Source: Rhodobacter xanthinilyticus
GTDB lineage: Bacteria > Pseudomonadota > Alphaproteobacteria > Rhodobacterales > Rhodobacteraceae
Length of the DNA: 64,000 bases
Assembly (NCBI RefSeq): GCF_001856665.1
Contig: NZ_CP017781.1
Span: 1,240,001 to 1,304,000 of the forward strand
Direction of reading: 5' to 3'
Both the position numbers and the translations under genes were made by a program. The number at the start of each line of letters is the position of its first letter. Position 1 is the first letter of the stretch. The notes beneath the pieces were generated by a model. The model had not been told where the DNA came from and ran no database searches. It saw only the letters and a program-made list of their open reading frames with translations. Of this stretch, positions 1 through 64,000 are shown one piece after another.

Positions 1-242
1 AACCCCGCGAGCACGAGCGCGGCGGTCTTCCAGTTGCGTTGCAGCCCCCAGGTCAGCGCCGCGAAAACGGCGATGATGGCGAGCGGCGGGGGCGCTTGCA
101 GCCCCCACAGAATTGCGTCGATGAGCGCCTGCATCAGCGCCGAGAGCGTGTCGAAAAACCCGCCGGCATGGGTCTGGAGCCAGTCGAAGACGACCTTTGC
201 GGTCTTGCCGATCGGAAGCTTGTGATCCGTGAGCCACTCCAT
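1..242 (-). CDS. choW: Choline/betaine ABC transporter permease (N-terminal part)
   Basis: Inner-membrane permease of a choline or betaine ABC importer. The ATG is at 242 on the minus strand; about 80 residues are visible and the gene runs off the left edge. The start reads MEWLTDHKLPIGK and is followed by an amphipathic stretch and a first membrane segment (PPLAIIAVFAALTWGL), as in the OpuAB/ProW/ChoW family. It lies 58 bases downstream of choX on the same strand, so it should be co-transcribed and supply the membrane pore. The ATPase choV is expected further left, outside the window. The product name rests partly on the confident choX neighbour. Confidence 0.85.
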   Translation of the reverse strand, partial: MEWLTDHKLPIGKTAKVVFDWLQTHAGGFFDTLSALMQALIDAILWGLQAPPPLAIIAVFAALTWGLQRNWKTAALVLAG

Positions 243-267
243 TCGGTGGAGTCCCTTTCGCGAATGG

Positions 268-294
268 GGCGCCGGGCGGCGGCCGCCCGGCGCC
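268..294 (-). other. Intercistronic stem-loop choX-choW
   Basis: A perfect 12-bp GC stem (268-279 with 283-294) with a CGG loop lies just after the choX stop and before the choW start. No T-run follows. Such hairpins after genes for binding proteins commonly protect the upstream message and let the binding protein be made in excess of the permease. That role is inferred here. Confidence 0.6.
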
Positions 295-300
295 GGATGG

Positions 301-1230
301 TCAGTTCAGGGCGGCGGTCACGGCGGCGAGGGCGTCGCCCCCGTCTTTGGTCGTCACGCCCTCAAGCCAGGGCCCGAGCACCTCGGGGTGTTTGGCGAGC
401 CAGGCCTTCGCGGCCTCGGCCGGGTCTTCGCCCTGATCGAGGATCGCGCCCATGATCTCATTCTCCATCGCGAGAGAGAAGCTGAGGTTTTTCAGGAGTT
501 TGCCGGTATTCGGGCAGTCGGCGACATAGCCCTTGCGGGTGTTGGTCATGACCTCGGCGCCGCCGAAATTCGGGCCGAAGAACTCATCGCCCCCCGAGAG
601 ATAGGTGAGTTTGAAATTGGCGTTCATCGGGTGGGGCTCCCAGCCGAGGAAGACCACGGGCTTGTCGCCCTTGTCGGCGCGCGCGACCTGCGCGAGCATC
701 CCTTGCTCGGAGCTTTCGAGCACCTCGAAGCCCTTGAGACCAAAGGCATCCTTGCCGATCATGTCCATGATCAGCCGGTTGCCGTCATTGCCCGGCTCGA
801 TGCCGTAGATCTTGCCTTCGAGCGCGTCCTTGTGGGCGGCGATATCGGCGAAATCCTTGATGCCGAGGGCGGCGCCGGCGGCGTTGGTGGCGAGCGTGTA
901 TTTCGCGCCGGTGAGGTTGGTGCGCAGGATCTCGACGGTGCCCGCATCGCGATAGGGGGCGATATCGGCCTCCATCGTCGGCATCCAGTTGCCGAGGAAC
1001 ACATCGACATCGCCGCCGGCGAGCGCGGTATAGGTCACCGGCACCGAGAGCAGCTTGATATCGGTTTCATAGCCGAGCGCCTGCAGCACGGTGGTGGTCA
1101 CGGCGGTCGTCGCGGTGATGTCGGTCCAGCCGACATCGGAGAAGGTTACTTTATCGCAGCCCGCGGCCGCGGCGCCCGAGGCGAGCGCGAGGCTGGCGGC
1201 GCCGGCGAGAAGGATAGGACGAAGGGTCAT
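301..1230 (-). CDS. choX: Choline ABC transporter substrate-binding protein
   Basis: Periplasmic choline-binding protein of 309 residues, OpuAC fold. Residues 1-23 form a signal peptide ending AAAAG. The aromatic cage known from Sinorhizobium meliloti ChoX (W43, W90, Y119, W205) appears here as W35, W82, Y111 and W197, with identical spacing between every pair, so the choline cage looks intact. N148 in the GND motif fits the extra polar ligand. The gene heads a minus-strand operon with choW and diverges from betI across a palindrome that could bind BetI. The specificity call (choline rather than betaine) rests on the cage spacing and the bet neighbours. Confidence 0.93.
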   Translation of the reverse strand: MTLRPILLAGAASLALASGAAAAGCDKVTFSDVGWTDITATTAVTTTVLQALGYETDIKLLSVPVTYTALAGGDVDVFLGNWMPTMEADIAPYRDAGTVEILRTNLTGAKYTLATNAAGAALGIKDFADIAAHKDALEGKIYGIEPGNDGNRLIMDMIGKDAFGLKGFEVLESSEQGMLAQVARADKGDKPVVFLGWEPHPMNANFKLTYLSGGDEFFGPNFGGAEVMTNTRKGYVADCPNTGKLLKNLSFSLAMENEIMGAILDQGEDPAEAAKAWLAKHPEVLGPWLEGVTTKDGGDALAAVTAALN

Positions 1231-1272
1231 GGTAGTCTCCCGTTGGTTAGTCCGGTCTGGTGCGGCTTTTTG

Positions 1273-1292
1273 TTGATTGACGAGTCAATAAA
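1273..1292. promoter_or_regulatory. Putative BetI operator between choX and betI
   Basis: An imperfect palindrome, TTGATTGAC-GA-GTCAATAAA, has 8 of 9 bases matching between its arms. It lies in the divergent choX/betI spacer, 43 bases before choX and 54 before betI. Its TTGATTGAC/GTCAAT character resembles BetI boxes of enterobacteria and vibrios. One site could control both transcription units. Confidence 0.6.
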
Positions 1293-1345
1293 CTTGCCAT
1301 AGCTCCGAAAAAGGCAAGGACTTTTTTCGAAAGGGGCCCAAACCG

Positions 1346-1927
1346 ATGCCGAAGCTTGGAGCAGAGCCTATTCGACGGGCGGCTTTGGTGAAAGCGACGA
1401 TCGAGGCCGTTGGGGAAGCGGGCTCGCTCGAAGTCACGGTCGCGCAGATCGCGCGGCGGGCGGGGATGAGCTCGGCGCTGGCGCATCATTACTTCGGCTC
1501 GAAGGAGCAGATCTTTCTGGCTGCGATGCGCTCGATCCTGACGCTGTACGGCGCGGAGGTGCGCGGCGCGCTCGCCACGGCCGAGGGGCCGGAGGCGCGG
1601 CTCAAGGCGATCGTGGCGGGGTCTTTCGCGACCGGCAGCTTCCGGCGCGAGGTGATCTCGGCCTGGCTGAATTTCTACGTTCTGGCGCAGACCAACGGCC
1701 AGGCTTTGCGGCTCTTGCGGGTCTATCAGCGGCGGCTGCGCTCGAACCTGCGCCATGAGCTGCGGGCGCTGGTGGGGGCGCGGGCCGAGGAGGTCGCGCG
1801 CGGGCTCGGCGCGATGATCGACGGGGTCTATATCCGCGCGGCTTTGGCCGAGGGCGCCCCGGATCGCCGCTATGCCCTTAAAATCGTTATGGAATATCTC
1901 AACCGCGAGCTGGGAGACATCGCATGA
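1346..1927 (+). CDS. betI: TetR-family repressor BetI
   Basis: Choline-responsive repressor of the betaine genes, 193 residues, the usual BetI length. The N-terminal tetrahelical DNA-binding domain (about residues 10-60) contains [26 protein letters not shown], the characteristic BetI/TetR helix-turn-helix. The C-terminal helices form the ligand and dimer domain. The stop codon overlaps the betB ATG by four bases (ATGA), so betI and betB are translationally coupled. It probably binds the palindrome at 1273-1292 and represses both bet and choX, with choline as inducer as in E. coli; that part is inference. Confidence 0.93.
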
Positions 1928-3375
1928 TCGCACAGCCGAAAGCCAGCCATTTCGTCAATGGCGCCTATCTGGAAGACACCGCCGGCGCGGTGATCGAGGT
2001 CACCTTCCCGGGCACCGAGGAGGTGATTGCGCGGCTGCATGAAGCGACGCCTGCGGTGATCGAGGCGGCGATTTCGGGCGCCGTCGCGGCGCAGCGCGCC
2101 TGGGCCGCGATGAAGCCGGTGGAACGTTCGCGGATCCTGATGCGGGCGGTGGCGCTCATCCGTGAGCGGGGGGCGGAGCTTGCGCTTTTGGAGACGCTCG
2201 ACACCGGCAAGCCGATCCAGGAGACCGAGGTGGCGGATTGGCCCTCGGGGGCGGATGCGCTCGAATATTTCGCGGGGCTCGCGCCCACGCTGACCGGCGA
2301 GACGATGCCGCTCGGCGGCGATTTCGCCTATACGATTCGCGAGCCTTTGGGGGTTTGCGTGGGTATCGGGGCGTGGAACTACCCCAGCCAGATCGCTTGC
2401 TGGAAGGCCGCGCCCGCGCTTTCGACCGGCAATGCGATGGTGTTCAAACCCTCCGAGGTGACACCGCTCGGCGCGCTGAAACTGGCGGAGATCTTCATCG
2501 AGGCGGGGATGCCGGCGGGGATTTTCAACGTCGTGCAGGGGCGCGGCGCGGCGGGGGCGGCGCTCGCGACCGACCCGCGAATCGCCAAGGTGTCGCTCAC
2601 CGGCTCGGTGCCGACGGGGGCGCGCGTCTATCAGGCGGCGGCCGCGGGGATGAAACATGTGACGATGGAGCTTGGCGGGAAATCGCCCTTGATCGTCTTT
2701 GAGGATGCCGATCTCGAGAGCGCGGTGGGGGCGGCGATGCTGGGGAATTTCTATTCCTCGGGGCAGATCTGTTCGAACGGCACGCGGGTTTTCGTGCAAA
2801 AGGGCGTCAAGGCGGCGTTTCTCAAGCGGCTGGCCGAGCGGACGGCGGCGATTCGAGCGGGCGACCCGCGCGACGGGGCGACCCAGTTCGGGCCCTTGGT
2901 GAACCGCGCGCAATTCGAGAAGGTGATGGGCTATATCGCCACCGCCAAGGCGGAGGGTGCGAGGCTGATCGCGGGGGGGGCTGCGGGCAATGAGGGGCCG
3001 CTCTTCGTGCAGCCGACGGTCTTTGCCGATGTCACCGATGAGATGACGCTCGCGCGCGAGGAGGTTTTCGGGCCGGTGATGGCGGTCTTGGATTTCGAGA
3101 CCGAGGAGGAGGTCATCGCGCGGGCGAATGGCACGCAATTTGGCCTCGCGGCGGGGGTGTTCACCGGCGATCTGGCGCGCGGGCATCGGGTGATCGGGCA
3201 GCTCGCGGCGGGCACTTGCTGGATCAACGCCTATAATCTGACGCCGGTCGAGATGCCGTTCGGGGCGGTGAAGGCCTCGGGGCTCGGGCGGGAAAATTCG
3301 CGCGCGGCGGTCGAGCATTACACGCAGGTGAAGGCGGTTTATGTCGGGCTCGGGCCCGTCGACAGCCCCTATTGA
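1924..3375 (+). CDS. betB: Betaine-aldehyde dehydrogenase
   Basis: Cytoplasmic NAD(P)-dependent oxidation of betaine aldehyde to glycine betaine, second step of the choline pathway. It has 483 residues, normal for BetB. Aldehyde dehydrogenase landmarks are present: the [13 protein letters not shown] cofactor region, general base E249 in MELGGKSP, and catalytic C283 in [10 protein letters not shown]. The start overlaps betI by four bases and betA follows after 62 bases. The gap to betA contains a half copy of the class A palindromic repeat, so the operon is probably continuous but carries a structured spacer. Confidence 0.96.
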
Positions 3376-3384
3376 GGCCGGCCG

Positions 3385-3432
3385 GGGCGCGGCCCCCGGA
3401 CCCCCGGGATATTTGGACATCGTTGAAGGATC
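3385..3432. repeat. Class A palindromic repeat, half copy (betB-betA)
   Basis: Half element: a GGGGC-GCG-GCCCC hairpin, then CCCCCGGGATATTTGGACAT continuing into CGTTGAAGG. It occupies nearly the whole betB-betA gap and ends six bases before the betA ATG. No second arm is present. Confidence 0.75.
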
Positions 3433-3437
3433 GGGTG

Positions 3438-5096
3438 ATGAAGGCGGAGTATGTGGTCGTTGGGGCGGGCTCGGGCGGGACGGCGCTGGCCTATCGGCTG
3501 GCGGAGGCCGGCAAGCGGGTGGTGATCATCGAGCATGGCGGCTCTGACGCGGGGCCGTTCATCCAGATGCCGGCGGCGCTGAGCTATCCGATGAATATGG
3601 GGATCTACGACTGGGGCTTTGGCTCGGAGCCGGAGCCGGGGCTTGGCGGGCGGCGGCTGGTGACGCCGCGGGGCAAGGTCGTGGGGGGCTCGTCCTCGAT
3701 CAACGGCATGGTCTATGTGCGTGGAAACGCTTGTGATTTTGACACCTGGGCGGAGATGGGGGCGGCGGGCTGGGCCTATGCCGATGTGTTGCCCTATTTC
3801 AAGCGGATGGAGCATTGGCACGGCGCGGGGGATGGCGGCGACCCGGCGTGGCGCGGCACGGAGGGGCCGTTGCATGTGACGCGGGGGCCGCGCAAGAACG
3901 TGCTTTTCGAGGATTTCATCACCGCGGGGCAGCAGGCGGGCTACCCGATGACGGCCGATTACAACGGCCGCCAGCAGGAGGGATTCGGGCCGATGGAGGC
4001 CACGATCTGGCGCGGGCGGCGGTGGTCGGTGGCCAACGCCTATCTGCGGCCGGCGCAAAAGAAGGGCTGGCCGATCGAGGTGGTGCGGGGCTTGGCGCGG
4101 CGCGTGGTGATCGAGGGCGGGCGGGCGACCGGCGTCGAGATCGAGCGCGGCGGGCAGATCGAGGTAATTTCAGCGGAAGCCGAGGTGGTGTTGGCGGCGA
4201 GCTCGATCAACACGCCGAAGCTCCTGAAGCTCTCGGGCGTGGGGCCGGGCGAGGAGCTGCGTGCGCATGGGATCGAGGTGGTGGCGGACCGCAAGGGGGT
4301 GGGGGCGAACCTGCAGGACCATCTCGAGATCTATATGCAATTCGCCGCGACGAAGCCGATAACGCTTTATAAATACTGGAATATCTGGGGCAAGGCGCTG
4401 GTGGGGGCGCAGTGGCTTCTGACCGGCAAGGGGCTGGGGGCCTCGAACCAGTTCGAGGCTTGCGGCTTCATCCGTTCGGACAAGGGCATCCGCTACCCCG
4501 ATATTCAGTATCACTTCCTGCCGATCGCGGTGCGCTATGATGGCAAGGCCTCGGCGGAGGGGCATGGCTTCCAGGTGCATACCGGGCCGATGCGGTCGAA
4601 GTCGCGCGGGGCGGTGACGCTGCGCTCGGCCGATCCGCGCGAGGCGCCGGTGATCCGGTTCAATTACATGAGCCACCCCGATGACTGGGCGGAGTTCCGC
4701 AAGGTGATCCGGCTGACGCGGGAGATTTTCGCGCAGCCGGCGATGGCGGGGCATGTCAAGCGCGAGATCCAGCCGGGCGCGGGGGTGCAGAGCGATGAGG
4801 AGATCGACGCTTTCATCCGGGAGCATGCCGAGAGCGCCTATCACCCCTGCGGCACGGCGCGGATGGGGGCGGCGGATGACCCGGGCGCGGTGGTGGACCC
4901 GGAGGGGCGGGTGATCGGGGTGCGGGGGCTGCGCGTCGCCGACAGCTCGATCTTCCCGCAGATCACCAATGGCAACCTCAACGCGCCCTCGATCATGACC
5001 GGCGAGAAGGTCGCCGACCATATCCTCGGGCGGCGGTTGCCGAGCGCTAATCTGGAGCCTTGGGTCAACCCCGACTGGCAGGCCTCGCAGCGTTAA
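3438..5096 (+). CDS. betA: Choline dehydrogenase
   Basis: FAD enzyme of the GMC oxidoreductase family, oxidising choline to betaine aldehyde and coupled to the respiratory chain at the membrane. From the ATG at 3438 it has 552 residues, the usual BetA size; an in-frame start further upstream would lie inside the palindromic repeat and is unlikely. The FAD-binding GAGSGG motif is at residues 9-14. The catalytic pair is H469 ([11 protein letters not shown]) and N513 (TNGNLNAPS), 44 residues apart as in choline oxidase. It is the last gene of betIBA and is followed by a strong terminator. Confidence 0.95.
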
Positions 5097-5107
5097 GAAC
5101 GGCCTGC

Positions 5108-5131
5108 AAGCCCCGGGAAACCGGGGCTTTT
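5108..5131 (+). terminator. Terminator after betA
   Basis: The hairpin AAGCCCCGG-GAAA-CCGGGGCTT is followed by T residues, 12 bases after the betA stop. It separates the bet operon from the convergent pccR, whose stop overlaps the T-run. Confidence 0.8.
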
Positions 5132-6525
5132 CAGGCGATGTCGTAGGGCAGCAACCCGCGGCGATCGGGGTCGACGGTGAGGCGGCGCTCGAGCGGGGGC
5201 ACCGAGCGCTGGTGGCAGTCCTTGCGCTCGCAGATCCGGCAGGAGATGCCGATCGGCTGATAGGCGCGCGGGTTCGACAGCTCCATGTCATCGGCATAGA
5301 CGAGGCCGCGGGCATGGCTGATCTCGCAGCCGAGGTTGATCGCGTAGCGGCGCACCGGGGCGGTGAAGGAGCCGCCCGATTTCGAGACATCGCGGGCGAT
5401 GCAGAGATAGCGCACGCCATCCGGGGTCTCGGCAAGTTGTCGCAGGAATTTCGTCGGCGTTTCAAAGGCTTGGTGGACGTTCCAGAGCGGGCAGGCGCCG
5501 CCGAACCGGGCGAATTGCAGCCGCGTGGCGGAGTGGCGCTTGGTGATCGTGCCGGCCTGATCGACGCGGACGAAGAAGAACGGGATGCCCTTGGCGCCGG
5601 GGCGCTGAAGGGTGGAGAGCCGGTGTGCGACCTGTTCGATCGAGGCGCCGAACATGTCGGCGAGGCGCTCGAGATCGTGGCGGGTCTCCTGCGCGGCCTC
5701 GAGGAAGACGCGGTAGGGCATCAGCGCGGCGCCGGCGAAATAATTCGCGAGGCCGATTTTCGCGATGGCGCGGGCGGTCTCGGATTGGAAGCGGGCGAGG
5801 TCGAGCGTGGCCTCGAGAAGCTCGTTCTGGGTGATCAGGGCGACCTGGTGGAGGAGCTGGAAGGCCTGGGTCGCGCGGTTGGCGTGCGAGGAGATGCGGA
5901 TCTCGTTGCCGTCGCGTTGGCGCAGCGCGGAAATGTTGGAAAATTGAACGTCGACCCCGCGGGCCTCGAGGGCTTCGGTTGCGCGAAGAATGGGGTCCAA
6001 GCGGTTGCCATCGGGGCAAGAAAAGCGTTCGGCGGCGCGGTCGACGACATCGATGTAATTGTCGCAATAGTGAAAGAAGTCGCGGACCTCTTCCCAGGGG
6101 CTGACGAAGCTCTGACCGGCATCGCGGCCGAGCGCCTCGTCGAGCGAGGCGAGGCGTTCATGGGCCTGGCGATAGGCGCGGTGGAGTTCGAGGAAGGAGC
6201 GCGCGAGCGCCGGCGCGTTCGAGGCGGCGAGGCGCAGATCGGCGAGCGGCGGCGCGCCATCGGCGAAGACCGGATCGGCCAGCGCCTCGCGCATGTCGCT
6301 CACCAGCCGCTCGGCATCGCCCGCGGAGAGTTCCGTCACATCGAGGCCGAATTCGCCCGCCAGCGCCAGCACCACCGCCGCCGAAACCGGGCGGTGGTTG
6401 TTCTCCATCTGGTTGAGATAGGGCAGCGAGACACCGAGCCGGTCGGCGAAGGCTTTTTGCGTCAGCCCGAGGCGGGCGCGCGTCTCGCGCAGTTTCACCC
6501 CGGCATAGAGTTTTTGAGTCGCCAT
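5131..6525 (-). CDS. pccR: Short-chain fatty acyl-CoA regulator PccR
   Basis: XRE-type regulator of 464 residues in the ScfR family, whose members sense short-chain acyl-CoAs. PccR of Rhodobacter sphaeroides controls propionyl-CoA carboxylase and methylmalonyl-CoA mutase genes. The helix-turn-helix is at about residues 8-62 (LRETRARLGLTQKAFADRLG). The middle and C-terminal parts match the ScfR core, with C429, C432, C437 and H438 clustered near the end (CRICERKDCH). The start is the ATG at 6525 (MATQKLYAG); a longer reading upstream lacks family character. Two TTTGCAAA motifs lie directly upstream, which suggests autoregulation. pccB is 2 kb away beyond two unrelated genes. Confidence 0.9.
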   Translation of the reverse strand: MATQKLYAGVKLRETRARLGLTQKAFADRLGVSLPYLNQMENNHRPVSAAVVLALAGEFGLDVTELSAGDAERLVSDMREALADPVFADGAPPLADLRLAASNAPALARSFLELHRAYRQAHERLASLDEALGRDAGQSFVSPWEEVRDFFHYCDNYIDVVDRAAERFSCPDGNRLDPILRATEALEARGVDVQFSNISALRQRDGNEIRISSHANRATQAFQLLHQVALITQNELLEATLDLARFQSETARAIAKIGLANYFAGAALMPYRVFLEAAQETRHDLERLADMFGASIEQVAHRLSTLQRPGAKGIPFFFVRVDQAGTITKRHSATRLQFARFGGACPLWNVHQAFETPTKFLRQLAETPDGVRYLCIARDVSKSGGSFTAPVRRYAINLGCEISHARGLVYADDMELSNPRAYQPIGISCRICERKDCHQRSVPPLERRLTVDPDRRGLLPYDIA

Positions 6526-6535
6526 GGCGGCCTCC

Positions 6536-6563
6536 TTTGCAAAGCGAGTGGTAGCTTTGCAAA
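6536..6563. promoter_or_regulatory. Paired TTTGCAAA motif upstream of pccR
   Basis: Two perfect TTTGCAAA octamers, at 6536-6543 and 6556-6563, start 20 bases apart (about two helical turns), just before the pccR start. The same octamer occurs before pccB. The known PccR motif, as I recall it, is built from TTTGCAAA halves; the 12-base gap here differs from the 4-base gap I remember. Confidence 0.65.
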
Positions 6564-6572
6564 GGCGTTCCG

Positions 6573-7763
6573 TCAAACCCCGAGACGCCTGCGCCGGGCC
6601 CGGACCCAAAGAAGTGACGCAACGGAAAGTGCGGCGCTCACCAGCATCAGCACGATCAGCGGCAGCGCGGTGGCGCCGGGGCCCAGCAGCGTGCCGGCGA
6701 GCGCCGAGAGCGCCGCGCCGCCGCCGATCGTCAGCGTGCCGCCAAGGCCCGAGGCGGTGCCGGCGAGCTCGGGGCGCACCGACATCATCCCGGCATTGGC
6801 CGAGGGCAGCGCGAGGCCGTTGCCCAGCCCGATCAGCCCGACGGCGGGGAAGAACGTATAGGCGGAGGCGAGGCCGGTAAGCTCGGCGCCGAGCGCGGCC
6901 GCGAGCGCGAGGGTCGCGGTCAGGGTGCCGGCGAGGATCATCCAATCCATCCCGAGGCGGGTGGCGTAGCGGCCGGAGATGAAGTTACCGACCGCATAGC
7001 CGAGCGCGGGGAGGGCGAAGAAATAGCCCACCTGCGCGGCACTCAGATGATAGATCTGCGCGCCGACGAAGGGCGCCCCGCCGAGATAGGCAAAGAAGCT
7101 GCCCGAGGCGAAGGCGGCGGCCAGCGTATAGCCCCAGAAGCGGTGCGATTTCAACAAGATGGGATAGGAGCGGAGCTGTTCGCGAAAGCCGAGGCCGGGG
7201 CCGCGCAGGGTCTCGCCGAGATCGACCCAGGCGAGGATCAGCGTGGCGAGGCCGAAGGCCGCGAGCATGGCGAAATTCGCGCGCCAGCCGAAGGCCTCGT
7301 CGAGCGCGCCGCCGATCACCGGGCCGATCATCGGCACCACCGACATGCCCATGGTCACATAGCCGATCATCGAGGCGGCCTCGGGGCCGGGGTGCATGTC
7401 GCGCACCATCGCGCGGGTGAGCACGAAGGAGGTGGCGATCGCGGATTGTACCATGCGCGCGGCGAGGAAGGTCTCGGCGGTGGGGGCAACGAGGATCGCG
7501 GCGGAGGCGAGCACGAAGATCGCCAGGACCGCGAGTTGCACCGGGCGGCGGCCGAAGCGGTCGGAGATCGGGCCGATCAGGAGCTGGGCCAGCGCTGAGA
7601 CGGCGAGATAGCCGGAAACGGCGATCTGCATCTGGGCGTAGGGGGCGTCGAAATGGCGCGCCATGCCGGGCAGTGAGGGCAGGAAGATGTTGAGGCTGAG
7701 CGCCGCGAGCCCGGAGAGGATCACGAGGGTGACGAGGCGGGGGGGCGAGGGCGTCTGGAGCAT
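6573..7763 (-). CDS. Bcr/CflA-type multidrug efflux MFS transporter
   Basis: Inner-membrane proton-driven exporter of 396 residues with about 12 predicted membrane helices. The MFS motif A is seen at residues 64-74 (GPISDRFGRRP), and MVRDMHPGPEAASMIGYVTMGMSVVPMIGPVIGGAL is typical of the Bcr/CflA drug-resistance group; here only its two ends matter (MVRDMHPG and GPVIGGAL). It sits between pccR and a DUF486 gene on the same strand and shows no evident link to propionate metabolism. The substrate cannot be read from sequence. Confidence 0.85.
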   Translation of the reverse strand: MLQTPSPPRLVTLVILSGLAALSLNIFLPSLPGMARHFDAPYAQMQIAVSGYLAVSALAQLLIGPISDRFGRRPVQLAVLAIFVLASAAILVAPTAETFLAARMVQSAIATSFVLTRAMVRDMHPGPEAASMIGYVTMGMSVVPMIGPVIGGALDEAFGWRANFAMLAAFGLATLILAWVDLGETLRGPGLGFREQLRSYPILLKSHRFWGYTLAAAFASGSFFAYLGGAPFVGAQIYHLSAAQVGYFFALPALGYAVGNFISGRYATRLGMDWMILAGTLTATLALAAALGAELTGLASAYTFFPAVGLIGLGNGLALPSANAGMMSVRPELAGTASGLGGTLTIGGGAALSALAGTLLGPGATALPLIVLMLVSAALSVASLLWVRARRRRLGV

Positions 7764-7822
7764 GCGCTAGGGGTAGGGGCGCGGCGCGGACTTGTCCATG
7801 GGGCGCGTGGGGCAGGCGAGGC

Positions 7823-7876
7823 TGCGTATTTGGACCAAGAAGAAACCCTGCCGCTTCTTCTTGGAAAAAATACGCA
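7823..7876. repeat. Class B palindromic repeat, copy 1
   Basis: Inverted repeat with left arm TGCGTATTTGGACCAAGAAG and right arm TTCTTCTTGG plus AAAAAATACGCA, spaced by about ten bases. It lies in the gap between the MFS gene and the DUF486 gene. A second copy lies at 63309-63400. The core resembles the class A element. Confidence 0.8.
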
Positions 7877-7903
7877 AATGCGACCTTGGGGGAGGGCGGG
7901 CGT

Positions 7904-8254
7904 TCAGGCTTTTGACTGGAAGATCAGCCCCGCGCCGGCCGCGATCAGGGCAAAGCCCGCGAGCACCTGCCAGCTCGGGCGCTCGCCGAGCCAGACCCAG
8001 GCGAAGAGGATGAAGACCGAGAGCGAGATCACCTCCTGGATGGTCTTGAGCTGGGCGACCGAGAGCGTGGAGGAGCCGATCCGGTTGGCGGGGACCTGGA
8101 GCAGATATTCGAAGAAGGCGATCCCCCAGGAGACGAGAATCGCCACGATCAGCGGGGCGGATTTGAACCGCAGATGGCCATACCAGGCGACGGTCATGAA
8201 CAGGTTCGAGGCGGTGAGGAGTAATATTGTTGCGAGGGGGGCGGGGAGGGTCAT
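7904..8254 (-). CDS. DUF486 family small membrane protein
   Basis: 116 residues with four predicted membrane helices, the normal size and layout of DUF486 (DMT-like). The ATG at 8254 (MTLPAPLATILLLTASNLFM) is chosen because upstream in-frame sequence is arginine- and proline-rich and lies in the regulatory gap to pccB. FFEYLLQVPANRIG and the LKTIQE stretch are typical of this family. Function is unknown. It is transcribed away from pccB, so the 263-base spacer must hold both promoters. Confidence 0.8.
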   Translation of the reverse strand: MTLPAPLATILLLTASNLFMTVAWYGHLRFKSAPLIVAILVSWGIAFFEYLLQVPANRIGSSTLSVAQLKTIQEVISLSVFILFAWVWLGERPSWQVLAGFALIAAGAGLIFQSKA

Positions 8255-8408
8255 GGGGGTCTCTGGGGCGGTTTCGGGGGTGTTTGGCGCAGCGATGCGC
8301 TTTTTGCGACGGTTTGTCAGCCTCGGAACCGGCGAAAACGGGCTGGTGGGGCTGAAAATGTGGGCATAAAGTGGCGAAATGCACCGGGAGGGGGCGGAAA
8401 TTCGCGAG

Positions 8409-8463
8409 TTTGCAATTTGCTCGGAAATGCCTGCCAACATTTTGCAAATTTTCGGAAATCCGC
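8409..8463. promoter_or_regulatory. Imperfect direct repeat with TTTGCAA motifs before pccB
   Basis: Two copies of about 22 bases begin at 8409 (TTTGCAATTTGCTCGGAAAT) and 8441 (TTTGCAAATTTTCGGAAATC). They start 32 bases apart, about three helical turns. The second contains a full TTTGCAAA octamer. A possible -10 (TATAGG) lies at 8485-8490. This is the probable PccR control region of pccB. Confidence 0.6.
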
Positions 8464-8517
8464 TTTGTAATATTCTTGCGCAAGTATAGGGTGCGCGAAA
8501 CCGTCGGAGGGGACCTC

Positions 8518-10050
8518 ATGAAAGATATCCTGAATCAGCTCGAAGAGCGTCGTGCTGCCGCGCGTCTGGGTGGTGGTCAGCGCCGCATCGACGCCCAGCA
8601 CAAGAAGGGCAAGCTGACCGCGCGCGAGCGCATCGAACTGTTGCTCGACGAGGGCTCCTTCGAAGAATTCGACATGTTCAAGACGCATCGCTGCGTCGAT
8701 TTCGGGATGCAGGAAGACAAGCCCGCGGGCGACGGCGTCGTCACCGGCTGGGGCACCGTGAACGGCCGGATGGTCTATGTCTTCTCGCAGGACTTCACCG
8801 TCTTCGGCGGCTCGCTCTCCGAGACCCACGCCGAAAAGATCTGCAAGATCATGGATATGGCGATGCAGAACGGCGCGCCGGTGATCGGCATGAACGACTC
8901 GGGCGGCGCGCGGATCCAAGAAGGCGTGGCCTCGCTCGCCGGCTATGCGGAAGTGTTCCAGAAGAACATCATGGCCTCGGGCGTGATCCCGCAGATCTCG
9001 CTGATCATGGGCCCCTGCGCGGGCGGCGCGGTCTATTCGCCGGCGATGACCGACTTCATCTTCATGGTGAAGGACAGCTCCTACATGTTCGTCACCGGCC
9101 CCGACGTGGTGAAGACCGTGACCAACGAGATCGTCACCGCCGAAGAGCTGGGCGGCGCCTCGACTCACACCAAGAAGAGCTCGGTCGCCGATGCGGCCTT
9201 TGAGAACGACGTCGAGGCGATCGCCGAGACCCGCCGTCTGATCGATTTCCTGCCGCTCTCGAACCGCGAGAAAGCGCCGGTGCGGCCGTTCTTCGACAAT
9301 GTCGCGCGGGTGGAGGGCAGCCTCGACACGCTGATCCCGGCGAACCCGAACATGCCCTATGACATGAAGGAGCTGATCGTGAAAATCGCCGATGAGGGCG
9401 ATTTCTACGAGATCCAGAAGGACTTCGCGGGCAATATCATCACCGGCTTCATCCGCATCGAGGGTCAGACCGTCGGCGTCGTGGCGAACCAGCCGATGGT
9501 TCTGGCGGGCTGCCTCGATATCGACAGCTCGCGCAAGGCCGCGCGCTTCGTGCGCTTCTGCGACGCGTTCGAGATCCCGATCCTGACGCTCGTCGACGTG
9601 CCGGGCTTCCTGCCGGGCACCAGCCAGGAATATGGCGGCGTCATCAAGCACGGCGCGAAGCTGCTCTTCGCTTACGGCGAGGCCACCGTGCCGAAGGTCA
9701 CGGTGATCACCCGCAAGGCCTATGGCGGCGCCTATGACGTCATGGCCTCCAAGCACCTGCGGGGCGATTTCAACTACGCCTGGCCCTCGGCCGAGATCGC
9801 GGTGATGGGCGCCAAGGGCGCGGTCGAGATCCTCTATCGCTCGGAACTGGGCGAGCCGGAGAAGATCGCGGCGCGCACCAAGGATTACGAGGACCGCTTC
9901 GCCAACCCCTTCGTGGCCGCCGAGAAGGGCTTCATCGACGAAGTGATCCAGCCGCATTCGACCCGCCGTCGCGTGGCGCGTGCTTTCGCCAGCCTGCGTT
10001 CGAAGAAAATCTCGAACCCCTGGAAAAAGCACGACAATATTCCGCTCTGA
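8518..10050 (+). CDS. pccB: Propionyl-CoA carboxylase beta (carboxyltransferase) subunit
   Basis: Carboxyltransferase subunit that moves CO2 from carboxybiotin to propionyl-CoA, giving (S)-methylmalonyl-CoA. It has 510 residues, the family length. The start ATG at 8518 has a good ribosome site (GGAGG). The two crotonase-like halves are visible: the acyl-CoA oxyanion region [16 protein letters not shown] in the N-half and the [20 protein letters not shown] region in the C-half. It partners the biotinylated PccA encoded at 12045. Three short genes separate the two subunits. Regulation by PccR is likely from the TTTGCAAA motifs upstream. Confidence 0.97.
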
Positions 10051-10060
10051 GGGGCGCGGA

Positions 10061-10498
10061 ATGGGGTGTGCGGCCGGGCGGGGACTGGTGATCGGCGGGG
10101 TCGCTCTGGCGGCTCTGGCGACCAGCCTTGCCCGGCCCGTCTCCGCCGAGGAGGCGGGCGCCCTGGTGGCGGTGCCGTCGGGCCGCGAGGTTCGGTGGAT
10201 CGATGCGATCTCGGATGCGCCGGGGCCCGACGGGCTGACGCTGCGCTTCCGGTTTCTGGTTCCGGCCTTGGGCGCGCCGGTCTGGCAGGAGGCGCCCGAG
10301 CGCGCCGAGGCCGACATGCAGGCGCTGTGCGATGGTTTCGCGCTGCCGCGGCTGGCCACGGTCGGGCCGCGCCCGGCGCAGGTGGTGATCAGCCTCTCGG
10401 ACCGGGTCTTGCCCTTTGGCGAGGTCGACGAGGCGGCGGTGCAATTTTTCGAGGCCTATTCGGTGGCGAATGGGGCCTGTGAGTGGGAGCTCTTTTGA
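10061..10498 (+). CDS. Exported protein of unknown function (DUF6497-like)
   Basis: 145 residues, ten bases after pccB and probably in its operon. Residues 1-29 form a signal peptide with a VSAEE cleavage region, so the product should be periplasmic. The C-terminal half (PAQVVISLSDRVLPFGEVDEAAVQFFEAY, written here only as its PAQVVISLSDR and VQFFEAY landmarks) has the look of a small Rhodobacteraceae family that I recall as DUF6497; two cysteines near residues 87 and 140 could form a disulfide. No enzymatic function is evident. Confidence 0.75.
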   Translation: MGCAAGRGLVIGGVALAALATSLARPVSAEEAGALVAVPSGREVRWIDAISDAPGPDGLTLRFRFLVPALGAPVWQEAPERAEADMQALCDGFALPRLATVGPRPAQVVISLSDRVLPFGEVDEAAVQFFEAYSVANGACEWELF

Positions 10499-10697
10499 TG
10501 CGCGCGACGGGGGGAGACATGAGCGGGAGCCGGGCGAAGGCCCGGGCCGCTGATGCGCGCGCGCCACAGGGCGGGGCTTCGCGCGAAACCCCCTTCAAGG
10601 CGGGCGCGCGCCGCGCTAGGCTGGCTCCGTGGCAGGATGGTCTGCCGCTTCATTTCATTCCGGGCGCGGGTTTTGTCGCCCCGGACAGGAGAGTCCC

Positions 10698-10817
10698 ATG
10701 TCGAAAAATCTGCTTCTCGCCGTCGTTCTCCTCGGTGTCGTCGCGGCTTGCGCGCCGAAAACCGAGCCGGTCGCTCCGGTCAGCGAAGAACCGGTTTACA
10801 CCGGCAAATACAAGTAA
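10698..10817 (+). CDS. Very small lipoprotein (39 aa)
   Basis: 39 residues. The N-terminus MSKNLLLAVVLLGVVAAC carries a lipobox with lipidated C18, leaving a 22-residue acidic, proline-containing tail. A GGAGAG ribosome site precedes the ATG. It lies in the pccB-pccA interval with the other small genes. The short tail resembles tethered peptides such as entericidin-like lipoproteins, but I assign no function. Confidence 0.6.
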   Translation: MSKNLLLAVVLLGVVAACAPKTEPVAPVSEEPVYTGKYK

Positions 10818-10826
10818 CACGTCGGC

Positions 10827-10850
10827 GCGGCGGGGGGCTTTCCCCGCCGC
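10827..10850. terminator. GC stem-loop after the small lipoprotein gene
   Basis: A perfect nine-base stem GCGGCGGGG/CCCCGCCGC has a six-base loop, ten bases after the stop at 10817. No T-run follows, so it may be an attenuating or mRNA-end hairpin rather than a classic terminator. Confidence 0.4.
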
Positions 10851-10937
10851 CCTCGGGCGCCCCGGCGCCGCCGCCCGCCCCTTGCGCGCGGGCCCGTGGT
10901 CATGCGATCTCCCGCTTCGCACGAAGGAGGGCAGATC

Positions 10938-11333
10938 ATGCTGAAACACCGCGGCTTCCCCGGCCGTTTGCCGGGCACCGATTTCCAGTTCACGATCCGG
11001 CGCGCCAACAAGCAGGGCGCGACCAAGATCATCAAGCGCGAGCGTTTCCGCGACCGGGCGCCGGCCGACAAGCGCGCCGATGCGGGCTTCATGGCGGCGC
11101 TGTGGGATCATTTCGGCGAGGAGCCGTTCGAGCGCGGCAATCTCGACGCGGGCCGGCTGAGCTGGCTGATCGGGCGCGAGGTGGTCTGGGCGAGCGAGCC
11201 GGCCGACCCGGCCTCTTACGAGCAGCTTCTGCGCATCGATCTGGCGAAGGCCAAGGCCTCTTACCCGGATGTCTTCGAAGACCCCGACCAGTTCGACTGG
11301 GAGGCGGAGGACGCGGAGGACGACTGGGAATGA
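10938..11333 (+). CDS. Conserved-looking protein between pccB and pccA
   Basis: 131 residues starting MLKHRGFPGRLPGTDF, with a strong ribosome site (GAAGGAGG) seven bases before the ATG at 10938. Cytoplasmic, basic at the N-terminus (IKRERFRDRAPADKRAD) and very acidic at the C-terminus (DPDQFDWEAEDAEDDWE). No motif that I recognise. Codon use matches its neighbours and its place between the two carboxylase genes suggests co-regulation, but no role can be assigned. Confidence 0.75.
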   Translation: MLKHRGFPGRLPGTDFQFTIRRANKQGATKIIKRERFRDRAPADKRADAGFMAALWDHFGEEPFERGNLDAGRLSWLIGREVVWASEPADPASYEQLLRIDLAKAKASYPDVFEDPDQFDWEAEDAEDDWE

Positions 11334-11655
11334 GCGGGCGCGCGCCGATCTCTCACGCCTTTGGGCAGCTTGCCGCCGATCGCGCGGGGCGGGCTGTTTT
11401 TGGCTTTGCCAAAGGAGCGATCGGGGCGCAGCATGAGGGCGCGGGCCGGGCTGACCCTGGCGCGGCGCGCACCATCCCTAACCCTTCCTTGACTGCGCGG
11501 TCTGGCCCCCCGGCCGGACCGCTTCTTTGCGCAGATCGGCGGGGCGCCGCCCATGGCGCGCCGCGCGGCGCGGCCGGTCACGGAATTCGCTTTCTTTCGC
11601 GCGGCGTTGCGCTAGATTCGGGTGAGAAAACAACTCACACCGGAGGCAGTTCCAC
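11334..11655. other. Gap without a supported gene
   Basis: 322 bases. An open frame starts at 11330 overlapping the previous stop, but its composition (proline-, alanine- and arginine-rich, no motif) and run-on into the next gene argue against it. A possible -10 (TAGATT) lies near 11612, suggesting a separate promoter for the lipoprotein gene. Nothing else is evident. Confidence 0.4.
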
Positions 11656-11868
11656 ATGCGCAAACTTCCCGTTCTTCTCGCTCTTCTCGCCGCGACCGCT
11701 TCGGTGGCCGGCTGCATGGAAACCCAAGGCCAGCGCGCGCTCGCGGGCGGCGCGGCCGGCGCCCTCATCGCCGATGCGACCGACCAGAACGTCGTCGCGG
11801 GCGCGGCGATCGGCGCTCTTGCGGGCGGCGCGAGCTGCAACGCGGGCATCGGGGCGCCTTGCTACTGA
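11656..11868 (+). CDS. Small glycine-zipper lipoprotein
   Basis: 70 residues. Signal peptide with lipobox (ASVAGC, C20), then a glycine/alanine zipper (ALAGGAAGALIADAT, VAGAAIGALAGGA) like small outer-membrane lipoproteins of the YMGG/Slp-like type. The ATG at 11656 has GGAGG nearby. It is the last small gene before pccA. Its function is unknown; such zippers pack as paired helices in membranes. Confidence 0.75.
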   Translation: MRKLPVLLALLAATASVAGCMETQGQRALAGGAAGALIADATDQNVVAGAAIGALAGGASCNAGIGAPCY

Positions 11869-12044
11869 GCCGCTGAGCGGCGCTCGGACGGGCGCGCCGG
11901 CGCGTGATTTCCGCCCCCGTCGGGGCGCGTCATTCGATGCCATCGGGGCCGCGCGCCCCGGTGGCATTCGCATTTTCGGCACTCTTATCAGCAATCACGA
12001 AGAGCGGGCGGGGTGTTGCCTCCGCCCGATGGGAAGGGACTGAC

Positions 12045-14051
12045 ATGTTCAAGAAAATCCTGATCGCAAACCGCGGCGAGATCGCCTGCCGCGTCATCAA
12101 GTCGGCGCGCAAGATGGGCATCAAGACGGTCGCCGTCTATTCCGATGCCGATGCCAATGCGCTGCACGTCAAGATGGCCGACGAGGCGGTGCATATCGGC
12201 CCGCCGCCGGCCAACCAGTCCTATATCGTGATCGACAAGATCATGGACGCGATCCGCCAGACCGGCGCGGAAGCGGTGCACCCGGGCTATGGGTTCCTGT
12301 CGGAGAACATGAAATTCGCCGAGGCGCTCGAGAAAGAGGGCGTGGTCTTCATTGGGCCGCCGAGCCCGGCGATCGAGGCGATGGGCGACAAGATCACCTC
12401 GAAGAAGCTCGCCAAGGAAGCCGGCGTGTCGACGGTTCCGGGCTATATGGGGCTGATCGCGGATGCCGATGAAGCGGTGAAGATCTCGGGCGAGATCGGC
12501 TATCCGGTGATGATCAAGGCCTCCGCCGGCGGCGGCGGCAAGGGCATGCGGATCGCCTGGAACGATCAGGAGGCGCGCGAGGGCTTCGAGAGCTCGAAGA
12601 ACGAGGCCGCGAACTCCTTCGGCGACGACCGGATCTTCATCGAGAAATTCGTCACCCAACCGCGCCACATCGAGATCCAGGTGCTCGCCGACAAGCACGG
12701 CAACTGCGTCTATCTGCATGAGCGCGAATGCTCGATCCAGCGGCGCAACCAGAAGGTCATCGAGGAGGCGCCGAGCCCGTTCCTCGACGCGGCCACCCGC
12801 AAGGCGATGGGCGAGCAGGCCTGCGCGCTGGCGAAAGCCGTGGGCTATACCTCGGCGGGCACCGTCGAGTTCATCGTCGATGGCAACAAGAACTTCTACT
12901 TCCTCGAGATGAACACCCGTCTGCAGGTGGAACACCCGGTCACCGAGCTGATCACCGGCGTCGACCTCGTCGAGCAGATGATCAACGTGGCTTACGGGCG
13001 CGAACTGCCGTTCAAACAGGCGGATCTGAAGATCCACGGCTGGGCGATGGAAAGCCGGCTCTATGCCGAAGACCCCTACCGCAACTTCCTGCCTTCGATC
13101 GGCCGGCTGACCAAATACAGCCCGCCCAAAGAAGGCCCGACGCCGCGCGGGGGCATCGTGCGCAACGATACCGGCGTGTTCGAGGGCGGCGAGATCTCGA
13201 TGTTCTACGACCCGATGATCGCCAAGCTCTGCACCTGGGCGCCGACGCGTCTGGAGGCGATCGAGGAGATGCGGCTCGCGCTCGACACGTTCGAGGTCGA
13301 GGGCATCGGCCACAACCTGCCCTTCGTCGCCGCCGTGATGGACCATGACCGCTTCATCAAGGGCAATATCACCACGGCCTTCATCGCCGAGGAATATCCC
13401 GAGGGCTTCCAGGGCGTGCAGCTCGACGAAGAGGTGCTGCGCAATGTCGCCGCCGCGATCGCCGCGATGAACCGGGTCTCGGAAATCCGTCAGACGCGGA
13501 TCTCGGGTACGCTGGGCAACCACGAGCGCAAGGTCGGCGACGATTGGGTCGTGGCGCTGCAAGGCCATGAGTTCCGCGTGCATGTCGCGGCCGACAAGGA
13601 CGGCTCGACGGTGACCTTCGCCGATGATGACGGCAAGAAGCGCGTGACCTCGGATTGGGTGCCGGGCAAGTCGCTCGCGACGCTCGATGTCGAGGGCGAG
13701 CCCCTGGTGCTCAAGGTCGGGCTGATCCCGCAGGGCTTCCGCATCCGGGTGCGCGGCGCCGATCTCAAGGTCCATATCCGCACCCCGCGTCAGCATGAGC
13801 TGGCGCTCCTGATGCCGGAGAAACTGCCGCCGGATACCTCGAAATACCTGCTTTGCCCGATGCCGGGTCTGGTCGTGAAGATCAACGTGGCCGAAGGCGA
13901 CGAGGTGCAGGAAGGGCAGGCGCTCGCGACCGTCGAGGCCATGAAGATGGAAAACATCCTGCGCGCCGAGCGCAAGGGCGTCGTCAAGAAGATCAACGCG
14001 GCGCCGGGCGCCTCGCTGAAGGTCGACGAAATCATCATGGAATTCGAATAA
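12045..14051 (+). CDS. pccA: Propionyl-CoA carboxylase alpha (biotin) subunit
   Basis: Biotin carboxylase plus biotin carrier, 668 residues. The ATG at 12045 (MFKKILIANRGEIACRVIKS) is the family start; longer in-frame readings lack similarity. Biotin carboxylase is at about residues 1-450, with the ATP-grasp glycine loop KASAGGGGKGMR and the HERECSIQRRNQKVIEEAP motif. A linking domain follows, then the biotin carrier at the C-terminus with K634 in EAMKMEN, 35 residues from the end. Together with PccB it makes methylmalonyl-CoA for the mutase downstream. Confidence 0.97.
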   Translation: MFKKILIANRGEIACRVIKSARKMGIKTVAVYSDADANALHVKMADEAVHIGPPPANQSYIVIDKIMDAIRQTGAEAVHPGYGFLSENMKFAEALEKEGVVFIGPPSPAIEAMGDKITSKKLAKEAGVSTVPGYMGLIADADEAVKISGEIGYPVMIKASAGGGGKGMRIAWNDQEAREGFESSKNEAANSFGDDRIFIEKFVTQPRHIEIQVLADKHGNCVYLHERECSIQRRNQKVIEEAPSPFLDAATRKAMGEQACALAKAVGYTSAGTVEFIVDGNKNFYFLEMNTRLQVEHPVTELITGVDLVEQMINVAYGRELPFKQADLKIHGWAMESRLYAEDPYRNFLPSIGRLTKYSPPKEGPTPRGGIVRNDTGVFEGGEISMFYDPMIAKLCTWAPTRLEAIEEMRLALDTFEVEGIGHNLPFVAAVMDHDRFIKGNITTAFIAEEYPEGFQGVQLDEEVLRNVAAAIAAMNRVSEIRQTRISGTLGNHERKVGDDWVVALQGHEFRVHVAADKDGSTVTFADDDGKKRVTSDWVPGKSLATLDVEGEPLVLKVGLIPQGFRIRVRGADLKVHIRTPRQHELALLMPEKLPPDTSKYLLCPMPGLVVKINVAEGDEVQEGQALATVEAMKMENILRAERKGVVKKINAAPGASLKVDEIIMEFE

Positions 14052-14069
14052 GGCTGCGGCCTGTCGAGA

Positions 14070-14090
14070 GGCCGGGCGCGCCGCCCGGCC
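14070..14090. terminator. Stem-loop between pccA and the convergent DUF4174 gene
   Basis: GGCCGGGCG-CGC-CGCCCGGCC forms a perfect nine-base stem 18 bases after the pccA stop. There is no T-run on either strand. It probably marks transcript ends for the converging genes. Confidence 0.45.
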
Positions 14091-14144
14091 GCCAAATCCG
14101 GCTCGGGCGCTGCGGCGGCCGGGCCTGCCGGGGAGGGGGGCGGC

Positions 14145-14609
14145 CTAGCGCGCCGTGCCGTTTCTCAGCTCTTCGCGCCGGATCGGCATCTTGTCGATCG
14201 CGCGCATGATCTCGCGCCCGTCCCAGGGGAAGGGTTTGCGGATCGAGAGCTGGCCATCCTTGGTGAAGAGCACGAGCGAAAAGCCGCGCGGGCGCAGTTT
14301 TTGCCGCAGCGCGGAGGGCGGCTCGGGCGTGGTATCGGTGATCACCACCACGTCGCGGGCCCAAAGCTCGGGCCAGCGCGCCGCCAGAAGCCGCATCTGC
14401 TCGGCGAAGGCCGGGTCGGCGGGGCTGTCGGCAAAGACGACGACCGGGCGACTGGTCCAGACATAGGCTCCGAGATCCGCCGTCTCGCCCGGAACCGGGG
14501 CGAAGGCGGGGGGCTCGCCCGGATCTTCGGCAAAGGCCGGGGTCAGGCTGAGCGCCACAAGGGCCGCGAAGATGCGCCAGATCGGCCGGGCGCGAAAGAA
14601 TTCGGTCAT
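14145..14609 (-). CDS. DUF4174-like exported protein
   Basis: 154 residues with a signal peptide cleaved after about residue 26 (LTPAFA-ED). The remainder looks like a thioredoxin-fold DUF4174 domain: RPVVVFADSPADPAFAEQ, then VVVITDTTP and FSLVLFTKDGQLSIRKP, without a CXXC pair. The start at 14609 is supported by an AGGAGG ribosome site; the longer reading lacks one. It is convergent with pccA and divergent from mcm, so it interrupts an otherwise same-strand propionate cluster. Confidence 0.75.
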   Translation of the reverse strand: MTEFFRARPIWRIFAALVALSLTPAFAEDPGEPPAFAPVPGETADLGAYVWTSRPVVVFADSPADPAFAEQMRLLAARWPELWARDVVVITDTTPEPPSALRQKLRPRGFSLVLFTKDGQLSIRKPFPWDGREIMRAIDKMPIRREELRNGTAR

Positions 14610-14764
14610 TTGGGCCTCCTGCTTCCTATATAGGGAGCGGAAGGGCCAAGGGAAATGACCCACGCGTGCGCGCGTGAACCCAGATGAGGCCCGGCGGAGC
14701 GATCTGCCGGGGGGACGGAAATGCCGGGCAGCGCCGCGGGCAGGACAAGAGAGAGGGACGTTCG

Positions 14765-16894
14765 ATGACGACCAAGAAAGAGGATTGGGCCAAGCTCGCC
14801 CAGAAGGAACTGCGCGACAAGCCGCTCGAGAGCCTGACCTGGAACACGCTCGAGGGGATCGCGGTCAAGCCGCTCTATACCGAAGAGGACCTCTCGGGCC
14901 TCGATCACCTCGGCACGATGCCGGGGATGGAGCCCTTCACCCGTGGCCCGCGCGCGACGATGTATGCCGGCCGGCCCTGGACGATCCGCCAATATGCGGG
15001 CTTCTCGACCGCCGAGGCCTCGAACGCGTTTTACCGCAAGGCGCTGGCCGCGGGTCAGCAGGGCGTGTCGGTGGCCTTCGACCTCGCCACCCACCGCGGC
15101 TATGACAGCGACCACGCGCGCGTGGTGGGCGATGTCGGCAAGGCGGGCGTCGCGATCGACAGCGTCGAGGACATGAAGATCCTGTTCGACGGCATCCCGC
15201 TCGAGAAGGTCTCGGTCTCGATGACGATGAACGGCGCGGTGATCCCGGTTCTGGCGAATTTCATCGTCACCGGCGAGGAGCAGGGCGTCGACCGCAAGCT
15301 CCTGTCGGGCACGATCCAGAACGACATCCTCAAGGAGTTCATGGTCCGCAACACCTATATCTATCCGCCCGAGCCCTCGATGCGGATCATCGCGGATATC
15401 ATCGAATATACCTCGAACGAGATGCCGAAGTTCAACTCGATCTCGATCTCGGGCTACCACATGCAGGAAGCCGGCGCGAACCTCGTGCAGGAGCTGGCCT
15501 TCACGCTGGCCGACGGGCGCGAATATGTGCGCACCGCGATCGCGGCGGGGATGGATGTCGACCAGTTCGCCGGGCGGCTCAGCTTCTTCTTCGCGATCGG
15601 GATGAACTTCTTCATGGAAGTCGCCAAGCTGCGCGCGGCGCGGCTGTTGTGGACCCGCATCATGAAGGAATTTGAGCCGAAGAAAGCCTCGAGCCTGATG
15701 CTGCGCACCCATTGCCAGACCTCGGGCGTGAGCTTGCAGGAGCAAGACCCCTACAACAACGTGGTGCGCACCGCCTATGAGGCGATGGCGGCGGCGCTGG
15801 GCGGGACGCAATCGCTCCATACCAATGCGCTCGACGAGGCGATCGCGCTGCCGACCGAATTCTCGGCCCGGATCGCGCGCAACACCCAGCTGATCTTGCA
15901 AGAAGAGACCGGCATCACCCATGTCGTCGACCCGCTGGCGGGCAGCTATTATGTCGAGAGCCTGACGGCGAACCTCGCCGAAGAGGCGTGGAAGCTGATC
16001 GAGGAAGTCGAGGCGATGGGCGGGATGACCAAGGCCGTGGCCTCGGGGATGCCCAAGCTCAAGATCGAGGAATCGGCCGCGCGGCGGCAGGCGATGATCG
16101 ACCGCGGCGAGGAAGTCATTGTTGGCGTGAACAAATATCGTCTCGCCAAGGAAGACCCGATCGACATTCTCGACATCGACAACATGGCGGTGCGCGAGGC
16201 GCAGATCGCGCGTCTGACGAAGATGCGTGCGAGCCGCGACGAGGCGAAATGTCAGGCGGCGCTCGCCGAGATCACCCGGCGCGCGAAGGAAGGGGGCAAC
16301 CTGCTCGAGGCGGCGGTGGAAGCCGCGCGCGCCCGGGCTTCGGTCGGGGAGATCTCGCTCGCCATGGAAGAGGTGTTCGGGCGTCACCGCGCCGAGGTGA
16401 AGACCCTCGCCGGGGTTTATGGTGCGGCCTATGAGGGCGATGAGGGCTTTGCGCAGATCCAGCGCGATGTCGAGACATTCGCCGAGGAAGAGGGGCGCCG
16501 TCCGCGGATGCTCGTCGTCAAGATGGGCCAGGACGGCCACGACCGCGGCGCCAAGGTGATCGCGACGGCTTTCGCCGATATCGGGTTTGATGTCGATGTC
16601 GGGCCGCTCTTCCAGACGCCGGAAGAGGCCGCGCAGGATGCGATCGACAATGACGTGCATATCGTCGGGATCTCGAGCCAGGCGGCGGGGCACAAGACGC
16701 TCGCGCCGAAGCTGATCGAGGCGCTCAAGGAGCGCGGCGCCGAGGATATCATCGTGATCTGTGGCGGGGTGATCCCGCAGCAGGATTACGACTATCTCAA
16801 GGCCGCGGGCGTGAAGGCGATCTTCGGGCCGGGGACCAATATCCCGGCGGCGGCGCGCGAGATCCTCGATATCGTTCGCGCGACGCGGGCCTGA
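14765..16894 (+). CDS. mcm: Methylmalonyl-CoA mutase
   Basis: Adenosylcobalamin enzyme converting methylmalonyl-CoA to succinyl-CoA, 709 residues. The substrate barrel fills residues 1-540, with [21 protein letters not shown] near the start (TMYAGRPW is the key part) and [14 protein letters not shown]. The C-terminal B12 domain has the DGHDRG motif with cobalt-ligand H592, then [12 protein letters not shown]. The N-terminal barrel sequence fits the methylmalonyl rather than the ethylmalonyl mutase group; that is a judgement from memory. It completes the route from propionyl-CoA to the TCA cycle. A half palindromic repeat follows the stop. Confidence 0.95.
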
Positions 16895-16906
16895 GGGCGG
16901 GTTTTC

Positions 16907-16950
16907 CGGGGCGCTGCCCCGGACCCCGGGATATTTGAGCATCGTTGAAG
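16907..16950. repeat. Class A palindromic repeat, half copy (after mcm)
   Basis: A GGGGCGCTGCCCC hairpin, then CCCCGGGATATTTGAGCATC and GTTGAAGG, 13 bases after the mcm stop. There is no second arm. Confidence 0.75.
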
Positions 16951-17044
16951 GGCAGGGGAGACCTTGCCCTTTTTCCATATCGGGCGCAGGGTTTTGCCGG
17001 CGCTGCGGCGCGAAACTTGTCCTTTTGCAACAATCGAGGCGAAG

Positions 17045-17530
17045 ATGATCCGTCCGGCGGAGCTCTCTGACATTGCTGCGGTGCTGGGGGTCTGGAACCC
17101 GGTGATCCGCGACACGACGGTGACCTTCTCGAGCGAGGAGAAGACCGAGGCGGGGCTTTGGGAGACGATCGGGGCGCGGCGCGCGGGCGGGCAGGAGTTC
17201 CTCGTGGCCGAGGAGGCGGGCGAGATCCTCGGCTTTGTCACCTGGGGGCAGTTTCGCGGCGGCGATGGCTACATTCATGCGATGGAGCACACGATCATCC
17301 TGGCGCCGGGGGCGCGCGGGCGGGGGATCGGGCGGGCTTTGATCGAGGCGGCGGAGGCCACGGCGCGGGCCGCGGGGGCGCATATTCTGGTCGCGGGGAT
17401 CTCGGCGGAGAACGGGCCTGCGCTCGCCTTTCACCGGGCGGTGGGGTTCGAGGAGGCCGGGCGGGTGCGTGAGGCGGGGCGGAAATTCGGTCGCTGGATT
17501 GATCTTGTCTTGATGCAAAAGCGGCTGTGA
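17045..17530 (+). CDS. GNAT family N-acetyltransferase (Pat-like)
   Basis: 161 residues, ATG at 17045 with GGCGAAG upstream. Acetyl-CoA binding motif APGARGRGIGRALIEAAEA at about residues 98-117, preceded by IHAMEHTIIL and followed by ISAENGPALAFHRAVGFEEAG. The overall layout is that of phosphinothricin-type acetyltransferases of amino-acid-like amines. The substrate is not determinable. It is separated from mcm by the repeat and followed after 17 bases by the TerB/J-domain gene. Confidence 0.85.
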   Translation: MIRPAELSDIAAVLGVWNPVIRDTTVTFSSEEKTEAGLWETIGARRAGGQEFLVAEEAGEILGFVTWGQFRGGDGYIHAMEHTIILAPGARGRGIGRALIEAAEATARAAGAHILVAGISAENGPALAFHRAVGFEEAGRVREAGRKFGRWIDLVLMQKRL

Positions 17531-17547
17531 GGCGTTAAGCTCGGGCC

Positions 17548-18258
17548 ATGGACAAGCCGGTTTCTCTTTGGGTGCGCATCGGCGATGCGCTGGCGGCTCT
17601 GGCGCGGGGCGAGGGGTTGTCGGTCGTGTTCGACCGGCTGCGCGCGCCGCCGGAGCGCTCGGTGGCCTTCACGATCGCGGTGATTGCGCTTGGCGCGAAG
17701 ATGGCCAAGGCCGATGGCCAGGTCACGCGCGACGAGGTGGCGGCGTTTCGGCGGGTGTTCCAGATCCCGCCGGAGGAGGAGGCCAATGCGGCGCGGGTGT
17801 TCAACCTCGCGCGCACCGATGTGGCGGGGTTTGACGCTTATGCGCGCAAGATCGCGGCGATGTTCGGCCCGGGCGCGCCGGTTTTGAAGGACCTGCTCGA
17901 GGGGTTGTTCGCGATCGCGCTGGCGGATGGCGATTATCACGAGAATGAGGATAGCTTCCTCGCCGAGGTGGCGCGGGCCTTCGGGCTGGGGGAGGGGTGT
18001 TTTCGGGCGGTGCGGGCGGCCTGGGTGCCTGATGCGGTGCCTGATCCGTGGTCGGTGCTCGATCTGGCCCCGGGCACGCCTTTGGCGCAGGTGCGCGCGC
18101 GCTGGAAGGCCTTGGTGCGCGAGGCGCACCCCGACCGGGCGGTGGCGCGGGGCTTGCCGGCGGAGGCGGTGCGGCTGGCCGAGGCGCGGCTCGTGGCGCT
18201 CAACCGGGCCTGGGAGGCGATCCGGGAGGAGGGCGCGGATGCGGATCGCGACCTATAA
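17548..18258 (+). CDS. TerB-like plus J-domain co-chaperone (DjlA-like)
   Basis: 236 residues. The N-terminal TerB-type helical domain (about 35-150) contains FTIAVIALGAKMAKADGQVTRDEV and a second acidic ADGDYHENED motif. The C-terminal J domain (about 165-230) carries the essential HPD tripeptide in REAHPDR, so it should stimulate DnaK ATPase. There is no obvious membrane anchor, unlike E. coli DjlA. It overlaps the following phosphodiesterase gene by 20 bases. Confidence 0.85.
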   Translation: MDKPVSLWVRIGDALAALARGEGLSVVFDRLRAPPERSVAFTIAVIALGAKMAKADGQVTRDEVAAFRRVFQIPPEEEANAARVFNLARTDVAGFDAYARKIAAMFGPGAPVLKDLLEGLFAIALADGDYHENEDSFLAEVARAFGLGEGCFRAVRAAWVPDAVPDPWSVLDLAPGTPLAQVRARWKALVREAHPDRAVARGLPAEAVRLAEARLVALNRAWEAIREEGADADRDL

Positions 18259-19264
18259 TGTCGAGTGGTTCACCGAGCTTTTCGACCGGCGCGGCAAGAT
18301 CCTGGACGATGCGGCCTGGTCGGCGCGCTATCAGGTGAGCCGGGCCGAGCAGCTTGGCGCGCTGGGGATCGTCTTCACCGCGATCGACGCGGATGTGGTG
18401 CTGATCGTCGAGGCGCCCGATGACAACGGCCGGCGCAGCACGGTGGCGATGCTCGAGGCCTTTGCGGCGCTTTTCGGGCTGCGGCAGCGGCGCGCGCTTC
18501 TGGGCTTTGCCAATGAGACCCAGCAGGAGATTGCGCTCCTTTATGACCCCGATGTGGTCAGCGCCCGCCATGACCCGCGCGGCGGGCCGGGGGCGAGCCC
18601 GCGGTTTGACAAGAGCCTGCGGATCGACCTCGATATTGATGCGACTTTGGACACGGTGACATTTTCCAAGCCGCCATTGGAGGTGGAATTGGAAACGAAA
18701 ACCGGGGCGCGGCTGCGGCTCATCGGGGTGCATATCAAGTCGAAGGCGCCGCATGGGGCGCGCTCGGCGGAGAGCGAGACGCGGATTGCGATCGAGAACC
18801 GGCGCAAGCAGCTGGCGCAATGTATCTGGCTGCGGCAGCGGGTGGATGAGCATCTCGACGCGGGCGAGGACGTGATCGTGCTGGGCGATTTCAACGACGG
18901 GCCGGGGCTTGATGAGTATGAAAAGCTCTTCGGGCGGTCGGGGGTGGAGACCGTTCTGGGCGCGGGGGGGCCGGCGGAGCGGCAGCTCCATGACCCCCAT
19001 GCGCGGCTCCACCGGGGCCATGCGACGGCGGCGGCGCCGAGCTCGGCGCGGTTCTATCAGGTTGAGCAGGAACAATATTTCTCCGCGATGCTGGATTATA
19101 TCATGGTCTCGGCGGGGCTGTGCGGGCGGGCGCCGCGCTGGCGGATCTGGCATCCGTTCGACGACCCGGTCTGTTACCGCACGCCCGAGCTGCGCGAGGC
19201 GCTGTTGCAAGCCTCGGACCATTTTCCGGTGACGCTGGATCTCGAGTTCGGGGGGGTGAGATGA
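18239..19264 (+). CDS. Endonuclease/exonuclease/phosphatase family protein
   Basis: 341 residues with the metal-dependent phosphodiesterase fold: N-terminal MRIATYNVEWFTELF (Asn), EAPD (metal Glu), IGVHIKSK, GDFNDGPG and C-terminal QASDHFPV (catalytic Asp-His). The start at 18239 gives a 20-base overlap with the upstream gene; longer frames enter the J-domain gene. No signal peptide, so probably cytoplasmic. Substrate unknown (DNA, lipid or nucleotide phosphodiester). The next gene starts within its stop codon (ATGA). Confidence 0.8.
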   Translation: MRIATYNVEWFTELFDRRGKILDDAAWSARYQVSRAEQLGALGIVFTAIDADVVLIVEAPDDNGRRSTVAMLEAFAALFGLRQRRALLGFANETQQEIALLYDPDVVSARHDPRGGPGASPRFDKSLRIDLDIDATLDTVTFSKPPLEVELETKTGARLRLIGVHIKSKAPHGARSAESETRIAIENRRKQLAQCIWLRQRVDEHLDAGEDVIVLGDFNDGPGLDEYEKLFGRSGVETVLGAGGPAERQLHDPHARLHRGHATAAAPSSARFYQVEQEQYFSAMLDYIMVSAGLCGRAPRWRIWHPFDDPVCYRTPELREALLQASDHFPVTLDLEFGGVR

Positions 19265-19659
19265 GGGTTTTGGCGGTTTTGGCGGTTTTGGCGGGGCTGG
19301 GCGGGGCTTCGGCCGAGGAGGCGCCCGCGCCCGCGCCCGAGGCGCCGATCGACGAGGGATTTTCGCTCCTCGAGGAGGGGGCGAAGCTGATCCTGCGCGG
19401 GCTGTTCGACGAGATGGGGCCGGCGCTCGAGGAGGCGCAGAAGGGCCTCGCGGAGGCGGGCGAGCGGCTCGGGCCGGCGCTGGCGCAGCTCGGCGCGCTG
19501 ATCGACGATGTGCAAAATTACGAGGCGCCCGAGCGGCTGCCGAACGGCGATATCGTGATCCGGCGCAAGCCCGGCGCGCCGGCGCCGCCGCCCCTGCCCG
19601 AGGGGGAGGGGGCGCCAAAAGCCGGAGCCCCCGCCACGCCCGGCGAGGTAGAGCTTTGA
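19261..19659 (+). CDS. Small exported acidic protein
   Basis: 132 residues, start overlapping the previous stop by four bases. Signal peptide MRVLAVLAVLAGLGGASAEE, then a proline/alanine-rich acidic stretch, an amphipathic helical middle (FSLLEEGAKLILRGLFDEM, ALEEAQKGLAEAGERLG) and a proline-rich tail. It resembles periplasmic alphaproteobacterial proteins annotated only as hypothetical. Convergent with ppx with a 33-base gap. Confidence 0.7.
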   Translation: MRVLAVLAVLAGLGGASAEEAPAPAPEAPIDEGFSLLEEGAKLILRGLFDEMGPALEEAQKGLAEAGERLGPALAQLGALIDDVQNYEAPERLPNGDIVIRRKPGAPAPPPLPEGEGAPKAGAPATPGEVEL

Positions 19660-19692
19660 TTTTCTGAGTAAAACGCCGCCGGGGGCGACGCT

Positions 19693-21249
19693 TCATTCGG
19701 GCAGGATCACCTTCGGCGCGACCTTCAGCGCGCTGGCGAGCGAGGCGAAGCGCGATTCGGCGACCTCGCCGAAGAGGCCCGCGCCCTTCTTGGTGAGCTT
19801 GAGCTCCAGCACGCCCTTTTTCGCCTTCAGCTCGAGCTGGCCGGCATCTTGCGGGTCGCCGATGGTGAACATCGCGCCAAAGCGCATCGCCTTGCCGAGC
19901 ACCTCGGCGCGCTGGATCTGCTCGGCGGTGAGCAGGGTGAAGAGCGGCTCGAAGCGCGAGCCCGCGCGCGAGTTCTTGTAGCGGTGCAGGAGCGCGAGGC
20001 CGAGGAACACCCGCTCGGGGTGGCTCAGCGCGGCGAGATTGGCGCGGGTGACATTGTCGAAACAGGCCTCGGCGCGGTAATCGGGGTGGGTGCGCCAGGT
20101 CGTGTCATGGAGCAGGCAGGCCGCGCGGATCAGCCGGTAGAGCTCGGGCGGGGTCTCGCCGAAGATCGGCTGGATGAAGGCGTGGAGCTTCTTGCCAAAG
20201 CCCGGGATCCGCGCCATCGCGCGTTCGGAATGGCGGCAGGCCTCGATCAGCGGGTCGCGCCGGCGCAGCCGTTCAGGCATTTGCTCGTAAAGCAGGCCCT
20301 CGCGGATGCCGTAGGAGGACACGTCGATTTCCTTCGGCGCGAAGGTCTCGACCAATTCGCGCAGAACGAGGCTCGCGAGCGGCACGAGCTCGATGCGCGC
20401 GGCCGAGATGCCGGTGCGCGCGCGCAGCTCGGCGAGGTCGCTTTTCTCGATCCACTCAAGGGTCTTGAAGAGGCCCTCGGGCTCCATCCGGTATTCATGG
20501 AGCACCATCAAGGGATAGCCCGCGCGCTCCATGTCGAGCCGGCCGATCGCGCGCCAGGAGCCGCCGACGAGATAGATGCGCTCATGCTCGGTGCCGACGG
20601 CGCGGGCGAGCTCGGCCACCACCGATTTGATATGCGCAAGCAGCTCCTTGCGCCCGCCCTTGACCTGTTGCAGCCGGAACGGCCCGAGCGGCGAGGTCAC
20701 GCGCCGCCAGACCCGCCCGTCGCGGATCTCGGCGAGCTCCATCGAATTGCCGCCGATATCGCAGATCAGCCCCGCCGCCTCGGGCCAGCCCAGAAGCACG
20801 CCCTGCGCCGAGAGGCGGGCCTCCTCGGGGCCGTCGATGACATGGAGCTTGAGGCCGGTCTCGCGCTCGACGAGGCGTTGGAACTCGGGGCCGTCCTCGG
20901 CCTCGCGCACGGCGGCGGTGGCGACGCAGGTGAGCGGGCCGATGCCCATGCCTTGGGCCAGCGCCGAGAAGCGTTTGAGCGCGGCAAAGGCGCGCTCGCG
21001 CCCGCGCGGGTTCAGCCGGCCGGTTTCCGCCAGCCCCTGACCGAGCCCCGCCATCACCTTTTCATTGTAGAAATAGGCCGGGCTGCGGGCGGCGCCGTCG
21101 AAGACGACCATCCGCACCGAGTTCGAGCCCACGTCGACCACCCCCACGCGGCTGAGCGCGCGGGCGGAGGGGTCGTCGAAAAGCGGTTTGCCGAAGGGAT
21201 CCCACTCGTCGCCCGCGGCGGCGCCGGGGCTTTGCGATGTCGCGTTCAT
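19693..21249 (-). CDS. ppx: Exopolyphosphatase / pppGpp phosphatase family
   Basis: 518 residues, Ppx/GppA family, removing terminal phosphate from polyphosphate. N-terminal ASKHA fold with VGVVDVGSNSVRMVVFD (phosphate loop), CVATAAVREAEDG, and the ICDIGGNSMEL motif. A C-terminal HD-like helical domain contains CLLHDTTW and LALLHRYK. The start at 21249 (MNATSQSP) is chosen; longer readings run into the ppx-ppk gap. It lies 59 bases after ppk in the same direction, the usual pairing of synthesis and hydrolysis of polyphosphate. Confidence 0.93.
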   Translation of the reverse strand: MNATSQSPGAAAGDEWDPFGKPLFDDPSARALSRVGVVDVGSNSVRMVVFDGAARSPAYFYNEKVMAGLGQGLAETGRLNPRGRERAFAALKRFSALAQGMGIGPLTCVATAAVREAEDGPEFQRLVERETGLKLHVIDGPEEARLSAQGVLLGWPEAAGLICDIGGNSMELAEIRDGRVWRRVTSPLGPFRLQQVKGGRKELLAHIKSVVAELARAVGTEHERIYLVGGSWRAIGRLDMERAGYPLMVLHEYRMEPEGLFKTLEWIEKSDLAELRARTGISAARIELVPLASLVLRELVETFAPKEIDVSSYGIREGLLYEQMPERLRRRDPLIEACRHSERAMARIPGFGKKLHAFIQPIFGETPPELYRLIRAACLLHDTTWRTHPDYRAEACFDNVTRANLAALSHPERVFLGLALLHRYKNSRAGSRFEPLFTLLTAEQIQRAEVLGKAMRFGAMFTIGDPQDAGQLELKAKKGVLELKLTKKGAGLFGEVAESRFASLASALKVAPKVILPE

Positions 21250-21308
21250 TCTGCCGTCCGTCTTTATGGCCGGCCCCGAGTCGCCCCGGGGGTGCGTCAC
21301 CCTAGCCC

Positions 21309-23474
<2,166 letters not shown>

Positions 23475-23496
23475 GGCGCGCTTATGAGGTTGAATT

Positions 23497-23514
23497 GTAA
23501 CGGCTTGATAACAT
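23497..23514 (-). promoter_or_regulatory. Possible PHO box before ppk
   Basis: On the minus strand, ATGTTAT-CAAG-CCGTTAC forms two seven-base units 11 bases apart, as in PhoB boxes (CTGTCAT-N4-CTGTCAT). The matches are only 5 of 7 and 4 of 7. It lies 23 bases before the ppk start. Confidence 0.3.
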
Positions 23515-23524
23515 TCTGCGCCGC

Positions 23525-24199
23525 TCAGGCGAGACTGTCCAGAACCTCTGCGGCGAGCGGGCGGGTGATCGCGCGGCCCTGCGCGAGGGCGCGGGCGTCA
23601 AGCGCGGCGACGAGGCGGCGGGCCTGGGCAAGCGAGCGGTCCATGCGGGTCACGAGCCAGGGGATCAGCGCGGGGGCGACGGTGAGCTGGCGGTCGGCGA
23701 AGAGTTTGACGAGGACCGCGGCGAGGAGCGCGTCATCGGGGGGCGCGATGGTGACCTGGGCGGTGGCCTGCATGCGGCTGGCGAGATCGGGCAGGGTGAG
23801 GCGCCAATCCCGCGGCGGGGTGGCGGCGGTGATCAGAAGCTCGCCCCCCTCGGCCTGCATCAGGTTGTGGAGGTGAAAGAGCGCCTCCTCGGCCTGCGGC
23901 TGACCCGCGGCGCGGTCGGCATCCTCGATGACCGCAGCGCCCGCGCGGGCGAGCGTTTCGGCCAGATCATCGGTCAGATCGGCCGCGCGGGCGAGCGGCG
24001 CGCGATGTTCCTCGGCCCAGATCGCGGCGAGATGCGATTTGCCCGCGCCCTCGGGGCCGATCAGCAGCATCCGGCGCTGCGGCCAGAGGGCGGGGGTGTC
24101 GAGCGTGGCGAGCGCGAGCGCATTCGCGGGCGCGACGAAGAAATCCTCTCGGCCCTGCGAGGAGCGCAGCGGCAGGTCGAAAATCATCTGCTCGGTCAA
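23525..24199 (-). CDS. hdaA: DnaA-inactivating AAA+ protein HdaA
   Basis: 224 residues, Hda/DnaA-like AAA+ domain that promotes ATP hydrolysis by DnaA on the sliding clamp after replication. The N-terminal QMIFDLPL is the expected beta-clamp-binding motif. Walker A is GPEGAGKSH, the Walker B region is VIEDADR, and the sensor/arginine region ends [17 protein letters not shown]. There is no DNA-binding domain IV, separating it from DnaA. It lies between the permease gene (5-base gap) and ppk, probably one operon. Confidence 0.88.
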
Positions 24200-24204
24200 G
24201 GGCT

Positions 24205-25323
24205 TCAGTCCTCCGCGGGGTGATGGGCGAGAGGCCCGTCCTCCGCCTGCACCGCCGCCGCTTCATCGCGCCCGGCAAAGCCTTTGTAAAGCCGCCCCTC
24301 GAGGTAGTGATCGATGGCAAAGCGCGTCAGAACCCCGATCATCGCCGCGACCGGCACCGCGACGAGCATGCCGACGAAGCCGAAAAGCGTGCCGAAGGCG
24401 GAGAGCGCGAAGATCAGCCACAGCGGATGCAGCCCCACCGAGGAGCCGACGAGGCGCGGGGTGATGACATTGCCCTCGAGGAACTGGCCGACCGCGAAGA
24501 TCGCCGCGACGATGCCGATCGCCACCCAGTCGCCCCAGAACTGAAACAGCGCCAGCCCGATCGCGAGCGCGCCGCCGACCAGCGCGCCGACATAGGGGAT
24601 GAAGGTCAGCCCGCCCGCGATCGCCCCCGCGATCAGCCCGAAATTGAGCCCCGCAAGCATCAGCGCGACCGCGTAGAAGGCGCCGAGGATCAGGCAGACC
24701 GAGACCTGCCCGCGCACGAAGCCCGAGAGCACCCGGTCGATCTCGCGGGCGAGCGCGCGCACCGTCTCGACATGGTCGCGCGGCAGCCAACTGTCGATTT
24801 TCGCGACCATATTGTCCCAATCGAGCAGCATGTAGAAGGCCACGACCGGAACCACCACGACGAGCACGATGAAGTTCACCACCCCCATCGCCGAGGACAG
24901 CAGCGTCTGCGCAAGCTCGCCGCCGCGGTCCTTGACCGAGGTGCCAAAGGAGGTGAGCGTTTCATTGACCACCGAGCCCGGCTCGATCAGCGAGGGGAAG
25001 GTGGTGGTGAGGAAATTCATCAGCCGCTGCGTCGCCTCGGGGGCGATCTCGACGAGCTGGGTGAGCTGGCGCACCATCGCGGGGATGATCGCGAGCGCCA
25101 GCACCACGAAGGCGAGCGTCGCGATCAGCGCGATCACCGCGGTCGCGGCGGGGCGCGACAGGCCCATCCGCTCGAGCCGGTCGGCCAGCGGGTCGAGGAA
25201 ATAGGCGATCGCGCCGCCGATCAGGAAGGGCAGGATCACCTGGCCCAGCCCCCAGAGCGCGAGCGCGAAGAGAAGCGCCGCGACGCCCCAATAGAGGACT
25301 TGTTGACGCACCGGCAGGGACAT
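24205..25323 (-). CDS. AI-2E family (PerM-like) transporter
   Basis: 372 residues with about eight membrane helices. Landmarks: GGAIAYFLDPLADRLE near the start, the long central soluble region, LDWDNMVAKIDSWLPRDH, GALVGGALAIGLALF and EGNVITPRLVGSSVGLHPL, the last typical of AI-2E/PerM proteins. The ATG at 25323 is preferred, with AAAGGA before it; a TTG five codons upstream is possible. Despite the family name, transport of autoinducer-2 should not be assumed; some members are Na+/H+ antiporters or peptide permeases. Confidence 0.85.
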   Translation of the reverse strand: MSLPVRQQVLYWGVAALLFALALWGLGQVILPFLIGGAIAYFLDPLADRLERMGLSRPAATAVIALIATLAFVVLALAIIPAMVRQLTQLVEIAPEATQRLMNFLTTTFPSLIEPGSVVNETLTSFGTSVKDRGGELAQTLLSSAMGVVNFIVLVVVVPVVAFYMLLDWDNMVAKIDSWLPRDHVETVRALAREIDRVLSGFVRGQVSVCLILGAFYAVALMLAGLNFGLIAGAIAGGLTFIPYVGALVGGALAIGLALFQFWGDWVAIGIVAAIFAVGQFLEGNVITPRLVGSSVGLHPLWLIFALSAFGTLFGFVGMLVAVPVAAMIGVLTRFAIDHYLEGRLYKGFAGRDEAAAVQAEDGPLAHHPAED

Positions 25324-25457
25324 CGGGGATCCTTTCAAAAACTCCGGGTGAGATTGGCCTTTTTGGCGCCCAAATCAAGGGGCGGCGGTTGACGCCCCTG
25401 CCGCGCGCGGCTCTATTGGTGAAAATCGCGCCGCGGCGCCGCATCCGAGAGCTTGCC

Positions 25458-26906
25458 ATGACCCGTTTTGCCCCCCTGAGCCTTCTGGCGCTTCTCTCCG
25501 GCCTTGGTTTCGGGGCCGGTCTCGGGCTGGGGCCGGCGGCGGCTTTCGAGCTCGGCACCGGGGTCGATGTGATCTCCGACCCGCAGACCAGAATCGAGGC
25601 GCTGCACCGGCTCTATATCGGGCATGAGATCGGGCCGGGGCTGAGCTTTGGCCAATCGGTCTATTCGGCGGCGAAGGGCGATGCGGGGGGGGCGTTCTTC
25701 TGGGGCGTCGAGGCGGTGAAGATGATGCCGGTCTCGGGGCCGCTCTCGGCCACGGCGGGGCTGTTTCTGGGCGGCGGCGGCGGCGCGGCGCAGGTGGTGG
25801 GCGACGGGTTCATGACGCGCGCCCATGTCGGGCTGCGCTATGCGGCGAGCGAGCGGCTCGGCTATGAGCTCGGCGCGAGCTGGGTGAAGATCACCGGCGC
25901 CGATATCGAGGACCCGGCGGTGAGCCTCGGGCTGAGCTACAATTTCGGCGTGGTGCATCCGAGCGAGGAGGCGGTGGCGCCGGGCTTTGGCGCGCTCAAG
26001 CTGCGCGGGGTGAGCTTGCGGGCGGGGGCGGTCGCGGCGCGCGGTGCCAACCGCACCGGCGCCGCGCAGGCGGATCTGGGGCTTTTCGGCGCGGAAGGGG
26101 CGTTCTCGATCGGGCCGGGGCGGGAGGTTTTCCTCGCCGCCGATGGTGCGGCGAAGGGGGGCGAGGGCTATATGCAGATCCTCGCGGGCGGGCGGCAGCG
26201 CTGGGCGACGGGGCCGGTGGGGCTATTTGTCGAGGGCGGGCTCGGCTTTGGCGGCGGCGGCGAGGTCGACACCGGCGCGGGCGGGCTCCTCAGCCTCGGC
26301 GCGGGCGTGGCGGTGCCGGTCGCGCCCTGGGCCGATGTGGAATTCGCGCTGGGCGGGGTCGCCTCGGCGGGCGAGTACAAGGGCGCGCAGGCGAGCGTGC
26401 GGCTGGTGCGGGTGTTCGCGCGCGACCCGGGCGCCACCGCGCCGGGCGGCGGGCAGAAATGGGCCTATACTTTGGGCGTGGCGATGCAGGACCCGAACCC
26501 GGGCTTCCGCAAGCCCGGCGTCACCGCCACCGCGCGGCCGATCTTGCAGGAAAGCTCGGTCGACATGTTCCTGACCGAGCGCAGCTATATCAGCGGCACC
26601 GCGCAGACCGCGCTCGGCGGCGATGTGGCGGGCTATGCGATCGGGCTTCTCGGGCTCGGCTACGAGATGCCGCTCGGCGGGCGCTGGTATGGCTCGCTCG
26701 AGGCACAGCTCGGCGCGGCGGGCGGCGGCGGGGTCAACGCGAATGGCGGGCTGATCGGCGGCGCGCGGGTCGAGCTCGATTACGCGCTGAACGAGAGCGC
26801 GCGGCTGAGCTTCGCGCTGGGCAAGCTCACCCATCTGAAATCGGGCGCCGGCATGGCGCCGACCACCGCGCAGATCGGCGTGAAATTCCCGTTCACGACG
26901 CGCTGA
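25458..26906 (+). CDS. Predicted outer-membrane beta-barrel protein
   Basis: 482 residues. The signal peptide ends about residue 28 (GLGPAAA-FELG). The rest alternates glycine-rich hydrophobic and polar stretches (LSATAGLFLGGGGGAAQVVG, LGYELGASWVKITG, VGLFVEGGLGFGGGGEV), the pattern of antiparallel membrane strands, and ends in ...IGVKFPFTTR. I do not recognise a specific porin or enzyme family. Two roughly similar halves may each form a barrel; this was not computed. It abuts the convergent NYN gene with no intergenic base. Confidence 0.65.
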   Translation: MTRFAPLSLLALLSGLGFGAGLGLGPAAAFELGTGVDVISDPQTRIEALHRLYIGHEIGPGLSFGQSVYSAAKGDAGGAFFWGVEAVKMMPVSGPLSATAGLFLGGGGGAAQVVGDGFMTRAHVGLRYAASERLGYELGASWVKITGADIEDPAVSLGLSYNFGVVHPSEEAVAPGFGALKLRGVSLRAGAVAARGANRTGAAQADLGLFGAEGAFSIGPGREVFLAADGAAKGGEGYMQILAGGRQRWATGPVGLFVEGGLGFGGGGEVDTGAGGLLSLGAGVAVPVAPWADVEFALGGVASAGEYKGAQASVRLVRVFARDPGATAPGGGQKWAYTLGVAMQDPNPGFRKPGVTATARPILQESSVDMFLTERSYISGTAQTALGGDVAGYAIGLLGLGYEMPLGGRWYGSLEAQLGAAGGGGVNANGGLIGGARVELDYALNESARLSFALGKLTHLKSGAGMAPTTAQIGVKFPFTTR

Positions 26907-27425
26907 TTACTCTCGCGGGGCGAGCCAGAGCGCCCCCGCGCGGTAGCCGCCGCGGATCAGATGGCCGGGCGCGGCCGCCTCGGGGAAGCGCGCGTGCCAG
27001 TCGAGATAGCGGTCGTTCGTGACGATCCGCGCGCCCTGGTCGCGCGCGGCGCTCAGGATGATCGGGTCGGCCGGCTCGCCGCGCGCGACAACCAGCACCT
27101 GCGCCACCGGCAGGCGCAGCAGCCGCGCGAATTCGGCGTCATCGACATAGCGGTCGAAGAGCTTGTAGCCGGCATTGGCATCGAACACGACGCCGGTCTC
27201 GAAGCCGAGCTTGCGGCAGGCGGCGATCACCTCGCGCAGCGTCTCGAGGCGGGGGCTGTTGTCGCGCCAATGCATCACATTCGAGCCATCGAGCACCACC
27301 CAGGATTTCGCCCGCCCGCGCCGGCGCGCCGCCTCGAGCAGCCCCCAGACGAGCAAGAGCGCAAGCCCGAGCCCGAGTTCGGGGAGATAGCCCGCCAAGG
27401 GGCCGAGCGCGGTGATGAAATCCAT
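26907..27425 (-). CDS. Membrane-anchored NYN/PIN-type RNase-like protein
   Basis: 172 residues. An N-terminal membrane helix (LGLGLALLLVWGLLEAARRR) is followed by a NYN domain like that of Zc3h12a RNases: WVVLDGSNVMHW supplies the first acidic residue, DPIILSAARDQGARIVTNDRYLDW the later ones. It probably cleaves RNA at the cytoplasmic face of the inner membrane. The start at 27425 has GAGGAT upstream. It diverges from proS with 121 bases between. The substrate is unknown. Confidence 0.75.
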   Translation of the reverse strand: MDFITALGPLAGYLPELGLGLALLLVWGLLEAARRRGRAKSWVVLDGSNVMHWRDNSPRLETLREVIAACRKLGFETGVVFDANAGYKLFDRYVDDAEFARLLRLPVAQVLVVARGEPADPIILSAARDQGARIVTNDRYLDWHARFPEAAAPGHLIRGGYRAGALWLAPRE

Positions 27426-27546
27426 GTCGATCCTCGAAAATCTGGCCCCCGAGTTTACCCCCGCGCCACGCCCCCGCAACCGCGATCTTGCCCGCAGGCC
27501 GCTTTTCGGCTAGCCCGGGCGCAAAGCAACCGTTCACAGGTCCGCC

Positions 27547-28887
27547 ATGCGCCTTACCCGCTACTTCCTCCCCGTCCTCAAGGAAAACCCCGCCGAGGCG
27601 CAGATCGTCAGCCACCGGCTGATGCTGCGCGCCGGCATGATCAAACAGCAGGCCGCGGGGATCTATTCCTGGCTGCCCTTGGGCTACAAGGTGCTCAAGC
27701 GGCTCGAGCAGATCGTCCATGAGGAGCAGATCCGCGCGGGGCATATCCCGCTCCTGATGCCGACGCTGCAACCGGCGGATCTGTGGCGCGAAAGCGGGCG
27801 CTATGACGATTACGGTCAGGAGATGCTGCGCATCAAGGACCGCCACGACCGCGACATGCTCTACGGCCCCACCAACGAGGAGATGATCACCGACATCTTC
27901 CGCTCCCATGTCGAGAGCTACAAATCGCTGCCGCTGACGCTCTACCATATCCAGTGGAAATTCCGCGACGAGGTGCGCCCGCGCTTTGGCGTGATGCGCG
28001 GCCGCGAATTCCTGATGAAGGATGGCTACAACTTCGACCTGACGCGCGAGGATGCGCTGCATGCCTACAACCGCCATATGGTGAGCTACCTGCGCACCTA
28101 TGAGCGCATGGGCCTCACCGCGATCCCGATGCGCGCGGCCTCGGGCCCGATCGGCGGCGACAACACCCATGAATTCCTCGTGCTGGCGAAAACCGGCGAG
28201 TCGGAGGTCTTCTATGACGCGAAAGTGCCGGAGCTGAAGCTCGGCGAGCGCGCGGTGGATTACGACAACCGCGCCGAAGTGGCGGCGATCTGCGAGGAAT
28301 TCACCACGCTTTATGCGCGCACCGACGAGACCCATGACGAGGCGGCCTTTGCCGCGCAGGTGCCCGAAGAGCGCCGGATGGTCGGCCGCGGCATCGAAGT
28401 GGGCCAGATCTTCTACTTCGGCACGAAATATTCGGAAGCGATGGGCGCGACCGTGGTCACGCCCGACGGCAGCCGCGTGCCGGTCGAGATGGGCTCGCAC
28501 GGGATCGGCGTGAGCCGGCTTCTGGGCGCGCTGATCGAGGCCAACCACGACGAGAAGGGCATCATCTGGCCCGAGGGCGTGACGCCGTTCCATGTCGGCC
28601 TCGTCAACCTCAAACAGGGCGATGCGGCCACCGACGCGGCCTGCGCCGAGCTTTACGCGGCGCTCGTGGCCAAGGGGCTCGACCCGCTCTATGACGACCG
28701 CGAAGAGCGGGCGGGGGCGAAATTCGCGACCATGGACCTGATCGGTCTGCCCTGGCGGATCACGGTCGGCCCGCGGGGGCTGGCCTCGGGCATGGTCGAG
28801 CTGACCTGCCGGCGCAGCGGCGAGAGCGAGGAAATGTCGCCCGCGGCCGCGGTGGAACGCGTCGCGGCGATCTACGCCGGGCTCTGA
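27547..28887 (+). CDS. proS: Prolyl-tRNA synthetase (short form)
   Basis: 446 residues, charging tRNA-Pro. This is the short alphaproteobacterial type without the INS editing domain between motifs 2 and 3. Class II landmarks: motif 1 region [18 protein letters not shown], the GPTNEEM loop, motif 2 [14 protein letters not shown], motif 3 near [15 protein letters not shown], and a C-terminal anticodon domain ending VAAIYAGL. A strong terminator follows at once. Free-standing editing proteins would be needed elsewhere. Confidence 0.96.
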
Positions 28888-28905
28888 TCGGGCTGAATTT
28901 CGGAG

Positions 28906-28933
28906 AGCCGGGGGCCCGCGCCCCCGGCTTTTT
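28906..28933 (+). terminator. Terminator after proS
   Basis: AGCCGGGGG-CCCGCG-CCCCCGGCT, a nine-base stem, followed by T residues, 18 bases after the proS stop. Confidence 0.85.
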
Positions 28934-28953
28934 CATGCGCGGCGCAGGCTGGA

Positions 28954-28975
28954 CTTGACTGAAATACTCAGGTAT
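28954..28975 (+). promoter_or_regulatory. IscR / iron-responsive-like site before the peroxidase gene
   Basis: GACTGAAATACTCAGGTAT (28957-28975) differs from the E. coli IscR type 1 pattern GACTAAAATAGTCGGGTAT at three positions. It lies about 70 bases before the di-haem peroxidase ATG, where a repressor could act. This suggests iron or Fe-S control. No biochemical support is available from sequence. Confidence 0.45.
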
Positions 28976-29043
28976 TGACCGATGTCAAGGCGCCGCGCCC
29001 CGTATGCGGCCAAACCCCCGCCAGGACTTCTCAGGACCGAGCC

Positions 29044-30201
29044 ATGAACCGCCTTCTGCCGCTCACGCTTTGCGCCGCTCTCGCCACCCCCCTCGCCCCC
29101 GCCCGCGCCGCCGAGGAGGCGCCCTATGCCTCGCTCGAAGACTGGGGGCGGGCGCTCTTTTTCGACGTGAACCTGTCGCAAAACCGCAGCCAGGCCTGCG
29201 CGACCTGCCATGACCCCGAGGCGGGCTTTGCCGACCCGCGCGAAAGCGCGGCGGGCCGGGCGGTGAGCCTGGGCGACGATGGCACGAGCCTTGGCGACCG
29301 CAACGCGCCCACAGCGGCCTATGCGCGGTTTTCCCCGGCCTTCGGGCAGACGAAAGAGGGCAAATGGCGCGGCGGCCAGTTCCACGATGGCCGCGCCGCG
29401 ACGCTCAAGGATCAGGCCAAGGGCCCGCCGCTCAACCCCGTCGAGATGGGGCTGAAGGATGAGGCCGAGGCGGCGGCGCGGCTGTGGGAAAACCCGCGCT
29501 ATCTGGCGACGATGCGTGCGCTGAAAGGGCCGGAGACGGAAACCGACCCGGCCGCGGCCTTTGACGCGATGGCCGAGGCGATCGCGGCCTATGAGGCCAG
29601 CCCCGAGCTGAGCCCGTTTGACTCGAAATACGACCGTTACCTGCGCGGCGCGGCGAAATTCACCGATGAAGAGGAGCTCGGACGGCTTCTGTTCTTCTCC
29701 TCGCAGTTTACAAATTGCAACATTTGCCACCAGTTGAACCCGGGCCCCTTCACCGAGAACGAGACCTTTTCCAACTATGAATATCATAACATCGGCGTGC
29801 CGCCGAACCGCGCCGCGCGCGCGGTGAACGGGGCCGGCGCGGGGGCGGTGGACGAGGGCCTGCGCGCCAATCCGGCGATCTCGGATCCCGCGCAGGCGGG
29901 CAAGTTCAAGGTGCCGACGCTGCGCAATGTCGCGGTGACCGGCCCCTATATGCATAACGGCGTCTTTCAGGATCTGCGCAGCGTGATCCTGTTCTACAAC
30001 ACCTACAATTCGAAGCTGCCGCACCGCCAGATCAACCCCGAGACCGGCGCGCCCTTCGAAGCCCCGGAGGTCGCGCAGAACATCTCCCTGACCGAACTCG
30101 AGACCGGCCCCGCGCTCGATGATAAACGCATCGACGCGCTGGTGGCCTTCCTCAAGACCCTCACCGACGCCCGCTATGAGCCGCTCTTGAGCCAGGATTG
30201 A
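29044..30201 (+). CDS. Di-haem cytochrome c peroxidase / MauG family protein
   Basis: 385 residues, periplasmic. The signal peptide ends about residue 23 (APARAAE). Two c-type haem sites are seen: CATCH at 52-56 and CNICH at 225-229. The methionine/histidine environment after the second site (GPYMHNGVFQDL, LRNVAVTGPY) fits bacterial cytochrome c peroxidases, which reduce H2O2 with electrons from small cytochromes. MauG-like or iron-related relatives cannot be excluded. An IscR-like site lies upstream, and a full palindromic repeat follows the stop. Confidence 0.88.
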   Translation: MNRLLPLTLCAALATPLAPARAAEEAPYASLEDWGRALFFDVNLSQNRSQACATCHDPEAGFADPRESAAGRAVSLGDDGTSLGDRNAPTAAYARFSPAFGQTKEGKWRGGQFHDGRAATLKDQAKGPPLNPVEMGLKDEAEAAARLWENPRYLATMRALKGPETETDPAAAFDAMAEAIAAYEASPELSPFDSKYDRYLRGAAKFTDEEELGRLLFFSSQFTNCNICHQLNPGPFTENETFSNYEYHNIGVPPNRAARAVNGAGAGAVDEGLRANPAISDPAQAGKFKVPTLRNVAVTGPYMHNGVFQDLRSVILFYNTYNSKLPHRQINPETGAPFEAPEVAQNISLTELETGPALDDKRIDALVAFLKTLTDARYEPLLSQD

Positions 30202-30209
30202 GCCGGGCA

Positions 30210-30335
30210 GGGGGCGCCGCCCCCTCTGGCCTGCGGCCATTCACCCCCGGGATATTTCGGCATCGTTGAAGGAGAGCCCTGCCTTCAATGATGATCAAAT
30301 ATCCCGGGGGAGGCGAAGCCGGGGGCGGCGCCCCC
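30210..30335. repeat. Class A palindromic repeat, full copy 1
   Basis: Left arm: GGGGGCGCCGCCCCC, TCTGGCCTGCGGCCATTCA, CCCCCGGGATATTTCGGCAT, CGTTGAAGG. Right arm is its near reverse complement, ending GGGGGCGGCGCCCCC at 30321-30335. It lies between the peroxidase gene and lolC. Confidence 0.85.
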
Positions 30336-30416
30336 TCCAACGCATCCGTGAAGCGGCGAAGGCTTGACCTTTCCGGCCTGCCGGGTGAGCTTGCGCGAGC
30401 CTTAGGAAAGACCATC

Positions 30417-31709
30417 ATGGCCCGCCGAACTGCCCCGTTTTCCGCCTTTGAATTCCTGATCGCCTGGCGCTATTTGCGCGCGCGCCGTGCCGAGGGCGGG
30501 GTCTCGGTGATGACCTGGATCAGCCTGATCGGCATCATGCTCGGCGTTGCGGCGCTGATCATCACGCTGGCGGTGCGGGCGGGGTTCCGGGCGGAATTCG
30601 TTGATACGATCCTTGGCTCGAACGCCCATGTCACCGTCTATTCGGCGCCGACCGAGGTGGTTGCGGGCTCGGGCGTGTTTTCGCGGCTGATGCAGGATTA
30701 CGAGGCGCGCGCCGGGCGGATCGCGGCGGTGCCGGGGGTGACGCGGGCGGCGCCGCTCATCCGCGGTCAGGTGATGGTGACCTACGAGGATCGCTCGAAT
30801 GTCGCCGAGGTGTATGGCATTGCCGAGGCCGATCTGATGACGATCCCGCGGGTGGCGCATTCCGAGGAAGCGCTGGGCGAGATCTCGCGCTTTGGCGAGG
30901 GGATTGCGCTTGGCTCGGGGCTCGCGCGCGAGTTGGGGGTGGGCATCGGCGACCGGGTGAAGCTGATCTCGCCCAATGGCGCGAAGACCGCATTTGGCAC
31001 CAGCCCTCGTGTGAGCTCCTATGAGGTCGTCTATATCTTCACCGCCGGGCGCTGGGATATCGACCGCACGCGGCTCTATATGCCCTTCGCCGAGGCGCAG
31101 AGCTATTTCAACCGCGAGGGCGGCGCCGATGAGATCGAGGTCGATGTGACCGACCCCGAACGGGTCGATGACTGGGAGATCCCGCTCTTGCAGGCGGGCG
31201 GCGCGGGCACGCTGTTGTGGACCTGGCGCGACGCTTCGGGCAGCTTCCTGCGCGCGCTCGACATCGAGGACAATGTGATGTTCGTGATCCTGACGGTGCT
31301 GGTGCTGATCGCCTCGATGAACATCACCTCGGGGCTGATCATGCTGGTCAAGAACAAGGGCCGCGATATCGGGATCTTGCGGACGATGGGGCTGACCGAG
31401 GGCTCGATCTTGCGGGTGTTCTTCCTCTGCGGGGCGTTCACCGGGGTGATCGGCACGGCGCTCGGGCTCGCGCTCGGGGTGGTGATTTCGCTCAACATGG
31501 ATCAGGTGATGAGCTTCGTGAACTGGCTCAATGGTGGCGATGCCTGGGACCCGTCGATCCGCGGGATCTATGAGCTTCCGGCGAAATTGCAGGCCGATGA
31601 TGTGATCAAGGCGGTGGGCCTGTCGCTCGGGCTGAGCTTTGTGGTGACGATTTTCCCGGCGCGCAGGGCGGCGCGTCTGAACCCGGTGGAGGCGCTGCGC
31701 TATGAATGA
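30417..31709 (+). CDS. lolC: Lipoprotein-releasing ABC transporter permease (LolC/E type)
   Basis: 430 residues. Extracts lipoproteins from the inner membrane with LolD. Layout: an N-terminal membrane helix (WISLIGIMLGVAALIITLAV), a large periplasmic domain (about 55-270), and three C-terminal helices (VMFVILTVLVLIASMNITSG, then two more) in the FtsX-like fold. The family start FEFLIAWRYLRARR is present. The ATG at 30417 is used because upstream sequence is the palindromic repeat. It overlaps lolD by eight bases (ATGAATGA). A single permease gene suggests a homodimer rather than LolCE. Confidence 0.93.
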   Translation: MARRTAPFSAFEFLIAWRYLRARRAEGGVSVMTWISLIGIMLGVAALIITLAVRAGFRAEFVDTILGSNAHVTVYSAPTEVVAGSGVFSRLMQDYEARAGRIAAVPGVTRAAPLIRGQVMVTYEDRSNVAEVYGIAEADLMTIPRVAHSEEALGEISRFGEGIALGSGLARELGVGIGDRVKLISPNGAKTAFGTSPRVSSYEVVYIFTAGRWDIDRTRLYMPFAEAQSYFNREGGADEIEVDVTDPERVDDWEIPLLQAGGAGTLLWTWRDASGSFLRALDIEDNVMFVILTVLVLIASMNITSGLIMLVKNKGRDIGILRTMGLTEGSILRVFFLCGAFTGVIGTALGLALGVVISLNMDQVMSFVNWLNGGDAWDPSIRGIYELPAKLQADDVIKAVGLSLGLSFVVTIFPARRAARLNPVEALRYE

Positions 31710-32379
31710 TGTGTTGCACCTCGAAATGTTGGAAAAGTGCTATAACCGGGGTCAGCCGGGCGAGATTTCGGTTCTCCAAGGTTTGAATTTGACTATCCCG
31801 CGCGGGCAGGTGGCGGCTCTGGTGGCGCCCTCGGGGGCCGGGAAATCGACGCTTTTGCATATCGCGGGGCTGCTCGATACGCCCGACAGTGGCCGGGTGC
31901 TGATCGGCGGCGAGGATCTGAGCGCGGCCTCGGACAAGCGGCGCACCGAGGCGCGGCGGCGCGATCTGGGCTTTGTCTATCAGTTCCATCATCTCCTGCC
32001 GGAGTTCTCGGCGCTGGAGAATATCGTTCTGCCGCAGCTCGCTAATGGGGTCGGGCGGCGCGCGGCCGAGGCGCGGGCGCGGGAATTGCTCGAGCGGCTC
32101 GGGCTGGGCGCGCGGGCGCGGCACCGGCCCTCGGCGCTTTCGGGAGGCGAGCAGCAGCGGGTGGCGATGGCGCGGGCTCTGGCGAACGGGCCGAAGCTGC
32201 TTTTGGCCGATGAGCCGACGGGGAACCTCGATCCGGGCACCTCGGAGGTGGTGTTCGGGATGTTGATGGAGGTGGTGCGCGAGACCGGGCTTTCGGCGCT
32301 GATTGCGACGCATAACCTTGATCTGGCTGGGAAAATGGACCGGGTCTTGCGGCTCGCGGGCGGCAGATTGGTGGAGTGA
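31702..32379 (+). CDS. lolD: Lipoprotein-releasing ABC transporter ATPase LolD
   Basis: 225 residues, the cytoplasmic ATPase that powers lipoprotein extraction. Walker A APSGAGKSTLLHIAG, Q-loop VYQFHHLLPEFSALEN, signature LSGGEQQRVAMARAL, Walker B LLLADEPTGNLD and the switch His in ATHN are all present. It is translationally coupled to lolC, and the next gene starts three bases after its stop. Confidence 0.96.
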   Translation: MNDVLHLEMLEKCYNRGQPGEISVLQGLNLTIPRGQVAALVAPSGAGKSTLLHIAGLLDTPDSGRVLIGGEDLSAASDKRRTEARRRDLGFVYQFHHLLPEFSALENIVLPQLANGVGRRAAEARARELLERLGLGARARHRPSALSGGEQQRVAMARALANGPKLLLADEPTGNLDPGTSEVVFGMLMEVVRETGLSALIATHNLDLAGKMDRVLRLAGGRLVE

Positions 32380-32382
32380 GCG

Positions 32383-32706
32383 ATGATTCTCTACGGGATT
32401 GCGACCTGTGACACCTGCCGCAAGGCGAAGAAGGCGCTCGAGGCCGCGGGCCATGCGGTGCGCTTTCGAGATCTCCGCACCGAGCCGCTGAGCGCGGCGG
32501 AAATCGCTGAGTTTTCAGAGGCTTTCGGGGAGAAGTTGATCAACCGCGCCTCGACGACCTGGCGGGGCCTCGAGGAGGCCGCGCGGGGCGCGCCGATGGC
32601 GGATCTGCTTGCGGCGCATCCGACGGTGATGAAGCGGCCGGTGATCCGCGGGGCGGTGTTGACGCTTGGCTGGGACAAGGCGGCGCAGGCCGCGCAGGGG
32701 CTCTGA
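32383..32706 (+). CDS. ArsC/Spx-family (YffB-like) protein
   Basis: 107 residues, thioredoxin-fold ArsC family. The N-terminal ATCDTCRKAKKALE has C9 and C12, then VRFRDLRTEPLS, FGEKLINRAS and MKRPVIRGAVLTLGW. The length and layout match YffB-like proteins rather than arsenate reductase ArsC or Spx. The physiological substrate is unknown. It is three bases after lolD and so probably in the lol operon. Confidence 0.85.
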   Translation: MILYGIATCDTCRKAKKALEAAGHAVRFRDLRTEPLSAAEIAEFSEAFGEKLINRASTTWRGLEEAARGAPMADLLAAHPTVMKRPVIRGAVLTLGWDKAAQAAQGL

Positions 32707-32833
32707 GGGCGCCGGAAACTGCGCGCAATTCGACCTAAAATCAGAATTGCTTAACCCTCTCGTGAGATGATTTCGGGATCGGATCGGCGCATCGTCGCGG
32801 TGTTCCACAGGTGCAAGAACTGCAGGTCTCACG

Positions 32834-33121
32834 ATGTCTCTACAATTTTCCGCTCGAAAGCAGGACGCCGAGGCGGTCGGCGGGCTGCCGGTCCGCGAGG
32901 CGGATTACTGGACGCAGCTTGCCTGGATCACCTCGGGCGCCTCGCCGCTGGCGGCCTGGCGCCATGCCGCGCGGTTGAGCCACCGGGAGCTGGGCGAGCT
33001 GTCGGGGATCGCGCCGGAGGAGCTGATCGCGCTCGAGGCGCGCAAACGGGCGCCGACGGCGGAGGAAATTGCCAATCTGGCCAAGGCCTTGGGGCTTTGC
33101 CCGGGCGATCTGGAGGATTGA
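32834..33121 (+). CDS. Helix-turn-helix (XRE) protein
   Basis: 95 residues. The C-terminal two thirds (about 38-92) form a XRE-type helix-turn-helix: LAAWRHAARLSHRELGELSGIAPEELIALEARKRAPTAEEI, of which SHRELGELSGIAPEEL is the recognition part. The N-terminal 35 residues are family-specific. No toxin gene is adjacent, so an antitoxin role has no support. A small lipoprotein gene starts three bases after its stop. Confidence 0.8.
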   Translation: MSLQFSARKQDAEAVGGLPVREADYWTQLAWITSGASPLAAWRHAARLSHRELGELSGIAPEELIALEARKRAPTAEEIANLAKALGLCPGDLED

Positions 33122-33123
33122 GG

Positions 33124-33333
33124 ATGGGCGTGCGAGGCTGCGCGATTGCGGCGGTGGTTCTGGGCGGTGCAGCGCTGATGCTCGCAGGCTGTGGGGGCGG
33201 CAAGCCCGAGGCGCCGGCGCCCGCGCCGCGCTATGCGGGGGAGAGCTGGTCCGCGGCAAGCGCGTATGCTCAGACCCCGGGGCCGAGTTATGCGGGCGAA
33301 ATCTGGAGCGCGGGCTCGACACAGGCGCCCTGA
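33124..33333 (+). CDS. Small lipoprotein with an internal repeat
   Basis: 69 residues. Signal peptide with lipobox LAGC (C23), a glycine/proline linker and two copies of a short motif, RYAGESWSAASAYA and SYAGEIWSAGSTQA. The start at 33124 is three bases after the XRE stop with AGGAT before it. The function is unknown. Confidence 0.65.
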   Translation: MGVRGCAIAAVVLGGAALMLAGCGGGKPEAPAPAPRYAGESWSAASAYAQTPGPSYAGEIWSAGSTQAP

Positions 33334-33404
33334 GGCGCCGCGCGGGATGTCTTCTGGCGGCGGGGCAGGGGGCCAGCGGCGGAGACCGGCGAGGCACGGC
33401 AGCC

Positions 33405-33488
33405 AGGGGCGGGCAGGCCCGCCGCGCAAAAGGCAAAGCCCGCGCCGGGGCGCGGGCTCGATCTCGAGGGGCGGGCAGGCCCGCCGCG
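33405..33488. repeat. 22-base direct repeat flanking the csp terminator
   Basis: The same 22 bases (AGGGGCGGGCAGGCCC then GCCGCG) occur at 33405-33426 and 33467-33488, each able to form GCGGGC-AG-GCCCGC-like hairpins. The csp terminator hairpin lies between them. Confidence 0.7.
33429..33457 (-). terminator. Terminator after cold-shock gene
   Basis: On the minus strand, GCCCGCGC-CCCG-GCGCGGGC followed by TTTGCCTTTT, 45 bases after the csp stop. Confidence 0.75.
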
Positions 33489-33502
33489 GCCAGAGACTCA
33501 GC

Positions 33503-33709
33503 TCAGAGCAGTTTCAGGTCCGAGGCCGAAGCGCGGCCATCGCGGCCCGACTGCAGCTCGTAGCCGATTTTCTGGTTGTCTTGCAGACCTTTCAGGCCGG
33601 CGCGCTCAACGGCCGAGATGTGGACGAACACGTCCTTGCCGCCTTCATCGGGGGCGATGAAGCCGTAGCCTTTGGTGGCGTTGAACCATTTCACGGTGCC
33701 AGTGGCCAT
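33503..33709 (-). CDS. csp: Cold-shock domain protein
   Basis: 68 residues, an RNA-binding OB-fold chaperone. RNP1 is KGYGFIAP and RNP2 VFVHISA; the start MATGTVKWFNATKG is typical. The ATG at 33709 is chosen; the longer reading has no cold-shock character. The gene has a long upstream region (33710 to about 33850) before the next signal, which would fit the long, thermosensing leader RNAs of csp genes, although no cold-box could be confirmed. Confidence 0.95.
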   Translation of the reverse strand: MATGTVKWFNATKGYGFIAPDEGGKDVFVHISAVERAGLKGLQDNQKIGYELQSGRDGRASASDLKLL

Positions 33710-33918
33710 TCCGTTTCTCCTTCGATTTTCCCGGGGCGCCATTGCCCTCGGGCCGTGCAGCCAGGTCTTTCAAGTCTTCCGGCTGCCCCGCGAAGGGAGC
33801 GGTAGAAAGTCTGCGGTCACGCGAGAAGAGGGTGACACGCGGCGCCAAAAATGCAATCGAAATTCGTGTGACAGCGCGTGAAGGCCGTCAAACGGCTGAT
33901 CCCGAACAGAAAATACAA

Positions 33919-33945
33919 CAGGCGCGCGGGGGGCGCGCCTGTTTT
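33919..33945. terminator. Terminator after thrS
   Basis: CAGGCGCGC-GGGGG-GCGCGCCTG is followed by TTTTT on the plus strand and by TTGTATTTT on the minus strand, so it may act in both directions. On the minus strand it lies 30 bases after thrS. Confidence 0.8.
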
Positions 33946-33971
33946 TGAAGCAGAATCACCTGTCGTGCGGC

Positions 33972-35921
33972 TCAGCGCAGATCGGGCGGCGTGGCCTCGG
34001 CGGCGAGCTCGGCCAGGATCTCGTCGAGTTGCGCGGTGCGGGTGCGGGTTTCGCCCAGCTGGCGCACCGAGACCGAGCGCTCCTCGACCTCTTTCATGCC
34101 GATCGCGAAGATATAGGGCACCTTGCCGAGCGAATGTTCGCGGACCTTGTAGTTGATCTTCTCGTTGCGGGTATCGGCCTCGGCGCGGATCCCGGCGGCG
34201 GTGAGCGCGGCGGTGACCTCGCGGACATAGTCATCGGCATCCGAGACGATCGAGGCGACGACCACCTGCCGCGGCGCGAGCCACAGCGGCAGCTTGCCGG
34301 CGAAGTTCTCGATCAACATGCCGATGAAGCGCTCGAAGGAGCCGAGGCAGGCGCGGTGCAGCATCACCGGGCGGTGGCGTTCGCCATCGGCGCCGATGTA
34401 GCTCGCATCGAGCCGCTCGGGCAGGTTCTGGTCGACCTGCAGCGTGCCGCATTGCCAATCGCGCCCGATCGCATCGGTGAGCACGAATTCGAGTTTCGGC
34501 CCGTAGAAGGCGCCTTCGCCCGGGAACAGCTCGAAGTCATAGCCCGCGTGCTGGCAGGCATTGGCGAGCGCGGCCTCGGCGTGATCCCAGCTCTCCTCGC
34601 TGCCGATGCGTTTTTCCGGCCGGGTGGAGAGTTTGATGCGCCAGGCGGTGAAGCCCAGATCGGCGTAGATCTGCGACAGGAAGTCGATGAATTTCTTGGT
34701 TTCCGCCTCGATCTGCGCCTCGGTGCAGAAGATATGCGCGTCGTCCTGGGTGAAGCCGCGCACCCGCATGATGCCGTGCAGCGCCCCCGAGGGCTCATAG
34801 CGCGCGCAGGAGCCAAATTCCGCCATGCGCAAGGGCAGGTCGCGGTAGCTCTTCAGCCCGACGTTGAAGATCTGCACATGGCAGGGGCAGTTCATCGGTT
34901 TGAGCGCGTTGATCACCTTCTCGCGCGCGCCCTCCTCGTCGACCTCGACGATGAACATGTTCTCGCGGTAGTTTTCCCAGTGGCCGGATTTTTCCCACAG
35001 GTTGCGGTTCACCACCTGCGGCGTGTTGACCTCGACATAACCGTCGGCGCGCTGGCGGCGGCGCATGTAATCTTGCAGCGTGGTGTAGATCGTCCAGCCG
35101 TTCGGGTGCCAGAACACCTGGCCCGGCGCCTCTTCCTGCATGTGGAAGAGATCCATTTCGCGGCCGAGCTTGCGGTGGTCGCGCTTGGCGGCCTCCTCGA
35201 GCATGGTCATATGCGCTTTGAGATCCTCGCGCGAGCGGAAGGCCACGCCGTAGATGCGTTGCAGCATCGGGCGGGTGCTGTCGCCCAGCCAATAGGCGCC
35301 CGCGACATGGGTGAGCTTGAAGGCATCCGCCGGCACCTGGCCGGTATGTTGCAGATGCGGGCCGCGGCAGAGGTCCTGCCAGCTGCCGTGCCAATACATC
35401 CGCAGCGGCTCGCCCTCGGGGATCCGGTTGACCAGCTCGACCTTATAGGGCTCGTTGTTTTCGGTGTAATAGGCGATCGCGCGATCGCGCTCCCAGACCT
35501 CGGTGCGCACCGGCTCGCGGGCATTGATGATCGCCTTCATCCGCGCTTCGATCGCGCCCAGATCCTCGGGCGTGAAGGGCTCGGCGCGGTCGAAATCGTA
35601 AAACCAGCCGTGGTCGCGCACCGGGCCGATGGTGACCTTGACGTCGGGCCACAGCTCCTGGACCGCGCGCGCCATGATATGGGCGAGGTCGTGGCGGATC
35701 AGCTCGAGCGCGGGGACGGTGTCCTTCATCGTGTTGATCGAGAGCTTCGCATCGGCCGTGATCGGCCATTGCAGATCCCAATGCGCGCCGTCGAGCTGGG
35801 CGGAAATCGCCGCCTTGGCGAGCGAGGGCGCGATCGAGGCGGCCACTTCGGCGGCGGTGATGCCAGCCTCGTAGCTGCGCTGCGCGCCATCGGGGAAGGT
35901 GAGGGTGATCTGACGGGACAT
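33972..35921 (-). CDS. thrS: Threonyl-tRNA synthetase
   Basis: 649 residues, charging tRNA-Thr. Domains in order: TGS (1-60, [16 protein letters not shown]), the editing N2 domain ([14 protein letters not shown] is its HxxxH-type part), the class II core with zinc ligands ([10 protein letters not shown], and later His residues), motif 2 [15 protein letters not shown], and the anticodon domain. It diverges from the hydrolase gene at 36213 across a full palindromic repeat. No T-box or threonine-rich leader was found in the spacer. Confidence 0.97.
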
Positions 35922-36015
35922 AGGGTCCTCCTCGTCGGTTTGGCGCCCACGGAACGCCCGGTTGCGGGTTATGAGGCCCCCATATGCGCCGCGCGCGGGG
36001 GCAAGTCAACGGGGA

Positions 36016-36150
36016 GGGGGCTCTGCCCCCGGGGCCGCCGGCCGCCCCCCGGGATATTTGTCCATCGTTGAAACGAGGCGCCGGGCTGCCCTTCAACGAT
36101 GCGGAAATATCCCGGGGGTGAATGCCGAAGGCAGAGGGGGCAGCGCCCCC
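36016..36150. repeat. Class A palindromic repeat, full copy 2
   Basis: Left arm GGGGGCTCTGCCCCC then CCCCCCGGGATATTTGTCCA and TCGTTGAA; right arm CTTCAACGATGCGGAAATAT then CCCGGGGG and GGGGGCAGCGCCCCC. It lies between the divergent thrS and hydrolase genes, so it is not only a terminator. Confidence 0.85.
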
Positions 36151-36212
36151 TGCGCGGGTTGAGGCCGGGCGCGGGGGCGGGTAGGGTCGGGAAAAGCCGG
36201 AAAGGAGCCGCC

Positions 36213-36959
36213 ATGACCGAGACGTTCATCACCCCCGAGGGCCGCGAGATCGCCTATCAGCGCCAGCCCGGGGCGGGGCCGGGGGTGGTTTTCCTGCACG
36301 GGTTCAAATCCGACATGGAGGGCTCGAAGGCGGTCGATCTCGCGGCCTGGGCCGCGGCCGAGGGGCGGGCGTTTTTGCGGTTCGACTATTCGGGTCATGG
36401 CCGCTCGGGGGGGCGGTTCGAGGAGGGCGCGATCGGCGATTGGTTCGAGGATGCGCGCGACACGATCGCGGCCTTGACCTCGGGGCCGCAGATCCTCGTG
36501 GGCTCCTCGATGGGCGGCTGGATCGCGCTTTTGATCGCGCGCGCGCGCCCCGATCTCGTCGCCGGGCTCGTCACCGTGGCGGCTGCGCCCGATTTCACCG
36601 AAAACGGCTTCTGGGCGGGGTTCACGCGTGAGCAAAAGCGCGAGCTCGAGGAGATCGGCCATGTCGATCTGCCCTCGGACTACTCCGAGCCCTACCGCAT
36701 CACGCGGCGGCTGATCAACGAGGGGCGCAACCGGCTGGTGCTCGAGAGCCCGCTCGCGCTGCCCTTTCCGGCGCGGTTCCTGCAGGGCACGGCGGATCGC
36801 TCGGTGCCGGTCGATTGGGCGCTGCGGCTTCTCGAGCATGCCGAGGGGCCCGATCTGCGCCTCACCCTTGTCAAGGGGGCCGATCACTCCTTCTCCGGGC
36901 CCGACGAGCTCGCGCTGATCCGCGCGACGCTGGCCGAGGTCACGGCGCGGATCCGCTGA
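36213..36959 (+). CDS. Alpha/beta hydrolase
   Basis: 248 residues. Oxyanion region VVFLHGFKSDMEG, the DYSGHGRSGG motif, nucleophile S99 in GSSMGGWIAL, acid in QGTADRSVP and His in KGADHSFSG. It resembles ABHD10-like esterases. ATG at 36213 with AAGGAG before it. The substrate is unknown. A second, unusual hydrolase gene follows after 87 bases on the same strand. Confidence 0.85.
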   Translation: MTETFITPEGREIAYQRQPGAGPGVVFLHGFKSDMEGSKAVDLAAWAAAEGRAFLRFDYSGHGRSGGRFEEGAIGDWFEDARDTIAALTSGPQILVGSSMGGWIALLIARARPDLVAGLVTVAAAPDFTENGFWAGFTREQKRELEEIGHVDLPSDYSEPYRITRRLINEGRNRLVLESPLALPFPARFLQGTADRSVPVDWALRLLEHAEGPDLRLTLVKGADHSFSGPDELALIRATLAEVTARIR

Positions 36960-37046
36960 GCGGCGGTTTTCGGGGTTTTCAGCGCCGCGCCGGTTTGGCA
37001 GATTGGCCCGAAGAGCCCGCCGAACGGGCCGATCCGAGGAGTGAGC

Positions 37047-37757
37047 ATGTCCGCCGAGCCGCTGATTTTCCTGCCGGGGTTCCTCTGTGATGCCCGGCTG
37101 TTCTGGCATCAGATCATCGATTTCTCCGCCGAGCGGATGGTGATCTGCGCGCCGCTCCTGGGCGAGAGCGTCGAGGAGATGGCCGAGGCCGTGCTCGCCG
37201 CGGCGCCGGAGAAATTCGCGCTGATCGGCCATTGGCTTGGCGGCATCGTCGCGATGGAGATCTTGCGCCGCGCGCCCGATCGGGTGAGCCAGATCGCGCT
37301 GATCGATGTCTCGCCGCTGCCCGAGACGCCCGCGGTGGCCTCGGCGCGCGAGGCGCGGATCGTGCGCGCGCGCACCGGGCGGCTCGATGAGGCGGTGCTC
37401 GAGGAGATCCCCGCAGGCGCGCTCGCGCCCGGCGAGACGCGGCTCCATGCGCAGGCGATGTTGCTCGACATGGCCCAGGCGCTCGGCCCCGAGGGCTTCA
37501 CCCGGCAAAGCCGCGCGCTGATGCGCCGGCCCGACCAACAGCGCGCGCTGCGCAACACCAAGGTGCGCGCGCTGCTGATCTGCGGGGAATATGACACGAT
37601 CTGCCCGCCGCGCCGGCATGAATTCCTCGCCGAGCTGATGCCCCATGCGGAGTTCCGGCTGATCCTGAGCGCGGGCCATCTGAGCCCGCTCGAACAGCCG
37701 CAAAAGGTCACGCTCGCGCTGCGCGACTGGCTCGAGGCGCCGCTGCTGCTGCGCTGA
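37047..37757 (+). CDS. Alpha/beta hydrolase-fold protein lacking the nucleophile serine
   Basis: 236 residues, FLPGFLCDARLFW at the N-terminus. Where the catalytic elbow should read GHSxGG it reads GHWLGG, with W63 (TGG, 37233-37235) in the serine position; the acid region (CGEYDTICPP) and the histidine (SAGHLSPLE) remain. One C-to-G change would explain it. The protein is therefore probably not a Ser hydrolase, or the base is an error. Start: ATG at 37047 with GAGGAG upstream; a GTG at 37041 is possible. Confidence 0.75.
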   Translation: MSAEPLIFLPGFLCDARLFWHQIIDFSAERMVICAPLLGESVEEMAEAVLAAAPEKFALIGHWLGGIVAMEILRRAPDRVSQIALIDVSPLPETPAVASAREARIVRARTGRLDEAVLEEIPAGALAPGETRLHAQAMLLDMAQALGPEGFTRQSRALMRRPDQQRALRNTKVRALLICGEYDTICPPRRHEFLAELMPHAEFRLILSAGHLSPLEQPQKVTLALRDWLEAPLLLR

Positions 37758-37877
37758 GGGTGCGACACTCTGTCGTTGGCAGGCGTTCGATTCTCTGTCA
37801 TCCTGACCTGACAGGACCCGGCCGGGGAGTGGCCGGAGCGCGAACACAGCGAAAAGTTCGGCAGGGGAGGAAGGCCG

Positions 37878-38177
37878 ATGTTTTCCATCGTGTTTTGGAG
37901 GCACCATGCGAGAGGTGCCGCAGTATTGCATGTTTCGAGGGGGGGCGCGGCCTATCTGAAGGGCCGGCAGCCTCGTCAGGCTTGGCCGCCGCTCTGCGCG
38001 CTTCTGCTCGCGGAGGTGCGGCTGCGGCGCGCGCTCGATCGGGCGCGCCATGCGGGCGATCTGGCTGATCTGGCGGAGGATTTTCTCGACCATCAGGATC
38101 TGGCGCGCACCGAGGCGGGGGGCGCGGCGCCGGGCGCCGGCGCTCGCGCGGCCGAGCTGCTCGCCCTCGCCCAATGA
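37878..38177 (+). CDS. Small protein of unknown function
   Basis: 99 residues, ATG at 37878 with GGAGGAAGG upstream. The second half (EVRLRRALDRARHAGDLADLAEDFLDHQDLARTEAGG, noted here by LADLAEDFLDHQDL) has the codon bias of a real gene; the first 25 residues less so. Predicted helical and arginine-rich. I do not recognise it. Convergent with ilvH, whose terminator follows. Confidence 0.5.
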   Translation: MFSIVFWRHHARGAAVLHVSRGGAAYLKGRQPRQAWPPLCALLLAEVRLRRALDRARHAGDLADLAEDFLDHQDLARTEAGGAAPGAGARAAELLALAQ

Positions 38178-38193
38178 ACGTGCCGGGGCGAAG

Positions 38194-38221
38194 AAAAACC
38201 GCCCCGGTCTGACCGGGGCGG
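38194..38221 (-). terminator. Terminator after ilvH
   Basis: On the minus strand CCGCCCCGG-TCAGA-CCGGGGCGG followed by TTTTT, 30 bases after the ilvH stop. Confidence 0.85.
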
Positions 38222-38250
38222 CGAGGGTCGTCGGGGGCTGGGCCGTCGCC

Positions 38251-38814
38251 TCAGGCCGCGCCGCGCGGCAGCGCCGCAACGCCGGTGCGCGCCACATCGA
38301 CAAGCCCGAGCGGACGCATCAGCTCGGCAAAGGCGTCGATCTTGTCGGGCGTGCCGGTGATCTCGAAGACGAAGCTCTCGAGCGTCGAATCCACCACATT
38401 GGCGCGGAAGATATCGGCCAGCCGCAGCGCCTCGACGCGCTTCTCGCCGGTGCCCGCGACCTTGAAGAGCGCAAGCTCCCGCTCGACCGGCTGCGCCTCG
38501 GTGGTCAGGTCGATCACCTGATGCACCGGCACGATCCGGCCAAGCTGAGCCTTGATCTGGTCGATCACCGCCATCGTGCCGCGCGTCACGATGGTGATCC
38601 GCGAGCGGTGGCCCTTGTGGTCGATCTCGGCCACGGTCAGGCTGTCGATGTTGTAGCCGCGCCCGGAGAACAGCCCGATCACCCGCGCCAACACGCCGGC
38701 CTCGTTGTCCACCACCACCGCCAGCGTATGGCTGCGCTCCACTTCCGAGTGGAAATCGCGCAGGTCATAGGCCGAATGCGAGGTCGCGCCCTTCTTGATG
38801 TTCAGAGCGGCCAT
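38251..38814 (-). CDS. ilvH: Acetolactate synthase small (regulatory) subunit
   Basis: 187 residues, regulatory partner of IlvI in branched-chain amino acid synthesis; mediates valine feedback. An N-terminal ACT domain (HTLAVVVDNEAGVLARVIGL and FSGRGYNIDSLTVAEID) is followed by the C-terminal domain (ERELALFKVAG, ESFVFEITGTPDKIDAF). The start at 38814 is MAALNIKKG. It follows ilvI after 80 bases that contain a half palindromic repeat, and ends in a strong terminator. Confidence 0.95.
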   Translation of the reverse strand: MAALNIKKGATSHSAYDLRDFHSEVERSHTLAVVVDNEAGVLARVIGLFSGRGYNIDSLTVAEIDHKGHRSRITIVTRGTMAVIDQIKAQLGRIVPVHQVIDLTTEAQPVERELALFKVAGTGEKRVEALRLADIFRANVVDSTLESFVFEITGTPDKIDAFAELMRPLGLVDVARTGVAALPRGAA

Positions 38815-38841
38815 TGCCTCTCTCCTCTGATCGAAATTGCG

Positions 38842-38887
38842 TTCATCTTGCCCCAAATATCCTGGGGGTCCGGGGGCAAGGCCCCCG
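38842..38887. repeat. Class A palindromic repeat, half copy (ilvI-ilvH)
   Basis: TTCATCTTGCCCCAAATATC followed by CTGGGGG and a GGGGGC-AAG-GCCCCC hairpin lies inside the ilvI-ilvH spacer. It could pause transcription or shape the mRNA between the two subunits. Confidence 0.75.
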
Positions 38888-38894
38888 GCTTGTC

Positions 38895-40640
38895 TCACAC
38901 CAGCGCCGCCCCCGAGGTGAAGGCCGCCGCATCGGCCGCGAGCAGCATCTCGTTATGCGGCTTGCCCGAGGGGATCATCGGGAAGCAGTTCTCATGCTTC
39001 TCGACGAGGCAATCGAAGAGCACCGGCCCGTCGTGGTTGATCATCTCCAGGATCGCATCGTCGAGATCCTTCGGATCGGAGACCATGATCCCCTTCCAGC
39101 CAAAGGCCTCGGCGAGCTTCACGAAATCGGGCAGGCTCTCCGACCAGCTTTGCGAATAGCGCCCGCCATGCAAGAGATCTTGCCACTGACGCACCATCCC
39201 GAGCCGCTCGTTGTTGAGGATGAACTGCTTGACCGGGGTGCGGAACTGGGTCGCGGTGCCCATTTCCTGCATGTTCATCAGCCAGCTCGCCTCGCCCGCC
39301 ACGTTGATCACCAGCGCATCGGGATGCGCGATCTGCACGCCGATCGAGGCGGGGAACCCATAGCCCATCGTGCCGAGCCCGCCCGACGTCATCCAGCGGT
39401 TGGGCGCCTCAAATCCCAGAAACTGCGCCGCCCACATCTGGTGCTGGCCCACTTCGGTGGTGATGTAGCGATCGCGCCCCTTGGTCAGCGCCTCGAGCCG
39501 CTCCAGCGCATATTGCGGCTTGATGACCGTTTCCGAGCCCGTATAGGCGAGGCATTTGACCTTCTTCCAGCCGTCGATCTTGGCCCACCACTTGGCCAAG
39601 CCCTCCTTGTTGACCTTGCGCCCGCGCGCCTTCCAGACCTTGAGCACATCCTCGAGCACATGGCCCACATCGCCCACGATCGGCAGATCGACATGCACGA
39701 TCTTGTTGATCGAGGAAGCGTCGATATCGACATGGACCTTGGTCGATTTCGGCGAGAAATCCGAAACCCGCCCGGTGATCCGGTCGTCGAACCGCGCGCC
39801 GAGGTTGATCATCAGATCGCAGTCATGCATCGCGAGATTGGCTTCATAGAGCCCGTGCATGCCGAGCATGCCCAGCCAATGCTTGCCGCTCGCCGGGTAG
39901 GAGCCGAGGCCCATCAGCGTCGAGGTGATCGGGAAGCCGGTCGCATCGACCAGCTCGCACATCAGCTGGCTCGCCGCCGGGCCCGAGTTCACCACCCCGC
40001 CGCCGGTGTAGAAGATCGGCCGCTCGGCGGTCTCGATCAGCTCGACGAGCTTGGTGATCGCCTCGATATCGCCCTTCACCTTCGGCTGATAATTCGAGGT
40101 ATTGGCCTGTTTCGGGCCGGTATAGGTGCCGGTGGCGAATTGCACATCCTTCGGCAGGTCGATCAGCACCGGGCCGGGGCGCCCCGAGGTCGCCACATGG
40201 AAGGCCTGATGGATCGTCTCGGCCAGCTTGTCGGTATCCTTCACCAGCCAGTTATGCTTGGTGCAGGGCCGCGTGATGCCCACCGTATCGGCCTCCTGGA
40301 AACCATCGGTGCCGATCATGAAGGTCGGCACCTGGCCCGAGAACACGACAAGCGGGATGCTGTCCATCAGCGCATCGGTCAGCCCGGTGACCGCATTGGT
40401 CGCGCCGGGCCCCGAGGTCACCAGCGCGCAGCCCGGCTTGCCGGTCGAGCGCGCATAGCCCTCCGCCATGTGGATCGCGGCCTGTTCGTGGCGCACGAGG
40501 ATGTGGCGGATGTCGTTTTGCTGGAAGATCGCATCATAGATCGGCAGGACCGCGCCCCCCGGATAGCCGAAGATCACTTCGACGCCTTGATCCTTGAGCG
40601 CCTGCACCACCATATCCGCGCCGGTCATCTGCCGTGACAT
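38895..40640 (-). CDS. ilvI: Acetolactate synthase large (catalytic) subunit
   Basis: 581 residues from the ATG at 40640; GGAGA precedes it at the best spacing, with ATGs at 40643 and 40652 also possible. Condenses pyruvate to acetolactate or acetohydroxybutyrate. Thiamine-activating E52 in HEQAAIHMAEGYARS. The thiamine-diphosphate motif, usually GDGS or GDA(S), reads GEAS (E450), with N477 27 residues later; the FAD and herbicide-site region PVLIDLPKDVQF is normal. It is probably controlled by the attenuator at 40686-40787. Confidence 0.95.
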   Translation of the reverse strand: MSRQMTGADMVVQALKDQGVEVIFGYPGGAVLPIYDAIFQQNDIRHILVRHEQAAIHMAEGYARSTGKPGCALVTSGPGATNAVTGLTDALMDSIPLVVFSGQVPTFMIGTDGFQEADTVGITRPCTKHNWLVKDTDKLAETIHQAFHVATSGRPGPVLIDLPKDVQFATGTYTGPKQANTSNYQPKVKGDIEAITKLVELIETAERPIFYTGGGVVNSGPAASQLMCELVDATGFPITSTLMGLGSYPASGKHWLGMLGMHGLYEANLAMHDCDLMINLGARFDDRITGRVSDFSPKSTKVHVDIDASSINKIVHVDLPIVGDVGHVLEDVLKVWKARGRKVNKEGLAKWWAKIDGWKKVKCLAYTGSETVIKPQYALERLEALTKGRDRYITTEVGQHQMWAAQFLGFEAPNRWMTSGGLGTMGYGFPASIGVQIAHPDALVINVAGEASWLMNMQEMGTATQFRTPVKQFILNNERLGMVRQWQDLLHGGRYSQSWSESLPDFVKLAEAFGWKGIMVSDPKDLDDAILEMINHDGPVLFDCLVEKHENCFPMIPSGKPHNEMLLAADAAAFTSGAALV

Positions 40641-40685
40641 CATTCTCTCCATTCACCGGGGCCGCGCCCCAACCCGTTTCGCAAC

Positions 40686-40713
40686 AAAAAGCCCTCGCAT
40701 TTCGGGCGAGGGC
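40686..40713 (-). terminator. ilvIH attenuator terminator
   Basis: On the minus strand GCCCTCGC-CCGAAAT-GCGAGGGC-TTTTT. It lies after the leader peptide gene and 46 bases before ilvI. A competing antiterminator is formed by 40747-40755 and 40712-40720 (GCGCATGGG with CCCATGCGC), which overlaps the base of this terminator. Confidence 0.8.
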
Positions 40714-40739
40714 GCATGGGAACCTTCATGGTCAAACCG

Positions 40740-40787
40740 TCACCGGCCCATGCGCGTGATCCCTACGACGACAAGAAGCGAGAGCAT
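40740..40787 (-). CDS. ilvL: ilvIH leader peptide
   Basis: A 15-residue peptide MLSLLVVVGITRMGR and a stop codon, encoded on the minus strand. Seven of its first ten residues are the regulatory branched-chain amino acids: three Leu, three Val and one Ile. AAAGGA lies seven bases before the ATG. Stalling at these codons should free the segment at 40747-40755, which then pairs with 40712-40720 and blocks the terminator. It is too short for usual gene callers. The gene symbol follows the convention for leader peptides. Confidence 0.75.
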   Translation of the reverse strand: MLSLLVVVGITRMGR

Positions 40788-40816
40788 CGCTGATCCTTTC
40801 CATTGCGTTGGGGCGG

Positions 40817-40845
40817 ACATTAGAAAGCCCGGGCGGGGGCGTCAA
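40817..40845 (-). promoter_or_regulatory. ilvIH promoter
   Basis: On the minus strand TTGACG (40845-40840), 17-base spacer, TAATGT (40822-40817). Transcription would start near 40810, about 20 bases before the leader peptide. Position and fit to the sigma-70 pattern support it. Confidence 0.65.
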
Positions 40846-40981
40846 TGGGGGTTTTGTGAATATTATGTCGCAGTCTGGGGTGAAAACGTGAATTTTGTTG
40901 CGTGTGCCGGGTTGCAGGCGGACATTTTCGGAAATTCGGCGGGGTGGCGCGGCGCGGCGGGGGCTGAGTCGCGCCCGCCGT

Positions 40982-41431
40982 TCAGTCCGCCGGAAGGAGC
41001 GCCGGGTTCCAGACCACCTCCCACAGATGGCCGTCGGGGTCGGCAAAATACCCGCCATAGCCGCCCCAGAAGGTCTCCTGCGCGGGCTTGATCACCCGCG
41101 CCCCGGCGGCCCCGGCCGCGGCCATCACCGCATCGACCTCGGCGCGGGTGGCGACATTATGGCCCAGCGAGAGCCGGGTCGCGCCGCCGCCCTCTCCGCC
41201 GCCCTCTCCGCCGCCGCCGCCCGGCGCGAGCCCGGTCTCATGGGCGAGATCCGCCGCGGCCCAGAGCGCGAGCCGCACACCCCCCTCGAGATCGAAAAAC
41301 GCCACCGCCCCATGCTCGAACTCCCGCCCGACGATCCCCGCGCTCGGCCAGCCAAGGCCCGCGTGGTAAAACCCGAAGGCGCGCTCGAGATCGGCCACGG
41401 CCAGGGTCAGAACGGTCAGACGGGGGCGCAT
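40982..41431 (-). CDS. VOC (glyoxalase/bleomycin-resistance fold) protein
   Basis: 149 residues, beta-alpha-beta fold: LTVLTLAVADLERAFGFYHAGLGW at the N-terminus and FWGGYGGYFADPDGHLWEVVWNP at the C-terminus. Residues 71-83 are a GGGGGEGGGEGGG insertion coded by a short 9-base repeat in the DNA, in the loop between the two modules. The metal-site His and Glu are present. The reaction is unknown. Its start overlaps the frame of the frameshifted gene upstream by 16 bases. Confidence 0.8.
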   Translation of the reverse strand: MRPRLTVLTLAVADLERAFGFYHAGLGWPSAGIVGREFEHGAVAFFDLEGGVRLALWAAADLAHETGLAPGGGGGEGGGEGGGATRLSLGHNVATRAEVDAVMAAAGAAGARVIKPAQETFWGGYGGYFADPDGHLWEVVWNPALLPAD

Positions 41432-42437
41432 GGGGGCTCCTGTGGTGAGTGGGGTTCGGGAGGCGGCCTCTGCAGCACGAATGTTTTGGTCGAAAGGCCG
41501 GCATAAGCGAAGGTCGCCTCCGCGAGCTCGGCCGCGTCTTTGTCAAACGTCACGAACATATCGCAGCGGGCGGCCTCTTCGATATGTCGCGCGTCACGAA
41601 CTTGGCTTGCGAACTTTGAATGTTGCTGATTTCCGCCAAAGTAGCCCTTCAGCCGCACAAGCCCCATGCTGAAGAGCGCCATCGAGAGCCCGACCAATTC
41701 TCCCGTCGAGATCGAACGGGTCTGAGCGAACTTCTCGGGGTATAACTCCACAAAGGCTTTGCGCTCCTCCTCGGGAAGGCCCGACAACAGGTGATGGACC
41801 TTTTCGAGGGCCGGCATGTTGCGCATCGGGTCACCCCTGCGGGCGTGATCTCGCAGAGCGTCCAGTTTTTCCCAATCCTCAGCGGGGTCTATCTTGCCCA
41901 GTTCATCTGTGCTCTGCGCGATGCGGCCTGCGAAAGAGAGGCGAAACGCGTCGCGCAGTTGGGCGTCCTCGGCGGGGAGACGCGACAGAAGATGCTCAAC
42001 CATGGTGGTCTCGGTTTCATGCGCGATGTCTTGCATGTCTCGGTCACGTTGGCCGCCGCAAAGGTGATGCAGGGGGCCCAGCATGGCCTCGAAGGCGTCC
42101 CATATCCCGCTAGGCTCTTGATGTTCGGCAAATCGCCTCGCGGCGTCGCCCGGCTCATGCAGCTGATCCGCGCGTGGATATTGTGCTCCGCGCTGGGGTT
42201 GCGGAGAAAAACGGCGTCGAGCTCGGTCAGGAGGCGCGCATAATCGGCCGGACGGTTGCGCATCTCGTAGAGGTGCACGTCGGAGAAGGCGAAGCGCAGC
42301 CCAGCCTGGCGGAGCACGTCCTTCCATGGCGCGATATCGGCGTCGAGCAGTTTGCTGTAAACATTCTGATCGAGATACGCGATTTGCTCTCGCGGCCTCG
42401 CGTCCCCCTGCTCGGGGACTTTCTCCGTCTCGCTCAT
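41416..42437 (-). pseudogene. Frameshifted PIN-like protein gene
   Basis: Two minus-strand frames form one protein. The N-terminal part (ATG at 42437, GGAGG before it) reads REQIAYLDQNVYSKLL, FSDVHLYEMRNRPADY, like the first metal site of PIN domains. The C-terminal part (to the stop at 41416) reads RDARHIEEAARCDMFVTFDKDAA, like the last PIN sites. A single missing base in the CGCGCG run near 42169-42174 would join them into about 340 residues (NIHAR-DQLHEPGDAARRFAEHQ). Codon bias is weaker than around it, suggesting transfer. A sequencing error is possible. Confidence 0.7.
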
Positions 42438-42548
42438 CATGACCTCCACCGGGGCGCTCATTTTCTGATCTTCCGTTCAACTTCCCTCTCGCGCAAGAAA
42501 ATGTTAACGAGCGCGCTTATCGGGCGACTCTGCGCATGACGTGCGAAA

Positions 42549-42569
42549 CTGGTCATAATTTCCGACCAG
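42549..42569. promoter_or_regulatory. Inverted repeat before dctQ
   Basis: CTGGTC-N9-GACCAG, a perfect six-base inverted repeat, lies in the divergent gap between the PIN-like gene and dctQ. CTGGTC/GACCAG half-sites are typical of FadR-type GntR regulators, though their spacing is usually shorter. A possible operator for the TRAP genes. Confidence 0.4.
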
Positions 42570-42663
42570 ATTGGCCAAATTTCTTGACCTGCGCCAAGAA
42601 CCCGTCCAAGGAACGCTGACCGCCCCCGGCGCATGGGGGCCAAACAGGGAAGGGGAGGGAGAG

Positions 42664-43233
42664 ATGGGCGGTTTGCTGGCGCTGTCGCGCCTGATCGACC
42701 GGATCAACGAGACGATCGGCAAGGGCGTGTCCTGGCTGATCCTGGCGGCGGTGATCATCTCGGCGGCCAATGCGGTCATTCGCAAGGTCTTCAATATTTC
42801 GTCGAACGCATGGCTCGAGGCGCAGTGGTATCTCTACGGCGCGGCCTTCCTGCTGGCGGCGGCCTATACGCTCAAGCAAAACGAGCATATCCGCATCGAC
42901 ATCGTCTACGGCGCCTTCTCGCGCCGGGTGCAGCACTGGATCGATCTCTTCGGCCATGTGGTGTTCCTGCTGCCCTTCGTCGGGCTGATGCTCTACCTGC
43001 TCGGGCCTTTCGTGATGCGCTCCTATCATTCGGGCGAGATGTCGACCAACGCGGGCGGGCTGATGCTGTGGCCGGCCAAGGCGCTCTTGCTGATCGGCTT
43101 CTCGCAGATGTTCGCCCAAGGGGTGTCGGAGATCATCAAGAAGATCGCGGTGATGCGCGGGCTGATCGAGGACCCGTTCCCGGCGACCGGCCATCACGGC
43201 CTTGATCCGATCGCGAAAGAGGAGGGGCTGTGA
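42664..43233 (+). CDS. dctQ: TRAP transporter small membrane subunit DctQ
   Basis: 189 residues with four predicted membrane helices, the usual DctQ layout (ISAANAVIRKVFNISSNAWLEAQWYLYGA is the signature region, noted here by NAWLEAQWYLYGA; then TLKQNEHIRIDIVYG). ATG at 42664 with GGGAGGGAGAG before it. It partners DctM; the periplasmic binding protein DctP is not in the window. Its stop overlaps the dctM start. Confidence 0.9.
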   Translation: MGGLLALSRLIDRINETIGKGVSWLILAAVIISAANAVIRKVFNISSNAWLEAQWYLYGAAFLLAAAYTLKQNEHIRIDIVYGAFSRRVQHWIDLFGHVVFLLPFVGLMLYLLGPFVMRSYHSGEMSTNAGGLMLWPAKALLLIGFSQMFAQGVSEIIKKIAVMRGLIEDPFPATGHHGLDPIAKEEGL

Positions 43234-45056
43234 TGATGGAACTTATCGCGCAGAACATGGCGCCGATCATGTTCGTCTCGCTGATCTTCTTCCTGCTCTT
43301 GGGCTATCCGGTGGCCTTTGCGCTGGCCGCGAACGGGCTTTTGTTCTTCGTCATCGGCACCGAGCTCGCGCCGCTCTCGAATGGCACGATCAACCTGAGC
43401 TGGCCGCTTCTGAACGCGATGCCGGAGCGGTTCTGGGGGGTGTTGAGCAACGACACATTGCTCGCGATCCCGTTCTTCACCTTCATGGGGATCGTGCTGG
43501 AGAAATCCGGCATGGCGGAGGATCTGCTCGACACGATCGGCCAGCTTTTCGGGCCGGTGCGCGGCGGGCTTGCCTATGCGGTGATCATCGTCGGCGCGCT
43601 CTTGGCGGCGACGACGGGGGTCGTGGCGGCCTCGGTGATCGCGATGGGGCTGATCAGCTTGCCGATCATGCTGCGCTATGGCTATGACCGCTCGCTCGCC
43701 TCGGGCGTGATCGCGGCCTCGGGGACGCTCGCGCAGATCATCCCGCCCTCGCTCGTGCTGATCGTGCTGGCCGACCAGCTCGGCCGCTCGGTGGGCGATA
43801 TGTATAAAGGCGCGCTGATCCCGTCCTTCGTGCTGACCGGGATCTATCTGGGCTATGTGCTGGTGATGTCCTTCCTCAAGCCGCAGTCGATGCCGGCCCT
43901 GCCCAAGGAGGCGCGCACGCTCGGCTCGGGGGTGATGTCGCTGATCGTGGCGCTGGCGATCGGCACGGGGGTCTTCTACGCGGCGTTCAAATGGTTCGAC
44001 AACGGCGTCAACACCAAGAACGCCGAGATCCTGGCGGCCTCGGTGGCGGTGATCGTGACCTATCTCTTGGCGCTGATCGACAAGGGGCTCAAGATCAACC
44101 TGATGAGCCGGCTGGCGCAACAGGTGGTGATCGTGCTGATCCCGCCCTTGGCGCTGATCTTCCTCGTGCTCGGCACGATCTTCCTCGGGGTCGCGACGCC
44201 CACCGAAGGCGGCGCGATGGGCGCGGTCGGGGCGCTGATCCTCTCGGCGGTGAAGCGGCGCCTCGATGGCGGGGTGGTGCGCGAGGCGCTGGCGGCGACG
44301 ACCCGGCTCTCGGCCTTCGTGATGTTCATCCTCCTGGGCGCGCGGGTCTTCTCGCTGACCTTCTACGGCGTGAACGGCCACCTCTGGGTCGAGCATCTCT
44401 TGACCTCGCTGCCGGGTGGCGAGACGGGCTTCCTGATCGTCGTCTCGATCCTGGTGTTCTTCCTCGCCTTCTTCCTCGATTTCTTCGAGCTGGCCTTCAT
44501 CATCGTGCCGCTTCTGGCACCGGCGGCCGAGAAGATGGGGATCGACCTGGTCTGGTTCGGGGTGATCCTCGGCGTGAACATGCAGACCTCGTTCATGCAC
44601 CCGCCGTTCGGCTTCGCGCTGTTCTTCCTGCGCTCGGTCGCGCCGAAGGTGCCCTATCTCGACAAGGTCACCGGCAAGCTCACCGATCCGGTGAAGACCT
44701 CGCAGATCTACTGGGGCGCGGTGCCCTTCGTGTTCATCCAGATCGCGATGATCGGCGTGGTGATGGCCTTCCCGGGGATGGTGATGCATTACAAGGGCAA
44801 GGTCGTGGATCCCTCGACGGTCGAGTTCAAGCTGCCCGACATGCCGGGCCTGGGCGGGCTCGATGGCGGCCTCGGCGGCGGGCTTCCGGGCGCGGCCCCG
44901 GGCGCGCTGCCCGCGCCGGGCGGGCTCGGCCTGCCGCCGCTGGGCGGCCCGGGCGCGCCGACCGGCGCCCCCGCGGCGCCCCCGCAGGGCGGCGACGCGA
45001 GCCTCGGCATCCCCGCCCCGATGGGGCTCGGCACGCTTCCCCCGATCTCGAACTGA
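43233..45056 (+). CDS. dctM: TRAP transporter large permease subunit DctM, with a proline/glycine-rich tail
   Basis: 607 residues. About 12-14 membrane helices (residues 1-525) with the DctM pattern NDTLLAIPFFTFMGIVLEKSG (here NDTLLAIPFFTFMG) and IPPSLVLIVLADQLGRSVG. From about residue 530 a 75-residue tail is rich in Pro, Gly and Ala (GLGGLDGGLGGGLPGAAPGA and similar), not usual for the family. Start ATG at 43233 overlaps the dctQ stop (TGATG). The Na+-coupled substrate, probably an organic acid, cannot be told without DctP. Confidence 0.9.
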   Translation: MMELIAQNMAPIMFVSLIFFLLLGYPVAFALAANGLLFFVIGTELAPLSNGTINLSWPLLNAMPERFWGVLSNDTLLAIPFFTFMGIVLEKSGMAEDLLDTIGQLFGPVRGGLAYAVIIVGALLAATTGVVAASVIAMGLISLPIMLRYGYDRSLASGVIAASGTLAQIIPPSLVLIVLADQLGRSVGDMYKGALIPSFVLTGIYLGYVLVMSFLKPQSMPALPKEARTLGSGVMSLIVALAIGTGVFYAAFKWFDNGVNTKNAEILAASVAVIVTYLLALIDKGLKINLMSRLAQQVVIVLIPPLALIFLVLGTIFLGVATPTEGGAMGAVGALILSAVKRRLDGGVVREALAATTRLSAFVMFILLGARVFSLTFYGVNGHLWVEHLLTSLPGGETGFLIVVSILVFFLAFFLDFFELAFIIVPLLAPAAEKMGIDLVWFGVILGVNMQTSFMHPPFGFALFFLRSVAPKVPYLDKVTGKLTDPVKTSQIYWGAVPFVFIQIAMIGVVMAFPGMVMHYKGKVVDPSTVEFKLPDMPGLGGLDGGLGGGLPGAAPGALPAPGGLGLPPLGGPGAPTGAPAAPPQGGDASLGIPAPMGLGTLPPISN

Positions 45057-45071
45057 TCATGTGAAAAAGAA

Positions 45072-45099
45072 AAACGGCGGCCTCTCGGGGCCGCCGTTT
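45072..45099 (+). terminator. Terminator after dctM
   Basis: AAACGGCGGCC-TCTCGG-GGCCGCCGTTT, a perfect 11-base stem, 15 bases after the dctM stop. Confidence 0.8.
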
Positions 45100-45119
45100 C
45101 GTATTCGGGGGAGGGCGCA

Positions 45120-45257
45120 GGGGGCGCTGCCCCCTCTGGCCTGCGGCCATTCACCCCCGGGATATTTGGAGCAAGATGAAATCAGGGGCGGGTTCCCATT
45201 CATCTTGCCTCAAATATCCCGGGGGGCTGCCCAAGGGGCAGCGGGGGCAGCGCCCCC
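45120..45257. repeat. Class A palindromic repeat, full copy 3
   Basis: Left arm: GGGGGCGCTGCCCCC, TCTGGCCTGCGGCCATTCA, CCCCCGGGATATTTGGAGCA, AGATGAA; right arm TTCATCTTGCCTCAAATATC, CCGGGG, GGGGGCAGCGCCCCC. Its left arm is identical to the right arm of copy 4 (reverse-complemented) over about 65 bases. Convergent dctM/DUF1289 gap. Confidence 0.88.
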
Positions 45258-45278
45258 TCCGGCGCAAGTTGAACGGGA

Positions 45279-45536
45279 TCAGCCCTGATCGGGGGCGGAG
45301 CGGGTGCGTCCGCCGCGGCGCTGTTTGAGGCGGGGCGCGCGCGCGGGAAGCTCGGCCATCACCGCGCGCCGCTCCTCTGGGCTCATCCGCGACCAGCCGC
45401 CGATCTCGGCCAGCGTGCGGTAGCAGCCCACGCAGATCTTCTCCTCGGGGTGGATTGCGCAGAGCTTCACGCAGGGGCTCTCGATCTCCTCGCGCGTCCA
45501 GACCGCATCGGTATTTTTCCGCGTGTTTTCAGCCAT
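45279..45536 (-). CDS. DUF1289 family protein
   Basis: 85 residues with the DUF1289 cysteine pattern C22-X3-C26-X8-C35-X2-C38 in SPCVKLCAIHPEEKICVGCYRT, probably a metal or Fe-S site. WSRMSPEERRAVMAELPARA follows, typical of the family. The start at 45536 lies inside the ruvX gene's end (eight-base overlap). The function is unknown. Confidence 0.9.
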   Translation of the reverse strand: MAENTRKNTDAVWTREEIESPCVKLCAIHPEEKICVGCYRTLAEIGGWSRMSPEERRAVMAELPARAPRLKQRRGGRTRSAPDQG

Positions 45537-46008
45537 GTGCCCCGCCCATATAGCCCAGCCGGTCGAGCGCGCCCTGCAAGATGAACCCGGCCGCCACATG
45601 GTCGATCACCTCGGCGCGGCGCTTGCGGCTCATGTCGGCCTCGAGCATGGCGCGTTCGGCCGCGACGGTCGAGAGGCGTTCATCCCAGAAGGTGATCGGC
45701 AGCGGCGAGAGTTTTTCGAGGTTGCGCGCGAAGGCCCGCGTCGACTGGCAGCGCGGGCCCTCCGAGCCGTCCATGTTCATCGGCAGCCCGAGCACGAGCC
45801 CCGCGATCTCGCGCTCGGCGGTGATCTTCAGCAGCTTCTCGACATCGAGGGTGAATTTCTCGCGCCGGATCGTCGAGAGCGGCGAGGCGACCGAGCGCAG
45901 CCGGTCGGAGACCGCCACGCCAATCGTCTTGGTGCCGAGATCGAGCCCGGCCAGCGCGCCGAAGCGGGGCAGGGCGGCGGCGAACTCCTCGATGCTCGCG
46001 CAGATCAT
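45529..46008 (-). CDS. ruvX: Holliday-junction resolvase-like protein RuvX/YqgF
   Basis: 159 residues, RNase H fold. Catalytic pattern LAGLDLGTKTIGVAVSD (Asp), VLGLPMNMDGSEGPRCQ, FWDERLSTVAAE (Glu region) and RKRRAEVIDHVAAGFILQ (Asp). In other bacteria YqgF is linked to 16S rRNA processing. The start at 46008 overlaps the ccmI stop by four bases, and its stop overlaps the DUF1289 start. Confidence 0.93.
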   Translation of the reverse strand: MICASIEEFAAALPRFGALAGLDLGTKTIGVAVSDRLRSVASPLSTIRREKFTLDVEKLLKITAEREIAGLVLGLPMNMDGSEGPRCQSTRAFARNLEKLSPLPITFWDERLSTVAAERAMLEADMSRKRRAEVIDHVAAGFILQGALDRLGYMGGAHG

Positions 46009-47570
46009 TGCGCAAGCCCCGCAGCCTGGGCCGCCTCGGTGACCGGGGCGAGCTCGGCCTCCTGGCCCGCCAGCGCGCTTTGCGCCTTGGCATAGACCGC
46101 GGCGGCGGCCTCGGCGCGGCCGAGCGCGGCCAGCGAGGAGACCGCGCGCGCCCATTCGGCGCCGGTGCCGCCCTGGCTCTCGAGCCGCTCGACGAGGCCG
46201 TTGACCATGCCCTCGATCATCTGGGCGCGCTCCTCGGGGCTCATCTCGGCGGCCGATTTCATCTGCTCATCGGAGAGCGCGGGCCCGCGCATCGGCGCGC
46301 CCTCCGGGGCGTCGCCCATCGCCGGCGCGCCCATCATCGGGCCCGCCATCGGCGCGACCTCGCCCGTCGCCGCCGCGCGGATCTTCGCGAGATCCTCGGG
46401 GAAATCCTTGAAGCGGGTCTCGGCCTCGGCGGCGATCGCCGCGGCGCGGTCCTCTTCGCCGAGCATGCGCAGCGCGGAGATCAGCTTGGCCCAATCCTGC
46501 GCCGGGCCGCCCTCGGCCGCGAGCCGGTCGTTGAGCCCCTCGACCATCGAGCGGATCATCTGCTGGCGCTCCTCGGGCGACATCTGCGCGGCGGCGGCCA
46601 TATCGGCCTCCGACGGCCCGCGCCCGCCCACCATCGGCGGGGTGTAGCGCGTCTCGCCCGCGATCCAGGCGAGCTGTTCGATGTTTTGCGAGATCGGCGC
46701 GACCCAAGGATCGCCCGGCGCGCTGTCGCGCAAGAGCGCGTCCCAGATCCGGAAGGCACGGTCGGGGCGGCCGTTTTGCGCCATCATCAGGCCGATGTAA
46801 TAGCGCGAGAGCTTGTGCTGGGCATTCAGGTCGAGCGCCGTGGCGAAGGCGGTCTCGGCCTCTTTCGTCACCAGCCCGCCCGCCGCCACGACGAGATATT
46901 CGCCCAGCTGCGCGTAATCATCGGCGCTGGCCGCCGCGCCCTTGGCGCCGATCAGCTTCTCCTGCGCCTGCCAGCCGGCGCGGAAATTGCCCATCCCCAT
47001 CTCGTTGCGCGCGAGCAGCTCGAGCCCCTGCACCTCATTCGGGCGCGCCTCGACGGCCTTGCGCAGCCGCTCCATCAGCTCGGCAAACTGCGCATCGGGC
47101 GCCGGTTTCGGCCCGGCATTGGCCTCGGCCTGTTTCTCGGCCTCCTCCTGGCTCGGGCGGTTGTCGTAAAGCTCATTGGCCATCGCGATCCGGTCGCGGA
47201 GCGGCTGATCGGGGTAATCGGCCGAGCCAAGGCGTTGATAAAGCAGGAAAGATCCGCCCATCACCGCGCCGAGCGCAATCACCGCCCCGGCCGTGGCCCA
47301 GCCGGGCGCGCGCCCCGCCACGGCGGCCGTCTTCGCCGCACGGTCAGCCTCGAGCATCCGGCGCGAGATCTCGACGCGGGTGCGCTCGCCCTCCTCGGCG
47401 CCGATCACGCCGCGCGCGATGTCGCGCTCCAGATCGCGCAACTGGTCGCGGTAGACCTGCAGGTCGAAGGCCTCGGCAGGGGGGGCATCGGCGCTGCGCC
47501 GCACCAAAGCGAGAACGAAAAGCAGCGCAACAAGCGCCACCAGGGCGGCGGTAAGGGTCCAGAACAGCAT
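46005..47570 (-). CDS. ccmI: Cytochrome c maturation protein CcmI
   Basis: 521 residues, apocytochrome c chaperone. Two membrane helices (1-22 and about 90-112) are linked by a cytoplasmic loop, then a periplasmic TPR region (RLRKAVEARPNEVQGLELLARNEM part; here RPNEVQGLELLARNEMG). The C-terminal part holds two similar blocks, MSPEERQQMIRSMVEGLNDRL with a following helix and MSPEERAQMIEGMVNGLVERL with the same, about 105 residues apart, so an internal duplication. The start at 47570 has AGGAG. It precedes ruvX with a four-base overlap; no other ccm genes are in the window. Confidence 0.9.
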   Translation of the reverse strand: MLFWTLTAALVALVALLFVLALVRRSADAPPAEAFDLQVYRDQLRDLERDIARGVIGAEEGERTRVEISRRMLEADRAAKTAAVAGRAPGWATAGAVIALGAVMGGSFLLYQRLGSADYPDQPLRDRIAMANELYDNRPSQEEAEKQAEANAGPKPAPDAQFAELMERLRKAVEARPNEVQGLELLARNEMGMGNFRAGWQAQEKLIGAKGAAASADDYAQLGEYLVVAAGGLVTKEAETAFATALDLNAQHKLSRYYIGLMMAQNGRPDRAFRIWDALLRDSAPGDPWVAPISQNIEQLAWIAGETRYTPPMVGGRGPSEADMAAAAQMSPEERQQMIRSMVEGLNDRLAAEGGPAQDWAKLISALRMLGEEDRAAAIAAEAETRFKDFPEDLAKIRAAATGEVAPMAGPMMGAPAMGDAPEGAPMRGPALSDEQMKSAAEMSPEERAQMIEGMVNGLVERLESQGGTGAEWARAVSSLAALGRAEAAAAVYAKAQSALAGQEAELAPVTEAAQAAGLAQ

Positions 47571-47647
47571 GGCATCTCCTGTGTCTGCCTCCCATTTAGG
47601 CGCTCGGGCGCGGGGGGGAAAGGCCCTTGCGCGCCCCTGCTGCGCCC

Positions 47648-47668
47648 TGTCGCAAGAGTGATGTCGCA
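47648..47668 (+). promoter_or_regulatory. TGTCGCA direct repeat upstream of soxB
   Basis: TGTCGCA occurs at 47648-47654 and 47662-47668, starting 14 bases apart, in the divergent ccmI/soxB gap. AraC-family GATase1-like regulators, the class that controls betaine and sarcosine genes in Pseudomonas, use TGTCGC-type direct repeats; the match is suggestive only. Confidence 0.35.
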
Positions 47669-47676
47669 TTTTGACG

Positions 47677-47691
47677 CCAAGTGCCGCTTGG
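47677..47691. promoter_or_regulatory. CCAAG-N5-CTTGG inverted repeat upstream of soxB
   Basis: A perfect five-base inverted repeat, nine bases after the TGTCGCA pair and just after a possible -35 (TTGACG, 47671-47676). Could be a second operator half or a start-site hairpin. Confidence 0.3.
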
Positions 47692-47778
47692 GGGTGGCTT
47701 TCGCGCGGTCGGCGAGGCCAATTAGAGAGGGTGCCGCGACGGATTCGCGCGGCCGGGATTCGTGCCAAAGGAGAGGCC

Positions 47779-49029
47779 ATGGCCCAAAGACGCTATTCGA
47801 TCTTTGCCGTCGCGCGTGAAGCGCTGCGTTTCCACGCCGGCTGGGAGCGCGCCTGGCGCTCGCCCGAGCCGAAAAAACGCTACGATGTCGTGGTGATCGG
47901 GGCGGGCGGGCACGGGCTCGCCACCGCCTATTACCTCGGCAAGGTGCACGGCATCACCAATGTCGCGGTGATCGAGAAGGGCTGGCTCGGCGGTGGCAAC
48001 ACCGGACGCAACACCACGATCATCCGCTCGAACTACCTGCAAGACCCCTCGGCCGCGATCTTCGACAAGGCGCTCAAGCTTTACGAAAACCTCAGCCAGG
48101 ATCTGAACTACAACGTCATGTTCAGCCCCCGCGGGCTCCTGATGCTCGCGCAATCCGAACATGAGATGCGCGGCTACAAGCGCACCGTCTACGCCAACAA
48201 CCTGCAAGGCGTCGAAACCCGCTGGATCGAGCGCGACGAGGTGAAAGACCTCGTGCCGATCATCAACCTCGACGGCCCGCGCTACCCGGTGATGGGCGCG
48301 CTCTATCAGGAACGCGGCGGCACCGCGCGCCATGATGCGGTGGCCTGGGGCTATGCGCGCGGCTGCTCGAACATGGGCATGGACATCATCCAGCAATGCG
48401 AAGTCACCGGCGTGCGCACCGAGGGCGGCAAGGTCGTCGGCGTCGACACCACCAAGGGCGCGATCGATTGCGGCAAGCTCGCGGTCGTGGTCGCGGGCCA
48501 CAGCTCGGTGGTGGCCGATATGGCCGGCTTCCGCCTGCCGATCGAATCGATGGCGCTGCAGGCCTGGGTCTCCGAGCCGATCAAGCCGGTGATCGACGTG
48601 GTGGTGATGGCCAACCTCGTGCACGGCTATATCTCGCAATCCGACAAGGGCGAGCTGGTGCTCGGCGGCGGCACGGATGGCTTCAACAACTACTCGCAGC
48701 GCGGCTCTTGGCACCATATCGAGGAAACCACCCGCGCGCTGATCGAGACCTTCCCGGTGATCTCGCGCCTCAAGATGCTGCGCCAATGGGGCGGCATCGT
48801 GGACATGACCGGCGACCGCTCGCCGATCCTGTCGAAGACGCCGGTCGAGAACCTGTTCGTCAACTGCGGCTGGGGCACCGGCGGCTTCAAGGCGATCCCG
48901 GGCTCGGGCTGGGCGATGGCGGAACTCGTGGCCAAGGGCTATTCGCCGCTCGCCGCGGGCTTCGGGCTCGACCGCTTCCGCGACGGCCGCTTCGTCGACG
49001 AGAGCGTCGCCGCGGGGGTCGCGCACTGA
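47779..49029 (+). CDS. soxB: Sarcosine oxidase beta subunit
   Basis: 416 residues, flavoprotein subunit that oxidises sarcosine. FAD fold VVVIGAGGHGLATAYYLG near residues 37-53, then GWLGGGNTGRNTTIIRSNYL. H185 in ARHDAVAWG corresponds to the histidine region that holds covalent FMN in characterised enzymes (assignment by motif). The C-terminal part ends GWGTGGFKAIPGSGWAMAEL. ATG at 47779 with AAGGAGAGG. It heads the soxB-(peptide)-soxD-soxA-soxG operon; H2O2 and 5,10-methylene-THF are the products of the complex. Confidence 0.95.
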   Translation: MAQRRYSIFAVAREALRFHAGWERAWRSPEPKKRYDVVVIGAGGHGLATAYYLGKVHGITNVAVIEKGWLGGGNTGRNTTIIRSNYLQDPSAAIFDKALKLYENLSQDLNYNVMFSPRGLLMLAQSEHEMRGYKRTVYANNLQGVETRWIERDEVKDLVPIINLDGPRYPVMGALYQERGGTARHDAVAWGYARGCSNMGMDIIQQCEVTGVRTEGGKVVGVDTTKGAIDCGKLAVVVAGHSSVVADMAGFRLPIESMALQAWVSEPIKPVIDVVVMANLVHGYISQSDKGELVLGGGTDGFNNYSQRGSWHHIEETTRALIETFPVISRLKMLRQWGGIVDMTGDRSPILSKTPVENLFVNCGWGTGGFKAIPGSGWAMAELVAKGYSPLAAGFGLDRFRDGRFVDESVAAGVAH

Positions 49030-49041
49030 TGCGTCCCGCCG

Positions 49042-49093
49042 CTTCAATGATGCTCAAATATCCCGCAGGGGTCCGGGGGCGCGCAGCCCCCGG
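49042..49093. repeat. Class A palindromic repeat, half copy (inside the sox operon)
   Basis: CTTCAATGATGCTCAAATAT then CCCGCAGGGG and a CGGGGGC-GCGCA-GCCCCCG hairpin, 13 bases after the soxB stop and before the small membrane peptide gene. Confidence 0.75.
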
Positions 49094-49153
49094 GAACCGC
49101 GCCGCCCTTTCGGACGTTCGTGCTGTGACCATCAACGCACAGGAGAATGTCCC

Positions 49154-49312
49154 ATGGCAGAACAATCGGAAACCGGCCTCAAGAGCTTCCTCATCGGCGC
49201 TCTCGTCGTCCTCGCAGCCGGCATGGGCTGGTATATCTGGTCGGGCGGCGATGTCCCCGCAAAGGACGAGCCCGAAATCCAGATCGACCTCCCCGGCAAG
49301 AACACCAACTGA
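49154..49312 (+). CDS. Small single-span membrane peptide within the sox operon
   Basis: 52 residues, too short for many gene callers. ATG at 49154 with AGGAG before it. Sequence: MAEQSETG, one membrane helix (FLIGALVVLAAGMGWYIW), then an acidic tail (GGDVPAKDEPEIQIDLPG). It lies between soxB and soxD, in frame with nothing else and with the codon bias of a real gene. It could anchor or assemble the sarcosine oxidase complex, or be an unrelated passenger. I know no named family for it. Confidence 0.65.
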   Translation: MAEQSETGLKSFLIGALVVLAAGMGWYIWSGGDVPAKDEPEIQIDLPGKNTN

Positions 49313-49357
49313 CCCCGGGCGCCTCCGCGTGACGCGCCCCTTCAAGGAGCGCGCGTC

Positions 49358-49681
49358 ATGCTGACCCTCCAATGCCCCTATTGCGGCGTGCAGGCCGAAG
49401 AAACCGAACTCGCCCCCGGCGGCGAAGCGCATCTCAAGCGCTTCGGGCCGGGGTCGTCGGATGAAGAGTTCGAAGGCTACCTCTTCAATCGCAAGAACCC
49501 CAAGGGCGTCCATTTCGAACGCTGGCGCCATGCCTATGGCTGCGGCAAGTGGTTCCTGACCGCGCGTTGCACCAATACGCTCGAGGTCTTCGGCACTTAC
49601 CCCGCCCAGACCACCGAGCCGCCCGCCGATCTCCTCGCCAAGATCAAAGAGAAACGCCCCGGTTGGGAGGGCTGGAAATGA
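49358..49681 (+). CDS. soxD: Sarcosine oxidase delta subunit
   Basis: 107 residues, zinc-binding small subunit. Ligands C6 and C9 in CPYCG, and the HAYGCGKWF region (His and Cys) later. SSDEEFEGYLFNRKNPKG and the RWRHAYGC stretch are family signatures. ATG at 49358 with AAGGAG. Its stop overlaps the soxA ATG (ATGA), so the two are coupled. Confidence 0.95.
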   Translation: MLTLQCPYCGVQAEETELAPGGEAHLKRFGPGSSDEEFEGYLFNRKNPKGVHFERWRHAYGCGKWFLTARCTNTLEVFGTYPAQTTEPPADLLAKIKEKRPGWEGWK

Positions 49682-52632
49682 GCACCCGTCTGTCGAAAGG
49701 CGGTCGTCTGATCGACCGCTCGAAGCCTCTGAGCTTCACCTTCAATGGCCGCCCGATGCGCGGTTTCGCCGGCGATACGCTGGCCGCGGCGCTTCTGGGC
49801 GGCGGTCAGAGCCTCTTGGGCCGGTCGTTCAAATACCACCGTCCGCGCGGGCTGATCGGCTCCGGCGTCGAGGAGCCGAACGCGCTCGTCAACCTCGGCC
49901 GCAATGCGCGCCTCGAGCCCGATCAGCGCACCACCACGACCGAGCTCTTCGAGGGCCTCGAAGCGACCAGCCAGAACCACTGGCCCTCGCTCGAATTCGA
50001 CGTCGGCGCGATCAACGACAAGCTCTACCGCTTCTTCCCGGCGGGCTTCTACTACAAGACCTTCATGGCGCCGCGCTGGGCGTGGAAACATGTCTTCGAG
50101 CCGATCGTGCGACAGGCGGCGGGCCTCGGCCTTGCGCCGAAAGAGGCCGATACCGACCGCTATGAACAGGCCTATAACCACTGCGACGTGCTGGTCGCGG
50201 GCGGCGGTGTGGCGGGCCTTGCGGCGGCGCTCGAGGCCGGGCGCGCGGGCAAGCGCGTCATCGTCATGGAGCAGACCGCCCATTGGGGCGGCCGCGCGCC
50301 GGTCGATGGCGGGCTGATCGAGGGCATGGCCCCCGAGGCCTGGGTGAGCTCCGCGCTGCAAGCGCTTGAAAAGATGGAAAACGTCACGCTGATGACCCGC
50401 ACCATGGTCGCGGGCCACCATAACCACGGCTATGTCATCGGCTACCAGCGCGTTGCCGACCATACCCCGGGCGACACCCGCCCGCGCCACCGGCTGTGGC
50501 GGATCCGGGCGGGCGAGCTGATCGTGGCCTCGGGCGCGATCGAGCGGCCGCTGGCCTTCGCCGGCAACGACGTGCCCGGCGTGATGCTGGCCTCGGCGGT
50601 GCGCGACTATCTCGTCAACTGGGCGGTCAGCCCGGGCGATCGGGTGGTCGTGGTCACCAACAACGACGACGCCTATCGCACCGCGCTGGCGGTGCTCGAT
50701 GCGGGGCTCTCGGTGCCTGCGATCCTCGATGCGCGCGAGGCCGCCGCGGGCGATCTCGTGGCCGAGGCGCGCGCCCGCGGCATCAAGGTGATGACCGGCC
50801 GGGCCGTCGCCAAGGTTCTCGGCGGCAAGGCCGTCACCGGCGTCGAGGTCTGCGCGCAGGCCGGCGAGGGCGGCGTGATCGAGACCATCGCTTGCGATTG
50901 CGTGGCGATGTCGGGCGGCTGGTCGCCGGTCGTGCACCTGTGGTCGCATGTCGGCGGCAAGCTGATCTGGGATGAGGCGCAGGCGATGTTCCGCCCCGAT
51001 CCGGCGCAAGCCCCGATCGGTCCTGACGGCGCGCCGATGGCGCGCGCGGTGGGCGCGGCGAATGGCGCGCTGACGCTGAGCGAGATCGCGGCCGAAGCCG
51101 GGCTCGCGGCCACCGCGCCTGCCGAAGGCCCGCTCGCGCCGGTCTGGATCATGCCCGCGGGCGCCAAGGACAAGCTCAAATACAAGGCTTTCCTCGATTT
51201 CCAGAACGACGTGAAGGTCTCCGACGTGCAGCTCGCCGCCCGCGAGGGCTATGAGAGCGTCGAGCACACCAAGCGCTATACCACGCTCGGCATGGCCTCG
51301 GATCAGGGGAAACTGAGCAATATCAACGGCCTCGCGATCCTCTCTGATGCGCTCGGCCAGCCGATTCCGGTGACCGGCACGACCACCTTCCGCCCGCCCT
51401 ACACGCCGATCTCGTTCGGCGCGATCGCGGGCGAGGCGCGGGGCGAGCTCTTCCAACCCCTGCGGCGCACGCCGATGCAGGGCTGGCACGAGGCCAATGG
51501 CGCGCATTGGGAGCCCGTCGGCCTCTGGCGGCGGCCCTATTGCTACCCGCGCACGGGCGAGAGCCACCGCGCCGCGGTCAACCGCGAGATCACCAACACC
51601 CGCACGAATGTGGGCCTCTTGGACGCCTCGACGCTTGGCAAGATCCTCGTGAAGGGCCCCGATGCCGGGCGGTTCCTCGACATGCTCTACACCAACCTCA
51701 TGTCGACCCTGCCGGTGGGCAAATGCCGCTACGGGCTGATGTGCAACGAAAACGGGTTCCTCTCGGATGACGGCGTGGTCGTGCGTCTGGCCGAGGATAC
51801 CTTCCTGTGCCACACCACCTCGGGCGGCGCCGACCGGATCCATGCGCATATGGAAGACTGGCTCCAGTGCGAATGGTGGGATTGGAAGGTCTATACCGCC
51901 AACCTGACCGAGCAATTCGCGCAGGTCGCGGTGGTCGGCCCGAAGGCGCGCAAGCTGCTCGAAAAGCTCGGCGGCATGGATGTCTCGAAGGAGGCGCTGC
52001 CGTTCATGACCTTCGCCGAGGGCGAGCTCGGCGGCATCCCCGCGCGGGTGTTCCGGATCTCCTTCTCGGGCGAGCTCTCCTATGAAATCGCGGTTCCCGC
52101 CAATATGGGCCTCGCGTTTTGGGAGAAACTGGTCGCGGCGGGCGCGGAGTTCGGCGTGATGCCCTATGGCACCGAGGCGCTCCATGTGATGCGAGCCGAA
52201 AAGGGCTTCATCATGATCGGCGACGAGACCGACGGCACGGTGATCCCGCAAGATCTCGGCCTCGGCTGGGCGATCTCGAAGAAGAAGGCCGATTACCTGG
52301 GCAAACGCGCGCAGGAGCGGGTCGACATGGCGCGCCCCGATCGCTGGAAGCTCGTCGGCCTCGAGACGCTCGACGGCTCGGTGCTGCCCGATGGCGTCTA
52401 TGCGCCCGCCGAAGGGTTCAACGAGAACGGCCAGCGCAACACTCAGGGCCGCGTGACCTCGACCTATTACTCGCCGACGCTCAAGCGCGGCATCGCGATG
52501 GGCCTCGTGCTGCACGGGCCCGACCGGATGGGCGAGGTGATCGAGTTCGCGGGCGACAAGGGCGCGCTGATCAAGGCCCGGATCGTCGATCCGTGCTTCT
52601 ATGACAAAGCAGGGGAGAAGGCCGATGTCTGA
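49678..52632 (+). CDS. soxA: Sarcosine oxidase alpha subunit
   Basis: 984 residues. Domains: an N-terminal 2Fe-2S-like fold (SFTFNGRPMRGFAGDTLAAALLG) without the Fe-S cysteines, a NAD/FAD Rossmann region (LVAGGGVAGLAAALEAGRAG at about 170-190), a second nucleotide-binding part, and a C-terminal GCV_T aminomethyltransferase domain (about 600-980; GRFLDMLYTNLMSTLPVG, RISFSGELSYEIAVPAN) that binds THF. It starts at 49678 (MSTRLSKGGRLIDRSKPLSF). Together with SoxB it channels formaldehyde to THF. Confidence 0.96.
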   Translation: MSTRLSKGGRLIDRSKPLSFTFNGRPMRGFAGDTLAAALLGGGQSLLGRSFKYHRPRGLIGSGVEEPNALVNLGRNARLEPDQRTTTTELFEGLEATSQNHWPSLEFDVGAINDKLYRFFPAGFYYKTFMAPRWAWKHVFEPIVRQAAGLGLAPKEADTDRYEQAYNHCDVLVAGGGVAGLAAALEAGRAGKRVIVMEQTAHWGGRAPVDGGLIEGMAPEAWVSSALQALEKMENVTLMTRTMVAGHHNHGYVIGYQRVADHTPGDTRPRHRLWRIRAGELIVASGAIERPLAFAGNDVPGVMLASAVRDYLVNWAVSPGDRVVVVTNNDDAYRTALAVLDAGLSVPAILDAREAAAGDLVAEARARGIKVMTGRAVAKVLGGKAVTGVEVCAQAGEGGVIETIACDCVAMSGGWSPVVHLWSHVGGKLIWDEAQAMFRPDPAQAPIGPDGAPMARAVGAANGALTLSEIAAEAGLAATAPAEGPLAPVWIMPAGAKDKLKYKAFLDFQNDVKVSDVQLAAREGYESVEHTKRYTTLGMASDQGKLSNINGLAILSDALGQPIPVTGTTTFRPPYTPISFGAIAGEARGELFQPLRRTPMQGWHEANGAHWEPVGLWRRPYCYPRTGESHRAAVNREITNTRTNVGLLDASTLGKILVKGPDAGRFLDMLYTNLMSTLPVGKCRYGLMCNENGFLSDDGVVVRLAEDTFLCHTTSGGADRIHAHMEDWLQCEWWDWKVYTANLTEQFAQVAVVGPKARKLLEKLGGMDVSKEALPFMTFAEGELGGIPARVFRISFSGELSYEIAVPANMGLAFWEKLVAAGAEFGVMPYGTEALHVMRAEKGFIMIGDETDGTVIPQDLGLGWAISKKKADYLGKRAQERVDMARPDRWKLVGLETLDGSVLPDGVYAPAEGFNENGQRNTQGRVTSTYYSPTLKRGIAMGLVLHGPDRMGEVIEFAGDKGALIKARIVDPCFYDKAGEKADV

Positions 52633-53176
52633 GGCGGTGAGCGCTCTGAACGGCAAGAGCCACAAGGGCTTTTGCGAGGTCGCCGAGGCGGGCCTGACCG
52701 GCATGGTCACGATCCGCGCGGATCTGGGCTCGGCCGCGCTCGCGGCGGCGCTGGGCGGGCTTGGCCTCTCGGTGCCCGCCCCGCGCGGGGTGGTCTCGGC
52801 GGGCGGGCTGACGCTTGGCTGGATGAGCCCCGACGAGCTGATGCTGGTGTGCGATTACGCGGCGGCGGGCGGCATCGCCGCCGACCTCGCCGCGGCGCTC
52901 GCGGGCGAGCATGCGCTCGTCGTCAATGTCTCGGACATGCGCGCGCGCTTCACCATCAAGGGCGCGCGCGCCGATGAGGTGATCATGAAGCTCTCGCCCG
53001 CCGATATCGCGCGGCTGCCCGAAGGCGAGATCCGCCGCTCGCGCGCGGCGCAGGTAGCGGTGGCCTTCTGGCGCTCGGGGCCCGAGGAAATCTCGGTCGT
53101 CGGCTTCCGCTCGGTCGCGGGCTATATCCTCGGCCTGCTCGAAGTCTCCTCGCGCAAGGGCGGCGAGATTTTCTGA
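52625..53176 (+). CDS. soxG: Sarcosine oxidase gamma subunit
   Basis: 183 residues, GCV_T-related. Landmarks: GMVTIRADLGSAALAAALGGL, LGWMSPDELMLVCDY, VVNVSDMRARFTIKGARADE and KLSPADIARLP, typical of SoxG. The start at 52625 overlaps soxA by eight bases. Last gene of the operon, with a strong terminator after it. Confidence 0.93.
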   Translation: MSEAVSALNGKSHKGFCEVAEAGLTGMVTIRADLGSAALAAALGGLGLSVPAPRGVVSAGGLTLGWMSPDELMLVCDYAAAGGIAADLAAALAGEHALVVNVSDMRARFTIKGARADEVIMKLSPADIARLPEGEIRRSRAAQVAVAFWRSGPEEISVVGFRSVAGYILGLLEVSSRKGGEIF

Positions 53177-53204
53177 GCCCGCCGCAGGGTTCGAATTGAC
53201 GGCG

Positions 53205-53242
53205 ATACCGGGGCGTATACTCTCGCCCCGGTATTTCTTTTT
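53205..53242 (+). terminator. Terminator after soxG
   Basis: ATACCGGGGCG-TATACTCT-CGCCCCGGTAT, an 11-base perfect stem, then TTCTTTTT. It ends the sox operon. Confidence 0.88.
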
Positions 53243-53254
53243 GGACTCAACGAG

Positions 53255-53698
53255 ATGAAATTTTCTGTCTGGCTCTCCGCCGCGCTTCTCGCGCTGACGC
53301 CCCCCGCCTTTGCGGAGACCAAATCCCCCGATCTGAAAATCCCCAAGGGCGCCACGCTGATCCTGTGCGAGTGGGACGTGCCCAAGAGCCATACCACCAG
53401 CCCCGAGGCGACGCTGCTGATGACCGAGACGAGCGGCCGGATCACGGTGACCGACGGGCTCGTGCTCTACTACGCGGGCGCGCCGGTGAAGGCCGAGGTG
53501 CAACTCGACAACGCCCACCGCACGGTCTGGGCCTGGTCGCTGCGCCGGGTCAAGGACAACGGCAACCAATATGTCGACGACATCAAGGTGCGGCTCACGC
53601 TGCAAAAGGCCGATCAGAGCGCGCTCTTGTTCATCAACCCGGTCGGCTACATGACCGAAAGCGTGCGCGGCACCTGCGGCGCAGCCACCGAGAAGTAA
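53255..53698 (+). CDS. Small exported protein of unknown function
   Basis: 147 residues. Signal peptide MKFSVWLSAALLALTPPAFAE, mature region with GATLILCEWDVPKSHTT, GRITVTDGLVLYYAGAP and a cysteine at each end (about C45 and C142) that could pair. Beta-rich. I do not recognise it. ATG at 53255, 20 bases after the sox terminator, so an independent unit. A full palindromic repeat follows. Confidence 0.75.
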   Translation: MKFSVWLSAALLALTPPAFAETKSPDLKIPKGATLILCEWDVPKSHTTSPEATLLMTETSGRITVTDGLVLYYAGAPVKAEVQLDNAHRTVWAWSLRRVKDNGNQYVDDIKVRLTLQKADQSALLFINPVGYMTESVRGTCGAATEK

Positions 53699-53709
53699 CG
53701 GGCCGGGCT

Positions 53710-53833
53710 GGGGGCGCTGCCCCCCGGCTTCGCCTCCCCCCGGGATATTTATGGCAAGATGAATGAGCCCCTTTCATCTTGCTCCAAATATCCCGGGGGT
53801 GAATGGCCGCAGGCCAGAGGGGGCAGCGCCCCC
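53710..53833. repeat. Class A palindromic repeat, full copy 4
   Basis: Left arm GGGGGCGCTGCCCCC, CCCCCCGGGATATTTATGGC, AAGATGAA; right arm TTTCATCTTGCTCCAAATAT, CCCGGGGG, TGAATGGCCGCAGGCCAGA, GGGGGCAGCGCCCCC. Its right arm is the reverse complement of the left arm of copy 3. Confidence 0.88.
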
Positions 53834-53905
53834 TGCGCCCCTTCACCCTTGCGCCGCGGGCCGGATTGCGTCACTCCAGAGCAAGGACAGCCTCAGGAGG
53901 GCGAG

Positions 53906-54097
53906 ATGGATTATTCGAAATCGGGCGGCATGACGCCCAAGCGCAACGCGCCCCGCCATGCCGAGCACAACGCCAAGGGCAGCGCCAAGAACCCCTTCGG
54001 TCAGGGCGCCACCAAGGCCGAGCTGGTGGCGCGGATGAAGGCCGCCGCCGAGGCGCGCGCCGCCGCCGCCAAGGGCTCGGACGAGCCGCAGGGCTGA
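53906..54097 (+). CDS. Small basic protein of unknown function
   Basis: 63 residues: MDYSKSGGMTPKRNAPRHAE, KGSAKNPFGQGATKAELVARM, then an alanine-rich helix and acidic tail. ATG at 53906 with AGGAGGG. The pattern (basic N-terminus, NPFG, helix) is like short uncharacterised proteins common in Rhodobacteraceae. No function assigned. Confidence 0.65.
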   Translation: MDYSKSGGMTPKRNAPRHAEHNAKGSAKNPFGQGATKAELVARMKAAAEARAAAAKGSDEPQG

Positions 54098-54145
54098 GCC
54101 AGCGCCTCTGTGCAGCCAAAACCGCCGAGCTGTGCGCGCCCGCCC

Positions 54146-54174
54146 TTGACCTTGCCCGCGCGCGCCCTTCAATT
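54146..54174 (+). promoter_or_regulatory. Possible sodB promoter
   Basis: TTGACC (54146-54151), 17-base spacer, TCAATT (54169-54174), 33 bases before the sodB ATG. Spacing fits a sigma-70 promoter; the -10 is weak. Confidence 0.4.
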
Positions 54175-54207
54175 AGCACCAACGCGAACCAATTGAGGAC
54201 GAAGACA

Positions 54208-54807
54208 ATGGCTTTCGAACTTCCCGATCTCCCCTATGCCCATGATGCGCTCGCCGCGCTCGGCATGTCGAAGGAGACGCTCGAATATCACCACGACCTG
54301 CACCACAAGGCCTATGTCGACAACGGCAACAAGCTGATCGCGGGCACCGAGTGGGAAACCAAGTCGCTCGAAGAGATCGTCAAGGGCACCTATGTCGCGG
54401 GCGCCGTGGCGCAAAACGGCATCTTCAACAACGCCTCGCAGCATTGGAACCACGCCCAGTTCTGGGAAATGATGGGGCCGGGCGGCAAGGTCATGCCGGG
54501 TGAGCTCGAGAAGGCGCTCGTCGAAAGCTTCGGCTCGGTCGAGAAATTCAAGGAAGACTTCGCCGCCGCGGGCGCGGGCCAGTTCGGCTCGGGCTGGTGC
54601 TGGCTGGTGAAGGACACCGACGGCGCGCTGAAGGTCACCAAGACCGAGAACGGCGTGAACCCGCTCTGCTTTGGCCAGACCGCGCTTCTGGGCTGCGACG
54701 TGTGGGAACATTCCTACTACATCGACTTCCGCAACAAGCGTCCGGCCTATCTCACCAACTTCCTCGACAAGCTCGTGAACTGGGAAAACGTGGCCTCGCG
54801 CCTCTGA
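54208..54807 (+). CDS. sodB: Iron superoxide dismutase
   Basis: 199 residues, removing superoxide in the cytoplasm. Metal-site regions: LEYHHDLHHKAYV (His), QHWNHAQFWEMM (His), LLGCDVWEHSYYIDFRNKRP (Asp and His). Gln in the GAVAQNGIFNNASQ region and the overall sequence favour Fe over Mn, but this needs assay. ATG at 54208. It lies beside, but not obviously with, the H2O2-producing sox operon. Confidence 0.95.
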   Translation: MAFELPDLPYAHDALAALGMSKETLEYHHDLHHKAYVDNGNKLIAGTEWETKSLEEIVKGTYVAGAVAQNGIFNNASQHWNHAQFWEMMGPGGKVMPGELEKALVESFGSVEKFKEDFAAAGAGQFGSGWCWLVKDTDGALKVTKTENGVNPLCFGQTALLGCDVWEHSYYIDFRNKRPAYLTNFLDKLVNWENVASRL

Positions 54808-54831
54808 TCCCAGGGCAGTTTGCCGATTTCG

Positions 54832-54859
54832 GGCCCGTCGCGACGCGGCGGGCCTTTTT
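54832..54859 (+). terminator. Terminator after sodB
   Basis: GGCCCGTC-GCGACGC-GGCGGGCC (one G-U pair) followed by TTTTT, 25 bases after the sodB stop and before the RarD gene. Confidence 0.8.
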
Positions 54860-54875
54860 CCGTGGCGGAGGAATG

Positions 54876-55760
54876 ATGCGCGACGAGGTCAAGGGGCTTT
54901 GGGCCCTGGTGGCGGCCTGTTCGGTCTGGGGGCTTTCGGGGCTCTATTACAAGCTCTTGGCGCATGTGCCGCCGATCGAGGTGCTGGCGCATCGCACGAT
55001 CTGGTCGATGGTGTTCTTCGGCACCGTTCTGGCCGCGCAGGGCAAGCTTTCGCGCCTGGGCGGGGCGTTGCGGGGGCGGGCGCTGATCCTCGTGGCGATC
55101 GCGGCGCTGGTGATCTCGCTCAACTGGTTCGGCTTCATCTGGTCGGTGCAGAACGGCCATGCGCTCGAGGCGAGTCTGGGCTATTACATCTTCCCGCTGA
55201 TCACGGTGGCGCTCGGCGTTCTGGTCTTCGGCGAGCCGATGAAACGCGGCCAGGCGGTCGCGGTCGCGATCGCGACGGTGGCGGTGATCTATCTTACCTG
55301 GGGGTTGGGCCGGGCGCCCTGGATGTCGCTCTTTCTGGCGGGCACCTTCGCGATCTATGGGCTGGTGAAGAAGCGCCTCGCGGTCGGGCCGACGGTTTCG
55401 GTGACGGCGGAGGTCGTGCTGCTCACGCCGCTCGCGCTCCTTTACCTCGCCGCCTTGCAGGCCGGTGCGCTGGCCGAGCCCGCGGGGGCGGCGCATTTCG
55501 GCTCCGATTGGCGCACGACGGTGCTCTTGATGGTCTCGGGCGTGCTGACCGGCGGGCCGCTCATGCTCTTCAGCCTCGCCGCGCAGAAGGTGCGCCTCGC
55601 GACCGTCGGGCTCGTGCAATATCTCAACCCGACGCTGCAACTCTCGGTCGCGGTCTTCGCCTTTGGCGAGCCGGTGACGCGCTGGCATATGGTTGCGCTG
55701 CCGATGATCTGGGGGGCGCTTGCGATCTATTCGGCGGCGAGCCTGCGGCGCGCGCCCTGA
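54876..55760 (+). CDS. rarD: EamA/RarD-type transporter
   Basis: 294 residues with about ten membrane helices in two EamA halves. GLWALVAACSVWGLSGLYYKLLAHVPPIEVLAHR at the start (here WGLSGLYYKLLAHVPP) and LGYYIFPLITVALGVLVFGEPM are RarD signatures, as is VGLVQYLNPTLQLSVAVFAFGEP. GGAGG lies five bases before ATG 54876; ATG 54873 is also possible. Exported substrate unknown, some relatives move chloramphenicol-like compounds or metabolites. Confidence 0.88.
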   Translation: MRDEVKGLWALVAACSVWGLSGLYYKLLAHVPPIEVLAHRTIWSMVFFGTVLAAQGKLSRLGGALRGRALILVAIAALVISLNWFGFIWSVQNGHALEASLGYYIFPLITVALGVLVFGEPMKRGQAVAVAIATVAVIYLTWGLGRAPWMSLFLAGTFAIYGLVKKRLAVGPTVSVTAEVVLLTPLALLYLAALQAGALAEPAGAAHFGSDWRTTVLLMVSGVLTGGPLMLFSLAAQKVRLATVGLVQYLNPTLQLSVAVFAFGEPVTRWHMVALPMIWGALAIYSAASLRRAP

Positions 55761-55770
55761 GGGCGGGGCC

Positions 55771-56325
55771 TCAGCCGAAGAAGCTCTCGAGCTCGGCCTC
55801 CAGCGCGGCCGGGCTCTCGACCCAGATCAGCATCTCCGCAAGGCTCGGCGCGGCGAAGCCCTCGTCGATCATCCGGTCGAAGATCGCCCGCAGCGGATCC
55901 CAGTAACCCTCGATATTCATGACATAAATCGGCTTTTCATGGAGGCCGATCTGGCGCCAGGTCAGCGCCTCGAAGAGCTCGTCGAGCGAGCCCGCGCCGC
56001 CCGGCAGCACCACCACCGCCTCGGCATTCATGAACATCACCTTCTTGCGTTCATGCATGGTCTCGGTGACGATGAAGGTGGTCAGGTCGCGCTTGCCGAC
56101 CTCGCGGGGGAAGAGGTGCTCGGGGATCACGCCGAAGGTCTCGCCGCCCGCGGCCTGGGCGGCGCGCGCGACCTCGCCCATCAGCCCGACATCGCCCGCC
56201 CCGTAAACCAGCCGCCAGCCCCGCTCGGCGAGCATCGCGCCGGTCTCGCGGGCGGCTTGCGCATAGGCCGGGCGCCCCCCCGCGCGTGAGCCGCAATAGA
56301 CGCAGACGGAGCGGGTGTGGGACAT
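55771..56325 (-). CDS. LOG family protein (TIGR00730)
   Basis: 184 residues, Rossmann-like LOG fold: VCVYCGSRAG, LVYGAGDVGLMGEVA, and the nucleotide site PGGAGSLDELFEALTW. The usual PGGxGTxxE motif has Ser for Thr; Glu is in place. Homologues are cytokinin-riboside phosphoribohydrolases or AMP/UMP pyrimidine-nucleosidases, so a nucleotide 5'-monophosphate hydrolase role is likely. Convergent with rarD. Confidence 0.9.
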   Translation of the reverse strand: MSHTRSVCVYCGSRAGGRPAYAQAARETGAMLAERGWRLVYGAGDVGLMGEVARAAQAAGGETFGVIPEHLFPREVGKRDLTTFIVTETMHERKKVMFMNAEAVVVLPGGAGSLDELFEALTWRQIGLHEKPIYVMNIEGYWDPLRAIFDRMIDEGFAAPSLAEMLIWVESPAALEAELESFFG

Positions 56326-56447
56326 TTGAGCACCTCCGGGGCAGGGCGCGCGGGCGGTGCGCAGCCAATTCTTGTTTGGTGATAGCCCCTTGGCTAGAGT
56401 TGCTCAAGAGAGAGCGGCGCCGGGGCGCCACAACCAAAGAGGGCGAG

Positions 56448-57656
56448 ATGGACGAGGGTATCGCGGGCGGCGGCAAAACGGTCGGCAAGGTCGGGGGCGC
56501 GCTTTTGGGCGGGGTCTCGGCGCTGGCGGTTCTGGCGGGGCTGTTGGGCTATTTCCTGCTGTCGAACCCGCCCGCGCCGGAGACCGCCGCGCCGCAACCG
56601 CTCGCGAGCGCGGTGCCCCCGCCCGAAGCGGCGCCCGAACCCGCCCCCGAGCCCGAACCCGAGCCCGCGAAGGCTGCGCCGGAGGCTGTCGCCCCTGAGG
56701 CCGCCCCCGCCGCGCCTGAGGCCGAGGCGCCCGCCGCGCCCGCCCGGGCGCTGGCCGAGTTCGACCAGCTTCGCGCCGCGCCCGATGGCGCGCTGACCTT
56801 GGCCGGGCGCACCGAGCCGGGCGCCGCGGTCGAGGTGCTTCTTGACGGGGTGGCGGTCGACAAGGTGGCGGCCGGGGCCGATGGCAGCTTTGCCTCGGTG
56901 ATCCTCGCCGCGCCCTCGGCTGCGGCGCGGCAATTGACGGTGCGGGTGACCGGCGCCGATGGTGTCGCGCGCGAGGGCGGCGCGGCGCTGACCGTCGCGC
57001 CGAGCGCCACCGCGCTCGCCGAGGCCGCCGCCGCCGCGGGCGCGAGCCCCGAGACGGTGGCCGCGACCGAGGCCGAGGCCGCGGCGATGGCGGCGGCGCC
57101 GCTCGTCGCCGATGCCGAGGGGGCGAAACTTCTCGCCGGCCCGGCGGCCGAGCTGACCATCGACACGCTCGCCTTCACCGAGGCCGGGGCGATTGCGCTG
57201 AGCGGGCGGGGCGCCGCGCCCGGCGCGCTGATCCGCGCCTATGTCGACAATGCCGAGGCGGGGCTCGTGCAGGCCGATGCCGGCGGCGCCTTCCGGCTCG
57301 AGCTGCCGCCTGCGAGCGCCGGGCCCCATCAGCTGCGCCTCGATGCGCTCGATGCCGAGGGCCAGGTGCTGGCCCGCGCCGAGGTGGGCTTCGAGGCGCC
57401 CGCCTCGCCCGAGACCGCCGCGCCCGAGACCGCTCAGGCCGCGCCCGAGGCCATCCCGCCCGTGCCGGTCGCCGATGGCGGCGCGCTGCCGCGGGCGCGG
57501 ATCGTCACGATCGAGAAGGGCAATACGCTTTGGGCGATCGCCGGGCAGACCTATGGCGACCCCTATCTCTATGTCCGCATCTTTCGCGCCAACCGCGACC
57601 AGATCCGCGACCCGGATCTGATCTACCCGGGCCAGGTCTTCACCCTGCCCGAGTAA
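56448..57656 (+). CDS. LysM domain protein with a membrane anchor
   Basis: 402 residues. One N-terminal membrane helix (ALAVLAGLLGYFLLS), a long Pro/Glu/Ala linker (PEAAPEPAPEPEPEPA), two Ig-like or beta blocks (LRAAPDGALTLAGRTEPGAA and IDTLAFTEAGAIALSG) and a C-terminal LysM (IEKGNTLWAIAGQTYGDPYLYVRIFRANRDQI, the Gly-Asn-Thr-Leu-Trp-Ala pattern marks it). Periplasmic, probably peptidoglycan-binding. ATG at 56448 with GAGGGCGAG. Confidence 0.85.
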   Translation: MDEGIAGGGKTVGKVGGALLGGVSALAVLAGLLGYFLLSNPPAPETAAPQPLASAVPPPEAAPEPAPEPEPEPAKAAPEAVAPEAAPAAPEAEAPAAPARALAEFDQLRAAPDGALTLAGRTEPGAAVEVLLDGVAVDKVAAGADGSFASVILAAPSAAARQLTVRVTGADGVAREGGAALTVAPSATALAEAAAAAGASPETVAATEAEAAAMAAAPLVADAEGAKLLAGPAAELTIDTLAFTEAGAIALSGRGAAPGALIRAYVDNAEAGLVQADAGGAFRLELPPASAGPHQLRLDALDAEGQVLARAEVGFEAPASPETAAPETAQAAPEAIPPVPVADGGALPRARIVTIEKGNTLWAIAGQTYGDPYLYVRIFRANRDQIRDPDLIYPGQVFTLPE

Positions 57657-57754
57657 CGGCGCGGAATCGGGCTGGACTTCCGCGGTTTCGGCTATAGGTT
57701 TTGGCCGCCCGCCCGGACCTTGCCGGGCGGCGCACCGCACAGGAAGGAACCCCC

Positions 57755-59629
57755 ATGCCGCCCTCCCAGATCACCTCCTCGGGCAAAGTCAGCCAGGACG
57801 AACGCGCCCGCGGGCTGCGCACGATCCGCTCGGTCGCGCCCTATCTGTGGCCCGCCGAGCACCCTTGGGTGAAACGCCGCGTGGTGATTGCGCTCGCGCT
57901 TCTGGTCTGCGCCAAGGTGATCTCGGTCTTCACGCCCTTCCTCTACAAGGCCGCCGTCGACAGCCTCGCGGGCTCGGCGCGCGACGAGGGCTGGCTGTTG
58001 CCGCTCGGCGCGGTGGCGCTGACGGTTGCCTATGGGGTGGCGCGGCTGGCTTCGGTGGGCTTTGGCGAGCTGCGCGACGCGGTCTTCGTGAAGGTCGCCC
58101 AACGCGCGCTGCGCCAGCTCGCGCTCGAGACCTTCGAGCATATCCACCGCCTCTCGCTGCGCTACCACATCACCCGCAAGACCGGCGGGCTGAGCCGGAT
58201 CATCGAGCGCGGCGTCAAGGGCGTCGAATTCCTGCTGCGCTTCCTGTTGTTCTCGGTCGGGCCGCTGATCATCGAGCTCTCGCTCGTCGCGGTGCTCTTT
58301 GCGGTGCTCTTCGACTGGCGCTATGCGGCGGTGGTGGTGGTCACGATCTGGGCCTATGTGACCTTCACCTTCAAGGTCACCGAATGGCGCGTGGCGATCC
58401 GCCAGCGGATGAACAAGGCCGATACCGAGGCCAATCAGAAGGCGATCGACAGCCTGCTGAACTTCGAGACGGTCAAGTATTTCGGCGCCGAGGCGCGCGA
58501 GGCGGCGCGCTATGATGCCTCGATGGAGGGCTATGAGAAGGCCGCGGTGAAGACCGGCCAGAGCCTCGCCTTCCTCAACTTCGGCCAGACGCTGATCATC
58601 ACGGCGGGGCTTGTCGCGGTGATGGTGATGGCCGCGCTCGAGGTCAAATCGGGCAAGCTCACGGTCGGCGATTTCGTCATGGTGCAGGCCTATATGATCC
58701 AGATCACCATGCCGCTGGGCTTTCTCGGCACGGTCTATCGCGAGATCCGTCAGGCGCTCGTCGATATGGGCGAAATGTTCGATTTGTTGCATCAGCCCGC
58801 CGAAATCGAGGACAAACCCGGCGCCAAGGTTCTGAAAGTGCAAGGCGGCACGGTGCGGTTTGACGATGTGCGCTTCGCTTACGACCCCTCGCGGCCGATC
58901 CTGAAGGGGGTTTCGGTGGAGGTTCCGGCGGGGCAGACGGTGGCGCTGGTCGGGCCCTCGGGCTCGGGCAAATCGACGATCGGGCGGCTTTTGTTCCGCT
59001 TCTATGATGTCACCGGCGGCGCGATTTCGATCGACGGGCAGGACCTGCGCGAGATCACCCAGCAAAGCCTGCATGATGCGATCGGGGTGGTGCCGCAGGA
59101 CACGGTGCTCTTCAACGACACGATCCGCTACAATATCGCCTATGGCCGCGCCGAGGCCACCGAGGCGGAGGTGATTGCCGCGGCGAAGGCGGCCAAGATC
59201 CATGATTTCGTGATGAGCCTGCCGGAGGGTTATGAGACCACCGTGGGCGAGCGCGGGCTGAAGCTTTCGGGCGGCGAGAAACAGCGGGTGGGGATCGCGC
59301 GCACGCTGCTGAAGAACCCGCCGATCCTGCTCCTTGACGAGGCGACCTCGGCGCTCGACACCCAGACCGAGCGCGACATTCAGGAGAGCCTGAAGGCGAT
59401 GGGCCGAGGGCGCACGGTGATCACCATCGCGCACCGGCTCTCGACGATTGCCGATGCCGACCGGATCGTGGTGCTCGAGAAGGGCGAGGTGGTCGAGGAG
59501 GGCCGGCATGAGGAGCTTCTGGCGCGCGGCGGGCGCTATGCGGCGATGTGGGCGCGGCAATCGGCCGAGGACGAGGACGAGGACGAGGACGGGGACGCGA
59601 ACGGGGCGGGCGCGCAGGCCGGCGCCTGA
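57755..59629 (+). CDS. ABC transporter, Atm1/heavy-metal type (fused)
   Basis: 624 residues, permease plus ATPase in one chain. Six membrane helices (about 40-330) then the nucleotide domain: Walker A GPSGSGKSTIGRLLF, Q-loop VVPQDTVLFNDTIRYN, signature LSGGEKQRVGIARTLL, Walker B ILLLDEATSALD. RYHITRKTGGLSRIIERG and ETVKYFGAEAREAARYD are signatures of mitochondrial/bacterial Atm1, exporters of glutathione-linked compounds. An acidic EDEDEDEDGD run ends the protein. ATG at 57755 with AGGAAGG. Confidence 0.92.
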   Translation: MPPSQITSSGKVSQDERARGLRTIRSVAPYLWPAEHPWVKRRVVIALALLVCAKVISVFTPFLYKAAVDSLAGSARDEGWLLPLGAVALTVAYGVARLASVGFGELRDAVFVKVAQRALRQLALETFEHIHRLSLRYHITRKTGGLSRIIERGVKGVEFLLRFLLFSVGPLIIELSLVAVLFAVLFDWRYAAVVVVTIWAYVTFTFKVTEWRVAIRQRMNKADTEANQKAIDSLLNFETVKYFGAEAREAARYDASMEGYEKAAVKTGQSLAFLNFGQTLIITAGLVAVMVMAALEVKSGKLTVGDFVMVQAYMIQITMPLGFLGTVYREIRQALVDMGEMFDLLHQPAEIEDKPGAKVLKVQGGTVRFDDVRFAYDPSRPILKGVSVEVPAGQTVALVGPSGSGKSTIGRLLFRFYDVTGGAISIDGQDLREITQQSLHDAIGVVPQDTVLFNDTIRYNIAYGRAEATEAEVIAAAKAAKIHDFVMSLPEGYETTVGERGLKLSGGEKQRVGIARTLLKNPPILLLDEATSALDTQTERDIQESLKAMGRGRTVITIAHRLSTIADADRIVVLEKGEVVEEGRHEELLARGGRYAAMWARQSAEDEDEDEDGDANGAGAQAGA

Positions 59630-59717
59630 GTGGCCCCGCGCCGGGCGGGACGGGCGCGCCCTTGGCAAGCCCCGCCCGCCCGTATAGAGAGAACCAAACC
59701 GCCGAAGGGAGCCGCCA

Positions 59718-60365
59718 GTGGACGAGACCGACAGCTTTATCGAGGAAGTCACCGAGGAAGTCCGCCGCGACAAGCTCTTCGCGCTGATGAAGAAATACGG
59801 CTGGATCGGGATCGCGGCGATCCTCGCGATCGTCGGCTCCTCGGCCTGGATCGAATGGCAAAAGGCGCAGGCCGAGGCGCGCGCCGAGGCCTTTGGCGAT
59901 GCGATCTTGGCGGCGCAGGCCTCGGCCGACCCGGCCGCGGCGCTTGCCGCGCTCGACGAGACCGGCGCGCGGGCGGCGCTTGCGCAGTTCCTGACCGGCG
60001 CGGCGAAGGCCGAGGCGGGCGATCTGGCGGGCGCGCGGGCGGCTTGGGATGCGGTGGCGAAAGACCCCGCGGCGCCGCGCAGCCTGAGCGAGATGGCGCG
60101 GCTCAAATCGGTTCTGGCGGCGGGCGAGGCGCTCGCGCCCGAGGCGCGCGCGGCCGAGCTCGCGGCGCTCGCGACGCCGGGTGCGCCCTATCGGCTGCTC
60201 GCGCTCGAGGCGCAGGCCGATGATGCGGCGGCGGCCGGCAAGGCCGAGGAGGCGATCAAGATCGCGCGCGAGATCCTCGCCGAGGCGGGGGTCACGGCGG
60301 GCTTGCAACAGCGCGCCTCTCAGTTGATTGTGGCTCTGGGCGGCGACCCGGCGGCGGCGGAATAA
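59718..60365 (+). CDS. YfgM-like TPR membrane protein
   Basis: 215 residues starting with GTG at 59718. One membrane helix at about 27-44 (YGWIGIAAILAIVGSSAWIEW), then helical repeats in the periplasm (AQASADPAAALAALDETGAR and following). The layout YfgM then BamB then Der matches E. coli (yfgM-bamB-der), where YfgM is an ancillary periplasmic chaperone. Strong context support. Confidence 0.88.
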   Translation: MDETDSFIEEVTEEVRRDKLFALMKKYGWIGIAAILAIVGSSAWIEWQKAQAEARAEAFGDAILAAQASADPAAALAALDETGARAALAQFLTGAAKAEAGDLAGARAAWDAVAKDPAAPRSLSEMARLKSVLAAGEALAPEARAAELAALATPGAPYRLLALEAQADDAAAAGKAEEAIKIAREILAEAGVTAGLQQRASQLIVALGGDPAAAE

Positions 60366-60402
60366 GGCGCGGTCGCGGACCGGGGCCGGGGAAATCAGGG
60401 GG

Positions 60403-61722
60403 ATGACGGCGGTGAAGCTGATCTCGGGAATGGCCATGCTGAGCGTGGCGGCACTGGGCCTGATGGGCTGCGAGAAGGAAGTGATCCTGCCCGGCGAGCG
60501 GCTCGATCCGCGCGCGGTTCTCGCGGGGGCGGCGCCCGCGCCCGCGCCGCTTTCGACCGCGCTGAGCCTGCCGCGCCCGCAGGCCAATGCCGAGTGGACC
60601 CATCGCGCGGGCAATGCGACCCATGCGCTGACCAACCCGGCCTTTGGCGCGGGGATGACCCTCGCCTGGGCCGCGCCGATCGGCACCGGCTCCGACCGCA
60701 AGCACCGGATCACCGCCGAGCCCGTGATCGCGGGCGGGCGCATCTTCACCCTCGATGCCGAGGCGCGCGTGGCCGCCACCTCGACCGCGGGCGGGCCGCT
60801 TTGGGCCACCGACCTCACCCCCCCCGCCGACCGCGCGGGCGATGCCTCGGGCGGCGGGCTCGCGGTGGCGGGCAATCGCCTCTACGCGACCACCGGCTTT
60901 GGCGAGCTCGTCGCGCTCGACGTGGCGACCGGCGCCGAGGTCTGGCGGCAGAAATTCGACGCGGCTGTGGGCGGCGCGCCGACGGTCTCCGACGGGATCG
61001 TCTATGTCGTGGCGCGCGATGCCTCGGCTTGGGCGATCGAGGCCGCGAATGGCAAGGTGCTCTGGCAGCTCCCCGGCGTGAACGGCGCGGGCGCGATGAC
61101 CGGCGTCTCGGCGCCTGCGGTCAACGACCGGCTCGTCGTCTTCCCGTTCTCCTCGGGCGAGATGATCGCCTCGCTGAAAGCCAAGGGGCTGACGCTCTGG
61201 CAGGGCAAGGTCGCGGGCGCGCGGATCGGCCGCGGCTATGCCTCGATCTCCGATCTCACCGGCGATCCGGTGATCGTGGGCGACCGGCTCTACGCCGGCT
61301 CCTCGGCGGGCAAACTCGCGGCTTTCGACGTCAATTCCGGCGAAAAGCTCTGGACGGCGGATGTCGGCCCGGTCTCGCCCGTGCAGGTGGCGGGCGGCGC
61401 GATCTGGCTCGTCTCGGATGAAAACAAGCTCACCCGCCTCGATGCGGCCTCCGGCGAGACCGTCTGGTCGGTCGATCTGCCCTATTTCGAGGCCGAAAAG
61501 CCGAAGAAATACCGCACGATCTTTGTCCATTACGGGCCGCTTCTGGCCGGCGGGCGGCTTTATACCGCCTCGAGCGACGGGCTCTTGCGCGCCTTCGACC
61601 CGGCGACGGGCGCCGCACTCGGTCAGGTCGAGATCCCCGGCGGCGCGGCGACCGAGCCGGTGGTCGCGGGCGGCACGCTTTACGTTGTTTCGCGCACCGG
61701 GCAGCTTCTGGCTTTTCGCTGA
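60403..61722 (+). CDS. bamB: Outer-membrane assembly lipoprotein BamB
   Basis: 439 residues, lipoprotein of the BAM complex. Lipobox LMGC (C23). A PQQ-type eight-bladed propeller with repeated blades ending in W (LWATDLTPPADR, EVWRQKFD, KLWTADVGPVSPVQ, VWSVDLP). ATG at 60403. It follows the YfgM-like gene by 37 bases and precedes der, conserving the standard order. Confidence 0.93.
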   Translation: MTAVKLISGMAMLSVAALGLMGCEKEVILPGERLDPRAVLAGAAPAPAPLSTALSLPRPQANAEWTHRAGNATHALTNPAFGAGMTLAWAAPIGTGSDRKHRITAEPVIAGGRIFTLDAEARVAATSTAGGPLWATDLTPPADRAGDASGGGLAVAGNRLYATTGFGELVALDVATGAEVWRQKFDAAVGGAPTVSDGIVYVVARDASAWAIEAANGKVLWQLPGVNGAGAMTGVSAPAVNDRLVVFPFSSGEMIASLKAKGLTLWQGKVAGARIGRGYASISDLTGDPVIVGDRLYAGSSAGKLAAFDVNSGEKLWTADVGPVSPVQVAGGAIWLVSDENKLTRLDAASGETVWSVDLPYFEAEKPKKYRTIFVHYGPLLAGGRLYTASSDGLLRAFDPATGAALGQVEIPGGAATEPVVAGGTLYVVSRTGQLLAFR

Positions 61723-61770
61723 GCGAAAAACCGTATAAAGGGGCCGCTTGATCCGCCGCAGGAGGCAGAA

Positions 61771-63270
61771 ATGAGCTTTACCCTGGCCATCGTGGGCCGC
61801 CCGAATGTGGGCAAATCGACGCTGTTCAACCGTCTGGTGGGCAAGCGGCTGGCGCTGGTCGACGATCAGCCGGGCGTCACGCGCGATTTGCGCGAGGGCG
61901 ATGCGCGGCTCGGGGATCTGAAGTTCATCGTGATCGATTCGGCGGGCCTCGAGCTCGCCGAGGATGACAGCCTGCAAGGCCGGATGCGGCGGCTGACCGA
62001 ACGCGCGGTCGAGGAAGCGGATGTGTGCCTCTTCCTCGTCGATGCGCGCGTGGGCGTGACCCCGGCCGACGAGATTTTCGCCGAGATCCTGCGGCGCAAG
62101 AACGCCCATGTGATCCTGGCCGCGAACAAGGCCGAGGGCCATGCGGGCGTGGCCGGCGCGCTCGAGGCCTGGAGCCTCGGGCTCGGCGAGCCCCTGCAGA
62201 TCTCGGCCGAACATGGCGAGGGGCTCGATGACCTTTATGCCGCGCTCAAGCCGCTCGCCGATGAATTCGCCGCGCGCCATGCCGCCAATACCCCCGAGGT
62301 CGATGTCGAGATCGAGGAAGGCTCCGAGGAGGAGGAGGTCTACCGCGCGCCGACCGCCGCCAAACCCCTCCAGCTCGCCGTGATCGGCCGCCCGAACGCG
62401 GGAAAATCGACGCTGATCAACAAGATCCTCGGCGAGGACCGGCTCCTGACCGGCCCCGAGGCGGGCATCACCCGCGACGCGATCTCGGTCTCGACCGAGT
62501 TCATGGGCACGCCGATGCGGATCTGGGACACCGCCGGGATGCGCAAGAAGGGCAAGGTCAATGACAAGCTCGAGAAGCTCTCGGTCGCCGACGGCCTGCG
62601 CGCGGTGCGCTTCGCCGAGGTGGTGGTGGTGCTCCTCGACGTGAACATCCCCTTCGAGACGCAAGACCTGCGGATCGCCGATTTCGCCGAGACCGAGGGC
62701 CGCGCGGTCGTCGTCGCGGCGAACAAATGGGATCTCGAGGAAGACAAGCCCGAGAAGCTCAAGGAGCTGCGCGAGGCGTTCGAGCGGCTGCTGCCGCAGC
62801 TCAAGGGCGCGCCGCTCGTCACCGTCTCGGCCAAGACCGGCAAGGGGCTCGACCGGCTCAACGACGCGATCCTGAAGGCCCACCGGGTCTGGAACCGCCG
62901 GATCTCGACGGCCAAGCTCAACAACTGGCTGACCGCGATGACCGAGGCGCACCCGCCGCCGGCGCCGGGCGGGCGGCGGATCAAGCTGCGCTACATGACC
63001 CAGGCCAAGACCCGGCCGCCGGGCTTTGTGATCATGGCGACCCATACCGACAAGATCCCGGAAAGCTACGGGCGCTATCTGGTCAACGGGCTGCGCGCCG
63101 ATTTCGACATGCCGGGCACTCCGATCCGCATCTTCTTCCGCGATCAGGGCAACAAGAACCCCTACAAGGACAAGAAGAAGTCGATTCCGTCGCGGCTGAC
63201 CAAACACGTCGAGGCGAAGAAACACGCCGCGCGCAAGGAACGGGGGCTGGCCTCGAAGCCGGTCAAGTAA
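61771..63270 (+). CDS. der: GTPase Der (EngA)
   Basis: 499 residues with two tandem GTPase domains and a KH-like C-terminus, for 50S ribosome assembly. G1 motifs are GRPNVGKST (8-16) and GRPNAGKST (about 207-215); both DxxG motifs and both NKxD-type motifs are present (ANKAEG, ANKWDL), the first altered. Basic C-terminus [22 protein letters not shown]. It ends the yfgM-bamB-der unit. Confidence 0.96.
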
Positions 63271-63308
63271 GGCGCGGCTGCCCGGCGGGAGGCGCGGGTG
63301 ACGCGGTC

Positions 63309-63400
63309 TTTTGCGTATTTGGACCAAGAAGAAGGGGAGGGCGCCGCGCTCTCCCCTTTCGCATGACCGGCTGTTTCTTCTTGGCAAAAATACGCAAAAA
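63309..63400. repeat. Class B palindromic repeat, copy 2
   Basis: Left arm TTTTGCGTATTTGGACCAAG then AAGAA; right arm TTTCTTCTTGGCAAAAATAC then GCAAAA, enclosing a GGGGAG-rich hairpin. Same arms as copy 1. Convergent der/serS gap. Confidence 0.85.
63334..63359 (+). terminator. Terminator-like hairpin inside the class B element
   Basis: GGGGAGGGCG-CCG-CGCTCTCCCC with one G-T pair, then TTT, 63 bases after the der stop. Confidence 0.45.
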
Positions 63401-63478
63401 CCGCCGCCCGGCAAAGCAAAACCCCCGCCGGGCAAGGGCGGGGGGCGCAGATCGGGTCGGGGCGGGGCGCGGCGGGGC

Positions 63479-64000
<522 letters not shown>

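Follow-up and report, generated by a model that had tools for sequence, protein, structure and literature searches.

Does the short leader in front of ilvIH in Rhodobacter xanthinilyticus control transcription by the mutually exclusive RNA pairing of enterobacterial attenuators, or does its antiterminator work through a different geometry? The question arises from a 64,000-nucleotide stretch of contig NZ_CP017781.1 (hereafter the window, meaning the whole stretch of DNA analysed), in which the two acetolactate synthase genes are preceded on the minus strand by a leader that the initial annotation had described as a complete ilvIH attenuator with a branched-chain leader peptide, a 2:3 pairing replacing a 3:4 terminator as in enterobacteria. 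The first part of this description is well supported by conservation, rare regulatory codons, fixed spacing and the terminator, and the leader is very probably a branched-chain attenuator of ilvIH. The second part is not borne out, since on average the conserved helix takes just the two or three nucleotides nearest the base of the 5' terminator arm, or none.

Anatomy of the ilvIH leader

The features of the leader and of the genes that it precedes are as follows.

40840-40845, minus strand: -35 box TTGACG, read from the sequence and conserved in family leaders
40817-40822, minus strand: -10 box TAATGT, 17 nt from the -35 box and conserved together with it
40794-40797, minus strand: leader Shine-Dalgarno AGGA, 6 nt before the ATG at 40787, a sequence reading
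40740-40787, minus strand: leader ORF MLSLLVVVGITRMGR of 15 codons, ending in the stop codon TGA (40742-40740), with equivalents in 133 of 149 family upstream regions
40764-40784, minus strand: regulatory Leu/Val codons CTC TCG CTT CTT GTC GTC GTA (one Ser within), supported by the family codon bias
40760-40758, minus strand: Ile codon of the leader, 2 nt before X
40747-40755, minus strand: X, GCGCATGGG, the 5' arm of the X:Y helix, within the last leader codons (alignment, pairing)
40737-40746, minus strand: P1 hairpin CCG-GTGA-CGG, directly after X, with the leader stop codon in its loop (covariation over three pairs)
40712-40720, minus strand: Y, CCCATGCGC, the 3' arm of X:Y (alignment, pairing)
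40691-40713, minus strand: terminator stem-loop GCCCTCGC-CCGAAAT-GCGAGGGC, 8 pairs (terminator scan, covariation)
40686-40690, minus strand: terminator U-tract TTTTT, read from the sequence
38895-40652, minus strand: ilvI ORF, acetolactate synthase large subunit (NCBIfam PRK09107, 1117 bits, cut-off 974)
38251-38898, minus strand: ilvH ORF, acetolactate synthase small subunit (NCBIfam PRK11895, 220 bits, cut-off 119)

The promoter TTGACG-N17-TAATGT, the leader ORF, its ribosome site, the inverted repeat and the terminator were all recovered on the minus strand where the initial annotation had placed them. The X:Y inverted repeat is exact in the window leader. The overlap of the terminator with Y, also part of the annotation, does exist, but it amounts to just the first two terminator bases (40713-40712). 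By comparison with relatives, ilvI probably starts at 40640 or 40643, the longest ORF beginning at 40652, and the ilvH start is probably the ATG at 38814. Upstream of the leader, Pfam matches place a glyoxalase-fold gene within 40982-41431 on the minus strand and a TRAP transporter DctQ/DctM pair within 42571-45056 on the plus strand.

Taken individually, the window elements are weak evidence. A generic promoter scan of the leader region scored no site, TAATGT included; chance alone would give about 0.7 terminator-like sites in the scanned stretch; and the leader fold has a z-score of -1.62, with 14 of 200 shuffled sequences folding as well or better.

Conservation, regulatory codons and spacing

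IlvI is present in 147 of 149 same-family genomes, nearly all from different genera. A detector requiring a leader with at least four L/V/I in seven codons, a helix from the leader end to the pre-terminator region, and a terminator matched 136 of the 149 same-family upstream regions, or 133 once three wrongly parsed ones (L100, L107, L111) were removed; some of the 13 misses, L013 and L090 for example, hold X, Y and a terminator by eye. A simple X pattern alone matches 119 of 148 ilvI upstream regions of the family. Because the plan of leader, X:Y and terminator is conserved across the family, a chance origin can be set aside, and the comparison with related genomes that the initial annotation had proposed as a check thus found both the peptide plan and the pairing kept. 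The promoter shares this conservation: of 132 family leaders, 121 have TTGAC(G/C)-N16-18-TA in the preceding 90 nt, compared with 0 of 132 when the same stretches are reversed. In the source genome the exact repeat occurs at one place, and a covariance model of the family, whose training set included the window leader, scores that leader at 74.9 bits, the next best hit reaching 22.7.

In a separate collection of named loci, from which one of 80 was dropped for too short an upstream sequence, a strict pattern found the element in 64 of 79; the closest IlvI relatives there are Sedimentimonas, Rhodobacter and Thioclava. Five of the 15 misses belong to Paracoccus, and several others are variants outside the strict pattern. 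In the Paracoccus loci (L317, L324, L330, L333, L353), neither leader nor terminator was seen in the 230 nt before ilvI. A promoter-like TTGACC stretch is kept before ilvI in these same loci. Outside the family, 105 ilvI upstream regions were found, and the detector matched 8 of the 87 that were read; L175, L195, L215 and L250 were removed as spurious by eye, and L197 was recognised by eye and not counted, so that the outside-family figures are "at least" values. Judged from these regions, the two-hairpin plan appears rare outside the family.

The codons upstream of X are strongly biased. Leu, Val and Ile make up 54.9% of the 1224 codons before X in 132 family leaders, and rare synonyms are favoured: GTA accounts for 52% of the Val codons (n = 339) versus 2.6% in 30 ilvI genes (n = 1329), and CTA for 31% of the Leu codons (n = 187) versus 1.1% (n = 1407). 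CTT and ATT are raised as well (36 versus 10% and 47 versus 10%, leaders versus ilvI), and a third-position bias towards A or T may contribute to the GTA/CTA skew; it is not the whole cause, however, because GTT is lowered (2.9 versus 10.6% in ilvI) and TTA is still rare. Gly codons before X are GGA in 64% versus 3.8% in ilvI, giving a common GTAGGA stretch for which the attenuator model supplies no reason.

Spacing is equally tight. X:Y and the terminator have 1-4 nt in common in 117 of 137 leaders (overlap leaders) and none in the other 20. Among the overlap leaders, the last L/V/I codon lies 7-8 nt from X in 93 of 117, in 96 of 117 the distance from X to the stop codon's end is 7 nt, and the stop codon lies 23-29 nt from the terminator in all 117. 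With these tight distances, a ribosome stalled on the regulatory codons would leave X free, whereas one at the stop codon would cover it. The leader carries three hallmarks of ribosome-mediated attenuators, i.e., pathway codons (by codon content, translation being predicted), a structure placed to depend on ribosome position (from the positions of X, regulatory codons and stop alone), and a terminator between the leader and the first gene. Where the initial annotation had the ribosome stalling at Leu, Val or Ile codons, the Leu and Val positions fit; the Ile codon, 2 nt before X, does not, because under an assumed 12-nt footprint a ribosome there would cover most of X, making this codon a poor sensor. 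In the window leader the signal should therefore be Leu/Val and not Ile.

Pairing was assessed in an alignment of 113 leaders from 113 genera, L040 being left out as a near copy of L011. X:Y is paired in 97.5% of cells, with 4 cells changed on both sides; three of its pairs (columns 5-7 with 49-51) are invariant in all 113 sequences, and both-side changes occur in only 2 of 10 pairs. P1 is paired in about 92% of cells, with 10 both-side-changed cells over three pairs. The terminator is paired in 95.6% of cells with 27 both-side changes, 21 of them in the loop-proximal pair, and two of its pairs are invariant; sliding its structure by one or two columns still gave 20 and 22 both-side changes, yet only 64% and 49% of cells were then paired. 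X:Y with P1, and the terminator, each exceed all 500 column shuffles, which ignore relatedness. Such conservation bears on the idea of translational or Rho-dependent control, in which translation of the leader would protect the RNA and the terminator would be minor. The U-tract terminator can coexist with X:Y, which would suit that arrangement, but a terminator so consistently paired in 113 genera, at a fixed 23-29 nt past the stop codon in every overlap leader, makes it highly improbable.

Several outliers carry a different X:Y sequence that pairs again: GCGCAGTCGC/GCGACTGCGC in L043, GCGCTTG/CAAGCGC in L119 and L133, GCGCGGG/CCCGCGC in L056 and, in other families, TGCGCGCCGA/TCGGCGCGCA in L198 and ACAGCCGCTG/CAGCGGCTGT in L209. 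In none of these listed outliers does X:Y overlap the terminator. The stop codon also lies in the inner-hairpin loop in L140, L187, L197, L198 and L209, as seen by eye. In the core genera, the X:Y sequence itself (alignment columns 2-10 with 46-54) seems more conserved than pairing requires, and its letters are wholly replaced in outlying genera despite this near-invariance. A model in which X:Y blocks the terminator base gives no account of this apparent excess.

A rival reading is that X:Y chiefly serves the terminated RNA of about 120 nt, which would act in trans or need stability, like the trp attenuator RNA rnTrpL, regulation of ilvIH being secondary. The three X:Y pairs invariant in 113 sequences, with only 2 of 10 pairs changed on both sides, are in line with such a role, as is a similar-looking element, Atu_C8, listed as an sRNA in Rfam and matching the window at 24.1 bits; in Sinorhizobium, moreover, an attenuator RNA is known to act in trans. 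Against this, two terminator pairs are equally invariant, other lineages carry an entirely different X:Y sequence, the element remains tied to ilvI within the family, and the Atu_C8 match lies under the 50-bit cut-off. We regard a chiefly trans-acting or stability role as improbable, and retain a ribosome-mediated attenuator as the working interpretation.

The X:Y helix and the base of the terminator

How, then, could X:Y affect the terminator? Of the 20 leaders without common bases, the program gives 19 a gap of 0-6 nt between Y and the terminator, and the remaining one a gap of 12 nt. For five leaders (L028, L127, L130, L139, L207) the program chose another helix, and in the last four of these the gap between Y and the terminator is about 3, 4, 3 and 10 nt by eye. 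In most leaders the X:Y helix abuts the terminator base or shares a few bases with it, and two kinds of folding calculation were applied to this geometry.

With the full terminator present, the equilibrium fold kept the terminator when the ribosome was stalled in 111 of 117 overlap leaders and in 20 of 20 others (median over stall positions). Considering all ribosome positions, 22 of 117 and 3 of 20 leaders, respectively, had at least one position at which the terminator fell below one half, and in the window leader it went down to 0.52 at one stall position. Because the equilibrium fold likewise keeps the terminator in 5 of 6 E. coli leaders, so that real attenuators also fail this test, it was replaced by a co-transcriptional one; and since the terminator stays at equilibrium, any claim of a switch rests on kinetics. 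The co-transcriptional test asks how far the 5' terminator arm has paired with upstream RNA before the 3' arm is transcribed, once for a stalled ribosome and once for a ribosome at the stop codon. As a simplified footprint, a stalled ribosome was taken to cover 12 nt counted from the first base of its codon, and one at the stop codon to reach 9 nt beyond it. The test covered 132 of the 137 leaders (116 overlap, 16 others). Its stall codons were limited to those at which X is not covered, a choice that favours X:Y; the first version had taken all L/V/I codons as stall sites.

The stalled-minus-stop contrast was 0.97, 0.69, 0.81, 0.71 and 0.73 for the E. coli thr, leu, trp, ilv and phe leaders, and 0.00 for hisL, a real attenuator whose arm is captured in both states. 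The family leaders behave differently. Their median contrast is 0.20 in the 116 overlap leaders and -0.24 in the 16 others, and an E. coli-like contrast (above 0.5) was seen in 0 of 116 and 0 of 16. What stalling does change in the overlap leaders is the fate of the base-proximal nucleotides: arm nucleotides 1, 2, 3 and 4 are captured on average at 0.98, 0.85, 0.45 and 0.18 with the ribosome stalled, and at 0.22, 0.14, 0.11 and 0.07 when it is at the stop codon. In the 16 non-overlap leaders tested, stalling yields no gain in arm capture. The window leader itself shows no clear contrast between the two states in this test. For its arm nucleotides 1 and 2, capture is 0.98 and 0.87 in the stalled state and, through other pairings, 0.81 and 0.82 at the stop codon, and its whole-arm mean is higher at the stop codon than stalled; with all L/V/I codons as stall sites, capture was 0.38 (median) and 0.66 (maximum) when stalled versus 0.60 at the stop. 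In the congener L004 the corresponding values for nucleotides 1 and 2 are 0.97 and 0.83 stalled versus 0.49 and 0.48 at the stop. Two other candidates were considered and rejected. An alternative antiterminator would have appeared in the test, which counts any upstream pairing of the arm, yet no leader had an E. coli-like contrast; and the conserved GTAGGA stretch, considered as a partner of the terminator, was judged by eye to pair too weakly.

These results weigh on the textbook view that X:Y is an antiterminator excluding the terminator through common bases, as in the trp, thr and ilv leaders of E. coli. The 1-4 nt in common in 117 of 137 leaders lie next to the U-tract and are the last to close, and the codon positions suit the stalling logic. 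Average capture is, however, confined to two or three base-proximal nucleotides, 20 leaders have no common bases, the listed outliers with a re-paired X:Y have no overlap, and the median contrasts of 0.20 and -0.24, with no single leader above 0.5, compare with 0.69-0.97 for every one of the six E. coli leaders except hisL (0.00). Exclusion of the textbook kind is on this evidence rather unlikely.

The terminator bases next to the U-tract close last, and it is the base-proximal pairs that matter most for intrinsic termination. X:Y together with P1 is the only conserved structure near the terminator that is expected to depend on the ribosome, for which reason we take it to be the switch. With Leu and Val plentiful, the ribosome would reach the stop codon and cover X and P1, leaving Y free, and the terminator would close. 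With Leu or Val scarce, it would stall on the Leu/Val codons that immediately precede X; the X:Y helix could then form around P1 once Y is transcribed, its stem abutting the terminator base. In most leaders, X:Y would hinder the last, base-proximal terminator pairs by retaining 1-4 nt, whereas in those without common bases the helix, hard against the terminator base, would crowd the RNA exit channel. With the terminator base unclosed, RNA polymerase would read through. Stalling adds no arm capture in the non-overlap leaders, and there a steric block must therefore be assumed, which is less plausible at gaps of 6-9 nt.

Collectively, a ribosome-mediated ilvIH attenuator that senses the charging of tRNA-Leu and tRNA-Val via rare codons, with X:Y blocking the terminator base, is the reading we favour and consider reasonably probable. 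The block itself, taken as a separate claim, is put forward tentatively as one serious possibility, its standing being reduced because the window leader lacks a clear contrast. The anatomy, conservation, pairing, codon bias and abutment are direct observations; ribosome stalling, the order of folding and the terminator block are steps that we infer.

Relation to Atu_C8 and to known attenuators

At curated scores, Rfam finds no family in the window. The best sub-threshold match is RF02502 Atu_C8 ("Rhizobiales sRNA"), full length at 24.1 bits with E = 0.0077 for 231 bases searched, below the gathering score of 50 bits. Above the cut-off, Atu_C8 occurs in 1 of 289 class genomes and in 6 of 36 genomes of one alphaproteobacterial order. 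The loci (L151, L387-L391) carry it at about position 1500-1620 of each locus, on the minus strand in L387 and L389, and in G255 Atu_C8 and ilvI lie on different contigs. The resemblance to the family leaders is as follows: a Val-rich leader, e.g., MRMMQVSVVVGRRMGKAA followed by a stop, with VVGxR(M/V)G near its end; an X:Y helix of GCGCATGGG (GCGCGTGGG in L388) with CCCATGCGC; and an inner hairpin holding the stop codon, followed by a terminator. They differ in having 8-9 nt between Y and the terminator and, in 6 of 6, a similar MFS gene downstream instead of ilvI; a 150-residue piece of one such protein has Bcr/CflA as its best model, at 100.5 bits against a whole-protein cut-off of 200.9.

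On these sequence features, Atu_C8 may represent a leader attenuator and not an independent sRNA. The exact X..Y pattern is found in 12 of 385 class genomes, namely five of the window's family, G255 with Atu_C8, and six others; in L267, one of these six, no leader was seen on reading. The covariance model of the 113 leaders scores the Atu_C8 loci at 12.6-20.1 bits, no better than the E. coli his and thr leaders (18.8 and 17.8), whose terminators are unrelated, and because of this we claim likeness and not descent. A broader proposal would make the arrangement a general alphaproteobacterial plan that dispenses with base competition: a stall-dependent hairpin, its inner loop containing the stop codon, would dock on the terminator base and stop the last pairs from forming in the exit channel, Atu_C8 being a second branch, a Val-sensing attenuator before an efflux-type gene. 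We regard this generalization as speculative, and doubtful as it stands.

Attenuation of ilvIH is already described in alphaproteobacteria, and the basic claim made here is in that respect ordinary. The Caulobacter ilvBN/ilvIH attenuator (Tarleton et al. 1994, as cited in PMC4117421) resembles the present one in the operon, the branched-chain leader codons and a terminator before the first gene. PMC1273637 attributes an alphaproteobacterial ilvB leader peptide to Vitreschak et al. 2004, and PMC2573895 gives the same source for an "ilvIH cis regulatory" element in Sinorhizobium; these predicted attenuators are alike in placing a branched-chain leader peptide or cis element before ilvIH or ilvB. 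A literature search covering mainly freely accessible journals found no paper on a Rhodobacteraceae ilvIH leader. Within the class, L187 and L209, which are outside the family, share the two-hairpin arrangement, including an inner loop that holds the stop codon, and their X:Y sequence is a different one. In PMC8632094 the uORFC-8-2 cysS motif of Rhodobacterales is likewise described as an attenuator with two stems and a U-run, but its regulatory codons are Cys codons; of 60 cysS places found in the same family, 30 upstream regions were looked at by eye, and in none of these was the plan noticed.

If the proposed reading is true, attenuation, a textbook case of mutually exclusive RNA pairing, may need just a neighbouring hairpin, which would let synthetic leaders be built to a simple two-part design and raise a directly testable question, i.e., how terminator hairpins enter RNA polymerase; the sRNA family Atu_C8 would likewise be worth re-examining as a leader attenuator. 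Judged from the compared leaders, the ilvIH attenuator is true and widespread, and its antiterminator geometry failed the textbook test. The E. coli ilvL, leuL, thrL, trpL, pheL and hisL leaders share with it a leader peptide, regulatory codons and a terminator, yet five of these six capture most of the 5' terminator arm on stalling, whereas the leaders described here capture 2-3 nt on average or none.
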